From positions 1,178,001 through 1,242,000 of the forward strand of contig JAPXFQ010000483.1 in NCBI GenBank assembly GCA_028564705.1: 64,000 nt of DNA, read 5' to 3'. The notes beneath the pieces were generated by a model. It was given only the letters and a program-made list of their open reading frames with translations. It did not search any database and was not told the DNA's origin. The DNA comes from Apricaphanius iberus. Taxonomy: Eukaryota; Chordata; Actinopteri; Cyprinodontiformes; Aphaniidae. The position numbers were made by a program, and so were the translations under genes. Shown here in pieces: positions 1 through 64,000 of the stretch (position 1 is its first letter; each line of letters starts with the position of its first letter).

Positions 1-276
1 ACTGCATGCGCCCCACCTCCACCTGTGGCAAATGCAGGGAGTGGAGGTTGCAGAAAATGTTCACATGCAACATGGTTATGCAACTTAGAGACATATCATG
101 CTTTTAAATTCTTCCTTTTTATACCTAAATCCTTCAGCTGTGGTCTATGTAGAATGGAAGTGCAATTCTTAGGTCTGAATTCCTCATTATTGTAGCTCTA
201 CAGATTCCTCTCCCCCCCGTTCTGAGGAGTCTAGATAATAAGTCGTTTTGGTGTGATTTCTTCATATCCAGTTGCG
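1..276. other. unannotated AT-rich flank
   Basis: I see no coding potential, terminal repeat or tandem structure in this stretch. It ends where the tail of the first SINE begins. Confidence 0.5.
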
Positions 277-530
277 GGTAAATGTAAATGGAATGGACTG
301 AACTTATATAGTGCTTTTCTAGTCATACTGACCACTCCAAGCACTTTACATTGAAGCCACATTCACCCATTCACACACCAATAGCCAAAATGGCTCAGTA
401 CGACGATGTAGAATTGGGGTTAAGTGCCTTGCCCAGGGCCACATTGACATGTGACTGGAGGAAGCTGGAATTGAACCTACAACCCTCCGATTGCAAGCCA
501 ACTGCTCTACCACTGAGCCGCAACCTAACT
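277..530 (-). mobile_element. tRNA-derived SINE (fish type)
   Basis: Read on the minus strand, the copy starts near 530 with a tRNA-like head. An A-box-like stretch (GGCTCAGTGGTAGAG) is followed by a B box, GGTTCAATTCC, at 477-467. The body has the fish-typical AAAGCACTATATAAG stretch, and the copy ends in an (ATTTAC)-type tail near 277-290. A and B boxes are the internal RNA polymerase III promoter of SINEs. The degenerate tRNA-like fold followed by an unrelated body argues against a working tRNA gene. No clear target-site duplication is visible, and the head abuts the truncated LTR at 541. Confidence 0.7.
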
Positions 531-540
531 TAATTAAAGA

Positions 541-588
541 TGTAAGGGAAGGCAATACATTTTACCATAACATTCCCTTCTTCTGGTC
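541..588 (-). repeat. truncated 3' LTR start plus polypurine tract
   Basis: Positions 577-588 read AGAAGAAGGGAA on the minus strand, directly followed by an LTR beginning TGTTATGG at 576. About 36 bp of LTR remain before the SINE. The match to the LTR end at 4770-4803 is close but not perfect. Confidence 0.6.
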
Positions 589-769
589 ATAATATGAACA
601 TATAAATAAACAATAACTCAAAATAAAAGTGACCCATCGGTCAGGGTTTTAAGACAATGGAGCATTAAATTTTGATCAGAAAAGAAACTAAAAGGTTTAA
701 CAGTGTTTTTGAGTGTTCTTCAGAAGAGGTGCATCATTTTCACAATTTAAGACAGCAAGTCATAAAGTG

Positions 770-893
770 ATGTGATGGACTGGCGACCTGTCCATGGTGT
801 ACCCCGCCTCTCGCCCGTTGACAGCTGGAGATAGGCACCAGCCCCCCTGTGACCCCTTGAGGAATAAGCGGTTCGGAAAATGGATGGATGGAT
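770..893 (+). mobile_element. short LINE/SINE 3' tail with (GGAT)n end
   Basis: A 124-bp fragment of a very common fish repeat starts near GGACTGGCGACCTGTCC and ends in ATGGATGGATGGATG. It is flanked by a perfect 11-bp duplication, GTCATAAAGTG, at 759-769 and 894-904. That proves it is a discrete target-primed insertion, severely 5'-truncated. GATG-type tails are known from fish Rex3 (RTE) elements; the family name is from memory and unverified. It lies inside the endogenous retrovirus, so it is younger than that element. Confidence 0.75.
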
Positions 894-1421
894 GTCATAA
901 AGTGTTACATTCTAATCAGGCAAAAATAAAAAACAAAAGTTTTAACAGACAGTATTGTCATCATCATTATCATAATCAGAAGAAATGGAGACATCAGAAT
1001 AACAGAATAAGAACAGATGAAAACACTTCTTTGTTGTTTGGAATAAATGAACAGCATTGATCATCAAAATAAAACGAATACCACATTTTTCAGCTAATAA
1101 CATGTCTAATGTAATTCTGTTTTGGAAAGTTGTTCATGAACTGCTTCAAAACCATCACGACTGTAGTTGTAATTTTTGGACATTATAATAGATGTACATT
1201 TTTATTAATATCACCGGCAAATTGAATATTCTCATCAGCAATATAAATTGAGTCAGATTCTTCAGGGGCTATTGATGTTTTAGCTCTGTGATGATTAGAT
1301 GTCCTGGTCTGTAGTGTCAAAATCAGTAAACATACATAGTTACAGGCATAATTAAGTTTAGTATGTAAACTTGCAGTAAAAGGTATTAACAGAACTTACA
1401 AACATTTTACCTTTAGTTGCT

Positions 1422-1801
1422 TTAGAAATTATCTAAGGCCACATCAAAATTGAAGTAAGGAGGAGCAATTCTTTTACCTGTTACAGAAATAGGATTTTCC
1501 CAAAAGGAGCAGTTGTGTGGTGTCTTGGTTAACAGAGAACTAATACAGGTATAATAAAGTTCAGAAGAAGTTGGCATAATTCTTAACAGTGGACGTAGAC
1601 CTAAACAAACAACACAGTTCCCACCCACAGTTTCATCAGTTTGTTGAACCATAAGCAGCCAGTTATTAGTGTCTTTTCCCGAAAGTCCAGTAGTCGTTGA
1701 GTAAGTTCATCAATAGTTGTGACGCTCTCGGATTGAGATAGATCTGTCTTAGGAGCAAAAAGTAGTATTCCTTTGTTTCTGACAAAGTATAATGTCACCA
1801 A
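1422..1801 (-). pseudogene. env-like retroviral fragment (broken)
   Basis: Two overlapping minus-strand reading frames (1601-1801 and 1422-1652) cover this stretch. The second contains GNCVVCLGLRPLL, a cysteine-paired motif that resembles surface-protein fragments of fish endogenous retroviruses I have seen; the match is from memory. Its place downstream of the integrase remnant and upstream of the polypurine tract is where env belongs. The two frames are offset by a frameshift and no long open frame spans them, so no working envelope protein is encoded. It could be another cysteine-rich fragment; the context is the stronger argument. Confidence 0.4.
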
Positions 1802-2115
1802 TTTTTTATCAATTCCACTGAAGATGCATTCAGTATGAGGTTTACATAGGCATTGTCCAGTAATCCATAATCAGGTCTGATGTCGGCTTTGATGAAGTTA
1901 ACTTTTAGGATTAAATATGTTTTTGTAGGTGTCATTTGTGGCAGGGGTCGAAGTTGATCCTTCTCAGGGACATATCATAACATCAGTTCCTTGTTTGTCC
2001 TCACACAAGGAGCCAGAGATGGTTTGGTTCCATGGCAGATGAGCTTGTAGCGTGGCAGCCACGTGTAGCAGCAGGGGCACGGATTCCCTCACTGTTTTGG
2101 TTAGTGGGTGGATGC

Positions 2116-2202
2116 CGTCAGAGGGGGATCCTTTTTGCAGTGCGAGGTGTAGACTCAGGTTGCACGTTCAGCAACCTTCACCTCTGTTTGGGTAGTCAGC
2201 AG
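2116..2202 (-). pseudogene. retroviral integrase C-terminal remnant
   Basis: On the minus strand this reads LLTTQTEVKVAERAT, an in-frame stop, then YTSHCKKDPP. It matches the C-terminal DNA-binding tail of gamma-type retroviral integrases, which ends in a segment resembling 'WIHASHCK'. The stop falls where a conserved tryptophan normally sits (TGG to TGA). Only about 29 codons are recognisable. It anchors the pol/env boundary of the provirus. Confidence 0.55.
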
Positions 2203-3226
2203 GAACCTCTGCCTGGCAGGGAAGGGCTGCTCTTAACCTGAGAATGAATGTCTGACAAAGGTTTGGCATAAAAACAATGTTTGAGCTCTAATTTTGGGCC
2301 CTTAATGAATTTAGTAGCTAATGTAGTGGCCTATTCCATCCTTTTGACACAATCATGTGTCAATTCTACATAATGAGGAATAAGATTAAAAGAAAAAATA
2401 GGGCGTTATGTAGAAAGTGTACTGATTTTCAGATAGAGAAAAAAAAATAGAGCACAGCATGTTGCAAGCTAGAGAAAGGCTGCAGGTCAGGGGAGCATTA
2501 TTTAAATCTCATTTACAGGTATAACGCAGGTAACATAATACAGATGATCAGATTACATAAAACATATTGTTGGAAGTATCAGCTAAGCTGTCATTTGCAC
2601 AATAAACAGGAATTTTCATATTTAACATTCAATGAGTAGCAGTATATAAAGTTTTTTCCTTAGTGTGGAAATGAAAAAACTCTGTGTGTGTAACAGTTTG
2701 TGTTGTGTGTGTGTGTGTGCGTGACCTCGTTTACAGGTGCTGGTAGGGTCTGCTGCTTCACTTCCTCCCATCACCTCACCTCAATCCGGATGAGTCCACG
2801 GTGGAAATCGTCTCTCTCCTGGAGCTGTAAAGTCTTGTCTTGGACAGGAGCAAACGCCCTGTCCGGTCCCACTGCATTAGGAATGGGAGTCAGAGCAGTT
2901 CTGATTCTGTTGACTCACTGGGTGGGGCTGCAAGTGCTGCATGTTGCAGGGGAATCAGCCTTGGTGTCTTTTTGTCTCTTTTCCTTCTTGGGTGCAGCTT
3001 CTAATCTCCTGAGCAGAGTGTGACATTAGCGACAGTCCACACTGTGTAGAAAGCTTTGTTGACCTAAACAAGGTGTGGCAAAATGGGGGGGGTTGTGCAG
3101 CTGCAGGGTTGGAGACTGAGCAGTGCTGGCTGAGGTGGGGAACAAGTAATTTTTCTCTTTGGGGGGGGTTTACTCTCTGGTTTCTGCTGTCGTAGATCTT
3201 GTAGAGCAGGAGGCATTCCAGCTGGA

Positions 3227-3270
3227 GGGGCGGGGGTGGGGTGGGGTGGGGGGGTGGGGGTGGCGGGGGG
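3227..3270 (+). other. G-rich tract inside the provirus
   Basis: Over 44 bp the plus strand carries repeated runs of four to seven guanines separated by single T or C bases, the pattern of a potential G-quadruplex. On the minus strand it encodes a proline run in a 114-codon frame (2955-3299, starting MEKILAQHQF). That frame is not recognised and may be a gag or leader relic. Confidence 0.5.
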
Positions 3271-4230
3271 AATTGGTGTTGGGCCAGTATTTTCTCCATG
3301 GTGTGGTTGATGTGCAGGAGAGGTGGAGTTCAGGGTTTCAGTTTAGCAGCAGCCCTCCAAGAGCTCTGGAAAAGAGGAAGATAAAGTAGAGGCAGTATCA
3401 GGGTGTTTTTTTTTTTATCAGTCTCTATGTCCTTTAACAGTCTTTTTTCTTCTTTTCCATCTTTTTCTTTCTGAGCAGTGAGTGTCTTTCTCACTTTCTG
3501 CTTCCCATAATTTCAAACATCCATCCAAACCCTACATTTAGAATATCTTTGCAATTAAAAAAAAGATATATATATATAATCTTCCTTTCATCATCACGTG
3601 TTGTATTCTTTCTAATATAACACAGTTTTATTTCCATAAAACTTGCTTTTTCTTTTCTAGACTGTTCCTAAGTTCTCAAAAAGTTCACGATATTACTTCA
3701 TTAATTGATTTCACAATTAATATTTTATAAATTGCTCTTGCCTAAAAGGCTCACAATTATTTATTGATTGGTCTCGCTCAAGAATAAGCTCACAATTCTT
3801 AATCGGTCTTACTTCAAAGCTCACAGTATAGCTCTTCTTGCTTCTCGAAAGCTCAGAGTCAAACCATTAACTGGTCTTGCTAAATTACTTTTATCTATTG
3901 TATCTATTTATTTTCAATAAATAAATAAACAAAAAATATTTAGCTAAGAATGAAATTAATTTAGCTCACCAGGCTTTGTCCCTCAGACAATTTTAGGTAC
4001 GGTCCTCGTTGCAGTCCATCAGAACACTGGACTGAGACTCTCTTCTCTTGAATGCTTAAGCGAGGCCCGGAGATGGGTGCAGAAAAACACCAAGGCGTCC
4101 CCTCAGTCAGTGTCCGACTGACATGCACGAGACCTGTTCAAATGACGTCAAATCTGTGGTAGATATCTGGGTGTCCGAGAGGCCTTGGATGAGAGGATAA
4201 AATAAAGCTGTCAGCAATATTCGTACATAG

Positions 4231-4299
4231 TTTATTTTACGTGCACGGAGGGACTCTGATGAGAACCCTAAACCTTAAGACAAAACATGGGTTTATATA
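4231..4299 (-). promoter_or_regulatory. LTR core promoter and poly(A) signal
   Basis: On the minus strand TATATAAA lies at 4299-4292 and AATAAA at 4236-4231. Their spacing of about 60 bp suits a short retroviral R region inside the 5' LTR. The LTR starts at 4803; its inner edge and the primer-binding site could not be placed with confidence. Confidence 0.45.
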
Positions 4300-4803
4300 G
4301 CAGTCAGCCACACCCTATTGAATTAGCTTCTGTCCGATCATTACATCATACAGTTATGATAGGATAACCACAAGACCAATCACAGACCAACATGGAATAG
4401 GTAAACACAAGGTGTGTCATGAGGCAATAATGGATGTTTCACTTCAGTAGTCAGCAGTAAACAAAAGATATCATTTGACAATCAGAAGGTACTTTGGAAC
4501 GAGGAACATTTTGTATAATGTGTCAGAAAGAGAATCACTGGACAGTAGATGTTCACAAGGGAATATGAGATGTTTACAGACAATAGGTTCCTGTTTGTAC
4601 TGTATCATATCAGTATAACATTTTATCTAGGCATGAGTAACACGGTCAGAATTAAAAAGGCATCAGCACTAATTCAAATAAGAACTATCTATGTAATAAA
4701 AGAATGCCTACAATAAAGATTCCCACTACATCATTAACACTAATTCACATAAGAATTAACTTTATCTAAGACTTAAGAGAAAGCAATACATTTTACCATT
4801 ACA

Positions 4804-5319
4804 GTATGCCAATGTTATTTTTCATTAAAATGGGATCGGTTGTGCTGCGGCGTGCGTGGCAGAGCGGAGCGCATGTAGTGGAATTTAGGGGTAAGAAATA
4901 CAGTTGGAATCCAACACTGAATTAAAAGGCTGTTTGAAGCCATTCAATTGGAAGAAACCATACACATTTTACACAGTTTTGGTTGATTTGCGACTCTAAT
5001 GTTGAGTGGACATTGGATGCAGTTCCACTGGTTTGGTAGTAGTATGGTTTTTCAGGACCAAATTGGAAAAAAGGGAATTGGCAGGTCTATGAATTTACAG
5101 AAACAAATCTAGTAAATGCTACACAATCTATACATGTTCCTCTTATTTACATGATTTACTTAAGTACAACCTAAGTAATTATCAACAATACTAAATTTAC
5201 ATAATTTTCTTGGGTCGGTGGAGAGTGAAGTAATTTTATAACTGAAATCAATATAATTAATTAACACTGAAAAGGAAGTTATATTTGTTATCTGAACACA
5301 GAATTTCCAAATCATCGCA
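4804..5319. other. intergenic; fragment related to a hAT repeat
   Basis: Positions about 4900-4990 (AGAAATACAG through GGCTGTTTGAAGC) resemble 36735-36810 inside the 885-bp hAT element, so a relic of that family is likely here. The rest is AT-rich and shows nothing else. Confidence 0.35.
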
Positions 5320-5460
5320 TAGCAAAGTGGTTAATGCAGGTGCTCATACAACAGAGGCAATGTTCCTTTTTTGAGGCCGAGAGCCATTCCCTGTTGTATC
5401 TTTTTGTGTCTCCATGTACAATCCTCGGTCAAATGAAGGTTATTAAAAAAAAAGACAAGA
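5320..5460 (+). mobile_element. degenerate tRNA-derived SINE
   Basis: The copy begins with a tRNA-like head (TAGCAAAGTGGTTAATGCAG), has a decayed B-box area near 5385, and ends with the tail AAATGAAGGTTATTAAAAAA. This order matches a fish SINE type I know with an 'AAATAAAGGCAA' tail. No intact pol III promoter remains. Confidence 0.5.
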
Positions 5461-5815
5461 ATTTTGATGTTTCATTATTCTCATTTTGGCTATTTCTTCT
5501 AGCTCCACGGTGAAAATATTATGAAGTATTCCTGAGTTTTTGTAAACTTAAAAAAATAGATTGGAAAACATTGCCTCTTTTTTTATAGAACGATTAAAGT
5601 AAAATGCTTATGTATTGCATTAACTGTTACCTGTTAACAAAACGTAATTTTCTGAGTAATAATTGTAAAAAAAAAAGTTATCACAGTGATAACCTCTGAA
5701 CCACATGAGGATAAATATTGAATGTGATTTAAAACATTTTGGATGATTAAAAAAATGTTTTATATTAGAAAACAGTCATCTTTAATTATTTAATAGGTGT
5801 TGAGCTCTAACATAT

Positions 5816-5905
5816 GGCTGGAGTGGGGTAGTGGGTAGTACAGTGCCTTCCAGCTAGGAGACCTGAGATATATACCTGGCCTGGGAATCATAAGCTTGAA
5901 TTCAC
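5816..5905 (+). repeat. tRNA-like SINE head, strongly decayed
   Basis: GGTAGTGGGTAGTACAGTGC followed by AGCTAGGAGACCTGAG resembles the head of a tRNA-derived SINE. The B-box region has lost its consensus. This is weak support. Confidence 0.3.
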
Positions 5906-6839
5906 ATTACACAACAACATTGAGTAAAAGTGACATCAAAGCAAGTTGGTGTTGAAATTGAAAATTTTGTTTTAATTACTTGAAAATAATATGACTGGTA
6001 TTGGTAGTAGTATTGCATTTATGTAATAAATTCATGTTATGGCAACCAAAAATAGTATGTTAATTCAACATATTAAATTTACTTAGGAGAAATAGGCTAA
6101 ATTATGTCAGATTTATTATTCTGAATGTGTGGAACCGAATGTACACAATACAATCAAGTAAATTGAAATCATTTTTTTTTCAGTTCATACTACTGCTGGT
6201 CTACCTACTTAAAAAGGGGACCAGATGGTGTGGTCCAACTACATGGGGATAAGTTATATGGGGTTCTAGAGAAGGGGGGTTAAATTTTGGTTTTCGTCCT
6301 GGCCACAGAACACTGGACCAGTTCTATATAATAGACATAAAATAGATATATGAAGCTTCTGTGACATAGGTTCACAAAAGCCAACTGGGTGATTCACTTC
6401 ACTGCCACCTCGGAAATGAGAAATGAGAGTGGGGCTGTGAGGGTGGGAGTGGATGATTGACACACTAAGCTGATGCAGTTATGAGCTGACTGAATCTAAC
6501 TGAGATTATTGGGCTGTGTTAACCCAAAAACCACAGTTGTGAAACTCTGCCTTTTAGGCAGATTCAATCATTTTGTAAAATAAAAGCATGAAGCCTTGTC
6601 GCTCCATAACATTTGCTAACTAAAACTGCAACTATTTCAGCAATCGATATGTAAAGAAGAAATGTTATCATTTCAACCCATTATTGACCAAGCAGCGTTA
6701 TTTTAAATGCACAGCAGAATTTGGCAGCAGCTGTAAATTCCTCTGAGGGTGTCCAGATGGATACATCTCCCATGTCTGCGCCTCTTGGGGGATCCTCCAT
6801 GCCACTTCAGGGGTCCGTCTTCCGTAAACCACCAACAAA
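5906..6839. other. unannotated AT-rich sequence
   Basis: No coding frame of note, no terminal inverted repeats and no tandem structure were seen. Oligo-T runs near 6170 are the only low-complexity feature. Confidence 0.4.
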
Positions 6840-7130
6840 ACTAAAGCAACGGATCAACTGGCTTCAGCATCAGCCTCAGCAGCTCTCCAATCAGATTTAG
6901 CCTCAGCAGCCTTCCAACCTGCTTCAGCCTCAGTCCACACTGCTTCTGCATCAGCCCACAGTTCTGCTTCACCGACTCCAAGGCTCAAGGTGCTCCGCCA
7001 CCTGCCTCCCAGGCTCAAGGTGCTCCGCCACCGGCCTCTAAAGGCTCAAGGTGCTCCGCCACCGGCCTCTAAAGGCTCAAGGTTCGCCTCGTCTGCTGGT
7101 TCCTCATCCTCGTCTCCTTTTGGACTTGGT
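6840..7130 (+). repeat. proline/glutamine-type coding-like minisatellite
   Basis: A 30/31-bp unit starting AGGCTCAAGGTGCTCCGCCA recurs at 6981, 7011, 7042 and (partial) 7073. It is preceded by degenerate 'CTTCAGCCTCAGC' units at 6860-6965. Translated on the plus strand one unit gives AQGAPPPASKG, but unit lengths of 30 and 31 bp break the frame between copies. It looks like a decayed low-complexity protein segment of the kind found in retroelement gag or ORF1 regions. I do not recognise the parent. Confidence 0.5.
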
Positions 7131-7572
7131 TCTGTAAAAACAATAACAGCACCTGTGCATTAAAAAGCCCAACAATTAATGCAGCTTCTACAGTTCTATA
7201 AAAAATGACACTGTCTGGCAAGGCAACGCAAGGCAATTTTAATTGTATAGCACACTTTGAACACAAGGCATTCAAGGTGCTTTACACTATTAGAGAAATT
7301 TGAAAAATCAAAACATAGAATCATTTTTAAAAGACAATTTACGTAGTTAAAACAAAATAAAACATTTAGTGATTAGAGTATAAGACAACATTTATGTAAA
7401 ATTATGAAAATTAAAACAGAAAAATTTAACAGTAACTAAAAAGAATGAACACAAAAGTTGTATCAGTTACTCATAAGCAAGTCTAAATAGATACGCTTTA
7501 ACTTTTTATTTGAAATGGTTCAGTGTCTCTGCAGTTTTGCATTTATCTGTGAATCAACTAGAGCTGTAGGAT

Positions 7573-7899
7573 CTAAGTGATCTGGATAGGTTTGTATCGC
7601 GATAGCAGATCTTTAATGTACTCTGGTGCTAATCCATTCAATGATTTATAGACTAATAAAAGCACTTTGAAGTCTATTCTCTGAGCTACAGGGAGCAAGT
7701 GTAAGGACTTTAGAACTGGGGTGATGTGTTCTACTTTCCTAGTTCTAGTGAGAACATGAGCAGCAGCAGCTGATCCAGAGCTCAGCTGCAGCTGTCTGAT
7801 TGATTTTTTCAGGGAGACCTGTGAAGATACTGTTACAGTAATCAAGCCGGCTAGAGACAGATGTATGGATGAGTTTTTTTTTAGGTGTCCTTGTTTCAT
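7573..7899 (-). pseudogene. L2 reverse-transcriptase C-terminal region
   Basis: The frame contains HVLTRTRKVEHITPVLKSLH, then LLPVAQRIDFKVLLLVYKSL and NGLAPEYIKDLL. This is the conserved post-catalytic block of L2 LINE proteins, usually 'ITPVLxxLHWLPVxxRIDFK'. It is 108 codons long; the upstream 30 or so residues do not align with what I know of L2. The fish repeat tail in which this block is fused to a long non-coding 3' region is present several times in the window. Confidence 0.7.
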
Positions 7900-8112
7900 C
7901 AGTCCTTTAATCCTATAAACGTTCCTCAGGTGATAGAAGGCTGACCTTATTATTGCTTTTACATGAGCTTGGAGGTTTAGCTTCTGAGTCCATTATTACA
8001 CCTAGATTTCTGGCCTGGTCAGTAGTTTCTCGTTGGAACAACTGAAGCTGTGTACTGATATTTAATTGATCTTTTTTGGGTCAGAAGAGAAGTACTTGTG
8101 TTTTGTTTTTGG

Positions 8113-8661
8113 TCAGTTTGGGGGGGGGATAAATGGGAGATTAGAGATTGGTCTGTAGCTTTGCATTAACGTGCTGTCTAGTTTCTTCTTTTTTAGTATT
8201 GGTTTGATAACTGCTCTTTTTAAAGCTTGGGGGAAAACACCTGATAGGACGGATGTGTTAACCATTTTGATCATCTCCGCCCTGACGGTTGGGAGGACTT
8301 TTATTAGAAAACCTGTTGGTAAAGTATCCAAGCAGCAGGTGGCAGAGCTGAGTTTGTCAATAATTTTATTAAAGCTCGACGGATTTATTGTTTGGAAATC
8401 TGTCATTTTCTCAGCATGGGTGTTAACTGGGCATAACGTTGGTATTGGGGTTGAAACTGATGTACTAATTGATCTTTTGATGTTCAAGAACTTTTCAGTG
8501 AAGAAGTTGGCAAATTTATTATAGGCCCTGATGAAGTTTAGTTCAGGGGATACCGTCACAGGAGGAGTAGTTAATCTCTCCACTGTAGCAAATAATGTCC
8601 TCACATTTTTGTTGTTTCTGTGAATAATCTCAGAAAAGAATGATTCCCTTGCGCCTTTCAA
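8113..8661 (-). pseudogene. L2 linker and reverse-transcriptase N-terminus
   Basis: This 182-codon frame ends KPILKKKKLDSTLMQSYRPI followed by SNLPF, the first reverse-transcriptase motif of L2 elements ('YRPISNLPF'). The upstream part includes LDTLPTGFLIKVLP, typical of the L2 linker just before the polymerase. It stops at a G-rich run near 8120 where the deletion of the catalytic core begins. Confidence 0.7.
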
Positions 8662-8883
8662 GGTTAATTGATGTTGTTCAGTCTCTCTTTGTATATATCA
8701 TAGTGAACCTGGAGTTGACTTTTCTGCCATTTTTTCTCGCGGCGTCAGTACTCCCTGTTTTCACTGCATACCATTGGATTGTTTCTCCATGGAGACTTCT
8801 TTCTACTCAAGACAGTTTTAACCTTAAATGGTGCAATCTTATCCATGATGTGAGAAAATTTGGAGAGAAAAGCGGCCATCAGT

Positions 8884-9483
8884 TTATTTACTGAATATAT
8901 GTTGGTGGATGTTAAGGATTTGGTTAGGAGTGTACATCAGTTTAAAGTTTTCAGCTGAATTTTCTTTAAGCATTTTTTTTACAGCGGTCTTATTGTGACT
9001 AGAAATGTTCTCTAAGATGGTGCTTTCAAATGAGATACAGAAATGGTCAGATAATATAATATCAGTTACTGTAATGTTAGATATATTTAAGTCTTTGCTA
9101 ATAAGTAGGTCCAGAGTGTGTCCTCGGTTGTGTGTTGGTTCATTAATATGCTGGGTTAGGTCGAAGTTATTGAGGGTATCTTTTAATACTTTTGTACTGC
9201 TATCTTGGGGGTTTTCAATATGAATGTTGAAATCTGACACAATTATTACCTGGTCATAAACTATACATATTACAGAGCAAAAGTCACTGAAATCATGAAT
9301 AAAGTTTACGTTCGGTTTTGATGGTCTATATATGTTTAGAAATAGGACTTTGTTTGGATCATTTGTGTCAGCAGCCAGGTATTTGAAGGAATCAAATGGA
9401 CCTAGTGATACCTTTAAAAGGTTAAGAGGGTTATGGAAGATTGCAGCTAGGCCTCCACTTCTTACGTTTTTTTCTGCTCTCAC
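8884..9483 (-). pseudogene. L2 apurinic-like endonuclease remnant
   Basis: This 199-codon frame shows LAAIFHNPLN, VSDFNIHIENPQD (the 'GDFNIH' catalytic region with S for G), HNRGHTLDLLISK and ILSDHFCISF (the 'SDH' motif). These are the C-terminal half of the APE-type endonuclease of L2 LINEs. The N-terminal part with the NxxS and ETW motifs is not visible upstream, so the copy is incomplete. It sits in order before the reverse-transcriptase fragment at 8113-8661. Confidence 0.75.
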
Positions 9484-9905
9484 TAATAAAGTAATAATCT
9501 GTAGGGCTTTCCTGATAGAGACCTAATATATAATGTGACTATTTTTATATTCCTTTCAGTGATTCAGAGATTACTTTTTGCAACATATTAACTCCAGATT
9601 CTGTACCGTTCGCTTGCACAAATGTATGGATTTAGATTTTTGCTTTCTGCTACATATAAGCACTGGGATGGTACTATTTTGTTCAAGGGGGCCGGGCAAC
9701 TTCTGGGAGTCGATCAGAATAGAATTACTGTCCGGTTCCCTTCGATATCAAATGTTTGTTACTACAGGTTGGGAGATTGGCAGGATATCAGTCCCAGGAA
9801 GTTGATTTAGTCCAAGTTTTGGTGTTAGCTGGGTCCCAATCATGATTTGTGCCCTAATTTTTTCAGAGAAGGTCCTAAAGGGTGAGGTATTTGGGGTAGA
9901 GCCAG

Positions 9906-9955
9906 GTGAATAGGGTGAATGGGGTGAGCCGGGTGAACCAGGTGAATGGGGCGAA
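9906..9955 (-). repeat. 9-bp minisatellite in L2 5' region
   Basis: Five to six imperfect units of GTGAATGGG (plus strand) encode a His-Pro-Ile/His-Pro-Val-like run on the minus strand (HPIHLVHPAHPIHPIHL). It lies in the 5' coding region of the L2 copy. Confidence 0.6.
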
Positions 9956-10160
9956 CGCTGTATGTCTCTCTTGATCCTGCTGCTCTGCTTACAGCTTTGG
10001 CTGGTGTGAATACTTTTTGTCCTGGTTGAGTTTTCCCTGCTTCTATATCTCTGGCTGGATGTAATTCAAATGTGTTTTGTCTCACTGTACTCCGTCCTTG
10101 AGCTGCTAGGGCAATGCTTGGAGACGTTTGTCTTTGTTTTGAATTGTTTGGCTTTTAGTC

Positions 10161-11929
10161 CATGTTTTGGAACATTGAGGGCTGTTTGATTTAGAGCAGG
10201 TTGGAGATAAGAAGTCTTTGTCCACTTTTGTTCCGATAATGCTGGTTTTGTGCAAAGAGGTGTTTGGCCCCATAGAAAGCCTTAAAATTATTTATAAAAG
10301 TCATAGATCGATCAGCACAGGTGTTCTTTAAGAACCTGTGGAGATTATACAACCTGGCAACACAACAAAACAAAAGCCAAGCTACCAGGGGAAACATGAT
10401 GCTATTGATCATTTTGCACATATTCTAGTAATAAGTAATCCCAAATTGTACTCTGACGCTTTCTCTCAACTTTACATGACACTCTACGGACCGCAGCAAC
10501 ACAAACTACTTGACTGACATATAATGCAGTACAGTCAGTAAAAACCACTAACAACCAGAAACTAGACAGGTACTATTTGTCCATCAACACCTCAGATACA
10601 GGCACAACCTACACCAGCTCCACAGCTCCGGTGTAACACTGGCTCCCATTGGTGTTGTTTGGAGTCACAGTGTTAATTAGCAATGTTAGCTGGTTTGTTA
10701 GCCATAGCTCAACTGTTATAAAGTGTTTGCTGCAGACTGTTTAATCTTCGTTTCAATCGCTTCTTCTGCTTGCAATCCAAAGTTGTCTTTTTTTTGCCTT
10801 GAAAGGGGTGAGTCAATATGATTGTATCCAATGTTCCCATTCTGTTGTTTTTTATCAAATGGATTTTTGCACCGAAAAAGGCAAAACACATGATCACATC
10901 TGTTTCTGGTGACAACGCGCAGTAGGCAGAGAGTGAAATAGACATAATTCTTCCAGATTTTATAACACACTTTATTAAATGAAATCTCAATAAATTCAAT
11001 TAGTTTTGTGAAAAATCATTACAGGTTCAACTCGTTTTCTTTTTGTTTCAAATTCTCGTTTTTATTTTTAACGAACATGTTTTTTTACTTCTAGTTTTTG
11101 ATATTTTGTTTGTTTTTCTTAACAATAATACCCCTGGTGTGATGGCACAATTTGGATTCTTTGTGTAGTTTCTTCAGATTTAATATAAAAGTAAATAGTT
11201 TACTGAATATATTATCATTTAAAAAACTGACACAAAATATGTATTTTGACAGATTTTATTTAGCTGTTGAAAAGACTGACTATCATCAATAAATAAATTT
11301 ACCAAAGTTCTAGCGCAATCTCAAATACAGCTACAGATTTGAACAGAAATGTTTGAGTGTCCATGTTGCAACCGTTTGATGCAACATGAAGTGTACAAAA
11401 GAATGCAGATAGACCAATCATGTAGAATTAATCATATCTTTGTAAATATGTTGGGATGCACCGTTACCAGTACTGGTTTCAGGGTTGATACCACCATGAA
11501 CCAATACTTAAAATGTGGAAACTCAATAATTTCACAAAAAATGTTTATTTTTCAGGTACAATTTTGGTTTTGTCGTCATTTTTATTAATATTTTATTTTT
11601 CATCTAATTCACCAAAATTTGTTGTAAGAAGCGGAGAAGAAAACAACCCTGTCTTCATTTGACTTGTATTTTTGTGTGTGGTAGAAGTATCGACATTGGT
11701 ATTCGGTTTCGGCAGTACAAAGATCAAAGTATTCGTATTGTATCGGTTTGAAAAAAATGTATACTATATGAATAGAGTGTATTGATGTCACCATGGGGAC
11801 ATTTTCAGCACACCATAGAAAATGCAAATAAATAAATGAATAAATATATAAACATTTATGTCTCATAATGTGTCACAAAGACAGATGCCCACTGAGGCTA
11901 AAAAGAGAGGTTTGGGTTTTTTTGTTCAC
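10161..11929. other. unannotated AT-rich interval
   Basis: No convincing coding frame was found. Near 11455-11500 and 11690-11745 there are short stretches rich in GGTATCGG/CCGATACC-like sequence on opposite strands, which could be ends of a decayed inverted-repeat element of about 320 bp. The match is too weak to call. T-rich runs occur at 11030-11110. Confidence 0.3.
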
Positions 11930-12529
11930 TGGGTCGGATAAAGTTCAGTTGCATTCACACCGGACTTGCTCAGCACCAGGGCTTATATGAAGTAGCCCCA
12001 AAAAATCCCTTCAGCAGGGTCTTGGTTTCATTTGTTAGGTGCACACCAGAGCTTGCTGGTTTGTATTCACACCAGTGCAGAAGGTCCGGATGTAGAGAGG
12101 AAACAAATGATGGTGCATTTACACCTGACAGAAACTTGGTTGGACTGGGGACAAAAATTGTAAAAATTTTGCTGTTTTAGCTGGTGCCGAATTCACATTA
12201 CTCATTGTCAAAAAAACCAAGGCTTTATTTCCAACACATTTACCTTCCTGCCTGTGGTGTCACTGTAGAGGAGCTGCACTTCTGAGAGTGGCAGAGGACA
12301 CTGTCTGTACACTGAAATCTAAACAAACTTGGAGTGTCAGCAGACTGTAGAGGTTTTAGGATTGCTCAGTTATGTTTGGCAAAAGTGCCAGATCAATAGT
12401 GCTACGGCAGCAACTCAGGATGAGGAGGCAAAAGACCATTGAGAAATCAGTTTTTTTACACAAGGCAGCTGAGACGGCTCCATATGAGGCGGTGTGCAAT
12501 GCGTAGGGGTGCCTGCAACGTCACAGCAC
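11930..12529. other. left flank of the Tx1 insertion, possible DNA-transposon relic
   Basis: Several TTCACACC/TTTACACC blocks (11950-11960, 12070-12080, 12115-12125) recur on the far side of the LINE near 22930-22940. Since 12529 and 22720 were adjacent before the LINE inserted, this stretch and 22720-24060 are probably one older element. No inverted terminal repeat was fixed. Confidence 0.35.
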
Positions 12530-12719
12530 AAAGGTCCTTATAAAGGGAGAGGAGCTAAGATGGCGGAGTGAGAAGCGGCCCTTTTGCAGGTTTTGTTAAA
12601 AAAAGTATTTTTTGTGCTTAGTTAGTATATTTATATGCAGCAACTTTCAAACACTTTTAGGACTAAACCGTATTATTCTTTGTTTTTTGTTTTTTTTTGC
12701 TGATTTTTTTTCCCAAGAA

Positions 12720-13790
12720 CAGTGGCGGCTGGTGGAATATTCTCCAGAGGGTGTTATGATTATGATGGTTCAATGTTTTTTTTTATTTTGTTTTTTTTTA
12801 CCTAACCAATTACAGGGTAGCTGTGAATTAATCCTGACTAATTAACATTCCAAATATGACTTAAAGAACAACAATTTGCGGTGTAAAGGGACAAATCCAA
12901 CTGCCATAGCTCTTTGTCATTAAATAAAGGAGCGATTAATAGATTGTTTTATCTTTTAGCCAGTTGCTAAGGCAAATTAATTGGCTAACATTTTCTGCAT
13001 TTAAAGCTAACTGTTTCTCAATCATTTTGGACAACCCTGATCATCCCTAAATGGGACTATCCTACGACAACAGAATGATTTTAGTCAGAGGCTTCAACAG
13101 TTTTGCTAGAACAAACTGCTACTGTAGAGGAGGAAACACTGAGCTGTCTATAGAGGTTCTGGTTCAGGATGGGATCACTGTTAACACTGGGAGAACCTGC
13201 CAGAGCTCCACCTAAAGCCATTCAGAGTATGAGAAGATGTGGTGAAGAAAAGACTGTTATATTTCTATTGTTCTTTATTATTTCCAAAAAAGCTGCTGAT
13301 ACAGCTTTGGGTGATATAAATGTGAGGAGGGAGATGATATGTGTGATCTCATGTGAAATATAAGAACAAATGCAAGGTAAGGTGGAAATAACCAAAACAT
13401 ATGAATAAACTTAATGTTTGGATATCGGCAGCTGTGTTAAATATTAAATAAATCAAATGTAATATAGACTTCGTAATAAAATGTCACAATTCCCCTTTTC
13501 CCAAAATGTGAACACTCAGTAAACAAACTCTCAATCTAAACAATAGGACTACATGCTCTTATTGTGAAGTTGCGCGTCTACACATCTACTCTCGCTATGT
13601 GCTAACTATTAGCAGTAATTTAAGTCTGAAAACATAACTTAAACTGAACAATGCAAATTTTTTAACGCAGCGGTACCTTACTATGAAATGTACTGAAGCT
13701 ATACAGTGACCCAACATGCATAATTCCACATTAATACAGCGCTTTTTACTTTTGTTTTACTGCTTATTGGCATTTATATTTAGCTGATGA
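12720..13790 (+). mobile_element. hAT-like composite repeat, copy 1 (uninterrupted)
   Basis: The copy starts CAGTGGCGGCTGGTGG at 12720 and soon passes into a sequence shared with 49027-57190: ATTACAGGGTAGCTGTGAAT, TTGGACAACCCTGA, CCTGCCAGAGCTCCAC and ATAAATGTGAGGAGG all recur in order. Copy 2 is the same sequence opened by two transposons, so this copy provides the empty sites at 13481-13485 (ATGTC) and 13639-13642 (TTAA). A third, reversed fragment lies at 31480-31610. It encodes nothing recognisable; the TAGGGCTGTCAA start of copy 2 suggests hAT. The right end was not fixed. Confidence 0.6.
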
Positions 13791-14414
13791 TCAGGTCCGA
13801 GCTATTATACCTCAAGCTTCTTCTGCTATGTTTTTCTCTCAAACGGTATTGCTTTGAGTGATATAACAAAACCATTATTTTTTTATTTCTGTATTTTTTT
13901 TCTCTTTTCGTTTCTCTCCAACTCCTGTGGTTTGTCGCTACCCGTGTTCCTGCTGTAGGCAGGGAGATACATATCTGTGGCTGTACGTCTCCGAGGGCAA
14001 TCATCATCCAATTTGGGATGCGAACCGTCCCAGACAAAGTTTGGAAAAAAATCGCAGAATGCGCAGGCGTGTACTGAAATGCATATTTGCTTCATAGAAG
14101 ATTCCCCCAAAGAAGACAGGGAAACTCATTCTAAGGCCAACAGTACAGGAAGCCAGGAAGAAGAAAAAGAGCGTTTCTGAAAGAAGGCTACGCTATGACT
14201 GATAACTGTCGGGTGGATCCTGATTAAGTAGCCTTTTTAACACATATCAGGTACTGTTATTAGTTTAATCGTTCTTACGAATGTTCAGACACTCTAAGGG
14301 TTGCTGCTATAAATGCTAATGTTGAATTTTGTTGGAAACACATTAGCTACTCATTCCTCAGCATCACTTTCTAACTGCTTTATTATCTAGCGAATACTGC
14401 CTTTTTTTTCTTTG

Positions 14415-14615
14415 AATGCAAGGGGATTACAGAACAATGTAAAATCTGGGGCAGTTTTTCTTTTTTGTAAGGAGCAAAAGAATAATTTATATTTTTCAAG
14501 AGACTCATTCAGTGGAGGTGGATACAAATGTTTGGAAACAGCAATTGGGAGATTTTGCTTTTTTCAGTCATGGAACACATTCAGCTAGAGTGATGATCCT
14601 GTTTGGTCTAGAAAA
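14415..14615 (+). pseudogene. Tx1/L1-like LINE endonuclease remnant
   Basis: The reading frames give LNARGLQNNVKSGAVFLFCK and, after a frame change, QETHSVEVDTNVWKQQLGDF and FFSHGTHSARVMILF. These are the N-terminal motifs of an L1/Tx1 endonuclease ('NARGL', 'FLQETHS', 'FSHGTxSxGV'). The catalytic GDFN and SDH motifs are lost: after 14620 the sequence jumps to an A-rich run and then to the linker region (NKLVVNNFSIDSQGQINEEI) at about 14640-14740, so a large internal deletion removed the rest. Confidence 0.7.
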
Positions 14616-14757
14616 ACAAAACAAACAAAAAAGAAAATGAATAAACTAGTTGTTAATAACTTTAGCATTGATAGCCAAGGTCAAATAAATGAGGAAATAA
14701 GACATTTTTATCATAAGTTGTATGAAACCAACTTTTCAGTCGATGATTGTCAAAACA

Positions 14758-14882
14758 TCCATCCATCCATTTTCTAAACCGCTTAATCCTCAAGGGGTTG
14801 CGGAGTGGGCTGCTGCCTATCTCCAGCTGCCAACGGGCGAGAGGCGGGGTACACCCTGGACAGGTTGCCAGTCCATTGCAGT
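14758..14882 (-). mobile_element. short LINE/SINE 3' tail with (CATC)n, nested in Tx1
   Basis: This is the same family as 770-893, here reversed. CATCCATCCATCCATTTTCT begins at its left edge and GGACAGGTTGCCAGTCC lies near the right. It is flanked by an imperfect duplication, GATTGTCAAAACA at 14745-14757 and GATTGGCAAACA at 14883-14894. It splits the Tx1 coding region between the linker and the polymerase. Confidence 0.7.
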
Positions 14883-14894
14883 GATTGGCAAACA

Positions 14895-15775
14895 TTTTTT
14901 GAAAAAAATAAGCCATTTAATATAATAATTGACGAGTCTTTTAGGCAACACATGGAAGATAAGCTTAGAATCGAAGAGCTAGATATAACAATTGGGAATA
15001 TGTCAAAAGGAAAATCCCAAGGACTGGATGGATTAACAGTGGAATTTTATATTCATTTTGGGAGTTATATTGGAGTACTGCTTTATAATGCCTTATTGGA
15101 ATGCATCTCATCTGGGCATCTGTCCTCTACCATGAAAACGGGTGTCATCACACTAATTCCTAAACCCAATAAGGACACATTATTGCATTTGGAAACCAAT
15201 TACATTATTATCTAATGATTACAAGTTGCTAGCTCATGTTTTTTCCAATAGATAGGATATTGGGTTATCCAACATAGTCGATGAATGCCAAGAGTAGAAA
15301 CATACATAACCAAACTAGACTGATTCTGGACCTGTTATACTAAAGAGACTATATCACAACAGTGAGTTATGTATCGTTTATGGACTTCTTCAAGGCTTTT
15401 GACACAATTGAACACCCCTTTTTGTTGAAAGCGTTTAAGTTTTTGGGCTTCGGAAGTAAATTCTGCAACATGGTTGAAATGCTGTACACTGACATCAGTA
15501 GCACGGTCTCCTTGAACCCAGGAATGACTCCTGGATTCAGCAAGAAATTCAGAAGAAATTCAGCAAGGATGCCCTATTTCCCCAAAGCTTTTTTATATTG
15601 GAAACTCAACTGTTAACACTATGAATCAAAAATTCTAACGACATACAAGGAATATTCAATTTTAATAAAGAGTTCAAAATAAGTAAATATGCTGATGATA
15701 CATCTATCTTTTTTGAAAGATAAATAAATGGGAGAAAAATCTCTCAGTATTATCTCAACCTTCTCCAAAGGATCA
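14895..15775 (+). pseudogene. Tx1/L1-like LINE reverse-transcriptase fragment
   Basis: Frame pieces give MSKGKSQGLDGLTVEFYIHF, then GVITLIPKPNKDT, then VSFMDFFKAFDTIEHPFLLK (first catalytic-aspartate region, normally 'DxxKAFD'), and, after frame changes, a short 'YADDTSIFLKD'-like segment near 15690-15715. The last has the YADD catalytic core. It breaks off at FSKGSG (about 15760-15776) and resumes at 21657 with GLSFNIKKCELLPIHTSS, showing that the two parts were contiguous. Several stops and shifts make it non-functional. Confidence 0.75.
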
Positions 15776-16143
15776 GGGGTCTCATTTCAGAATCAGAATC
15801 AGAATCGGTTTTATTGCCATTGTTTGAGAACAAGTTCACAAACTAGGATTTTTTTTCGGTACAATTGTGCACATAAACATTTAACATAATACAAATAAAA
15901 TAAATAAAAATGAAAAGAATGAGCTATAAGGCTAAAATCTTTATAAATATTATAATCTGTATGTATATAAAAGAACTATGAAAAGATAAACATCCTTTTT
16001 AACATGAGAACAGCAGCAGGGTTCCATTCACAGATGTGCAGGTGAATGACAGCAGCAGATCTAAGTGTGATTAGACCACACAGTGCAGTAAAATAAAGTT
16101 ACGTAGTGCAGATGGTTCTATCCTACATGGGTCTTTAACTGAA

Positions 16144-17523
16144 CTATCGGGTCTTGTTATTGTTCATGAGTCTGATGGCGGAGGGGAAGAAACTGTTCAG
16201 GTGGCGGGAGGTGTGGTTCTGGATGGACCGTAGCCTCCTGCCTGAGGGGAGGAGGGAGAATAGTCGGTGTCCAGGGTGAGAAGAGTCAGCTGTGATCCGA
16301 CCCACACGCCTCCGGGTCCTGGAGGAGAACAGGTCCTGGAGGGATAGGAGCCTGCAGCCAATCACCTTCTCAGCAGCACGCACGATGCGCTGCAGTTGGT
16401 GTTTGTCCCGGTCTGCGGCGCCGGGGAACCACACGGTGATGTAGCAGGTGAGGATGGACTCGATGATGGCCGTGTAGAACTGCACCAGCATCTCGGTCGG
16501 CACCTTGAGTTTCCTCAGCTGCCGCAGGAAGTACATCCTCTGCTGGGCCTTCTTGATGAGGGAGCTGATGGTTGGCTCCCACTTGAGGTCCTGGGTGATG
16601 GCGGTGCCCAGGAAACGGAAGGAGTACACGATGGAGATGGGGGTGGGAGAGTCCATCAGGGTGAGGGGATACGGTGGGGCTGTGACTTTCCTGAAGTCCA
16701 TGATCATCTCCACTGTCTTCTGGGCGTTCAGCTCCAGGTTGTTATGACTGCACCAGGAAGCCAGCCAGTCCACCTCTCTCCTGTAGGCGGACTCATCACC
16801 GTCTGAGATAAGTCCGATGAGGGTGGTGTCGTCCGCAAACTTGATCAGCTTTACGGACTGGTGACTGGAGGTGCAGCAGTTTGTATACAGCGAGAAAAGC
16901 CAGGGGGAGAGTACACAGCCCTGAGGAGTCCCAGTGTTTGTAGTCCGATTGTCCGAGACAATCTTCCCCAACCGCACGTGCTGTCTCCGGTCCGTCAGGA
17001 AGTCAGTGATCCACCTGCAGAGGGAGTCGGGCACGCTGAGCTGGTAGAGCTTGTCTCGTAGCAGTCCAGGGAGGATGGTGTTGAAGGCAGAGCTGAAGTC
17101 CACAAACAGGATCCTGGCGTAGGGTCCTGGGGAGTCCAGATGCTCCAGGATGAAATGGAGGGCCAGGTTCACTGCATCATCCACAGACCTGTTGGCTCTG
17201 TAGGCGAACTGCAGTGGGTCCAGGAGGGGGGCGGTGATGTCCTTGAGGTGGGGCAGAACCAAGCGCTCAAATGACTTCATGACCACAGACGTCAATGCCA
17301 CCGGCCTGTAGTCATTAAGTCCTGTGATCCGTGGCTTTTTGGGGACAGGGACGATGGTGGAGGTTTTGAAGCAGGACGGCACGCGACAGAGCGCCAGGGA
17401 GGTGATGAAAATGTCCGTGAACACGGGGGCCAGCTGATCCGCGCAGTGTCTCAGGGTGGAGGGGGAGACACCGTCCGGCCCGGGGGCCTTCCTCCTGTTC
17501 AGCCTCAAGAACTGTCGGCGCAC
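16144..17523 (-). CDS. Rex1-type reverse transcriptase (uninterrupted part)
   Basis: 459 codons form an open reverse transcriptase that copies element RNA into the target site during target-primed reverse transcription. Motifs in order: RKAPGPDGVSPSTLR (about residue 11), LNDYRPVALTSVVMKSFERL (about 69), LFVDFSSAFNTILP (about 138, first catalytic Asp), NTGTPQGCVLSPWLFSLYTN (about 196), KLIKFADDTTLIG (about 225, catalytic FADD), and the C-terminal AQQRMYFLRQLRKLKVP and HPGHRLFSLLPSGRRLRS. The M at 17523 is only the first ATG after a stop at 17664-17662; the true protein begins far upstream with the endonuclease in the same frame. The plus strand also shows long open frames here, which are shadows. 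Confidence 0.85.
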   Translation of the reverse strand: MRRQFLRLNRRKAPGPDGVSPSTLRHCADQLAPVFTDIFITSLALCRVPSCFKTSTIVPVPKKPRITGLNDYRPVALTSVVMKSFERLVLPHLKDITAPLLDPLQFAYRANRSVDDAVNLALHFILEHLDSPGPYARILFVDFSSAFNTILPGLLRDKLYQLSVPDSLCRWITDFLTDRRQHVRLGKIVSDNRTTNTGTPQGCVLSPWLFSLYTNCCTSSHQSVKLIKFADDTTLIGLISDGDESAYRREVDWLASWCSHNNLELNAQKTVEMIMDFRKVTAPPYPLTLMDSPTPISIVYSFRFLGTAITQDLKWEPTISSLIKKAQQRMYFLRQLRKLKVPTEMLVQFYTAIIESILTCYITVWFPGAADRDKHQLQRIVRAAEKVIGCRLLSLQDLFSSRTRRRVGRITADSSHPGHRLFSLLPSGRRLRSIQNHTSRHLNSFFPSAIRLMNNNKTR

Positions 17524-17661
17524 ATCCTCCTCCTGGATGGAGAGGGCAGGGGGGGAGGAGGGGGGGTCTGAGGAGTCCTTTGATGAAGTGCTGGGGTCGT
17601 TGATGGTTGGGGTGATGGTGAGGGGAGCAGAGGTGTGAGGAGCAGACGGCTGTTCAAAGCG

Positions 17662-19079
17662 TCAGTAGTGTGTATTCAGGCCCTGGGCGAGAGTCCGGTC
17701 GTTCAGGGCCTGGGGGGCTTTGGGCTTGTAGTTTGTGAGAGCCCTCAACCCCCTCCACACGGCTGCAGAGTCATTGGAGCTAAAGTGTTCCTGTATACGG
17801 TTGGAGTACACAGATTTTGCTCTTCTCACTTCACTGCTGAAGTGGTACTTTGCTCGTCTGTATGTACTCCGGTCCTCGCTCCGCCGCGCTACTTCCTTCT
17901 CCTCACGTATGTGCCGGAGCTTGGGTGTGAACCAGGGCTTGTCATTATTATAACAAATCCTGGTGCGCGTTGGGATGATGCGCGTCTCATTGAACTGAAT
18001 GTATGAGGTCACAGTGTCCGTATACTCGTCCAGATTGTCCGTGGCTGCTCCAAACGCTCCCCAGTCTGTCGTCTCCCAACATGAGCGCAGCTCCTCCACA
18101 GCTTCAGAGGTGTATTTCCTTGTTGTTATCACCGCAGGCTTGGCCAATTTCAGTCTCTGTCGGTATGAGGGAATTAGGTGCACCATCACGTGATCTGATA
18201 GTCAGAGGGCAGCGCGCGGCACAGCATGATACGCTCTGCTGACTGTAGTGTAGCAGTGATCCAACGTGTTCTCCTCTCTGGTCGGGCATTTAATGAACTG
18301 TCTATACTTTGGTAATTCCTGGCTCAGGTTTCCCTTGTTAAAGTCACCAAGCACGATAACAAGAGAGTCCGGAAAAGACCGCTCCGCATGTAATATCTGG
18401 CCTGCAAGCGTGCGCTGAGCCTCGCGCACATCCGCGCTCGGCGGAATGTAGGCAGCCACCAGAATAAATGAAGCGATCTCACGCGGTGAATAAAAAGGCT
18501 TACAGTGAATGAAAAGATATTCCAGAGAAGGAGCGCAGTGTTGGGAGATCACAGTCACATCCGTGCACCAGCTGCTGTTGATGTAGAAGCAAACGCCACC
18601 GCCTTTTGTTTTGATGGAGAGCTCCGCGTTGCGATGAGGAGATGGAAGCCTTCCAGGTGAAGCACGCTGTCCGGGACACTCGCGCTTAGCCACGTCTCCG
18701 TGAAGCACAAAACACAAGACGAGGAAAAGTCCTTGTTACTTCTCATCAGCAGCGCTAGTTCGTCCATCTTGTTGGGAAGTGAGCGGACGTTTGAGAGAAA
18801 GATGCCAGGTAAAGGCATGCGCGTTCCCCGTCTGCGCAGGCGGACGAGTGAACCCGCTCGCTTTCCACGGCGCCGTTTCCCTCTTTTGGTCAAAAAATGG
18901 ACCAGGTCCGCAGCTGATGCTAAAAAAACTGGTAATAAGTCCGTAGGGGTGGTAGTTCTAATGTCCAGAAGCTCCACGCGGGTATAAGAGCACGCAGACG
19001 AACAGTTAACGCACAAGAACAAACAAAACAGAGCGCACGAAAGCACCACGGCTGCCATCCTCGGCGCCATCTTCAACAA
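17662..19079 (-). pseudogene. Rex1-type endonuclease and linker (two stops, one frameshift)
   Basis: Frame pieces 18555-19079, 18202-18717 and 17662-18189 encode the N-terminal part of the Rex1-type protein. It starts near MLKMAPRMAAVVLSCALFCL and shows LPGIFLSNVRSLPNKMDELA, CVLCFTETWLS (catalytic Glu), GGGVCFYINSSWCTDV, VIVLGDFNKGNLSQELPKY (catalytic Asp/Asn) and PTREENTLDHCYTTVS. A frameshift near 18600-18650 separates the first two pieces. A TGA at 18201-18199 falls where a glycine codon normally precedes LSDH, and another TGA at 17664-17662 separates it from the polymerase. The last two pieces and the polymerase are in the same frame. Confidence 0.75.
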
Positions 19080-19964
19080 AGTTGAAGTAAAACTTTGTCC
19101 AGAATCCTTACCAAAAATGTACTTAAGCTCAGCAATTTTTTTTGTTTACTTACGCCTAGTTTCTGATCTGTCACACTTGGAGTACGCATAGCTGCATGCA
19201 ATTTCCTCTTTATAAATCAGACCCTTCCTAGAAATGTGCTCAGCTGTTTCTGGATCATATCCCTCCTCCTACACACCCACTTTCTGCCATAAATTGTCAA
19301 CACAAAGTGTCTAGTGAATATTCTGCATAGCCTCAAGATGGCTAATATTAGGCGTTTCACGGGTGACCATGGCAACCGAGAGGCAGAGAAAGACAGCTGC
19401 AGGCATGCGGACGCAGAGAAACCTGTTTTATTTCAATCAATCAATGTTGATCTATATAGAGCTTTACTGATCCAAAGGCTTCACATAAACAGACAAACCA
19501 TAGCAACTTAATCTCTGAACATAACCTCCTCCAGACCGGGTTATGTTCTGGGTATGTAGCGTGGCACGAACTTTTAAATGACAATCCTTTGGACGTGGAA
19601 GCACAGATTATACTATATTTTGTTAAAATAACGTCAGTTTTGTCAAACAAAAACTGTAGGAGAAAGCCCATTACATATAACAAACAATGAAAGAACTATT
19701 TCACAAACATATCAGTAAAATGTAAGAGTATTTCAAATAGGATTACAGAACACATTACATGCAGCTACATAAAATAGTCCTGCATTGTGAAATAATGACT
19801 ACTGCCAAGTACATTAAAATGCCATTAACTGGCAAAAATGATAGGTGTTTAATTGTAATATATTAGTATATATTGTAAACTTCAATTTAACAAAGTCACT
19901 GGAAGAAAGATGATGTAATGCCCCCAGGAAAGCCATGAAAGACTGGTCGGCCTTTACAGAGCCA

Positions 19965-20800
19965 ACTCCTCAGGTGGGGTGACGGGAGATGGTGGTGGCC
20001 CCCCATCAGTTAGACGGACCTCAACTTTCTTTTGATTCGCTACATGATAGGAAGAATGCACAAAAAATTATTAATATCCCTACATCTCTCCAATAATTAT
20101 TTGATTTCATTCTTACCTTTTTGGAAAATCTTTTTTGTTTCATTTGACTTGAGAAAGAGTTATTTTGGATCCAGAAGGATTACATCCACTTAAGTTAGAG
20201 GTCAATATATGTCAATGTACAACATTATTGTTATCTCAACAAATTGGTGGCAAAAGAAAGTACATTTTAAATGATGATTCAACATACAGGAACGCATTTT
20301 AAATTATACATCATATCCTCCAGCACCACTTGACCTCAACTGGGAATAAGGGGAAGAAAAAGAATAAATAAAAATGAAGATAGTTGAGAGTTAGTATATT
20401 TAAGGCTGATGTCTCCAATAAGGCTGAGCCAGTAAGAATACGTGTATACCCATATATAGAATAAGTGTAACGTTTTAACCTGAAGAGGGCACTCGCCTGA
20501 TGGTTTTTTGGTATAAAATTAATATTTTTATACTAAAATATACTAAAAAATGAAAAATAATAAAGAGACATGTAAACCATACTATTAGGCACTAATTTAT
20601 ACAGCTTTTCATCAAAAAAAAAGTTGATTGGGGGTGATTTGAACTTTAAACTCACACACACTGTTATTTTTTGCCAAGCCAACATTCTTTCTTTAGCTTT
20701 ATTGCTAGTTTATTCATAATGATTGGTTTGAATTCATCATAGGTCAGCATTAGTACTTCCAACTCCACTTCTTTGAGGTATTCTGGTCTTTTTTTCTCTT
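19965..20800 (-). pseudogene. Myb/SANT-like DNA-binding protein remnant of the Harbinger-like element
   Basis: On the minus strand 20790-20645 gives KEVELEVLMLTYDEFKPIIM and, after a shift, NKAKERMLAWQKIT. This matches the Myb_DNA-bind_5-type helix pattern ('ELEVLLxxYxxxKxxI...KERExAWQxIAxxVN') of fish transposon-associated SANT proteins. About 700 bp further on, near 20010-19975, GGPPPSPVTPPEELAL followed by a stop resembles the C-terminal tail of such proteins. In PIF/Harbinger elements this protein binds the terminal repeats and brings in the nuclease. Multiple shifts make it non-functional. Confidence 0.45.
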
Positions 20801-21656
20801 TAGTTTCCTTTGTGACTCTTGAACTCGGTGATCCATTGAGAGGGTCTTTATGTTTCAGGGTTTACCAGGAGTAGGTTTATTAATCAGATTCTTATCAGGT
20901 GTTCTGGAACTAACATTCTCTGGCTAAGCAGGATTTGGGTTGATTAACCAAGACTTCAGCATTTGACGAGTCTGGCCCCTGGAATCAAAGCAAATTAAAA
21001 CAAATAATACTAAATCACAATAGAACTTAAATTTAAGCACTCTGAGATATTTAAAGACTAGCAAAAAGTTGTGCTTCAAAACTATTTTTAAAAAGTTTTG
21101 ATAAAAATATTGATTTGGGGTCATACAAATAAATGGAAGAGCTGCAGGTGACACAGCATTGTTGCAGCAATGAGCCAGACATAAAGAATCTTCAATGAGT
21201 GCTAGCAGATCCATTGTGCAGAATTATGCTGGGATGCTGCAGTATATTTGTTCTTCACATATGCACCAATACATTCAATTGCTATAAAATCTGAAGACAC
21301 ACATATGAACATATCCTTAAATGCAACGTATTTTTAATCAAATTCTCATTTTTATTCTCAGTTCCTATAGACGGGACAGGGGAGAAGTTTGTGTGTTGGT
21401 TATGTGTTCATCTGTGTGTGCAATGCTCTACAAATCTGAAAATGTGGCTTAAATTCACAATTTTGGTATCCCTCCTACTGCGCTGTCAGTGCCCTCTGTG
21501 TCCAAAAAGTGCGTAAGCAAGCTCCTTAGTGTGCTTAAAGTTGCACACATTTTCTCAGCGCGTTTTTCTCTATAAATCCCAAACTTTGCGTGTAAAGTTG
21601 CTTGCGTAGTTTTCAGACCCTGTTTTGTGCGTATGCAAGCTTTATAAATGAGACCC

Positions 21657-22706
21657 TGGTCTATCTTTTAATATTAAAAAATGTGAACTACTCCCGATTC
21701 ATACTAGCTCTCACTCCTCAATTGCTTCAGTTAGTTGAATCTGATGTCAAATATTTAGGGCTGACAATATCTAAAAATTTAATCAAAAGACAACACACTA
21801 ATATTTCTAATCATATCATAGAAATGAATAAATCACTTAGCCATTGGTTAACCAGCGACCTTACTATTTTTGGCAGAAACATCCTAACTAAAGCTGAATG
21901 CAACTCCAAATTGATTTATCCTTGTCACTCTCTATATATCTTCTCTTAAACATTAATAATGCTAATATAGTCATTTTCCAATTTTTGTGGAGGAATAAAA
22001 CCCACTACATTAAAAGATCTAAGCTTGTGAAAGATTATAATAAAGGTGATATCAAAGCGCCAGATTTTGAATCTATTATTGGCACCCTTATAATTAAATG
22101 GATAAAATCTTGTCTGCCTCAGCCAGACTCTATGTGGTTCCACATTCCATGATCCTTGTTTAATAAAATAGGTGGATTAGACTTTATTTTGAAATGTGAT
22201 TTTGAAAAATCCCACTCAAGCTAACTTACAAAAACAGTTTCTGCATTTTTGTAAAATATGTTTCCAAAACTTTTCTCCTCATAGGGTAATAATTCTCCAC
22301 ATATAGGGTAATAACACTTAATCGAACCTCAATTTTCAAGAATGACTGGTTTAACAAAAAGATTATATATATTTTTCTAATGATTCTAAGTAATTTTTTT
22401 CTTCGCTTAAAATGAGAAAAAGCAAATATGCCCAACAAATCAAACAGGATAATGTCTGTCTCCTGCTTTTCTTAATTGGGATTTATTTTTTTGTTTCAGT
22501 GCTCCTTTTCATTCAATATTTAAATGCATGCCAAATTTATCTTTTTTGGTTTTATTGTATTGTATGTTTTTTCATATTCATAATTTCTCTATTGCTATAT
22601 TTCCTGTACTTTTGTAATGTTCCTAACTTTCATTTGTATTATTATTACTGTTATCCTCTTTGAGTCTGTATCTTCAACTGTTTTGATAAAAACAAAAAAC
22701 AAAATA
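21657..22706 (+). pseudogene. Tx1/L1-like LINE C-terminal coding block and 3' UTR
   Basis: It continues the polymerase interrupted at 15776: GLSFNIKKCELLP, VKYLGLTISKNLIKRQHTNI, IFGRNILTKAECNSKLIYP, then FWRNKTHYIKRSKLVKDYN and KWIKSCLPQPDSMWFHIP. This is the thumb and C-terminal region of L1/Tx1 proteins. Frameshifts lie near 21950 and 22150. From about 22400 a T-rich 3' UTR leads to an A-rich end (AAAAACAAAATAAAAG) abutting the target duplication at 22707. Confidence 0.75.
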
Positions 22707-22719
22707 AAAGGTCCTTATA

Positions 22720-23119
22720 CAGGCTTTGAGCAAGGTATGTAAAACATCAATGATCTATCCAGCATACGTGGTTGGTTAGATTGTATTTACCCAGGATGCA
22801 CTGCAAAGTTGTCCACTTGCTGTTTCTGGTGTGATCCCAGGTCCCTTTGCATCTCACTTTTCAAACTGAGACATATGTTTTTATGCAGACTAGAGTTTGC
22901 TTTTTTGGTCCAATGAGAGTCTAACTGTGCATTCACACCTCCCCAAACAAACCCGACTTTCTGGGCAAACGAACTAGAGTTCGATTCAAAATATCAGTCT
23001 TTGTCAGACACGTGACCTGCTCACCCCCTGGCGCCATGTTGGGGGACAGCATTTTGCGTTGCTAGTGGGAACTTGCAGTAGATCTATTGTGGAAGCTGAA
23101 ATTGAAGTCGAAGAAGCAC
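22720..23119. other. right flank of Tx1 insertion
   Basis: This non-coding stretch contains GCATTCACACCTCCCC near 22935 and GGCGCCATGTTGGGGGAC near 23030, the latter resembling a 5' leader. It probably belongs with 11930-12529 and with the SWIM/YqaJ remnant that follows. Confidence 0.35.
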
Positions 23120-23466
23120 ACTCGAGATGCTAACATGGATAAGAAGAATAAGGACGAACACATCCCTTACAGGGATAAATTTATGAAGGAGGCTAGAGAT
23201 TGATATTTGCAGAAATGGTCCACAATCAGAGATGTAGAGCCATATGAACTCAATGGAAAGAAATGGAGCTCCTATGTTGTTACTGCCTCCCACTACTGCA
23301 TTGGACATAACTAACAATCTTGTGTTTGGTTTCAGCACATACACGTCAGCAATTTAAAAACTCCAAATCACTGGATGCATACAGACATTTTAGACAGGGG
23401 TGGGTACAAGAATTGCTCACATTTCAACCGCAGGAAAGCAAAAACACGGTCTCTGCCAAGGTGAGC
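23120..23466 (+). pseudogene. SWIM/YqaJ-type transposon-associated gene, exon remnant
   Basis: Near 23285-23345 the plus strand reads LPPTTALDITNNLVFGFSTY followed by TSA. After a one-base shift come QFKNSKSLDAYRHFRQGWVQ, ELLTFQP and NTVSAKV. This resembles the N-terminal region of multi-copy fish proteins that carry a SWIM zinc finger and a YqaJ-like recombinase domain ('FKxYKSLEAYxxFxxGWVQ'). The identification is from memory. The open segment ends at AAG/GTGAGC (23459-23466), a good 5' splice site, so this may be an exon. The following exons were not found. Confidence 0.45.
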
Positions 23467-24479
23467 TAAGCTTGGTTTAAGCTTTTGTTGTTTTGCGTGA
23501 TTCTTTGTGCACTTTGTGTCCCACAGGTTTAACAAGATTTTCATTTTAAGTAAATCACAAAATACATTTTAAAACAAGAAATATAAGGGTCTATGTTTCT
23601 TGTTATTATGACACACCAGGTTATCTTATAAATCATGTTTCTAAAAGTTTTCTGGGTCTCTAATGAGCAGAGGCCATTCACCATCTCTTTGTTAGCGCTC
23701 CCATTTTCTATCTGAAACTTTGTTTCCAAGTGGGAAACCGAAAAAATCTTATGCTGTTGGCCAGTTTATGATTTCTGCTGTGGTGTAGCCTGGCATGGCA
23801 GCCCTTCAGACAACATGAGTGTACAAGTTTTCTTTTAAAAGTTTAGACCCTACACACTCAAAGCGAGTGAAGCTTCCTTGTTTTATACTCCCATGCATCC
23901 CATCATGCAATGCGCTTACAATACTCGATACGTCATCTGACGAAGACCGATGCAAGTCATGGGTGAATGCACTCAGAGTTCATTTTAAGCAAACTAAACA
24001 AGCATGGTGTGAATACCCCTACAATGTTACCTCAGGAATGATGTAATCAAAAAAGACACATTTTGTCAAATCCTTGTATTAGTTTTACAGTCGATGTGTT
24101 AAGATTCTGGTACCACATTTGAATTAGATTTTCCCACATTTGCTTTAAATTTTATGATAAAAAGCTTAAAATAAAGAGAATAACCATCAAAAAAGGGTCA
24201 GCATTTTATGAAGTATAATTTCAATAAGATCTCTGCTTTCAACCGAGCCAAATTATTACTACATGACTTTTTTTAGGTAACAACTACTGTTACAAACAAC
24301 TTTTTTTTAATTCCAGGACTGAGTGACTAAATACACAATATATTTAAACCCACGAAATTTAAATGAACTAATAAAAACATTATGCTAGCGTACAGAAACA
24401 TGAAACTATTGTGATTCCATTTCTTAGTAGTACTGATGTACTTCTGAAACACTTCCAATGCTTATATACACAGGCTGAC
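23467..24479. other. unannotated interval
   Basis: It is AT-rich with no supported gene. GTGAATGCAC and GTGTGAATACCCC near 23965-24015 echo the TTCACACC blocks upstream and may mark the far end of the same old element. Confidence 0.3.
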
Positions 24480-25095
24480 AGACTGCGTCCGCCATTACTG
24501 TCCGTGTCTCTATGGGTCTGTCTTTGATGTGCGTGCGCATACGTCAAGCAAAGTTAGACAGAAAAATATTACCATTAATAACTGCCATGTGAAAACGGCT
24601 TGCGGTCATTAAATATTTGAACATATCATTCCACCCACCTCAAAAAAGTAACGCACAAAACACTGTTTCCGCCATTATTAACCATTGTTTACTCTTACAC
24701 ACAGAGACACACACACACTCACACTCTCTCCTACACACACTCACACAAACTGGACGAAAGATCTTATGCAGCAACAACGTTGAACAACTTTCGGTGGATT
24801 TTGGTTTAATTAAGTGCATTTACGTTCCATAGAAAGTTGTTTTTTGTGTTTTCGAAGAAACAAAAATATCCTCCGTGGCACTAATTTAATGTTTGAGAGG
24901 CAATACATATTCATCCGCGACTACATGAGTGTCAGGAGCACAAGAGTACCCGGATGGACTGTCATGGCCGCCGTCGTTGTGGTTCCTCAGAGAAGAGAGA
25001 AGGAAGGCTGATGTTTTGTTGTGTGTCTGCTTTTCATGCCTGACCTTCTTTAACAATGCTGGACGTTGTTGAGAGACAGCCGGAGCTACCTTCTA
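24480..25095 (+). promoter_or_regulatory. CpG-bearing, promoter-like stretch
   Basis: CCGCCATT-type motifs (YY1-like) occur at about 24490, 24668 and, as GGCCGCCGTCGTT, at 24965. CpGs are denser than in surrounding AT-rich DNA. ATGGCCGCC at 24964 has a strong start context but opens only about 16 codons before TGA. A possible donor, ATAGTAAGC, follows at 25100. A (CA)-rich tract lies at 24698-24750. This could be a host first exon or a decayed DNA-transposon leader; I cannot tell which. Confidence 0.25.
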
Positions 25096-28000
25096 CTTCA
25101 TAGTAAGCACAAACTTATCTCCTGGAACTTTAAATGTTTTTGTTTTGCTGAGTGCTTTATTTAGGTGTAACATAAGTGCTGATTAAAGTCGTTTGAGTCT
25201 CTGCTTGTCGCAGAGTGGCAGCTTGTTTCAGGAGCGTCGTAGAAACAGTAGCTGTGCAGTAAAATGTGGCCGCATTGTCGGCTGGCTGTGTTCAGCCTGG
25301 AATTCTCACCGTGATGTAGCCTCCACGTAAAGTTCACTTAACTTCTAAAGGAACGAGTCCTATGGAAAAGTGAACTCCATTACGGAAACACCCAACTATA
25401 AAGCTGTGATGCAGCTTTTTATTTATTGTCCATTTAGTGTTTGGCGACATGTGATCTAAGTGAGCTTCTGGGTTTGAGATGATACAACTTTTTCTGCTGA
25501 GCATTTTTGATATTCCATTGTGGCCGGTAGTAGCCTACCTGTGGCAACCTCAGGTGTTCACTTGTCACCAACCTGCTGAATCACACAGTGGTCAAGCTGA
25601 GCAGAAACATAAGTTGCACATTATTTATCCCAGTTTAATATATTTGTCTTTTGGTTCTGAGCCCAAACTCACTGCACTAAGGGTCACTTCAGATGTTCAC
25701 ATTTGTGAATGATCGCATTTTGTTCATGCACTTAGGCACCTGTTCTGTACAATCAAGGTATTCCCTTATATAGTTTATAAAACTGCTTCCGTATTATTGT
25801 CATGAATTTTACAAGTTCTAGCAATTTGAAGTAATACACAAAATTGATTGATTGGATAGTGGGAGCTTTCTGTTTGTTATTTTTTGTATCTGTTATGGGA
25901 ATGGGCAATATGGCCTCAAATCAATATATAGATATATTAAGCAGTTGACCTCTATAATTAGCCCACTGACCCCCCCTGTTGAGGACTGTTTTTTTTCCAC
26001 TCGACCAGTTCAAGAAATATTCAACTTCCTGTAGGTGCCTCATTTGTGTAATATACATGGAATTCTTATGCATGCTTTTGAAGGTGTTTAGAATTTCTTA
26101 AATGCGGTTTTGCAGAATTGTTTTTCTAAACCAAATTATGGCTGTATGTTGGGGTAGGAACTGTTATAAGGTTGTCTTTTGAATAAGTTTTTGAACTGTA
26201 GGGTTTTTACATCACATGTTTTGACATAAAAATCATCCTTAGAATTCAGGAAGTTGGCACGTGTACCCTTTCAGCTTCAACCAGCTGTTTAATTCAGGGT
26301 TTGATTCCTACTTCTTTCTATATTTCTGAGAATCCATTTTAGACTGAGACATGATGACTGCAGAGCAAATATCATCTTTGAGTGAGCTGGACTAGGTGAT
26401 GTGGGAGTTCTGGGTCCACTGCCACACTGTTGCTCAGTGAGAACTGAAACAATGATATTTGATAAAGTCAAGAGTTTCCAAAGATCTCCAGTAACACTAT
26501 AGGAACACTGTTCCCTTCATTTTACAGGCTGGATGTGGCCTATAAGTACGTACAGTCAACTTCTTAAATAGATTTGAGTGTTGCCAACCCCAATAAAATA
26601 TATATAAAAATGTTTTTATATCGAATATACGCGTCATGATGTAAAAGACCCACTCCTCTCAGATCATCCGGATTTGACCGGAGTTCTAAACATTTGTCCA
26701 GTAAATTGAAAACCGGACAACGTGACCGTCAAGATGCTATTTTTTCATTTCTAGTGGAAAAATGTTGGGTTTTATCGGTTCGAGCTTTAATAAGCTGTCA
26801 ATAAAAATATACTCTTGGGCTCAGGCTGAACTCTCTCGGGATCAGGTTGGTTCGAGGCCAACTTTTAAGGAACGATTACAGCTCTATGGCGCACACGTCT
26901 CCAGAGGCAGACAGGCAGTGCGAGGCAGATAATCACCATTTCACTTGTTTTGTGAAGCAAAGATCGCCGCAAAACTTGCGCTATGCGCACTGTGAGTCAA
27001 GGCTTCCTGGATATCGGTGCCTGCCTTTTGTTTTCCTGCTGTTTTTGGCTGAAAGGGGGAATGACAGCGTCAAAGGAGATCAACTGTTCACCTGTCAGCT
27101 GTGGAGTATGCTAATGTATGTAAAGAATAGTGCCATTTTTTTCAGTTCAAAGGTTTGAAAAGGTCCAGCATGATGCCGAAATCCGTGCGCACATAAAAGC
27201 ATGAATATGGATTTCAAATCCATTTGACAGTTTGTAAATCACAAAATGCTTGAATAAGTGTAGTAAAAATAATCAAAGCACAGTTTACAAAATTAAGTTT
27301 ATTTTTTGTGCTGTATGTTAACATTATTAAGGCCGGTGTGAAGAGATAAGTAAAAAAAAAAAAAGGAAAAAAGAAAAAAAGACGCCGCATGTACATAAGT
27401 CAGGGTTTGTCCTGGCTCAAATTGAGGCAGAGGTGGTATCATCCTGATTATGCGCAAACACATGCGTAAATTCTCTGCATTCAACTAACTCCCTTTTTTT
27501 AAAGGCGACATATTTTTTAGTTAAGCGTTCTAATAAGAATGACAATCATGTTAAAACATTGTTTTACTAAAACAATATACATACAAACATAAGGTGCCAA
27601 CTTTAAACTGAAAGTGCATTAAGTTGTAGAGATTTATCCACAAATCTGGCAGCCAGACATTAACTATTATTATTAGCTTTAATTATTTAATTATTAACTA
27701 TTCATAGCCTATTATAATTCTGTTCCACGTTTCATCACAATAAGCACTGAAGGTATAACAGGTTTGAAAATCGCACCTTATTCAATTAATAAAGTTGAAA
27801 GCCAAAGATTACATGTTTTTTTCTCAAATGCAGACTTAAAAATCCACATATACAAAGAGGCAAATTTATACAATCCCCCAGAAGAATATGCTAACAATAA
27901 ATGCATTACCTTTGAACCTATGCTGTTTTGCCCGTTCTGTGCAGAGAAACTTCACCTAATTTACAGATCAGAGTCCTGCAATAACGGTCCTCAGCTAATT

Positions 28001-28156
28001 GCTGTTTCAGATGGACCAATCAAATCTCTCTCTGGAGCGCTGGATGCGAGATAGGAGAATAATCTGCATTCAGCGCAAAGATGGAGAGATTTTCAGACTA
28101 TCTCCACACAATGGAAGTGGGAGTCAACCAAAAATATATATAATATTTTTCACCAT
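25096..28156. other. 3-kb interval without recognisable gene or element
   Basis: No domain, long frame or paired terminal repeat was seen. A/T runs occur at 27345-27385 (A-rich with G). Short frames such as 26847-27158 and 27764-28054 show no family resemblance. If the upstream stretch is a real promoter, this would be intron or downstream sequence. Confidence 0.35.
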
Positions 28157-28257
28157 CCAAAAAAAAAAAAAAAAAACCCACCAACCCAAACAAACCACAA
28201 ACACCCAACACAAACCACAAAAACAAACCAAAAACCACCCAAAAAAAACAACCAAAA
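28157..28257 (+). repeat. A/C-only low-complexity tract
   Basis: 101 consecutive bases contain only A and C: an A16 run, then irregular CCCA, CAAACC and CACAAA mixtures. It is not a regular tandem repeat. The complementary strand is purely T and G. Confidence 0.85.
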
Positions 28258-29031
28258 GTATTTACTGTTAAAATACACATTTGTTTATCTACTCTTCACA
28301 TTTAATAAATGCATTTTCTCTTTCTGTTTCCCAGTGAATTAGACGGGAGGAAAGCTCTCTATATTATCTCTATAATCTGTTTAGATCCATAAATATGATT
28401 GCATTTGTAATATGCAGTACTTTATTTAGAAAAATGACCTTTAGTTTAACAGTTCGCTCGCAGAACAAAAAGTAGGTCAGATGCCGAAACGTTAATTTTA
28501 AGGCGCTCTGCGGTTGTTAAAAAAAGGCTCAGGTTTGGTGAAGAAAACCTTGTCATAAAAAGTGTCCTCACCTGCATTCTGACCATTATTCTGTACCTCG
28601 CCAGTCCCTACCTGCAATTTTCTCATCTTGTCACAACCATGACTACCTTTAAACTGCTTGTTACGAAAATTTGTCTGCGCTGTTTCACCGCCAGGTTGTT
28701 TTTTAAAGTAGTGGCTGATTTTCCCAGGTCATATCTGTAACGCTAAAATCCATTAATACTACTCTGAGACGGAGGATGTTTTAAAAAAATAAACATGATA
28801 TGCTTGGATGCAAAAACCCAATTTTTACACTCTAATAAAAACAATTGTATCTTCTTTTTCTGGGCTTCCCCCGGCACATCGCTGCTGATACAGCGCCCCC
28901 ATGGTGGCACAACTCTGCAACTGCAGTAAAAATAACTTCCATATAGTTGGGAGCAGAGCGATATCAGGCTGAGGCGGCACAAAATTAGCTGGAGGCGGCC
29001 GCCACGCAAATTTGAACGCATGAAAAACCCT
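28258..29031. other. unannotated interval before the Tc1 element
   Basis: No gene is supported. GGCTGAGGCGGCACAAAATTAG and GGAGGCGGCCGCC near 28965-29000 look like ends of a DNA-transposon fragment. The left end of the Tc1 copy is missing at this junction. Confidence 0.3.
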
Positions 29032-29274
29032 CACATAAGTATTCACAGCCTTTGCTCAGTACTTTGTTGATGCACCTTTGGCAGCAATTACAGCCTCAAG
29101 TCGTTTTGAATATGATACCACAAGCTTGACACACCAATCTTTGGGTAGTTTTGCCCGTTCCTCTTTGCAGTACCTCTCGAGCTCCATCAGGTTGGTGCAC
29201 AGCCATTTTCAGATCTCTCCAGAGATGTTCTATTGGGTTTAGGTCTGGGTTCTGGCTGGGCCACTAAAGGACAT

Positions 29275-29514
29275 TCATCGAGTTGTTCTGTAGCCACTCC
29301 TTGGATATTTTGGCTGTGTGCTTATAGGGTCATTGTCCTGCTGAAAGGTGAACCGTCGCCCCAGTATAAGGTCACGAGCGCTTTGGAGCAGGGTTTCATC
29401 CAGGATATCTCTGTATATTGCTGCATTCATCTTTACCTCTATCCTGACTAGTCTTCCAGTTCCTGCTGCTGACAAACATCCCCACAGCATGATGCTGCCA
29501 CCACCATGCTTCAC
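29275..29514 (-). pseudogene. Tc1-type transposase fragment
   Basis: This 79-codon frame begins [20 protein letters not shown] and contains [18 protein letters not shown] and [13 protein letters not shown]. This is the catalytic core around the second aspartate of the DDE transposase ('FQQDNDPKHT'; here the K-H is changed to I-S). Upstream and downstream parts of the gene (29515-29696, 30474-31030) align only in broken frames, so no functional transposase remains. Confidence 0.8.
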
Positions 29515-29699
29515 TGTAGGAATGGTATTGGACTGGTGATGAGCGGTTCCTGATTTTCTCCAAACCTAACGCCTGGCATTCACTCCAAAGAGTTCAATTT
29601 TTGTCTCATCAGACCAGAGGATTTTGTTTCTCATTGTCTGAGAGTCCCTAAGGTGCCTTTTAGCAAACTCCAGGTGGGCTGCCATTTGCCTTTTACTAA

Positions 29700-30470
29700 C
29701 TGTGTGTCCACACCAAAAGCGTCAAAACGCCCCACATGCCCCCAGCTGGATGCTTGAACATTCGCACCTTGAAGCGTGTACAACGCGAACTGGTCTACAA
29801 TCAAATATTGTATTTTCACGCGCGAACTGGCCTTCAGCGGAGCTGGGGCTACATTGCAGCTGGCGGTGGATTATGGAGCGAGCTGATGGAGGACAGAGTG
29901 GATTACGTGTTCGGCCTGGCCTCCGGTAGAGCTCGGACCGCTGCAATGGGGGTTTGGTGAGCTACGGATACGTGGTGCGGGAGCTGATACCAGGAAACCA
30001 GGTGAGGAGGCTGTTTCAAGGCTCAGTTCTAGGCCGAGAGGTGCATTCTCTGTATTGAAAACTGCTTGTGTCATGTAGCTCGGAGTGATTAGCCACGGTG
30101 TTTATCAGTATTTCCTCCATTTCCTGCTTAGGCTGTGACTCCATGACAGTCACAGAATCACTGAAACTCTGTCCCCTGATTGGTTGTCGCGGTGCGATTT
30201 GACGCTGGAGTTCAGATTTTACCAACTCAAGCGATAGAAGCCATGAGCGCGAATGCACAAAATGCACAACATAAACTACAGCGCGAATTTTCCATCGCAT
30301 CTGTAGCGCGAATTGTTCGCGCAAATCAGGCAGAAAAGCTTTTTCGCGACGCAAATCTGCTTCTGAAGTGTCGCGGGACACCAAGTCGCTCTTCATCGCG
30401 CTCCTCCATTGATTTTACATGTAAACCTGAAGCTCTAGTCGCTCCTATCGCGTTTGGTCTGGACACACAG
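29700..30470. mobile_element. 771-bp non-autonomous PIF/Harbinger-type element
   Basis: The ends are CTGTGTGTCCACACCAAAAG at 29700 and, reversed from the right, CTGTGTGTCCAGACCAAACG at 30470. They are flanked by TAA at 29697-29699 and 30471-30473. A TWA 3-bp duplication with such ends is diagnostic of Harbinger-type transposition. The joined Tc1 sequence (CTTTTACTAA/GGAGTGGC) restores the known continuous text of that element, confirming the boundaries. No transposase is encoded. The interior includes a GC-rich segment (about 29830-30005). Confidence 0.85.
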
Positions 30471-31233
30471 TAAGGAGTGGCTTCCGTCTGGCCACTCTAC
30501 CATACAGACCTGATTGGTGGATTGCTGCAGAGATGGAGATGGTTGTCCTTCTGGAAGGTTCTCCTCACTCCACAGAGGAATGCTGGAGCTCTGACAAAGT
30601 GAGCATCGGGTTATCTCCCCTGTTCACTCAGCTTAGAAGGTTGGCCAGCTCTAGGAAGAGTCTATGTGGTTCCGAACTTCTTCCACTTGTGGATGATGGA
30701 GGCCACTGGGCTCATTGGAACCTACAAAGCGGCAGAATTTTTTCTGTAACCTTCCCCAGCCTTGTGCCTCAAGACAATAAGTCTGTCTCGGAGGTCTATA
30801 CTCAATTCATTTGTTTTCATGCTTGGTTTGTGCTTTAACATACACTAAAAACCTAGTGGCCTTATATAGACAGGTGTGTGCCTATCCAAGTCATTTCCAA
30901 TCAACTTAATTTACCACAGGTGAACTCCATTTAATCTGCTGAAACACCTCAAGGAGGATCAGTGGAAACAGAATCAGTTCTGAGCTTCACGTCAAAGGCT
31001 GTTAAGACTTATGTACTTGTGATTTCTAAAGTTTCTTATTTTTAATAAATTTGCAACAATTTCAATGACACTTTTTTACATTATCATTATGGTATGTTGT
31101 GTTTAGAATTTTATGGAAAAAATGAATTTAATTCATTTTGGAATGAGCAGGGGCGGATCTAGAAAAATATTTCTGGGTAGGCAAGAGGGTGGCAAGGATA
31201 TTTCTGGGGTGGCACCATATGCTAGCGTATGTA

Positions 31234-31240
<7 letters not shown>

Positions 31241-31271
<31 letters not shown>
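31241..31271 (+). repeat. (AT)n microsatellite
   Basis: About 15 uninterrupted AT units lie inside the hAT element. Confidence 0.95.
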
Positions 31272-31272
<1 letters not shown>

Positions 31273-31820
31273 CAGTTGTTGTTGTTGAGCACTCAGACGG
31301 GATGGAAAAACCATCAGTCAGGAAATGTACCATATGATGAAAAAGGAAAAAGGAAAGCACCAACAGGACACAGTGGTATTGATTGTGGAGTTAAAAACTA
31401 AATTCTATTAATCTCCTTTATTTCATGAAAAAAGCGATGCGGCAATTCCCTTCACACTAAAAATGGTAGGTTTTTTAGTCATATTTAGGAATGTTAATTA
31501 GTCCGGATTAATTCACAGCTACCCTGTAATTAATTAGGTAAAAAAAATTATAGTTTGACAACCCTAATATCTATCATCATCATAGCCCCCCTGGAGAAAA
31601 TTCAGTGTAAGGATGAATAAAGTCCAGAAATATTTTTTTTTAAATTCCCGTTACTTTTTTTTAACTTCATCATATGCAAAAATCTGTATTTTCTAATATA
31701 AAGTAAACTTGGTAATTAGGATAAATGAATTTAAATATTTTTTTGCAGACATTGGGACAAAACTTCCTAAAATGTTCAGTCTGGAACAGAACAGAAATAT
31801 AATTTATTGTCTCACAGTTC

Positions 31821-32168
31821 CTAAAAAAAGTTTTTCAAAATAATTTGTTCTAAAATAAGATATAAGTCAGTATGCTGTGTTTCCCTACCCTGTGGACTAA
31901 CTCGACTGGATGTCCTGTTGCCCTGTCTTTCTCTTTCTCCTTCTTCATATCGGTGATTCTCTCCCTCCTCCGCTTCCTCTCCGATGTGCCGTTCTAGCAT
32001 TCTCTCCTGTCCGTGATCTCGTCCTTCCCCTCCATCACTTTTCTGTCGCTCCTCTCTCTCCTCTTCCACATCGTCTCCTCCGTCCACTTTACTCACCAGG
32101 TTACTCTCCTTTATTTTCACCTTTGTCTTTGGTGAGAAAAAACTGGAGATTCTTCGTTGTCGCTTCAT
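31821..32168 (-). pseudogene. hAT transposase N-terminal exon remnant
   Basis: From an internal methionine at 32168 the frame reads MKRQRRISSFFSPKTKVKIK and then a long acidic, glutamate/arginine-rich stretch (DDVEEEREERQKSDGGEGRD). 'MKRQxxISSFF' starts are typical of TTF-zinc-finger hAT transposases related to ZMYM genes. The zinc finger, the RNase-H core and the dimerisation domain are not present. About 115 codons remain up to the stop at 31821. The frame opens upstream to 32225, but the internal ATG fits the family start better. Confidence 0.45.
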
Positions 32169-32689
32169 TTCTGTAGAATTTAAATTATTTTTACCTTTTT
32201 TTCTGGACAAACGTAAAGATTTCACCTCTGACTTAGTTTACATATTGCAAAACTTTATGATTTTCCATTTTTATCGCCTCAAATAGTTTTGAAACTATCA
32301 GCATTGAGCTAGAAATGATATTCTATTTTGTAAGATGGCATAGTTTCCTGTTCCCTGGTGTGCTCCTGCTTTCTGTGTGCAGGTCGATTTCTCTCTCCCT
32401 TCCCGCCTCTCAGAAGCGTCTAGAGAATACAGTCTATTGTCCGGTTAGTTCGCGCTGCATGCAATGTTGTCGGAAAAAGGAGCTTCATGCGCTTAGCGTC
32501 CGATTTTACACAACTATTTATTGATTTCATAGCCGCTGGCTGGGGTGGCAGCTGGGGTGGCAAGGCTTTCTTTTAGGGTGGCACCCTATGCCACCCCAGT
32601 AGATCCGCCCCTAGGAATGAGGCTGTAACATAAAAAAAAAATGGACAAAGTGAAGCGCTGTGAATACTTTCCAGATGCACTGTATTTCA

Positions 32690-33394
32690 TACATAACACG
32701 TCCAGTTTGATTACTAGATCTAGTTGATTCAGTGGAATGAAGGTGAAAATAGCCACCAACTACCTGTCCTGCTTTTAAATTTACCATAAAAATTAGTCAT
32801 CATTAATGGTTCCATGCAAATTCATAAAAAAAAACAATATTTTTTGTTTTATTGAATATCAATACAATATTGTGACATAAAATATTGCAATATATTGCCG
32901 TATTTTCTTACACCCCTAGTGTCCTTCAACTATTTTGTTTGAGCTGAGATTGGTTTAGAAGATATGATTGGATGATCAAGGTGATTTCATACTGTGGGGC
33001 TGGTATTCTGCTGATGCGCTCTCCCTCACCAAACCTACCCACAATATAAAGGTTGTTTGCATAATGTTTGCAGCTGTTTCCTTTTTGGTGGTTAAATTAT
33101 TCTGCGGAATGTTGGTTTTATCTTTTAAAATGTAGTTCTAATTATTTCATGATTTATTTAATCCGATTATATTTTACCATTTTGAGTTAATAATAATAAT
33201 TTAGTTAATACTTACTTTCTACCAGAAGCTTTTTGTTAAACCAATGTCGCACTCAACACCAAGCATTAATAATTAAAATTAAATCACTTTTTGTCTAAGA
33301 TGGAGCCATAAAACCATCCTAATGTCCTGTCTAAATGTGTGAAAATAGATTTAAAGTACCTTATCTCAAAGAAATTTCAATCGAACGCAACTGG
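32690..33394. other. intergenic; fragment of a hAT end
   Basis: Positions 32820-32922 read, reversed, CTAGGGGTGTAAGAAAATAC then alternating AATATTG-type sequence. This looks like one terminal region of a hAT-type repeat without a visible partner. The rest is featureless. Confidence 0.35.
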
Positions 33395-33500
33395 ACTTTG
33401 TAATTTGTCTTGGAAGACGTTTCACCTCTTATCCAAGAGGCTTCATCAGTTCATGCTGACCAGGTTGGGACGGTCCCAGTGGTCCTTCATGATGCTTGAC
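33395..33500. repeat. dispersed fish repeat fragment
   Basis: TTGGAAGACGTTTCACCTCT followed by ATCCAAGAGGCTTCATCAGT is a widespread vertebrate repeat motif that I recognise but cannot assign to a family. Confidence 0.45.
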
Positions 33501-33639
33501 ATGATTACAAAAATTTGAAAATGAAAACAGAATCACTAAAAGAAAGTGTAAACGAACATTTATAAAAGAAATAAAGACATTTAGCATTTGATTAAAAACA
33601 ACAATTTAGGATAAACACATTTAATAATGGTATTGGCAA

Positions 33640-33830
33640 TCATAGTTTCATTACTCATAAGCAAGTCTAAATAGGTACGTTTTTATTTTATATTTAAGAG
33701 TTCAGTGTCTCTGCAGTTTTGCATTTGTCCGGCAAAGCTGCTTCCCCATGCTTCGTTGTAGGTATGATACTAGCTAGAGGACCTTAGTGGTCTGGAAGGT
33801 TTATATTGCAATAGGAGTATCTGGGGTCTT
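33640..33830 (-). repeat. L2-type 3' tail, truncated copy
   Basis: ACTCATAAGCAAGTCTAAAT, GTTCAGTGTCTCTGCAGTTT and the GTGGTCTGGAAGG block match 7465-7595 of the L2 copy in order. A short Tc1-like stretch (CCCCATGCTTCGTTGTAGG) is inserted or recombined near 33735-33760. Confidence 0.6.
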
Positions 33831-33834
33831 GTTA

Positions 33835-34260
33835 ATGAATGAAGGAAAAGTGGAGCAGGAGCTCCATAGACAGATTGGTCTGTCATGGCGAAGAGAGGTA
33901 TGAGCCGAAAGGCACGGCTCTCGATTTACTGTTCGATCTACGTTCCTACCCTCATCTATGGTCAGGAATTTTGGGTGGTGACCGAAAGAACGACATCACA
34001 GATACACCTGTATCTGTGATGAAATGAGTTTCCTCTGTAGGGTGGCTGGGCTCTCCCTTAGAGATAGGGTGAGAAGCTCAGTCATCCGGAAGGGGCTCAG
34101 AGTAGAGCCACTGTTCCTCCAAATCGAAAGGAGCAAGTTGAGGTGGCTATGCCATCTGGTCAGAATGCTTCCTGGACACTTCCTTGGTGGGGTGTTCCAG
34201 GCATGTCCCACCAGGAGGAGGCCCAGAGGAAGACCTAGGACTCGCTGGAGGGACTATTGG
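33835..34260 (+). pseudogene. non-LTR retrotransposon reverse-transcriptase C-terminus
   Basis: One frame gives LSIYCSIYVPTLIYGQEFWV (about 33925-33985). After a shift, 34024-34260 gives MSFLCRVAGLSLRDRVRSSV, EPLFLQIERSKLRWLCHLVR and RRRPRGRPRTRWRDYW. This is the thumb and C-terminal tail of a common fish endonuclease/reverse-transcriptase LINE ('MSFLRRVAGLSLRDRVRSSD'). The clade (RTE-like or other) is not certain. It is 5'-truncated and frameshifted. Confidence 0.7.
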
Positions 34261-34954
34261 CGTCTCTCCACTAGTACCTTTTTAACGTGCCGTACTGTAC
34301 CGTTACTATCGGTAACACGACCCGACACGTCTCGACTCTTAAGTGTTGCTTCAGAGTTACAACAAACCAGAACTCTGAAGTTAGCGGGTGCGTCAAATGG
34401 TGGGCGGCCCCAGAGTACGTAGCGGGAAGTAAACAAAGGCTCGGAGAGAAAGAAGAACAATGGTGACCTCACCAGCGATCCTGAGTTTTTTTGCTTAGTC
34501 TGTGGATTTCTATAGTCCCACGTTAAAGAGAAAGCCTCTCTCATCAAAGAATACAGACCCCGGAAAAGCTACACACTGCAAGGAAAAACACGGTGGAGAA
34601 GTACAAAGGAGTGTGAGCAGCTCCGCAGGAGAATGACGCTACAGACAGGACTCGGCAGCTTGTGAGGGTTAGCCAATGCAAATACTAACCCGATGATTTC
34701 AGATCTTTTTAAATAATCACCACTACAATGTATTTTACAGATATCCCATCTTTGAGTAGGCTTAGGCTTTTCATCAGCTTTCAAATGTGTGCAATTTACT
34801 TATTTAGCAGCGCAAGGCTTTTTTACTTTTAACAGCCAGAGCAAATGTTGTTATCAAAATTTTTAAAATGTTGCTGAACCCTCATGCCAGATATAATATT
34901 GTAAAATAATTCCACCAACTAACGTGTAATGAAACTGCAAATGAAAATACAAGC
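34261..34954. other. unannotated, possible DNA-transposon fragment
   Basis: The region 34270-34430 is CpG-richer (CGTGCCGTACTGTACCG, TAACACGACCCGACACG) and may be the end of an inverted-repeat element, but no partner end was found. Confidence 0.3.
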
Positions 34955-35140
34955 GTATAGCTTGGACATTTTTATTGGACAGGTTTAGGAAAAATTTCAG
35001 AAATAAAAGTCCAGTTGCACGTCTGTGGGTCATGGTTTAGTCTGCAGCATCCCAGGAAGGTTTGATTGAAGGCATCGTGTCATCTCCACCCTCCGTAAGC
35101 CGGTTTCCTGCTCCTGCTTCATCAGAAAAGGGTGTTGATC
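34955..35140 (+). repeat. dispersed repeat, pair with 61665-61830
   Basis: AAAGTCCAGTTGCAC, GTCTGTGGGTCATGG, AGGAAGGTTTGATTGAAGGC and GTGTCATCTCC all recur in the same order and orientation at 61680-61775. The family is unknown. Confidence 0.65.
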
Positions 35141-35396
35141 CCGCTGCAACGGATCAGATATATTTTTTAAAGTATTATGCTTACAGTGCATTTAAAACAT
35201 ACACTAAGAATTAGAGACAGCAAGTTCAGGACTTTGGCGTTCTCCGTTTCTCTCCTGAAATTCCGTTTGAATCACAGCACTGGTTTTTAATATTGTTATT
35301 GTTCTTTAGCAAACACATCCACTCGCTGTAGCGAGGTTTCAAAATGGCGGTCGGTTTGTTGCTAAAAGATGCTGTCAAGTTACACTCCAGTGATGC
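35141..35396. other. unannotated short interval
   Basis: TTTCAAAATGGCGGTCGGTTT at 35338 resembles leader sequence of DNA transposons. No frame or terminal repeat supports a call. Confidence 0.3.
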
Positions 35397-35846
35397 CGCC
35401 CTCCAGCCAATCCCTGCTCAGCTATAATGCCTCCTGCTGGATGGGGGAGCGTTGGTCCAGATGATGCTCAAAGTCACCGAGCATCCTCCATGCTGTCTCT
35501 TCTCTGTCTTCTCAGACCACCAGACGATCATGGCAGATGACCGCTTGTACTGAGCCAGGGTTCTGCCAGAGGTTTCTTCCTGTTAAAGGGAAGTTTTTCC
35601 TCTCCACTGTCGCTACATGCTTGCTCAGTATAAGGGTTTGCTGAGGAATTGCTGTGGTTGCAGTCTGCATGATCAGGGCATAACCTCATGCCGATGACTC
35701 AACGCAATCTGCTGGGATTCCTTACATAGACAACTTAACTGATTGGAATGTTTGTATAATTGTATTGAGATGACTTTTGTTGTGAAGTGCCTTGAAATGA
35801 CATTTGTTGTGAACTGGCGGTGTATAAATAAAAGTGATTTGAATAT
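35397..35846 (+). repeat. L2-type 3' tail, plus-oriented copy
   Basis: TGCCAGAGGTTTCTTCCTGT, AGTTTTTCCTCTCCACTGTC, GCTTGCTCAGTATAAGGGTT and the end GGTGTATAAATAAAAGTGATTT form the known fish LINE tail, reverse-complementary to 57318-57600 and 62925-63260. This copy ends in the short A-rich 3' tail. Confidence 0.75.
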
Positions 35847-36060
35847 CGCCAATATTTTGCAATTAATGTGCTTTACGTAATTATTATTACATAATATTAT
35901 AATGGCTGTTTTCAAAGATGTACTGCAAAAACTACACACTGTCACTTTAAGGCCCCGCCATTCAACAAAAGGAAAACTAAACTAAACTAAAATGAGGAGA
36001 AAAAAAAACTTCAATCAACAGAGCTGAAGACAACCCAGTTAAAAACTGAATGACTAGTGC

Positions 36061-37345
36061 AATGGTCAAACATCATTTAATGCTTTTAAAAGGGATTAAC
36101 AAAACTGGTATGGAGTAGGGCTGGGCAGTATACCAAAAATGTACCAGTACAGAAATTTCTGACTGTTTCCGACGTAATTTTGCCCGTGCCGGTAAATTCG
36201 GTATGCAAAAAATGGAAAAAAATTGTATTTTAGTTTAGCGGTGCTCCTGCCCCTTTAAGAATGAGGGTTTCCTTGAGTCACATGACTACACACAGTCATG
36301 TGACATCCAGAGCAGCGAAGCACTGCTAATGACCTGATGTGTAGTTCTATTTAGCAAGAGTTTGGCTACAGACTTTCTTTTTTTTTTTCAGAAAAACGCG
36401 ACTACGAACAAATAAAAGTACTTTTTATGGTGATATTGTATACTTTGATTCTAAATTGGAGCACGTATGTTTGTTATTGCAGCTAGGGAGCTGCCACCGA
36501 ACCAGAGCGTTCGTAGCCCAGCAGCTCCGCCACAGGTCCTGCTCAGGCAGAGCAGAGATTAACCCCGCTGTGTTGCTGCTTGAAGCTGCCGCCTATTAAC
36601 ACCTGTGCTCCGATGTAAAATATTTTCTAAAATAAATGACGGCACGCTAAAATCACTGATTTCACTCACCCCCTGTCACCTCAACTCATCTGTTCTGTGT
36701 GATCGCTTCCAAGTTTAAACTGGACTCTTAAGAAATACAGAAAGGACTGGGAATCAAATACTGGATTAAGAGGCTGTTTGAAGCTGTTAAATAACAAGAA
36801 GCCATCATATTTTAAAGAACAATCTAATTTTGCCACTACCGGACATCAAATACAGAAAAGGACGCAATGTTTTTTTGTTTAGTTTTTAAAGAAAAGAGAA
36901 GGGGGGGTGATGTAGTCATTGTTATCATCCACTTATCATTATCGAGGTTAAGTGTTCAATATACAGGGATATTAAATTTAGCTAATATTGCCCAGCCCTA
37001 GTATGGAGGAAGCTTGCCTAATATTTAGGGGAAGCTGATTCCACAATTTTGGAGCCAAGACAGAGAAGGCCCTATCACCGATAAGCGTCAGCCTTGTTTT
37101 TGGTCGAGAACAAGATGGAACATGGAGCCTGATCAGATCGAATAATAGTCATTTTTAAGTCAAAAGCAGCAGTTTGAACTTTATTTTTTTTGTCTTCGAG
37201 GCAATCAATAAAGAGACATGGGTATCAGTGGAGTGGTGTGTTTTATGCATGCCACTAAGAAAACGAGCCGTGGTGTTGTGTAGGAGAGCTGTAGGCGGAT
37301 AACAGCAATCTGACTCACACCCACCTATAGCTAATTAAAATAATC
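36061..37345 (-). repeat. L2-type tail copy split by a hAT
   Basis: GGAAGCTGATTCCACAATTT and GAGCCAAGACAGAGAAGGCC at 37030-37070 correspond to the 'GCTGGTTCCA...AGGAGCCTGATA' segment at 58130-58150, placing this in the same family. The piece before 36115 and the piece after 37001 join at GTATGGAG. Confidence 0.5.
36116..37000. mobile_element. 885-bp hAT-type element
   Basis: The ends are TAGGGCTGGGCAGTATACC at 36116 and, reversed, TAGGGCTGGGCAATATTAGC at 37000. A perfect 8-bp duplication, GTATGGAG, is at 36108-36115 and 37001-37008. There is no transposase. Related fragments occur at 59830-60030 (GAACCAGAGCG, AGGTCCTGCTCAGG, AGATTAACCCCGCTG shared) and about 4900-4990. Confidence 0.85.
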
Positions 37346-37931
37346 AAGTTTTTAAGTGATAAAGGCAGGATTTAACAATTTCAAATGGCATGAAAATTAT
37401 GAGATTAAGTTAAGCAATATTGCGCAGTTGGAAAAAACGTATGACCCTTCTAACTCTTATGTTGAACTTAAGGCATGGGTCAAACGTTTTTGCCAGGTTT
37501 GTGACTTTCTGTCTAATACTTTCTCAGGCTATCGATGTTTACAGGGGCAGTAGATCGCTTATTAGTTGGTAAAAAAAAACAACAACCCAGTTTTATTCTT
37601 ATTTAGGCTTTAAAAATTTACCGACATGCAAGCCACAATATTCTCAAAGCAGCAAAGGAACAAATCAGATGCACATTGTTTTGCTTTACAGGCACACTTG
37701 GTAATCATCTTTAAACAAATATAAATTGAGCCATACTTAACACAAACATTGTTCCAAGTGAAACAGGATGAATAGAAAATAAGAGTGCCAAGACTGGACC
37801 CATTTGGAACTCTATATAAAGGTCGTGAGGAACACTCTCCGTCACTGCCCAAACTAAAAATTTATGTTTTCAAAGGTAAGATCTAAACAAGATCAGGACT
37901 AACTCCTTGATTCTCACCCAATGGCCAACAC
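37346..37931. other. unannotated interval
   Basis: Only short frames without family resemblance are present. It may include decayed LINE tail, as GTGCCAAGACTGGACCC near 37785 suggests, but that is weak. Confidence 0.3.
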
Positions 37932-38410
37932 TAGGGCTGCCTCAATTTGTTACAACAAAGTGGATTAGTAAAATTATCGACATTTTTTTGTAATCAACGT
38001 TATAGTTTCTTTTTTAAAAGCTTTGTGTTTTTCTTTAAACAGTCACTTTCCCTCGATCTGCTCCCTTTTTGCCCCTCACGCACATGCGCAGTTGTGGCAA
38101 TCCGGCTCAGCTGCAGATTAGAAAAGCTTTAATAGCACTGAGCCAACAATGTAGCTCTATCGTTGTAGAGTTTTATTAAATAAAAAGAGAATCACCTGTA
38201 ATGCAAAAAGTAGAACCTGCTTTCCACTGCAGTGCAACAGTTTTGTATGAGCTTCTTAAAGTGAAGCCCGCTGTGGCTAATGACAAAAAACGAATAGTAG
38301 CCTGTGTGAGCTAGTTGGCTTGTTATCTGCTAACATTAGCATCAACAGAGTGATTTTTCTCCTTTCTACCCAACGTGTCGGCTTTTTACCTTCTCTCTTA
38401 GGTATCCAGG
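37932..38410 (+). repeat. hAT-like repeat, copy paired with 57196-58640
   Basis: It starts TAGGGCTGCCTCAATTTG. GCACATGCGCAGTTGTGGCA, GAGCCAACAATGTAGCTCTA, AAGTGAAGCCCGCTGTGGC and GTCGGCTTTTTACCTTCTC follow in the order seen at 57196-57310 plus 58297-58640. This copy lacks the LINE tail that interrupts the other and so acts as its empty site near 38060-38085. Confidence 0.65.
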
Positions 38411-40533
38411 GGTATTCATAGATTGAAAATCTGCAGATTCTCTACGGCCTGAGCTACTGCTTGGAGGCTGGTTCTGATAATTTCATAGATCACAGCGCAG
38501 CAGCTGCTGCTGTTATTTACATGACATCAAGATGCAGGTGTTTCACCAAAAACTGCTGCTTATTGCATTGAAATACTTATTTTGTCAATGTAATGTTTAC
38601 TCTGACTTTAGATGTTAAATGGCTGTTGGCAGGAAAGATCATTCAGTAGTTTTGATGAAGCTCCTGACTAAAGAGACCGTTGTATTATTTGATAGGTGCA
38701 ACAGTGGTGATGGTGATTTCATTATCCTTAGCATAAGTAATATGTTTGCTGTATCACTGTTTTATTTTTTATTATTCAAAACTGTCAAAATGACCTATCA
38801 CCGGAAAAATCACTAACTTAAGTACTTCTTAACACTCTGTGGTAATACACAAATGTTAGAGCAGCTGCTTCCTCCTGCAATAACATGTATTTTTTATTTT
38901 TTTCCACCTGGGACTTATTTATTGCATGTTCAGTTACTCACCCAGACAAGTGTGTTACCACTTGAAGTCCTAAGGGGGAATTTTAGAATGATTCGCAAAC
39001 AGTGTATGTCTGTATAATGGGAACTGTTTGGGCACCCAAAGTGCAGCCTTTAAATTATCTGCCACAGAACTCCTTCATTTCACCAATGTTGTGTTGTTAA
39101 TGGCTAGCGCCATTTCCCTGTGAATTCGGAGTGTCTTGGAGGTTATTGCCATCCAGGGTGTTTTAGAGACTTTTAATCCAGCTACATTAACAATTTCAAT
39201 GATGTCACTGCAGTGCAACGTGACAGTTTTAGTCTCAGCTGGTCTTCACTCTATGCTTGACGATGGTCGGTTATACAGAACTTGCTACTGCAAACATCCA
39301 CATGGTTTGCTTTTGTGAGTTTGAATGTAATGCATGATATGAATGAGGTCCATGTTGAAAAAGCCTAAACTTCCCTTTAACTACGCCATGCTTTAATAAA
39401 TCTTGGAACCTTTCCCTTGTCAATAGTGGTATTAATAATATTTAAGCACATAGGGTTGGATAACTTGAAACATCGCCTTAAAAAGTGTGCAAGGGTGATA
39501 CAGATAACTTACTTTTTGATTATACTTTAAAGATAATGCAAGGTAATAAAATAAATAAAAATCAATGGTAGTGTTATCAGTATTCCATGAAATATTCTCC
39601 ACAGTACCAAGTATTAAAAATTACAAGACCTTCTGCATTGTGGAAAATCTCAGGGTGTGGTAGTCAGAGGTAAACATGCCCTTTTCTCACTGGTGGTCAG
39701 TACCAAGTCTTTACTGAAGAATGAGGGGCATACTGGTGGCAACATCTTGAGGCAAACAGTTAAACAAACACAGCATACTACTGGATTCTGTGGAAGCAGA
39801 CCAAAGAGGAAATCACTTCGTATTACGTCATGAATCAAACATATGTTGTACCTCAATTTGAATGATAACTATTGATGTGGATTTTGACTGTTTTTCAAGG
39901 GATTCGGGATTTATTAAATTGTAAAAATTCACATTTAAAATGTCTACAAATCAGAAGTCCCATATATGACATCACGCAGCTAACGTGAGCTAGCATTAGC
40001 TATAGCATGTAAAACACTCACCAGCAGCTTGTAGAGCTTCTCCTCCATGTTGGCTCTCACTCCACTGACTGCTTTACCCCCATTATAACTGCCACCTTCC
40101 ACATTGTAAGATTTAAATAGGATATCTCCATGTTTAATGCCCCTTTTTTCGTCCTGGAGACGTCAGTTTCCTCTTTTCTTCTGCAGTCCACAAAGTGTTT
40201 ATACACAAAACCTAAAATAACTTTTGCCACTGGTCGAAAATCATTATTTTCTCAGCATCAAAATGTGTATTTAAAATTTGTGGACATCATATGTTCGATC
40301 CATGGCACATTTTTAACGGGATCAAATGACTTTTATCGCTCCATTGACTCTCATTATTTTTATATTTTGTAGGAGGGGACCCATGGTCCGGAAGTAGAAC
40401 AGCGCGACCTAGGCTCCCCATTGACATTGTATGCATTTTATTTGAATATATAGTATACAAAACACTAACAAAGGAAATGTATAGAGGAATTCAACAGATA
40501 CAAAAAGCCAACGGTTTAATATTTCTATATATA
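38411..40533. other. unannotated interval, probably old DNA-transposon interior
   Basis: No coding domain is recognisable. CAGCTAACGTGAGCTAGCATTAG near 39978 and GGAGGGGACCCATGGTCCGG near 40372 are recurrent fish-repeat motifs. No ends were paired. Confidence 0.3.
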
Positions 40534-40554
40534 TGTGTGTGTGTGTGTGTGTGT
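40534..40554 (+). repeat. (GT)n microsatellite
   Basis: About ten GT units lie within an AT-rich context. Confidence 0.9.
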
Positions 40555-41158
40555 AAATATATATACCGTACACACAAAAATATTACGTATATGAATTGTT
40601 TTGGCAGCATTCTTCTTGATGACATGATGTTGATTTGATGTATAGTTATACACGTATCATCTTTTTGGGCTTTTCTGAAAAATAAACAGAAGAAACGATT
40701 TTTACATCATGGGAAAATCTGTCAAAATGCGGTGAATAACAACCTACCAAACTCTTTCCAAAGCCCATGCGTGAAAGCGCAGTACCAGAAAAGTATTTTT
40801 TTCTTAATGTTCTACAGGAGCTGTAATTAACATTTATTTCTCTTTTAAAAATGTCTGCTTTTGCACAGTAAATGTCATGGCACAAAATGACAGTTTCTTT
40901 ATTTCTTAAGAAATATATATATTTAGCATTTTTTTTTTTATCATTTCAGTCATTTCAGTACCATTACACACATACGGAGCTAAACAGAAATTTGTGTTTG
41001 GACAATCGTACTTACATGTTCTCCAACCTATTACTCTCGCTTTCATTTTACAATGTTTTCTGTTGTAACATTTGAACAAAAGAACAAAAGAAGTCACATT
41101 TACTCATTTTTCCATCCAGATTAATAGACTGGTACTTCAAGCCATGTAATAGAGGTAT

Positions 41159-44100
41159 TTAAAGCAGTTCAGGTCTCCGTGATCTTATGTATCTGATCCA
41201 TTTCGACCACCAACTCTTGAATTTCTCTGATTGCAATTTTAAGGCAAATGTCAGTCTCTCCATGGTGTAGATTTCGTGAAGAGTCCCTTGCCAGTCTTCC
41301 AGTGTCGGTGCGTTGGGTTGTAGCCATTTCCTTGTTATTGCTTTCTTTGCCCCAATCAATAGTATCTTCATTAGATATTTGTCTGCTACTGATTGAATAT
41401 GTAATACCATGGTACAAAAATACATTGAGCTGACATTAAATTGTATAGGCATTTGAAACATATACTCCAGACAATCAAGAATGTTACGCCAAAAAGATGA
41501 AAGTTTCGGACAATCCCAAAATAAATGATAATGGTTGGCCACATCTGAACCACACATCCTCCAACAATTTGCTCCACTACCCTGATGTCTCTTCTGAGCA
41601 GGTGACACAAAAAAACCTTACAATGTTTTTCCATCCAAACTCTCGCCAACTGTGTGAAGATGTGGTTTTCCATTGTAATTTAAAAATGTTTTCCCATTCA
41701 TCCCCAGATATAAACAAATCTCCCTCCCTTTCCCATCTACATTTAATATGTAGGCTGTTCACATCGGAGGAGTCTTGGAGACCTTTGTATAATCTAGATA
41801 TTAATTTCTTCCCACATCCAGATTTATAAATTGAAACAAAAACCTTCAGGATCTCACTTCCCTGGTCCTTCATCAAAATTGTAGTTAATCGATTCCTTAC
41901 TTGAAGGTATCTGAAAAAATCCTGCCTCTCTAAATCATATTCCTTTTTGAGATCGTCAAAACTTTTCACAAACCCGCTGTGTATAAAGCAGCAGTAAGCT
42001 GTAAGACCCCTTCCTGCCCACATTTGAAATCTATTGTCTGTCCTATTTGGAATAAAATCCATGTCATAAGCACACCAACGTAATATATATTTTCTGCACC
42101 CTTTAAATTGTATTTCTTAACAACCTTGTGCCAGGTTTCTAGTGTTACTTTTATCCAGGGGTTATTTTTATTTGCAAGACTGTCTTTAAGTTTTTTATCT
42201 GACATTACTGCCTGTATGGGTGGACCCACAGAGGCCCCTTCTTCTATTTCCTTCCACCTCGCCCTGAACTGCGAGTCACAGAGATACCCCAGGTTTCTTA
42301 TCTGAGCAGCACAGTAATAATCTTGTAAATTTGGCAGCGCCATTCCTCCTTTGTCTTTTGATAATTGCATTACTTTAAATTTTACCCTTGGTTTTTTACC
42401 CATCCAGATATATCGAGAAATTAATTTTTGCCATTCAATGAACTGTCGATCACTTATTTCGATTGGTAGCGATAGGAAAAGATACAACAGGCGGGGCAAA
42501 ATCACCATTTTGACTGAATCAATCCTTGAAGTTAGACTGAGAAAAGGTAAGTGGTTCCATCTGGAGATATCGGATTTAATTTTACGGTTAAGAGGAATAT
42601 AGTTGGCTTTAAATAATTTTGTAATGTCTTGGGTAAGATTAATTCCCAGATACTTCATTGATGTTTTGTTACAACTCAGGTAGTATTTAGTTGCCAAGTC
42701 ATCTGGTAGATTAAAATTAAGGGTCATAACTTGAGTTTTTTTAATATTTATTTTATAACCCGATAATTTACTAAACACATCCAGTGATGACATTAAAGTT
42801 GTTAGGGATGCTGATGGTTGGGATAAATATATTAACACGTCATCCGCAAATAAAGATATTTTGTGTTCCTGTCCTGCTATATTTATACCCTTGATTTGCT
42901 TGTTTTGCCTAATATATTGACTGAGAGGTTCTATAAAAAGGGTAAAGAGAAGTGGCGAACAGGGACAACCCTGCCTGCAAGAACGCTCCAAAACAAAAGA
43001 ATTTGCGAGGCTACCATTTATTTTCATTCTTGCTGTTGGGTTATTATATACAGCTTTAAAAGCTGTTATCAGAGTATGATGAAAACCAAATTTGTCAAGC
43101 ACGTTATACAAAAAAGTCCATCTCACTGAATCAAACGCCTTCTCTGCGTCCAATCCCATTAACATTGCTTGGATCTTGTTTTGCTGGACATGCCACATAA
43201 TATGTAGCATCCTCCTCAAGCTGTCTTGGGTCTGTCTCTCATGAATAAATCCAGTCTGGTCCAAATGGATAAGCGATGGTAAAAGTTTTTCAATTCTCCT
43301 TGCCAAAATTGACATATATATCTTATAATCTAAATTTAACACAGAAATGGGTCGATATTGTTTACAATCTAATGAATCCTTGCCTTCCTTTGGTATTACC
43401 GAGATTATTGCTTGTTTCCATGTGGGGGGATCTCTCCCTCTTTGAGTGCTCCATTACATATCTGGCACAGTTTTGGAATCAACTGTTCCTTGAAAGATTT
43501 GTACCATTCGGCTGTGAAGCCGTCCGAACCTGGGCTTTTATGTGGTTTGAGTCTTGATATTGCTGCCTTGACTTCTATTTCAGTGATATCCGCAGCCAAG
43601 GCCTCTTTTTGTTCTTGTGTAATTGTAGGAAGATTTAGAGATTTGAGAAAACTCTTCATCTCGTCTTCATTATCTAGTTCTGGTTGTGAATATAATTCCC
43701 TATAATAATTTTCAAAACTTTGTTGGATTTGTTCTGATCTATGCTGTATTTTCTTAGTCTGAGGGCATCTAATCTTATTAATAGTGGCATCTGCTTGTTG
43801 TTTCCTCAGTTTATATGATAAGAATTTCATTGCCTTAGTACCTGCCTCATAGTACCCCTGTTTTAGAAATACCAATTTCTTTTTAACCTCTTCTGTGGTT
43901 ATATCATTTATCTCATTTTGCAGTTGTTTAATTTTAATTGATGCTTCTTTGGTCTCTGGTTTAGCTTGATGATCTTTTTGTAATTCTTTGAGTCTGGTGT
44001 GTAAGGAATTGAGCTTCTCCTGTCTACGTTTTTTTAGTGATGATGAAATAAAAATTATTTTTCCCCTCAGGACTGCCTTAAATGCATCCCACACCATAGG

Positions 44101-44942
44101 GGGAGATACTTCTCCATTATCATTTTCGTTAAAATAAGTATCTATTGCCTTTTCTAGCTCTTCTTTTACCTGGGGGTTGTTCAATAAACTTGAGTTCAAT
44201 TTCCATAGTGTGGATTTCAGGTTATTACTATTACTATTGGTGCATGATCTGACACATCAATTGTTCCAATATCACATGACCGAATTCTCAATTGTTCCCT
44301 CTTAAACGCAAAGAAATAGTCAATCCTTGAGTAAGTAGATTGAGGTGCAGAGAAGTAAGTGTAGTCACGCCCCGTTGGATTAAACTCTCTCCAAACGTCT
44401 ACTATGCCAATTTCTTTCATTATTGAGTTTATTTTATTAATCATGAGTTTATTGTGTCCTAAATTAGAGGTGGAAGATTCCATTATTGATAATCTAATAT
44501 TCATATCTCCCCCACACAGAAGCACACCCTGAGCTTCCGCAGACATCATATCAAATATTTTTTTATAAAAGGTCCAATCACTCCCAGGAGGAGCATATAT
44601 ACTAAACAAAGTTACCATCAGCCCTTCGATCCTTCCTGTTATCATTACATATCGGCCTTCCTTGTCTTTATTCTCTGAAATTTGTTCATATTGGACCTGA
44701 TTTGAAATAAGAATGGCACACCCTCTTCTATGCCCTGATTTATAGGATGAATAAAATACATGTTTGAAGCCTCCTCTTCTAAGTTTTGCATGTTCAGTTT
44801 CAGATAAATGCGTTTCCTGAAGGAATGCTATTTGAGCACGCTCCCTTCTCAGTTTTGACAGTATCTTCCCTCTCTTAATAGGGTTAAGTAATCCATTTAC
44901 ATTGAAGGAGACCACTTTCAACGTCTTACTTGCCAGTACCAT
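41159..44942 (-). pseudogene. L1-like ORF2: endonuclease, reverse transcriptase, C-terminal domain
   Basis: Segments in order: endonuclease 44942-44217 (VVSFNVNGLLNPIKRGKIL, IAFLQETHLSE, HRRGCAILIS, GGDMNIRLS, YSRIDYFFAF, VSDHAPIVIV); linker 44199-43405 (KSPGSDGFTAEWYKSFKEQL); reverse transcriptase 43342-41966 (LIHLDQTGFI, GLDAEKAFDSVRWTFLYNVL, SCRQGCPCSPLLFTLFIEPL, KISLFADDVLIYLSQPSASL with catalytic ADD); C-terminus 42062-41159 (CWRMCGSDVANHYHLFWDCP, cysteine/histidine motif). Frame changes fall near 44210, at a C run near 43425, near 42000, and twice near 41600. I chose ATG at 44942 because it directly precedes the endonuclease. The protein nicks target DNA and reverse-transcribes the element RNA in the nucleus; this copy cannot. 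Confidence 0.85.
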
Positions 44943-45424
44943 TGCTAAGATTTGTTTTCCATGTTTTAGATAGGGTTTGTGTGACTTCCTTATTTCTGCT
45001 TTTAACTGCAGCAAACACTTGAACATGACAACAACCGATAAGGTTTTGAACTATTATAAATTGAGGGTTTCCAAAAGTGGGGTTAAAAGAAAAACCCTGT
45101 GTGAGTTTAAGTGCGGCCCTGAAGAGGGAAAGCCTCTCTCCTGAGAGAGGGCCCTCATTTGTAAAGGATTCAGCCAAAGTCTCATTGTGCTCCCGACATA
45201 TTGATAATCCTAAATTAGGCCCAAAAAAAAGTTAATTTCTGCTTTAAACATACTTTCTGGTCATGGGGGGTGCTCTTGCATCCTCATTAAGAGTCTTACA
45301 GTCGTTCATTAGACAAAACAGAAGTGAGTTTTTTCATCTCAGTGACAGTTTCAATGTCCAGGCATAAAACAATAACGTCCAAATCTGACCAAACTCCTTT
45401 TAAATAATACTTGCGTGATGATTT

Positions 45425-46456
45425 TTACTCGGCAGTGTCTTGATCTCTCCGCTCCGGATCCCAGGTAAATCTCCGGAGCTTGTCTTTGACTGTCGTATCC
45501 CGGCGTTTATTCAACTGCGTGCGTTCTCGTGTGCCGCTCACTGACCATGACATCCTCCGGATCCGATCCAACAGCGTCTCGGGTGGTTTCAGCACTGTGA
45601 CCGGCAGCCCCTTCTCTGCCATGTCCTTCGTTGCTTCCTCGGGTGTGTTGTAGGTGCGCGTCCCTTCAGTGTAAAAAACTCTAAACCTGGCCGGGAAGGG
45701 TGTCTGAAAGCGGAGCCCTTTTTCCTTCAGAACCCTCTTAGTTTCCATATACTGTTGCCTTTTCTTCAACACCCTCGGTGCATAATCATTGTCCAGATTA
45801 ATTTGTTTATTTTTCCACATGAAGCCCCTTTTCTGCCACGCTGCTCGTAAAATTCTCTCTTTTGTCTTGTAGCTCAGAAACTTAATAATTATGGATCTCG
45901 GAGGTGCGCCTTCTCTCGGTACGGGTCCGAGTGCCCGGTGTGCCCGCTCAATATGGAGATCCACGTCTTCCGTTAGAGACAAGCCATTTTTCAGCAGTTT
46001 TCCAACAAACTCTATCATTGATGAACACTCGTTCTCCGACCCCTCCGGAATGGAATATACTCTAATGTTGTTTCGTCTGGATCTTCCCTCCTGGTCGTCC
46101 TGTCTTTCCTCCACGTGTGCTTGAAGTTTTATCAGCTCTTCCGTCACTTCTTCTAGTGACTGCATTCTCTCCTCCGTGTTTGAAACACGGTCTTCAACTT
46201 CGTCGAGCCTCTCTTCTTTGATTTCCTGGAGTTGTTGTTTATTGTCTTGTCGGAAATCTTTTATTTCAGAGAGGCTGGCTTTCAGATTAGCTTCCATGTT
46301 AGCTTGGTCTTCCTCGGCACTGTCGTTAGCGGGTGAGCCACAGCTAGCTGGAGACGACTCCGGATTCTGTTTTCCGTGTGTTTCGGTATTCTGTGCAAAG
46401 TTCCCTGATTTGGCTGACCTCTGCCTATCTCACAATGAAGTCTTGCCCTTAACCAT
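45425..46456 (-). pseudogene. L1-like ORF1 RNA-binding protein (one nonsense codon)
   Basis: The frame starts MVKGKTSL at 46456, hits TGA at codon 9 (46432-46430), then runs open to 45425, about 343 codons in all. Features: a coiled-coil-like heptad region (EDRVSNTEERMQSLEEVTEE), an RRM-like block (GRSRRNNIRVYSIPEGSENE, ERAHRALG, IIIKFLSYKTKERILRAAW) and a basic C-terminal domain ending RRFTWDPERRDQDTAE. This is the trimeric nucleic-acid chaperone that coats LINE RNA. An internal methionine at 46297 (MEANLKASLSEIKDF) could restart translation downstream of the stop. Confidence 0.8.
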
Positions 46457-46585
46457 GCTTTTCCGTCAGTTTTAAATCGAGTTCGTCGAGTTAATGGGCA
46501 TTTAAATCCTGATAGTCGGGAGAGACTTTCTCTTAAGCTGCCATTTTAGCTGCCGCTAAACCGGAACCTCTATATTTAGCATTTT

Positions 46586-46705
46586 GTTTTTCAGAAGTGT
46601 CTATGTAACCTGTTCTTAAATGGTTCTATTATAATTTATATATCGTTATCGCAAGAGGCTGCAATGTATATCGCAATATAAATTTTAGGCCATATCGCCC
46701 AACTC
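46586..46705 (-). repeat. hAT end fragment
   Basis: Reversed, the stretch begins TAGAGTTGGGCGATATGGCC and runs into ATTGCGATATACATTGCAG, a common fish hAT terminal region. The other end was not found. The L1-like LINE inserted just beside it. Confidence 0.45.
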
Positions 46706-46991
46706 TAACATCCTTTATCAGTTTAAAACTGACGCAACATTTACCAGCTGCTGAACCATCAAATCTCTTTTGGGGGGCAATTTTTCCAGCCAATGTGATA
46801 TCTTCTGCATCTTAAGTCATTTGCTCTCTTTTACAGTTGAGAGCAAGGCTCGGTGACAGAGTATGCCTGGGTCTGCATTTGGTGATTGGTTTGCAGTAAG
46901 TATCTACTGTAGTATTTTTATTTATTTATTTATTTTATTGACTATTTTAACAAGTTTGTGTGTGTGTGTATATATATATGTATATATATAT
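46706..46991. other. short interval with TG/TA tract
   Basis: It ends in a (TG)n(TA)n tract at about 46958-46991, immediately followed by the probable solo LTR. Confidence 0.5.
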
Positions 46992-47643
46992 TGTAGAATT
47001 AAATATTATCAAAAAATAATTCAGTGCATGTTCAAAACAGAGACAAGGAACCAATTTCCAGTTCTTAATTTATTTTCAACAGATTAACAAATATGCGGTT
47101 TTACAGAGAAAACATGCCCTATTTTCTCTGGGACAGATTAAGACATCTGACAATTGAATGGTTTTCATGTCATAACTTTTATAGACACCAAACTTCGCCA
47201 GGATCTGGGCGTTTCTTCTCCCTCAGTCTCTGCTCCAATCAGAACGTTTTTAAACAGTGTCTTAACAATGATTGGATGTCAAGAATTATGCAGTCATAAG
47301 ATGGACGTGTCCTCCTTCTTGGTCAAAAGTTCCTTCTGAGTTTTATGGTTTTATGGTTCCGGGTCCTCCCAAGCTTTCTAATCTATAGACACCCTGGTTT
47401 TACAGCCTGCAATAAATTCTAATCTACAGACATCCTGGTTGTACAGCCTGCAATAAAACTCTTTGTCTCAGTGGTCCTCAAAGGTCACACATACTCCCAC
47501 CATTTATCCAAGGCCTCTGCTGCTCCTCAAAAGGGGCCCAATTAAAATACTGGTAAACACAGTGTCCTTTACCTCTGAAGGTTATAAAACAGACCTCTAC
47601 CTCTGACTTCTTACTAAAGATATTAGCCCCAAAAAAATAAGAT

Positions 47644-47649
<6 letters not shown>
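46992..47649 (-). mobile_element. probable solo LTR (658 bp)
   Basis: The segment begins TGTAGAATT and ends GATACAACA, giving TGT/ACA inverted ends, and sits inside a (TA)n tract with ATAT on both sides as a possible 4-bp duplication. On the minus strand a TATA box (TATAAAAG, 47183-47176) is followed about 105 bp downstream by AATAAA (47074-47069). That order fits U3-R-U5 of a minus-strand LTR. U3 contains a 41-bp direct repeat at 47376-47457. No internal retroviral sequence is attached, so it would be the product of LTR-LTR recombination. The microsatellite flanks make the duplication uncertain. Confidence 0.5.
47376..47457 (-). repeat. 41-bp tandem duplication in putative U3
   Basis: Two 41-bp units (47376-47416 and 47417-47457) share TTCTAATCTA.AGACA.CCTGG and CAGCCTGCAATAAA, differing at about four positions. 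Direct repeats in U3 are typical LTR enhancers. Confidence 0.7.

Positions 47650-47677
<28 letters not shown>
47650..47677 (+). repeat. (AT)n microsatellite
   Basis: Fourteen AT units directly follow the LTR end. Confidence 0.9.
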
Positions 47678-48314
47678 CATGCCTGTCTCCAGCAATTGTC
47701 TGACAAGTTAATGCCTATCCAATAGAATCTTTAATTTTTAATTCATTTTACGTATTCAATCAAAACGACCTGGCCAGAGAACTACACATAAAAATGTAAT
47801 TAAATGGTTGCACTTATTTTAAGAATATCTGATGCGGTTCCTGCACAACATCGAATGCAAGTCCTCACCTTTTTTTTTGGTAATTTGATGGTTGCACAAT
47901 TTATGGTCATGACGTTTGGATTTTTTTGCCTAGGACAGATTATCCTTCATGAGGCTTTAACTGTTGATCTGCACTTTGCTGCCGAAGTAAAGACTGCAGT
48001 TAAGTTGATCTCTTCTGACAAAAAGTTTTGAAATTTGGAAACATTTCTCCCATTGAAACAAACAGGAGTCGAAGACTTTCAGAACGAACCGTTTCCTGAC
48101 CCGTAAACTACCAGAGAAAAGCCTGCAGTCAAAGCAGCAACAGGAACAGCACGACGCCTGTCTTTGGCACACATCGGCTGGAGATATGCATGAGACCCCC
48201 CGCGACCCTTTAAGCAGAAGCGGAATAAATGATGGATTGAATTTATTTAACTGGATTCTGTGCATATAGTTGGAGGGGGGATCTGCACATTTGCCATAAG
48301 TGATCAGAGTGAAT
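47678..48314. other. unannotated interval with one LINE-tail scrap
   Basis: Positions about 48190-48236 (GAGACCCCCCGCGACCCTTT through AATGATGGATTGAA) are a scrap of the GATG-tailed family seen at 770-893. Nothing else is recognisable. Confidence 0.4.
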
Positions 48315-48960
48315 ACCGTAATTTCCACACTATAAAGCGCACCTGATTATAAATTGCAACAGCCTATTTTAGGAAAAACACAAATGTGTACAAATACAAG
48401 CCCCACCTGATTAAAAGTTGCAGTTTTTTTTTACATTTAATAACTAAATGTAATGGTTATAATAGAGATGATAGAGGGTATTGTCAAGAAAGTGATCGGT
48501 GTTTAGGGAAACTTCGATTTTATTAACATTTCAACACGGTGGAAACACGTCAGCCATCCTCTCTCTGTGTTCAGCCAATCTTCAAGAAAAACTTTAGTTC
48601 GAGCCATCTGCTTTTATTACTTCTAAATTGCTTTTTTTCTCTTATTGCATAGAGTTTTTCATGCTGGCGCCGCCAGTGTCTCAAAATTAACTGATACCAA
48701 CGGTACATGAAGCTGCTCTATTTCCTTCTTTAAAAGCCTGAATGACTGCCTTCAACTTAAAAGCGGTATCATATCTATTTTTTGTTTGTTTTTCATAACA
48801 AGGGTTTGTGCATGAAAACTTGTTTTTCGCCAAACTCTATCTCTGTCTGTCTGTTCGGCTATTAGCTGTAAAAAACCCTGAATAAACCGCACTGAATTAT
48901 GGGCCACATGGTTCAAAACATGCAAAAAAAAGTAGTGTCTTGTAATCCGGATAATACGGT
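48315..48960. mobile_element. 646-bp inverted-repeat element (MITE)
   Basis: The left end ACCGTAATTTCCACACTATA and the reversed right end ACCGTATTATCCGGATTACA are imperfect inverted repeats of the widespread vertebrate 'ACCGTATTTTCCGGACTATA' element. No coding capacity was seen. The target duplication was not resolved and the superfamily is left open. Confidence 0.55.
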
Positions 48961-50016
48961 CCTAATATCTAAAAATGATGTACAGCCTTCAGAATATAAA
49001 AAAAAATGTAACGGTTAATGTATATTAGGGCTGTCAAATGATTACAAATTTTCATCTAATATATCACAGGGTAGCTGTGAAATAAGTATGATTAATAAAC
49101 TTCTTTTTAAAGGATGTAAATAGATCCATAGAACTTTTGTTTTGAACTCCTCAATCACATTTATACATGATTCTTTTAACCTATTCATCTTTAAGCCAGC
49201 TGGTAAGGCAAATTACTGGATAGGCTTTTTAGTTTGTAAAGTTGACTGTTTCTTAATGATATTGGACAACCCTGAGCATCCCCTTTACAGGACTATCCTG
49301 CAACAAGGCTTAAACAGTTTTGCTGCAACACAGACTGCTACTGTAGTGAAGGAAACACTGAGCTATCTATTTAGGTACTGATTCAGGGTGAGATCACAGA
49401 GAGTACCTGCCAGAGCTCCACTTAAGGCCATTCAGAATATGACAATATATGCTTCGGAGAAAAGGCTGTTCTATTTCTTGTGCCACATAGCTGCTGATTC
49501 AGGTGTGAATGGTATAAATGTGAGGAGGAAAATTGTGTGTTCTCTGGTAAAAAATAGTTACAGTAGAGCTAATCAAAATATAGGAATACACTTAATATTC
49601 AGATAGCAGTTGTGTTAAAGATCACATGAATAAAATTTAATATAGACTTAGTAATCATATGTCCAGTGTTTCCCACAGATTTGAAAGCAATGTGTGGTGG
49701 TGGGGTTACCGCACGCTTGTGACTATAGTTAACTTTCTAAAGATTGCGCAATCGCTTGTTTGCCAAGGTTCGGGACCTGCAGTAACATCAACACTATGAA
49801 ACTATTGTATTCAGAATAAAATGTTTCATAGCACTTTTTAATCTGTGATTGTGTGTTAAAAGCATACTTGCCAACCTTGAGACCTCAGAATTAGGGAGAC
49901 ATTCAAACAGGCTGGGGAGTTTAAAAAAGAAATATTATATACTTTTAAATACTTGAATTTTAATTAGAATTTAACAGTATTTATTTATTTTACAAAATAA
50001 CATTCCACAACAATAA

Positions 50017-51232
50017 TGTATCACGATTTTTTTAAATGATCACCAAAAAATCTTAAATTATACATTAAAGAAGAGAAACATTAAGTAAATAAATTCATTC
50101 AAATTAGGAATAACCAACACAGGGCTAAAACACTGATGTCTTTCCCACACCAAAGATCATAGAAATGCACAGAAAGTTCTGAATGAAACTATACATACAC
50201 TGTATGTGCATATATATATATATATATATATTTCCTTTTTCAAATAACCTCAATGAAAAATGCATCTAAATCATAAATGTATTTAAATGTATTATATCAA
50301 ATTTTAATCCTGACTGGTCTACTAAAACAGAAAGCAAACATGAACTTACTTTAGTTCAAAAATATGATATTCAGAAAATGGAATGAAATCTAATCTTTTA
50401 AAATAAAAGACTAATGTGTAGCTGCAAATATGTGCAAGATGTATTGTGCAATCTATAATACACCAATTAATAATCCTCATACAACAGGGTAAATGCAGCT
50501 TTAACTGGTTCAAATGTTTTTGCAGAATGCTGATATTATAAACAGGCACACATAAAGCTGCCTAATAAAAACGTAAGTGATATATAGTGACATATTGCTA
50601 ATATTCCCTGCAGCTCTCTGCGCATTCAGCGTATACATACGTGGAATGGCGATACTTGGGGGAAAAAAGCAGCCGGGCAACTGACCGGATTGTTTTCTGT
50701 CTGTGTCGTAGGGGGTAAGTTTTATCATTATTGTTTCTAGCGCTTGCTGAACTAAGAAGAAGAAGCGCTAGCCACTGCTGCTGCAGTCAGCTTTATACCT
50801 TTAGCTTCCAGACTGCTCTTGTATTGTTTGGGATACCTTCTCTTCAAGTGATTAAACAGGTTTAAGGTGTTGCGATCAGTTGCCTTGACACTCTCCTTGC
50901 AATTTTTGAAAATTATGTTTGTTTGCTCTTTGTCGTCTGGTGAAAAACCAAACCAGTTCCATTCAACGGATGAGGACTTCGGAACGAAAACTTAATTTGC
51001 GCGCTCAGACTCGGCAATGCCATGCTTGTTTACAGGTTGCGCACATGCAAAGGGGAGGGAGGAGAGGGGCGGGGGTAATTCGCTTAGAGCAGAGAGAGAC
51101 CGGAGGCTTTTAATAGCAAACAAAGGCAGAAATGCAGCACCAGAACTGTGAATTGGGATAAAACTATCTCCCAAAAATCGTCACACGTTTTGATCGCTTC
51201 AAGGTCTTAAGTCATCAAATCGCACACCCCTA
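50017..51232. mobile_element. hAT copy A (left-truncated)
   Basis: It is colinear with 52550-53088 and 55159-55558: AATAAATTCATTCAAATTAGG, CAGCTTTAACTGGTTCAAAT, GGGCACACATAAAGCTGCCT and ATCGCACACCCCTA recur. It ends CACCCCTA at 51232. The left terminus is missing. It lacks the 2-kb insertion found in copy B and so is the empty site for it near 50560-50575. Confidence 0.65.
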
Positions 51233-51411
51233 GCAAGTATGCCCATGTTTGCAGTATCTTATGGTTTTTCCCGCTTTCCTCCTCCTAACCCGGAAAAAAA
51301 GTTTAATATCCCACGCCTCTTGCGCTTGCCTGAGGACTAAAGCCAAACATCGGGCAAACTCTCCGCCTGCAGAAATATCTCCCTGCTGTCTCACAGACAC
51401 AAGCTGTCTGA

Positions 51412-51986
51412 GGCCACGTCCACACTAAGCCAGATAATGCCTTAAACATATAATTATTTAGTCTACACCCCCCTATCGTCCACACTAACACGGCGTCGTT
51501 TAAGGTCTGTGGCTCGATAACTATTAGCCGGGTAAGAGAGCCGTGTAAATCTTAATTCAACGGCTAAACGAGCTAGTGTGGACAGCTTCCCTGGATAATG
51601 AAAGGAAGTGCCGTCAATGAATGCTGCGTCAATAACAATACGACCCTACAGACAAAGACAACAGTGAAGAGTAATAAATCGATCTCGTCGTCTGTCCACA
51701 CCAAAACCTCTCTCTTCTTCTGAGCAGCTATTGTTCTCTTCGGTTAACGGGACAAGCAGATAGAGCTGTGCTGTAGAGCTTCTTGTATATATTATGTAGG
51801 CGCTGGCGTCATGTAGATTATATGCGTGTTTCGTGCGTCTTTTCGCGCATGCCCAGTATTTGCACAGGTAGGTATGGGATTGCGCAATCATGGGAACTTA
51901 AACGGGGCGTAAATGCTCGTGTTGAGTGGACAACATTATGCGTCTAACTCCCCGAATAACCTTATCGGCTTAGTGTGGATGTAGCC
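51412..51986. mobile_element. 575-bp Harbinger-like MITE
   Basis: The ends are GGCCACGTCCACACTAAGCC at 51412 and, reversed, GGCTACATCCACACTAAGCC at 51986. TGA occurs on both sides (51409-51411 and 51987-51989). A 3-bp duplication and CCACACT-type ends resemble the 771-bp element at 29700. There is no coding capacity. Confidence 0.7.
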
Positions 51987-53088
51987 TGAGAAAGAGGAAG
52001 AGGCGGAGGTGTTGCAGTTGCAGTCGGGTAGTATTGAAGGTCTGCCTAAAATAGCGTAAAAAAGAAGTACAAAATGCAATATGTGGTGGTCGGAGTTTAA
52101 CCTGTGGCGCACCGCCACACATTCGTCTATGTGTGGGAAACACTGATGTCACAATTTACCATTTTCCCATAAGTAAAGACACAGAAGATAAATCTCTCGA
52201 TTCATCAAATTGCCATCAGTGTTAATATTGCAGGAGTGAACATGATGCACTTATTGTGAAGGTCTACACGGCTACTTCTGCTAATGAGGTAGGTAATTTA
52301 AGTCCAATAGCTTAACTTTAAAGGGCGGGGTATTATGCAAAATTGACTTTTTGATGCATAACATGCTGATAACATGTTGTTCTCTCATCAAAAACATGAC
52401 TGAAGTGTTGATTTGACTCATCCACTTATGTTTGACCAATTTTTGAGTCTCTGCGGGTATTCATTGGGGGTGCTATTTTGCCTGCTTCCACCTACCTCCC
52501 ATTTAGGGGTGGGAGATATAGCAAAAATAGAATATCACAATTTTTTTAAAATTATATTATCACGATTTCAATTTTACCACGATTTTCTTTAAATGCTGAC
52601 CAACATAACTTAAATTACATATTGAAGAAGATAAACAGTGAATAAATAAATTCATTCAAATTAGGAATGACCAACAGTGCTAAAATACGTATATTGTTAA
52701 CTCATATCAGAGATGATTAAAATGCACTGAAAGTCCTGAATGAAACAATTTATATATTTATATGTTTTCGTTTGTCAAATAACTTCATTGGAAAATACAT
52801 CAAAATCATAAACGTATTTAAATGCAATTATATAAAATTTTAATCTTGACTTGTCTTATAAAACAAAAAATAGAGCACACATGAATCTAGATGTATTGTG
52901 CGATCTATAATACGCCAAATTAATGATTCTCATACAAGAGGGGTAAATACAGCTTTAACTGGTTCAAATGTTTTTTTTTTTTTGTAAACATTTACTTGTC
53001 CAGAATACTGATGTTATAGACGGGCACACATAAAGCTGCCTGATAAAAAGCTTAAAGAGTAGTGTAAAACACAACGGTATACATAAGA

Positions 53089-55150
53089 CAGGGTTCCCGC
53101 GAGGTCTTAAAATGCCTTAAAATTAAGGAATTTGGAAATAATACCTTTAAAAACACTTGAAAAAGTCTTGATTTTTTTATATCTGGGTCTTAAAATTTTT
53201 ACTGTGTGTAACTTCTCAGTATTGCATTTTTCCTCGAAAGTTTCATTTGTCAACCATTATTATTTTGATGAAATAGAGTAGCAGAGCCAATGATTGAGAA
53301 CGCAATGAAGCCCAGGGCCAAAGAACAAACATGAATGCGTACATGACGTCTGCAGTGAAGATCACATGCTACCAGCAGGACAAGAAAAGTAGAAGTGCAG
53401 AAAATTTCTGTAAACAAGAAAGGTTAACGCTGCTATATTTTTTTTTACATTTCTTTTACATTATCGAGTCCCCATTTCATGCTGAGGCTATAGGTAAATG
53501 TAAATTTAATGAAGCATGGCTGGATAAAAACTTGTTTTATCATTGGTAAAAACCAGGGGAGAACAATGATTTGAGGCTTTTTGCACCTTATGCAAAAAAA
53601 GGATTCAGCGAGGTACAATGGTAATGAAAGCTTTGGAGTCTCATGCCAGGTCGTAGAAGCATATGAACTGTCTCAAAGGACAAAAACAAACGTCGCGTGT
53701 ATGTTTCAACCAGCTGTTAGCCAGCTAGCTGCTAATGCACCTGAAGCCGCAGCAGGAGCTAGTGTTTGCCAGTTAGCTGCTAGCGCTGCAGGCAGGACCG
53801 TAACCAGAGTGGACCTGCGCACAGCTTTTTGGTCCACGACCACGCTGAAAACTGCCGAGAAGTTGTGAATCTATTACTAAACACCAGTCCTAAATTGGAA
53901 ATGAGGGTATATCAGAGCTTTCAGTGCATGTTCCCTGACTCCGACATGGCTAAAAGATTTACTTGCGGTTGCGATAAATTGGCTTACATAGCCAAGTTTG
54001 GGTTAGCTATTAAAAATTAAAGATAGTAGAAAGAATTTTAGGGATCTCTTAATATCGAACCTGTGGGGGAATTATTTTTTGTAAATGTGTTTGCTTCTAA
54101 ACGTTGTTTTCAATTGAGTTTCCGAGCAAACGAGCGAGTAGGCACAAAAAAGGACGTACTTTGCCACCATTTTGCGGAGGTTTACGTTACGTTACATTGC
54201 CTGTGGTCCTGTTAAACAACTTAAATGTTGAATCAATTGTCAAAAAACTAAGTAATTAGTAACATCGCTAAACTTCTACATTTATACGCCCAAATTACGG
54301 CGGTATCAATGGTTTACAGTTCCTCAGGAGCCGAAGTCACTCTTCTTCTATGATTTTGGGGCTTTCGCTGGATTGTGGGGTAGCATCCATATCCGCACTG
54401 CCCTATGGTGGACAGTACACATATAACTTAAGTTTGATGCCAATATCAGTCTTACTGAAGACATTTAATGGTCAAAATGTAATTAATATATATTCAAATT
54501 TTAATATTAATAAACAAACGATCTTCAATATGATTTTTGGGCTAAAGTAAAAGCCCTAATTCACATTAAAGAGGAATTGGTGTCCAAAGTCAACAAATTG
54601 CCGTTCGTCTCGATGTTTGATGAGAGTCTCAACCAGTCTACTAAAAACAAATGTGCACTTCCGCTTCTGGGATGAGGGACCGGTTCAATCCATGTATCTG
54701 GGCTCTCAGTTTATGGGACATTCCACTGCATAGGACTTGCTGTTGCATCTCAAAGTAAGGATAGCCATTTTTTACTTTGAATAATTCAAACTTATATTGA
54801 TAGACTCAACTTGTGTGTATATACTCCTCTGTAAATTCCATGTTGCATGACCAATTAGCCCAGATGCTTACGCCTGATTCACACCAGCCACAGGAGCGGG
54901 GCAGTCAGGGAAATCACGCTCTACCAGCTGCTCTTCCTGTTCACACCAGACTGTTACTTCTCTGCGGTGGTCCACAAGCGCTTCTGCTCAGCTGTTTTTT
55001 ATTCGGAGCTATTTTTTTCATCACAAGTTCAAGGATTTTGGTTTTCTTTGCCTTATAAGGCTGGGACATAGGTATTACATTTTTATATAAATGGTCTTAA
55101 AAAGGTCTTAAAAAGACTTGAATTTAACTTGAACAAACTTGTAGGAACCC
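53089..55150 (+). mobile_element. hAT element with transposase remains (2.06 kb)
   Basis: The ends are CAGGGTTCCCGCGAGGTCTTAA (read in two parts) at 53089 and, reversed, GGGTTCCTACAAGTTTG at 55150. The flanking 8-mers ACATAAGA (53081-53088) and CGATAAGA (55151-55158) agree at six of eight positions. This 'CAGGGTTCCC...GTCTTAAAA' family is common in fish. The plus strand carries transposase motifs across 53460-54755. Confidence 0.75.
53460..54755 (+). pseudogene. hAT-type transposase pseudogene
   Basis: Segments in order: GKCKFNEAWLDKNLFYHW (about 53490-53547), a Cys/His-rich part near 53580-53670 (frameshifted; a 'CxxC...H...H'-like finger), FPDSDMAKRFTCGCDKLAYI (about 53930-53985), and MFDESLNQSTKNK then WDEGPVQSMYLGSQFMGHST (about 54613-54730, RNase-H-fold start with Asp/Glu). 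These are the conserved blocks of the fish hAT transposases with 'FDESLN' cores. Between 54030 and 54560 lies sequence unrelated to the protein, perhaps an intron or a small insertion. Stops and shifts are frequent and the C-terminal dimerisation domain is absent. Confidence 0.65.
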
Positions 55151-55739
55151 CGATAAGATAATGGAGGTAGAGTGTAGTGTAAGCAGTTCTAATTATTCTT
55201 CCATCCATCCAAACATATTCTTAAAATTTCCTGCAACTCTCTGTGCATTCACTGTACATGCGTGGAATGGCAGTGTTCGAAAAAAAAAATTGCAGCTGGG
55301 CAACTCATAGCGTGGATTGTTTGCTGTCTGTGTTGTAGGGAGTAAGTTTTGTGATCGTTTTTGCTAGCGTTTGCTGCGGGGGGTGTGGGGATTAATTGGC
55401 TTAGAGCAGGGAGAGAGAGCGGTGGCTTCCCTTCGCATACAGAGGCAGAAATATAGCAGCAGAACTGTAAATCAGGATAAAACGATCTCTCAAAAAGGAC
55501 AGATCGTCAGATGTGTAGATCGTATAACGCTCTTAAATCATCATATCACACACCCCTACTCCCATTTTTCAACGTATTTCCTCCGACGACCTTACGTAGC
55601 TTACTCAGCCGAGCCTCCATGCCTGCAGCCCTCCCCCACCCTACCCACACAACTCTGGTAGAGTAGCTAGCAGCTGCTAAGATTAGCCTAGGTTAAGAGT
55701 TTGGACTTCATCTTTAGGAACAGTCCTTGGCCGAAAAAG

Positions 55740-55863
55740 ATTTTTGTTATCTTTGTGCAAATCACTTCACAGAGGACTGCTTTCTCAACAAAAGTCTTTT
55801 TGATAGTTGATTAGTAAGCAGTTTGGCCCTAAAGGCGAGGTTACTCCATCGGAACCTATACAG
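55740..55863 (+). pseudogene. THAP zinc-finger exon remnant of the Kolobok-like element
   Basis: The frame reads LCANHFTEDCFLNKSLFD and, after a stop and shift, FGPKGEVTPSEPIQ. C-x2-H followed by F is the second half of the C2CH THAP signature, and the last segment corresponds to the 'AVPT' box that closes the domain. The exon ends at CAG/GTAAGA (55861-55868), a near-perfect 5' splice site. THAP domains bind the ends of P-type and Kolobok transposons. The first half of the finger would lie upstream but is not recognisable next to the hAT insertion at 55566. Confidence 0.55.
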
Positions 55864-56194
55864 GTAAGAACTGTGACTCGCGTCATTTTAAGAGCATCTG
55901 TAACCACGAACTCAAAACGTAGCTTCATATTTATGTGCTTATATGGTTGCAATGCAAAACTTAGCTTCATAGTGATTAATATTTATAAAAGGGTCCCAGG
56001 GCGGTTAAATATTACAAAGCCGACACGTTTTGTAAAAGCCTCTGAATTCTCACTGGTTCTTCAAAAACACTACTTTCAGGGTCAGATATCTGATCATTTG
56101 CACACGGTCTTACAATCTCCTGTGTAGCCATTTTTTTTACCAATGTAATACTTTTACCAAATACTAAAATGCAAAACACTGAAAACTTAGAATA

Positions 56195-56720
56195 CAGACC
56201 CAAAATTTGGACACACCTTCTCATTCAATGCGTTTTCTTTATTTTCAATACTACATTGTACATTCTCAATTAAGGGCATCAAAACTAAGAATGAACACAT
56301 GATGTATGTAATCACTATGTAATTAAACAAAAAGGGTGAAATAACTGAATACATGTTATATTTTAGATTTCTCGGAATAGCCTCCCTTTGCACTGATTAC
56401 TGCTTTGCATTCTCTTGAGCTCCCAGAGGTAGTCACCTGAAATGGTTTTCCAGTCTTGAAGGAGTTCCAAGAGATGCTTAGTACTTGTTGGCCCTTTTGC
56501 CGTCACTCTGCGGTTCAGCTCACCCCAAATCATCTCCATTGGGTTCAGGTCTGGTGACTTTGGAGGCCAGGTTATTTCAGACTTTTTTGTAAAAGTACTA
56601 CATAATTCCATATGTGTTCATTCATAGTTTTGATGCCTTCAGTGAGAATCTACAATGTAAATAGTCATGAAAATAAAGAAAACGCACTGAATGAGAAGGT
56701 GTGTCCAAACTTTTGGTCTG
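56195..56720 (-). mobile_element. 526-bp Tc1-like deletion derivative
   Basis: The ends are CAGACCCAAAATTTGGACAC and, reversed, CAGACCAAAAGTTTGGACAC. Inverted similarity extends for about 55 bp (CACCTTCTCATTCA.TGCG then TTTTCTTTATTTTCA). TA lies on both sides (56193-56194 and 56721-56722). The interior keeps only the C-terminal transposase piece. Confidence 0.85.
56363..56611 (-). pseudogene. Tc1-type transposase C-terminal fragment
   Basis: This 82-codon frame contains ITWPPKSPDLNPMEMIWGEL and NRRVTAKGPTSTKHLLELLQ. It includes the third catalytic residue in the 'SPDLNPxE' motif of the DDE domain. The N-terminal DNA-binding and first catalytic parts are deleted. The frame is open to near the left inverted repeat. 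Confidence 0.85.
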
Positions 56721-57195
56721 TATTGTATATAAACGATATTAGAGTCTGACTCCACGTGCTTGCTGTGATAATGCCCCTTATATAACATATCGAACGGGGA
56801 GTTCCACAAAGGGTAGGAGGGTCTTAGAGAGGGTCAGGTGAATATAAAGGCGTAACATACAGAAGTGATGGGAATGCAAATTTCTTTATGGTGGATTTTG
56901 ATATACATAGGACAGATTTTCAGACAGATTTAGGATAACAAGTTTTTTTGAGTGTGCTATAGAATGGTACTGTGTGCCTGGGAAAAGCATAATAACCCCA
57001 CTTTAACGGATTAATGTGCATTTTAACACAGCTGTAACTCACAAGGAAATGGACTGAATCTTTCCAGTGAACAAATTGGATAAACCAACATAAATAAGGC
57101 CCATTTTTACTCTTTGCACATGGGGGCTAATGGCTATTAGCAAGACCGAGCCAACAGCTCATGTGTATGGAATCCAGCAGTGGTGTGGACTTGAG

Positions 57196-58640
57196 TAGGG
57201 CTGCCACGATTCATCGATTCGTCCATGAGTAAAATTGTCGACAAACAATTTAGTAATTTCTTTTATTTATTCAAAAGCTTTGTTTTTACGGTCGCTGTCC
57301 CTTATCTGCTTTCTACTTCAATTCAATTTCGATTCATTTTATTTATATAGCGCCATTTCACAACAGATGTAATCTCAAGGCACTTTACAAGAAGACTTAT
57401 TACAATACATCGTTTAATTTAGGAATTAGAGAACCACAGAAGATTGTGTCGTGACTTGTCAGCAATCCCTCACACTGATCAAGCATGAAGCGACAGTGGA
57501 AAGGAAAAACTCCCTTTTAACAGGAAGAAACCTCCAGCAGAACCAGACTCAGCATAGGCGGTCATCTGCCAAGACCGTCTGGGGTTTGGAGAAAGCAGCA
57601 GAGACACAGAAAGAGCAACAGAACTGATTCAGAAGCAGAAGTTGGTAGCAGGACGTGGAGAACGTTCCTCCACTGGAATCCCATCTTAGTCAGGGTCGTC
57701 AAGCAGAGCAGGTCAGGAGCACCTACTGTAGGGAGACACTAAGAGAAAACAGGTTAGTGCTTGAACTGACAGCACATCATGCAGTTGGGGAGAAGTAGGA
57801 GAGATAGTAGGAACTGACTCTAATAATGTCCTCCAACAGCCTAGCCTAAAGCAGGATAGCTACTAACATTAACCTGTCTCCTAGCTACTAGGAGACCTAG
57901 TTACTAACACTCTCTATCTGGCTTACATTAATCTATATCTACCTAGCCACTCTACCTCTTCCTATCTCTTCCTAGCTTTTGAAACTACCTGACTACTAAC
58001 ATTAACCCGTCTCTTCCTAGTTACCTGTCTAACCTGTCTCTAACTGTAAGCTTTGTCAAAGAGTAAGGTTTTAAGCGTAGTTTTAAAGATAGACAAGTTG
58101 TCTGCTTCACGAAACCAACCCTGTGAGCTGGTTCCATAGGAGGGGAGCCTGATAACTGTCTGCCACCCATTCTACTTTTAGAAATCCTAGGGACTACCAG
58201 TAGACCTGCAGTCTGAGAGTGAAGGGCCCTGTTAGGACCTTATGGAACAATCAAGTCTCTTATGCATGATGGAGCTAGATTATTAAGAGCTTAAAAGCTT
58301 CTCATGCACAGTTGTGGCAATCGGGCTCAGTTGCAGCGTCACCAGAAACTGTATAAGCAGTGAGCCGACAACGTAGCTCTATTTCTAATTCAGGAGAGAT
58401 TTATTAGTTAAAAGAGAAGCATGTGTAATGCAAATTCATGAAGAAGAAGCTGCTTACGGAAGTACAACAGTGTTGTTTGAGCTTCTTTAAGGGAAGCCTG
58501 CTGTGGCTGTCGACAGAGAGGGACAGTAGCCTCTGTCAGCTTGTTAGTTTGTTAGCTGCTAACTTTAGCATCAACCGTAGAGCGACCCCCTTCCCTCACC
58601 GGACATGTCAGCTTTTTACCTTCTCTCCTACGTATCCATA
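57196..58640 (+). mobile_element. hAT-like repeat, interrupted copy
   Basis: It starts TAGGGCTGCCACGATTCATC and is colinear with 37932-38410: TGCACAGTTGTGGCAATCGG, GAGCCGACAACGTAGCTCTA and GTCAGCTTTTTACCTTCTC. The block 57318-58296 is an inserted L2-type LINE tail, absent from the other copy. Confidence 0.65.
57318..58296 (-). mobile_element. L2-type 3' tail, long copy
   Basis: From the plus strand: TTTATTTATATAGCGCCATTT, AAAACTCCCTTTTAACAGGA, ACCTCCAGCAGAACCAGACT, CGGTCATCTGCCAAGACCG, a polypurine/polypyrimidine middle, then AACTGTAAGCTTTGTCAAAG and AGCTGGTTCCATAGGAGGGG. This is the well-known long non-coding tail of a fish L2-related LINE, reversed. It is the most complete of the copies in this window. 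Confidence 0.75.
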
Positions 58641-59228
58641 ACCTTGCTCTGCAAGATTTATTCTAGTGAGATTTTGAAGTTTTCCAACTTGGGAGAATCC
58701 ATCTTGTACCGCTCCAACCTAAACCGTCCGACCTCCGACCCATATTTGAGCGGGCAATCTTTTGTCACCATTGTGCTTTGGGTGGGAGTTCAGTCATGAC
58801 GATGGTATTAAATGACCAGCTAAGTGAAACAAACATGGCCGCGCCGGTTGACGCTCGCGTAGAAGCCAGTGCCAGCTGGGCGCTACCGTGCCCATCCTCC
58901 AATCAGCTCAAAATATTCTACCAGATGGCCCTCCCTCTTTCAGACAGTTTCTGCTGCAAAGATTCAAGATCGATATGTGTAGGCCGACACGGGGTGGGGC
59001 TACTCATTCCGTGGCGCTGATCTTGTCTTAACAAGTGAAGACTTTCTCTATATACACGTGTGGTGGAGATGTGGAAAGCCAATCAAATTGCTAAATAAAA
59101 AAAAAAAAGCCTTCCTAACTTCTTGTCTGCTCTATACAATAGGCAACACTTCCTTTTACCATATTTTACAAACCAGAAATGTAGGTTGAGTTAGACTCGG
59201 GAAGGGGGTGAATTGCTCTTTAAGGAAA
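58641..59228. other. unannotated, DNA-transposon-like
   Basis: The CpG-rich segment 58830-59010 (CATGGCCGCGCCGGTTGACG, GTAGGCCGACACGGGG) resembles a transposon leader. GGGGTGAATTGCTCTTTAAGG at 59208 may be a terminal end related to GGTTGCGTTACTCTTTAAAT at 61266, in the same orientation. No pair of inverted ends was fixed. Confidence 0.3.
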
Positions 59229-59617
59229 TTTCTTTGAGTCTTAAAAATCTAAATATCATCTTGAAAATGTCATCACCTGTACTCTTTTGTAAAAACTCTA
59301 TAATCCTTAGCAGCGAATCTTTGAAATTGAAAGGAAGACCACTCTTACTAGCTAAGGTGCTGGTTATACAACAACTTTTTCAGCAAAACTGAGGTTTTTC
59401 TCTGCGTTTTGGTCTCTCATTTACACACAATGGGGAGCAGGTGGGGGTCAAAAAAGCAACTTTTTGATAACCTCTTCCAGAGTAGAATTCTGAAAACGCT
59501 GAGTGACTCGTAATGTATACGCAAATCGGAGACTTTTGAAAACAATGTTCTCACTGCCAGGCGCCTACGGCCTTTTTGGACTTGCGCCTTCTGCCTTTCT
59601 TCAGAAAAACAGCAATA

Positions 59618-59803
59618 ATGGTGGAGCCAGGTATGCTGCTACTTCTGATGCAGCTTACCATGTTATTTGGTCTCTGTAAGCAAAACGTGGTGATCATCAG
59701 GCTTCTATGCAATCGGCAACAAATTATAGCGAAAATTCACCGATACCGTAATTTATGCCAGTTACTGACATCATATTGCTACGCTAACGCGGCAACTGTG
59801 TAG
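59618..59803 (+). CDS. unrecognised 61-codon frame in a Harbinger-like region
   Basis: ATAATGGTG gives a good start context at 59618. The product is MVEPGMLLLLMQLTMLFGLC then a basic, leucine/isoleucine-rich helix (RLLCNRQQIIAKIHRYRNLC), ending at TAG 59803. The surroundings (AAATCGGAGACTTTTGAAAA near 59524) look like the inner end of a fish Harbinger-type element, so this could be the N-terminus of its nuclease gene. I do not recognise a domain; it may be fortuitous. Confidence 0.25.
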   Translation: MVEPGMLLLLMQLTMLFGLCKQNVVIIRLLCNRQQIIAKIHRYRNLCQLLTSYCYANAATV

Positions 59804-59829
59804 CTATATTTTGCAAGTGTTTAGACTCG

Positions 59830-60035
59830 ATTTACCCACTTTTTTCAGAAAAATGCGACTAGCAACAAAGTGACTTTTTATGGTGCTATTGGATACTTAG
59901 ACTCTAACATGGAGCACCGGAGCTGCAGCCGAACCAGAGCGTCATTAGCCCGACAGCTCCACCCGTCCAGGTCCTGCTCAGGAAGATCAGATTAACCCCG
60001 CTGAGGTGCTGCTGTTGTTTTTGATACAGTGCTTG
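59830..60035. repeat. fragment related to the 885-bp hAT
   Basis: CAGAAAAATGCGACTA, GACTTTTTATGGTG, GCCGAACCAGAGCGT, AGGTCCTGCTCAGG and AGATTAACCCCGCTG match 36390-36585 in order. The ends of that element are not present here. Confidence 0.65.
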
Positions 60036-61664
60036 AAGGATGGAGTATTAGGGCCATTGTGGACAAAAGAAAAATATTTTGGAGTAAATTTCCACCAAAA
60101 AAACTTTCCAGAAAAAACTGGGAAATACTCTGGCAAAAAGTGGGAAAATTACGAGTAAAAACTAAATTTATGAGATTGAGTGCAAATAGTTTCTAGAAGA
60201 AAAAAAAACTAGGAAATTCTCTATCTATAATAGCACTGTCAACAAGTCTGGTCATTATTTTATTTATTTTAGTACATTTTAGTGAAAATATTAATATTGC
60301 TCCGAAAACCATTCGTTTAGTGTGCCTAGCTGGTTAAACAATTACACTGCACTGGAATTCAGTAGAATTGGAATCCTGCATTGCTAACTGCTCAACCTAT
60401 TGACGTAGGCTTTGATTACTGACGACATCAGTCCGGCAGTGGTGGGGTTTATAATACGTGCGGCTTCGGCCACACCTCAATAGCTAGGTGCCATGAACTG
60501 CCTGCAGAACAAGAGGATTTAGAGCAATTTGCTCAAAACCTCGGTGCTCTATTATGCAGGTGGTTACCCCTACTTGCTGACATTTGCGTATTACTCATGA
60601 CGAAGGGAATAATTGATATCAGTAAATGGAAAATTTTATCTGGGCTAAGAGTTCATTTTTAATGCAATAATTGTGAATGTGTGAAAGTTTTTTGCACATT
60701 ACTGAATGATTTTCTTGTCATGCTAGGATACTTTATACCTTGGTCATCTCTCTGCAACACACATTTTCTGTTGCGGATAATGATATACAGTGGGCGCAGG
60801 TGCACCTGTCGAGGAAGTCACACAAAATGACTCGAGCTAATCTATATGTAGCATTAGATGTGGCCAACAAAAATGTACCACTCAGACAGCGCTCATTCTA
60901 TGTCACGGTGCCACTACAGGCTCGGCATCTTCTGCTGCCCTGGGCAGAGAACGAGACAATGGCTCGAAACGATATGGCTCAGGGCCGCTTGCCTCCACCA
61001 CAGAACCTAGCTCCCTGTACTCTGTTCCCTCTGGTGTGGAGAAAAATCTTCAACCCCCAGATTATTTCCCGCTGAAGGCAACGGAGCTTGCGTTACTTTG
61101 GCTATCTCCATCTTTATGGCCGTCTTTGACTCTGCGCTGCTGCAACGTGTCAGTCACAGCCCAGACCACGCCCAGCCCTTCATCCCCCTGCGTGTTTCCT
61201 GGTCCGCCAGGCAACGCCTCCTTTTGAGCAATTTTTCAAAAAGAAATGTATACTCTGGTAGGGGGTTGCGTTACTCTTTAAATATCAGTAGATATGATAA
61301 CTTAAACTGGTGTGATGTAACATAATAGTAACTTCAACAACTGTATTAAGTTTAACTTTAACATGGATTTGCTGAATCTATAGCGCTTTGTACATTTTAC
61401 TCCCTATTCATCATAGTCATCATCAGTTACAAATGTCATTTTTCTCAGGGGTCCACAACCTATGGCTGCATGCCATGTAATCTAAAAATAGAAAGAAATG
61501 CAGGTTTTAGAAAAATTTGATTTTATAGCCGCCAGGGTAAATGTTGCTATCTGATTGGCAAAGATGGCTAATGCCTTATCTATTGGATATAATTTTGGAA
61601 AATGAAATTAATAACTATTCAATTGTGTCAGTGAAGAGCTATTAACATTCGAAAGATGTTAGGA
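60036..61664. other. unannotated interval
   Basis: The frame at 60740-61075 (111 codons) and its overlaps show no known domain. Part may be a DNA-transposon interior, given the CTCTTTAAAT end at 61274. No host gene is supported. Confidence 0.3.
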
Positions 61665-61830
61665 AATGTACAAAGATAAAAATCCAGTTGCACATGTCTG
61701 TGGGTCATGGCTTGTACAGTACCTCCCAGCACCCCAGGAAGGTTTGATTGAAGGCAGAATTGTGTCATCTCCTCCCTTTATAAGCCAGCTTCCTGCTCCC
61801 ATCCATCAGATGGACTTGATCCTAGTGGGC
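61665..61830 (+). repeat. dispersed repeat, pair with 34955-35140
   Basis: It shares AAATCCAGTTGCAC, TGTCTGTGGGTCATGG, CAGGAAGGTTTGATTGAAGG and TTGTGTCATCTCC with the earlier copy, in the same orientation. Confidence 0.65.
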
Positions 61831-62924
61831 CTGGTACCGTTGGTATCTGAGTGATTAATGATCGGTCATCTTTGCAGACCCTCCTCCCCCTGCCAAGACA
61901 AAAAGGACAAACTAAAGTGGTTAAATAAGGTCCAGCTAAAAAACTATTTTAAGAATTAATTTAACAAAGCCACTGCATAGAATAATCATCCTTTACTGTC
62001 CCACAGAGGGGAAAATTCAGCTTTAACATCTGCAAAATTACAGGAAATAAAGAAACATTAATTTCCCTGGAGAAAAATATACTAAATTGAATTAAGAATA
62101 CGTTATGTACATTAGGAATAAATGCCATTATTAAAAATAAAAATGGCATATTCAGATTTGAGGATTGTACAGCTGAGCAGAATGTAAAAAAGAAAAAGAC
62201 TAGCATCAGAGCAGATTTAGATTAATATAACAAAAAAGCACAGTCTCAATAAGGATGAAATTGAACTGAATAGGTTAATTTAGTGAAAAAAAAAAGCACA
62301 AGCGGCATGATATTTTATTCTTATCGAGGGTATCAGACAGCGACTCGGCTCAGACCATGGCCTGCTCCGGTTTTTAGCTACAGACTGTTTGTAAGGAGAG
62401 GCTGGACAGCGTGGAGGGTCCAAATTAAGCAAAGACTACCCCTCACATCTTGGAAGCGACTCTAGAAGAAAAGACAAACCTAACTTAAGAACATAAACAT
62501 GGTGTCGTAGCATATCAAATGGTGAAAAAAAAGAGCATAGAGTTGGCCTCGATGCTAATTAGCTTTCCTGTTACAGGAGAACTGTGGCGTCAGCTCTAAT
62601 TTCTTTATTCACGGTTTGTTTAAAACATTTAGGACTACTAACTTATGATTAGTCATAGACAAAAAAAACATCTCCTCCTCACTGGTGCGGTATTTGGACT
62701 TCATCTTTCTCCGCTTCTCTCTGCATTGCTTTGGCTTGCTGGTAGCCATGAGAATCCATGAGCTCCAGCTGCTGCTCTCAGCTGCTGCTCATACTTTATC
62801 TTGTTCTTTATCATAGATGCCACTGCGGTGAATTTCAGACTGATTTTTGTCTTGTATATAAATCCCATGTTATGTTCAATCAGGTCCCCCTCGATGCAAT
62901 CCTCCTCACGGAAGTGCTATTCAA
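61831..62924. other. unannotated interval with a small minus-strand frame
   Basis: A minus-strand ATG in good context at 62749 (CTCATGGCT) opens about 45 basic codons, MATSKPKQCREKRRKMKSKY then RTSEEEM, before a stop. It resembles the start of a nuclear or transposon protein but has no domain. The rest is featureless. Confidence 0.25.
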
Positions 62925-63450
62925 TTCTATTAACTTTTATTTATATAGCAACAATTCACAACAAATGTTACCTCAAGGCACTTTACAACAAAAGTAATTT
63001 CAATACAATTATAAAAACATTCCAATCAGTTAAGTTTCCTATGTAAGAAATCCCAGCAGATTGCATGATCTGGGCACAATCGTACGTCGATCACTCATCG
63101 CAAACTCCAACCACAGCAATTCCTCAGAAATCCCTCATACTGAGCAAGCATGTAGCGACAGCGGAGAGGAAAAACTCCCCTTTAACAGGAATAAACCTCC
63201 GGCAGAACCTGGTTCATTCAAGCGGTCATCTGCCACGACCGTTTGAGGGGTCTGAGAAGACAGAGGAGACAGCATGGAGGAAGCTCGGTCACTTTGAGCA
63301 TCATCTGGACTAATGTTCCCCATTCACCAGGGGGCATTATAGTTGAGCAAGGTACAAGACTGGGTGGAGCTTTTTTGGGGAGAAAAAACACAGAGAGAAA
63401 ACAAGGTCAGCAATTGCAGTAACAGCAGAAAAAAAATCAAAAATCTGGAG
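62925..63450 (-). repeat. L2-type 3' tail, further copy
   Basis: TTTATTTATATAGCAACAATT, CCTCAAGGCACTTTACAAC, GAGGAAAAACTCCCCTTTAA, CCTCCGGCAGAACCTGG and GCGGTCATCTGCCACGACCG match 57330-57600 in order. It is truncated after about 500 bp. Confidence 0.75.
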
Positions 63451-64000
63451 AGTAGTAGAATAGAAAAGTAGAAGAGTAAAGAAAAGTGGTCAGTCTGTCT
63501 TCCAACAGTCTAAGCCGTTAGCAGCATAACTACAAAAATAGCTCAGGATAACCTAAGCCATTATAACTATAAACTATTGTGGATTAAAGAAAGAAGAAAG
63601 TTATTGTGTATCTGGCTATAAGGGGAATATTAATTTAATAATTCATGAATTATTAATTTTATTATTGCTTTAAATTATTTATTATTGGGGCACCAACTTG
63701 GAACTAACCTGGTAAATATATGAAGGCAGAATTACCTATTTGTCAAATAGTAGTGGAGCCCATCCCTATGGTTACCAGATATCAAATTTATCTGAAGGCT
63801 GAGCCCTTTCAAAATGTATCAAACGCACTCAACAAAAGAAGCAAGGACATTTGATTCGGTTTAACAAATTTAATAACCAAATTGTCCACACAAATCAACA
63901 ACTGAGTCCATCTCTGCTAATTGATCCTTGCAAATGCTACTCTAAATGGCTAGGCTACAATGCTATATAAAACGAACTACAAAATGGCGGATCACCGGAG
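63451..64000. other. unannotated end of window
   Basis: GCTATATAAAACGAAC near 63962 looks like a TATA-type element, and the palindromic AATTCATGAATT at 63640 is notable. Nothing can be assigned because the stretch runs off the window. It may be the start of a long terminal repeat. Confidence 0.3.

What the first reader, a model, noticed from the sequence alone, without database searches (positions are those of the whole stretch)
12530..22719. A 10-kb four-level nest inside one Tx1/L1-like LINE, closed by a 13-bp duplication
AAAGGTCCTTATA is duplicated exactly at 12530-12542 and 22707-22719. The LINE's coding blocks (endonuclease, linker, polymerase, C-terminus) become colinear once three insertions are removed. 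One insertion is a Harbinger-like transposon that carries a Rex1-type LINE 11 bp inside its end. Relative ages follow directly: flanking element older than Tx1, Tx1 older than Harbinger, Harbinger older than Rex1.
Basis: partly seen in the sequence, partly recalled or inferred. Interest (0 to 1): 0.75.

Follow-up and report, generated by a model that had tools for sequence, protein, structure and literature searches.

The report
Seven nested jumping genes, fish genome
In what is almost certainly a fish genome, seven mobile DNA elements landed inside one another, four levels deep, and related copies in the same genome show landing sites still empty, which fixes the order of events; it is clean but ordinary genome archaeology.

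Summary
AAAGGTCCTTATA at 12530 and 22707 is a real target-site duplication: in 20 of 20 fetched copies of the surrounding repeat the flanks run together across one copy. Counting alone would not show it: 22 of 100 shuffles hold as many 13-mer pairs. Inside is one L1-superfamily LINE, colinear with a fish ORF2 protein. LINE relatives are unbroken at the 14755 insertion (7 of 7) and at the 15777 insertion (11 of 12). The latter is a CWG-type Harbinger relative with a full-length Rex1-type LINE exactly 11 bp inside its end.

So seven elements, depth four.

Median distance to fetched relatives agrees with the order: flank 0.252, LINE 0.146, Harbinger 0.128, Rex1 0.036, although the LINE and Harbinger ranges overlap and H2's relatives are more distant than H1's. 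Clade labels (Tx1 or L1; Rex1) were not settled. An ordinary, well-resolved nest.

The parts
12112..12529 (+). left part of the old flanking repeat (level 1)
   Evidence: repeat copies extend from about 12112
12530..12542 (.). target-site duplication, copy 1
   Evidence: exact; single copy in 20 of 20 fetched relatives
12543..12719 (+). LINE 5' region
   Evidence: 76% to relative L002, which also begins here
12720..13995 (+). insertion 1: high-copy repeat starting CAGTGGCGG, 3' part deleted together with LINE ORF1 sequence; joint at CCGAG (13991-13995)
   Evidence: start at query 18-23 in most long rows; 31 of 39 non-self rows end at 13995; 10 fetched relatives continue past this point
13996..14604 (+). 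LINE: ORF1 C-terminal part and start of ORF2 endonuclease
   Evidence: residues 1-72 of P0001; L002 match at 14088-14165
14605..14754 (+). LINE: linker after an internal deletion of ORF2 residues 73-377; ends with the 11-bp duplication TGATTGTCAAA (14744-14754)
14755..14881 (-). insertion 2: short retroelement tail with (GATG)n end
   Evidence: 7 of 7 LINE relatives uninterrupted here; 88-95% to its nearest separate copies
14882..15776 (+). LINE reverse transcriptase; begins with duplication copy TGATTGGCAAA, ends with CAG before H1
   Evidence: RVT_1 fragment, P0001, L063
15777..15787 (+). H1 left tip GGGTCTCATTT
   Evidence: 11 of 12 listed relatives have a matching end
15788..19073 (-). Rex1-type LINE, full length, one frameshift and two in-frame stops
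   Evidence: frames; RVT_1; 27 of 39 non-self rows end exactly at 19073; 9 of 9 fetched copies leave the element there
19074..19087 (.). 14-bp filler at the Rex1 5' joint, with an inverted copy of adjoining H1 sequence
   Evidence: direct sequence; absent from H1 relatives and from Rex1 copies
19088..19497 (+). H1, left block
   Evidence: 16 of 20 fetched relatives match at least part of it
19498..20978 (+). H2: second Harbinger-type element inside H1, left end deleted; Myb/SANT-like remnant on the minus strand at 20536-20861
   Evidence: own repeat, 2011 first-look candidates, long rows run 19496 to about 20959; ends in 8 fetched copies; not present as a block in 20 of 20 H1 relatives
20979..21656 (+). 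H1, right block and right end
   Evidence: 26 of 39 non-self rows stop exactly at 21656, the rest within 313-324 of query
21657..22372 (+). LINE ORF2 after the polymerase core
   Evidence: P0001 to residue 967
22373..22706 (+). LINE 3' region and A-rich tail, after a 0.66-0.72 kb deletion
22707..22719 (.). target-site duplication, copy 2
22720..22992 (+). right part of the flanking repeat

Best explanation
A four-deep nest of transposable elements in a fish genome. An old repeat (level 1) received an L1-superfamily LINE with a 13-bp duplication (level 2). The LINE later received three insertions: a high-copy repeat at 12720, a short retroelement tail at 14755 and a CWG-targeting Harbinger-type transposon H1 at 15777 (level 3). 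H1 received a second Harbinger-type element H2 and a full-length Rex1-type LINE (level 4). Deletions, two of them across a joint between insert and host, then removed parts. Shown: boundaries, relatives without the insert at the LINE, insertion 2, H1 and Rex1 steps, the missing stretches, and the order of divergence. For insertion 1 and H2 relatives without the insert exist, but a deletion has removed part of the exact site. Inferred: target-primed insertion of the LINEs, cut-and-paste insertion of H1 and H2, microhomology as the cause of the deletions, and the clade names. The order of H2 relative to Rex1 is not known.
For: Flank relatives read through with one copy of the 13-mer in 20 of 20 fetched loci. 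ORF2 colinear. LINE relatives uninterrupted at insertion 2 (7 of 7, of which L065/L067 and L066/L068 look like near-duplicates) and at H1 (11 of 12 by coordinates). H1 ends and CWG triplets. Rex1 ends. H2 as a repeat of its own. Median K2P 0.252, 0.146, 0.128, 0.036 in nesting order.
Against: The two copies of the 13-mer are identical although the LINE is 12-23% from its fetched relatives; if each copy had gathered 8-10% change, 26 unchanged sites would have probability 0.06-0.11. LINE and H1 distances overlap (0.119-0.230 and 0.091-0.159). H2's relatives (80-88% in the long rows) are more distant than H1's, although H2 lies inside H1. The H1 triplets in the window are CAG and, only if the right end is taken one base short, CTG; both ends agree in only 6 of 11 relatives. 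H2's right triplet is CWG in only 4 of 8 copies. No transposase was found.
Confidence: 0.92

Rival explanations
1. The LINE-like blocks are two or more separate LINE insertions that happen to lie in line, and the 13-mer is a chance repeat.
For: A 13-mer pair at this range is not rare (22 of 100 shuffles have two or more pairs); large pieces of the LINE are missing, and an A-rich stretch at 14613-14638 could be taken for the tail of a first copy.
Against: The flank repeat reads through with one copy of the 13-mer in 20 of 20 fetched relatives; ORF2 residues follow in order; the A-rich stretch is coding sequence shared with P0001 and with relatives; relatives carry the missing stretches in place.
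Confidence: 0.03
2. H1 and H2 are not two elements: 19498-20978 is the original interior of a longer H1, and the common short H1 copies are deleted or rearranged derivatives.
For: H2 also has a GGCCC end beside CWG in 4 of 8 copies, so it is of the same general kind; its relatives are more distant than H1's, which is odd for a later insert.
Against: Fetched H2 copies share with one another about 50 bp further left and about 45 bp further right that are not H1 and then end; eight H1 relatives have 130-158 bp of other sequence at this place; 0 of 20 H1 relatives hold the block.
Confidence: 0.12
3. Part of the nest is an assembly artefact joining unrelated repeats.
For: High-copy elements are common places for misassembly; the genome is in 1979 contigs.
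Against: The joints examined make biological sense: duplications, family ends and short shared sequence; the contig is 3.6 Mb long.
Confidence: 0.03

Closest known systems
Medaka dmrt1bY promoter: Rex1 nested in the P-element-like transposon Izanagi (PMC5789577; passages read)
   Same: A Rex1 LINE inside a DNA transposon in a teleost, with sequential insertions.
   Different: There the nest was co-opted as a regulatory region and the outer element is P-like; here the outer element is Harbinger-like, the nest is deeper, and no function is suggested.
NuwaI group of the PHIS/Harbinger superfamily (PMC4482050; passages read)
   Same: CWG duplications, ends beginning GGG, described mainly from bony fish.
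   Different: No transposase found here; H1 relatives look non-autonomous, and H2 is missing its left end.
L1-superfamily LINEs of fish (P0001 and other hits; human L1 ORF2p in PDB)
   Same: Same domain order and colinear ORF2; human L1 ORF2p is a weak sequence match (E 0.018).
   Different: This copy is broken by stops, frameshifts, deletions and three insertions.
Interruption analysis of nested repeats in mammals (PMC2517846; outline and abstract read)
   Same: Uses elements that interrupt other elements as a source of evidence.
   Different: Genome-wide statistics in mammals for a selection question; here a single locus.

Membership tests
L1-superfamily LINE | endonuclease followed by reverse transcriptase in one ORF2, in order | tested here: met
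   P0001 alignment; RVT_1 in one fragment, E 2.1e-4, 21.5 bits, under the 29.6 cut-off; P0001 itself has endonuclease and RVT_1 above cut-off
L1-superfamily LINE | variable-length target duplication and A-rich tail | tested here: met
   13-bp duplication with empty sites; A-rich tail before copy 2
Tx1 clade | grouping with Tx1 rather than L1 in a reverse-transcriptase tree | not tested
   no named Tx1 reference was retrieved; no tree was made
PHIS/Harbinger, NuwaI group (H1) | CWG target duplication | tested here: met
   CWG at 17 of 20 right and 9 of 11 left ends, by my reading with one base of shift allowed on the right; the two ends agree in 6 of 11; in the window CAG and, only with that shift, CTG
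PHIS/Harbinger, NuwaI group (H1) | terminal inverted repeat beginning GGG | tested here: met
   GGGTCTCATTTATAAA at both ends of the family
PHIS/Harbinger, NuwaI group (H1, H2) | DDE transposase | not tested
   no transposase seen among the fragments scanned, but full-length autonomous relatives were not fetched
PHIS/Harbinger (H2) | Myb/SANT-like protein | tested here: inconclusive
   PF13873 E 0.05, 14 bits, under the cut-off 21.7, for a piece read across one frame break; motif recurs in 4 of 8 relatives; none of 4 pieces from relatives matched a Myb model
PHIS/Harbinger, NuwaI group (H2) | CWG target duplication | tested here: inconclusive
   right triplet CWG in 4 of 8 copies; the others are GAG, CTA, CTC, TTG; left ends not seen
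Rex1 | endonuclease and reverse transcriptase of the Rex1 clade | tested here: inconclusive
   RVT_1 above cut-off; endonuclease models only under cut-off; full-length fish relatives to 73%; no source in the listing calls a hit Rex1, so the clade name is from recall
Rex3/RTE-type tail (insertion 2) | 3' tail of (GATG)n after GAA repeats | tested here: inconclusive
   (GATG)n tail present; the paired GAA repeats described in PMC6274825 (passage) are not

The most novel reading that the evidence does not exclude
CWG-targeting Harbinger-type elements repeatedly land in one another and in old LINEs, and later deletions that straddle nest joints strip their ends, so that end-based annotation misses them and undercounts nesting in fish. 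In addition, the 14-bp filler with an inverted copy of the target at the Rex1 5' joint would show that full-length Rex1-type LINEs can finish insertion by fold-back synthesis without a target duplication.
Probability: 0.12. Interest if true: 0.4.

Novelty: new member of a known kind. Interest (0 to 1): 0.22.

Why it matters
It is a worked example of transposon stratigraphy in a fish: the order of four layers is fixed by nesting and agrees with divergence from relatives. It also carries a caution: two insert ends that looked missing or misplaced are best explained by deletions across the joint between insert and host.

Tried and rejected
A chance 13-mer could not be rejected by counting but was rejected by the empty sites. 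A single Harbinger element was judged less likely than two and is kept as a rival at 0.12. I first took 19088 as the base after the Rex1 5' end; the fetched copies moved that end to 19073 and left 14 filler bases. Rfam gave no match at gathering scores in the window. The Myb test stayed under the cut-off. A Tx1-versus-L1 tree was not made. Searches with 19100-19420 and 15770-16200 did not complete; for the second I fetched Rex1 3' ends instead, of which 6 of 9 matched and 3 did not.
Full report
Setting. Named protein relatives of its elements are largely from teleosts such as Oryzias and Nothobranchius, so the host is almost certainly a fish (inference).

The 13-bp duplication. AAAGGTCCTTATA is exact at 12530-12542 and 22707-22719. 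By count alone it is unremarkable: the region has two such non-simple 13-mer pairs, and 22 of 100 shuffles have two or more. Its place is what matters. The left flank (12300-12542) is a repeat: 612 first-look candidates, 40 scored, 41 rows with the window itself, non-self identity 75-81%. I fetched 20 of the 40 non-self rows, all from the 28 whose match reaches within 6 bases of the junction; the 12 that end earlier were not examined. The window flanks, joined at one copy of the 13-mer, align through the junction in 20 of 20: 17 with more than 25 bp beyond it, L036 with 25, L032 with 14, L034 with 3, and L031 with gaps there. Relatives read about CACAGATGTCCTCCTTATACAGAC where the window has CACAAAGGTCCTTATA, the LINE, then AAAGGTCCTTATACAGGC. 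So the window's flank copy already had its own changes when the LINE landed, and both copies keep them.

The LINE. Fish ORF2 protein P0001 (65% identity, 74% of the query) matches in order on the plus strand from 14394 to 22373: residues 1-72, 378 to about 717, and, beyond the large insertion, about 717 to 967 (two alignment pieces run a little way into the insertion, to 15838 and from 21616, and a weak minus-strand piece is the Rex1 polymerase). Residues 73-377 are missing at 14604/14613; 7 of 7 relatives L063-L069 keep at least part of them, though L069 has a gap of its own. At 22372 a further stretch is missing: relative L063 has 718 bp between the halves and C194 about 655 bp. Relative L002 begins at the same 5' base. 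Bottom-strand cleavage would be CTTT/G, acceptable for an L1-type endonuclease (recalled rule).

Insertion 1. Searches with 12700-13810 and 13650-14150 show a repeat that starts at 12720 and whose match to the window stops at 13995, exactly so in 31 of 39 non-self rows (4873 and 2355 first-look candidates, 40 scored each). In 10 fetched relatives the element continues past that point, in 9 with the same next bases and in L079 with later family sequence. In relative L002 the LINE has roughly 0.43-0.45 kb of ORF1 that the window lacks (by eye, one relative). The joint carries CCGAG, present in L002 and in 8 of the 10 insert relatives. I read this as a later deletion that removed the insert's 3' end and adjoining LINE sequence (inference). 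No inverted CAGTGGCGG was found in the roughly 240 bp beyond in one relative, so its superfamily is open.

Insertion 2. Seven of seven LINE relatives (L063-L069; L065/L067 and L066/L068 look like near-duplicates) are uninterrupted. The insert is 14755-14881, flanked by TGATTGTCAAA and TGATTGGCAAA. Its minus-strand (GATG)n tail recalls Rex3 (passage of PMC6274825), without the paired GAA repeats.

H1. The right end is exact: 26 of 39 non-self rows stop at query 317, window 21656, the others between 313 and 324 (1877 first-look candidates). In 20 fetched relatives the right block 20979-21656 matches at least in part in 20, the left block 19088-19497 at least in part in 16. Eleven of 12 listed left ends read like GGGTCTCATTTATAAAAC, while the window reads GGGTCTCATTT, Rex1, filler, TAAAAC. 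Allowing one base of shift on the right, the neighbouring triplet is CWG at 17 of 20 right and 9 of 11 left ends, and equal at both ends in 6 of 11. In the window it is CAG on the left and, only with that shift, CTG on the right. CWG with GGG ends in bony fish is the NuwaI group (passages of PMC4482050). The LINE reads straight through the H1 site in L063. By coordinates, of 13 non-self loci whose match reaches the site 12 have a row beyond it, and 11 of these are uninterrupted (C118, C1732, C1519, C1309, C1748, C1193, C1028, C972, C522, C650, C771); C114 has about 0.5 kb extra, and C227 has no far row. Ten of the 11 belong to a more distant branch (68-69%).

H2. Eight H1 relatives have 130-158 bp between the two H1 blocks; the window has 19498-20978 instead. 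That block is a repeat of its own (2011 first-look candidates, 40 scored); most long rows run from about 19496 to about 20959. Eight fetched copies share about 50 bp further left that is neither H1 nor in the window, and about 45 bp further right, ending near GGCCC. The triplet after that end is CWG in 4 of 8; the others are GAG, CTA, CTC and TTG. The window has GGCCC and then CTGGAATC, and 5 of 8 H1 relatives begin CTGG at that place. I read H2 as a second Harbinger-type element in H1 whose left end was lost together with about 145 bp of H1. Against this, its relatives are more distant (80-88% in the long rows) than those of H1. A Myb/SANT-like remnant is suggested (E 0.05, under the cut-off) and its motif recurs in 4 of 8 relatives, but Pfam did not confirm it.

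Rex1-type LINE. It occupies 15788-19073 on the minus strand, with one frameshift and two in-frame stops (from the frames) and a full-length relative at 73%. At the 5' end 27 of 39 non-self rows stop at 19073, the rest between 469 and 488 of the query, and 9 of 9 fetched copies leave the element there. At the 3' end 6 of 9 fetched pieces matched, starting at 15785-15792; 3 did not match, their places having been estimated from length. Fourteen extra bases, CAACAAAGTTGAAG, precede H1 and hold ACAAAGTT, the inverse of AACTTTGT just beyond. I found no target duplication; one A of H1 is missing. The nearest stretches are 97.9% over 612 bp (L066) and 96-99% at the 5' end.

Ages. Median K2P to the relatives fetched: flank 0.252 (20 loci), LINE 0.146 (9 loci, some near-duplicates), H1 0.128 (20 loci), Rex1 0.036 (7 loci, six of them short). 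One piece of insertion 1 gives 0.103. H1 is 0.056 from an in-script majority of its relatives over 320 sites. The relatives were the best-scoring ones, so these are low-end distances that bound rather than date the insertions. The order agrees with the nesting, but the LINE and H1 ranges overlap. Twenty-six unchanged duplication sites would have probability 0.06-0.11 at 8-10% change per copy, a mild tension.

Verdict. The finding is real and its reading is right in outline. It is a kind of locus common in repeat-rich genomes (general knowledge). A teleost precedent for Rex1 inside a DNA transposon is medaka dmrt1bY (passages of PMC5789577). I saw nothing that points to a function.

Noticed in passing
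window 22993-23951: A further repeat block (758 first-look candidates, 40 scored, most long rows running about 22993-23951, 74-82% identical) splits the right part of the flanking repeat, which resumes near 23975; either another insert or the interior of a longer member.
   Followed up: partly
window 19074-19087: The filler at the Rex1 5' joint holds an 8-bp inverted copy of the H1 sequence beside it, as if synthesis had folded back.
   Followed up: partly
L004 (G000:C969:19000-28900): Pieces of the same LINE on the minus strand and of the flanking repeat on the plus strand alternate here, so the two families have met more than once.
   Followed up: partly
G000 C1916, C1354, C1456, C470, C1801, C1256: Six LINE loci, all but one with matches ending at the same few positions, look like copies of one duplicated stretch on small contigs or contig ends.
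   Followed up: no
window 49049-49663, 31404-31603, 57021-57114: Other partial copies of the insertion-1 repeat in the window, about 70-77% identical to it.
   Followed up: partly
window 775-895: A copy of the insertion-2 element on the other strand, 90% identical over 122 bp.
   Followed up: no
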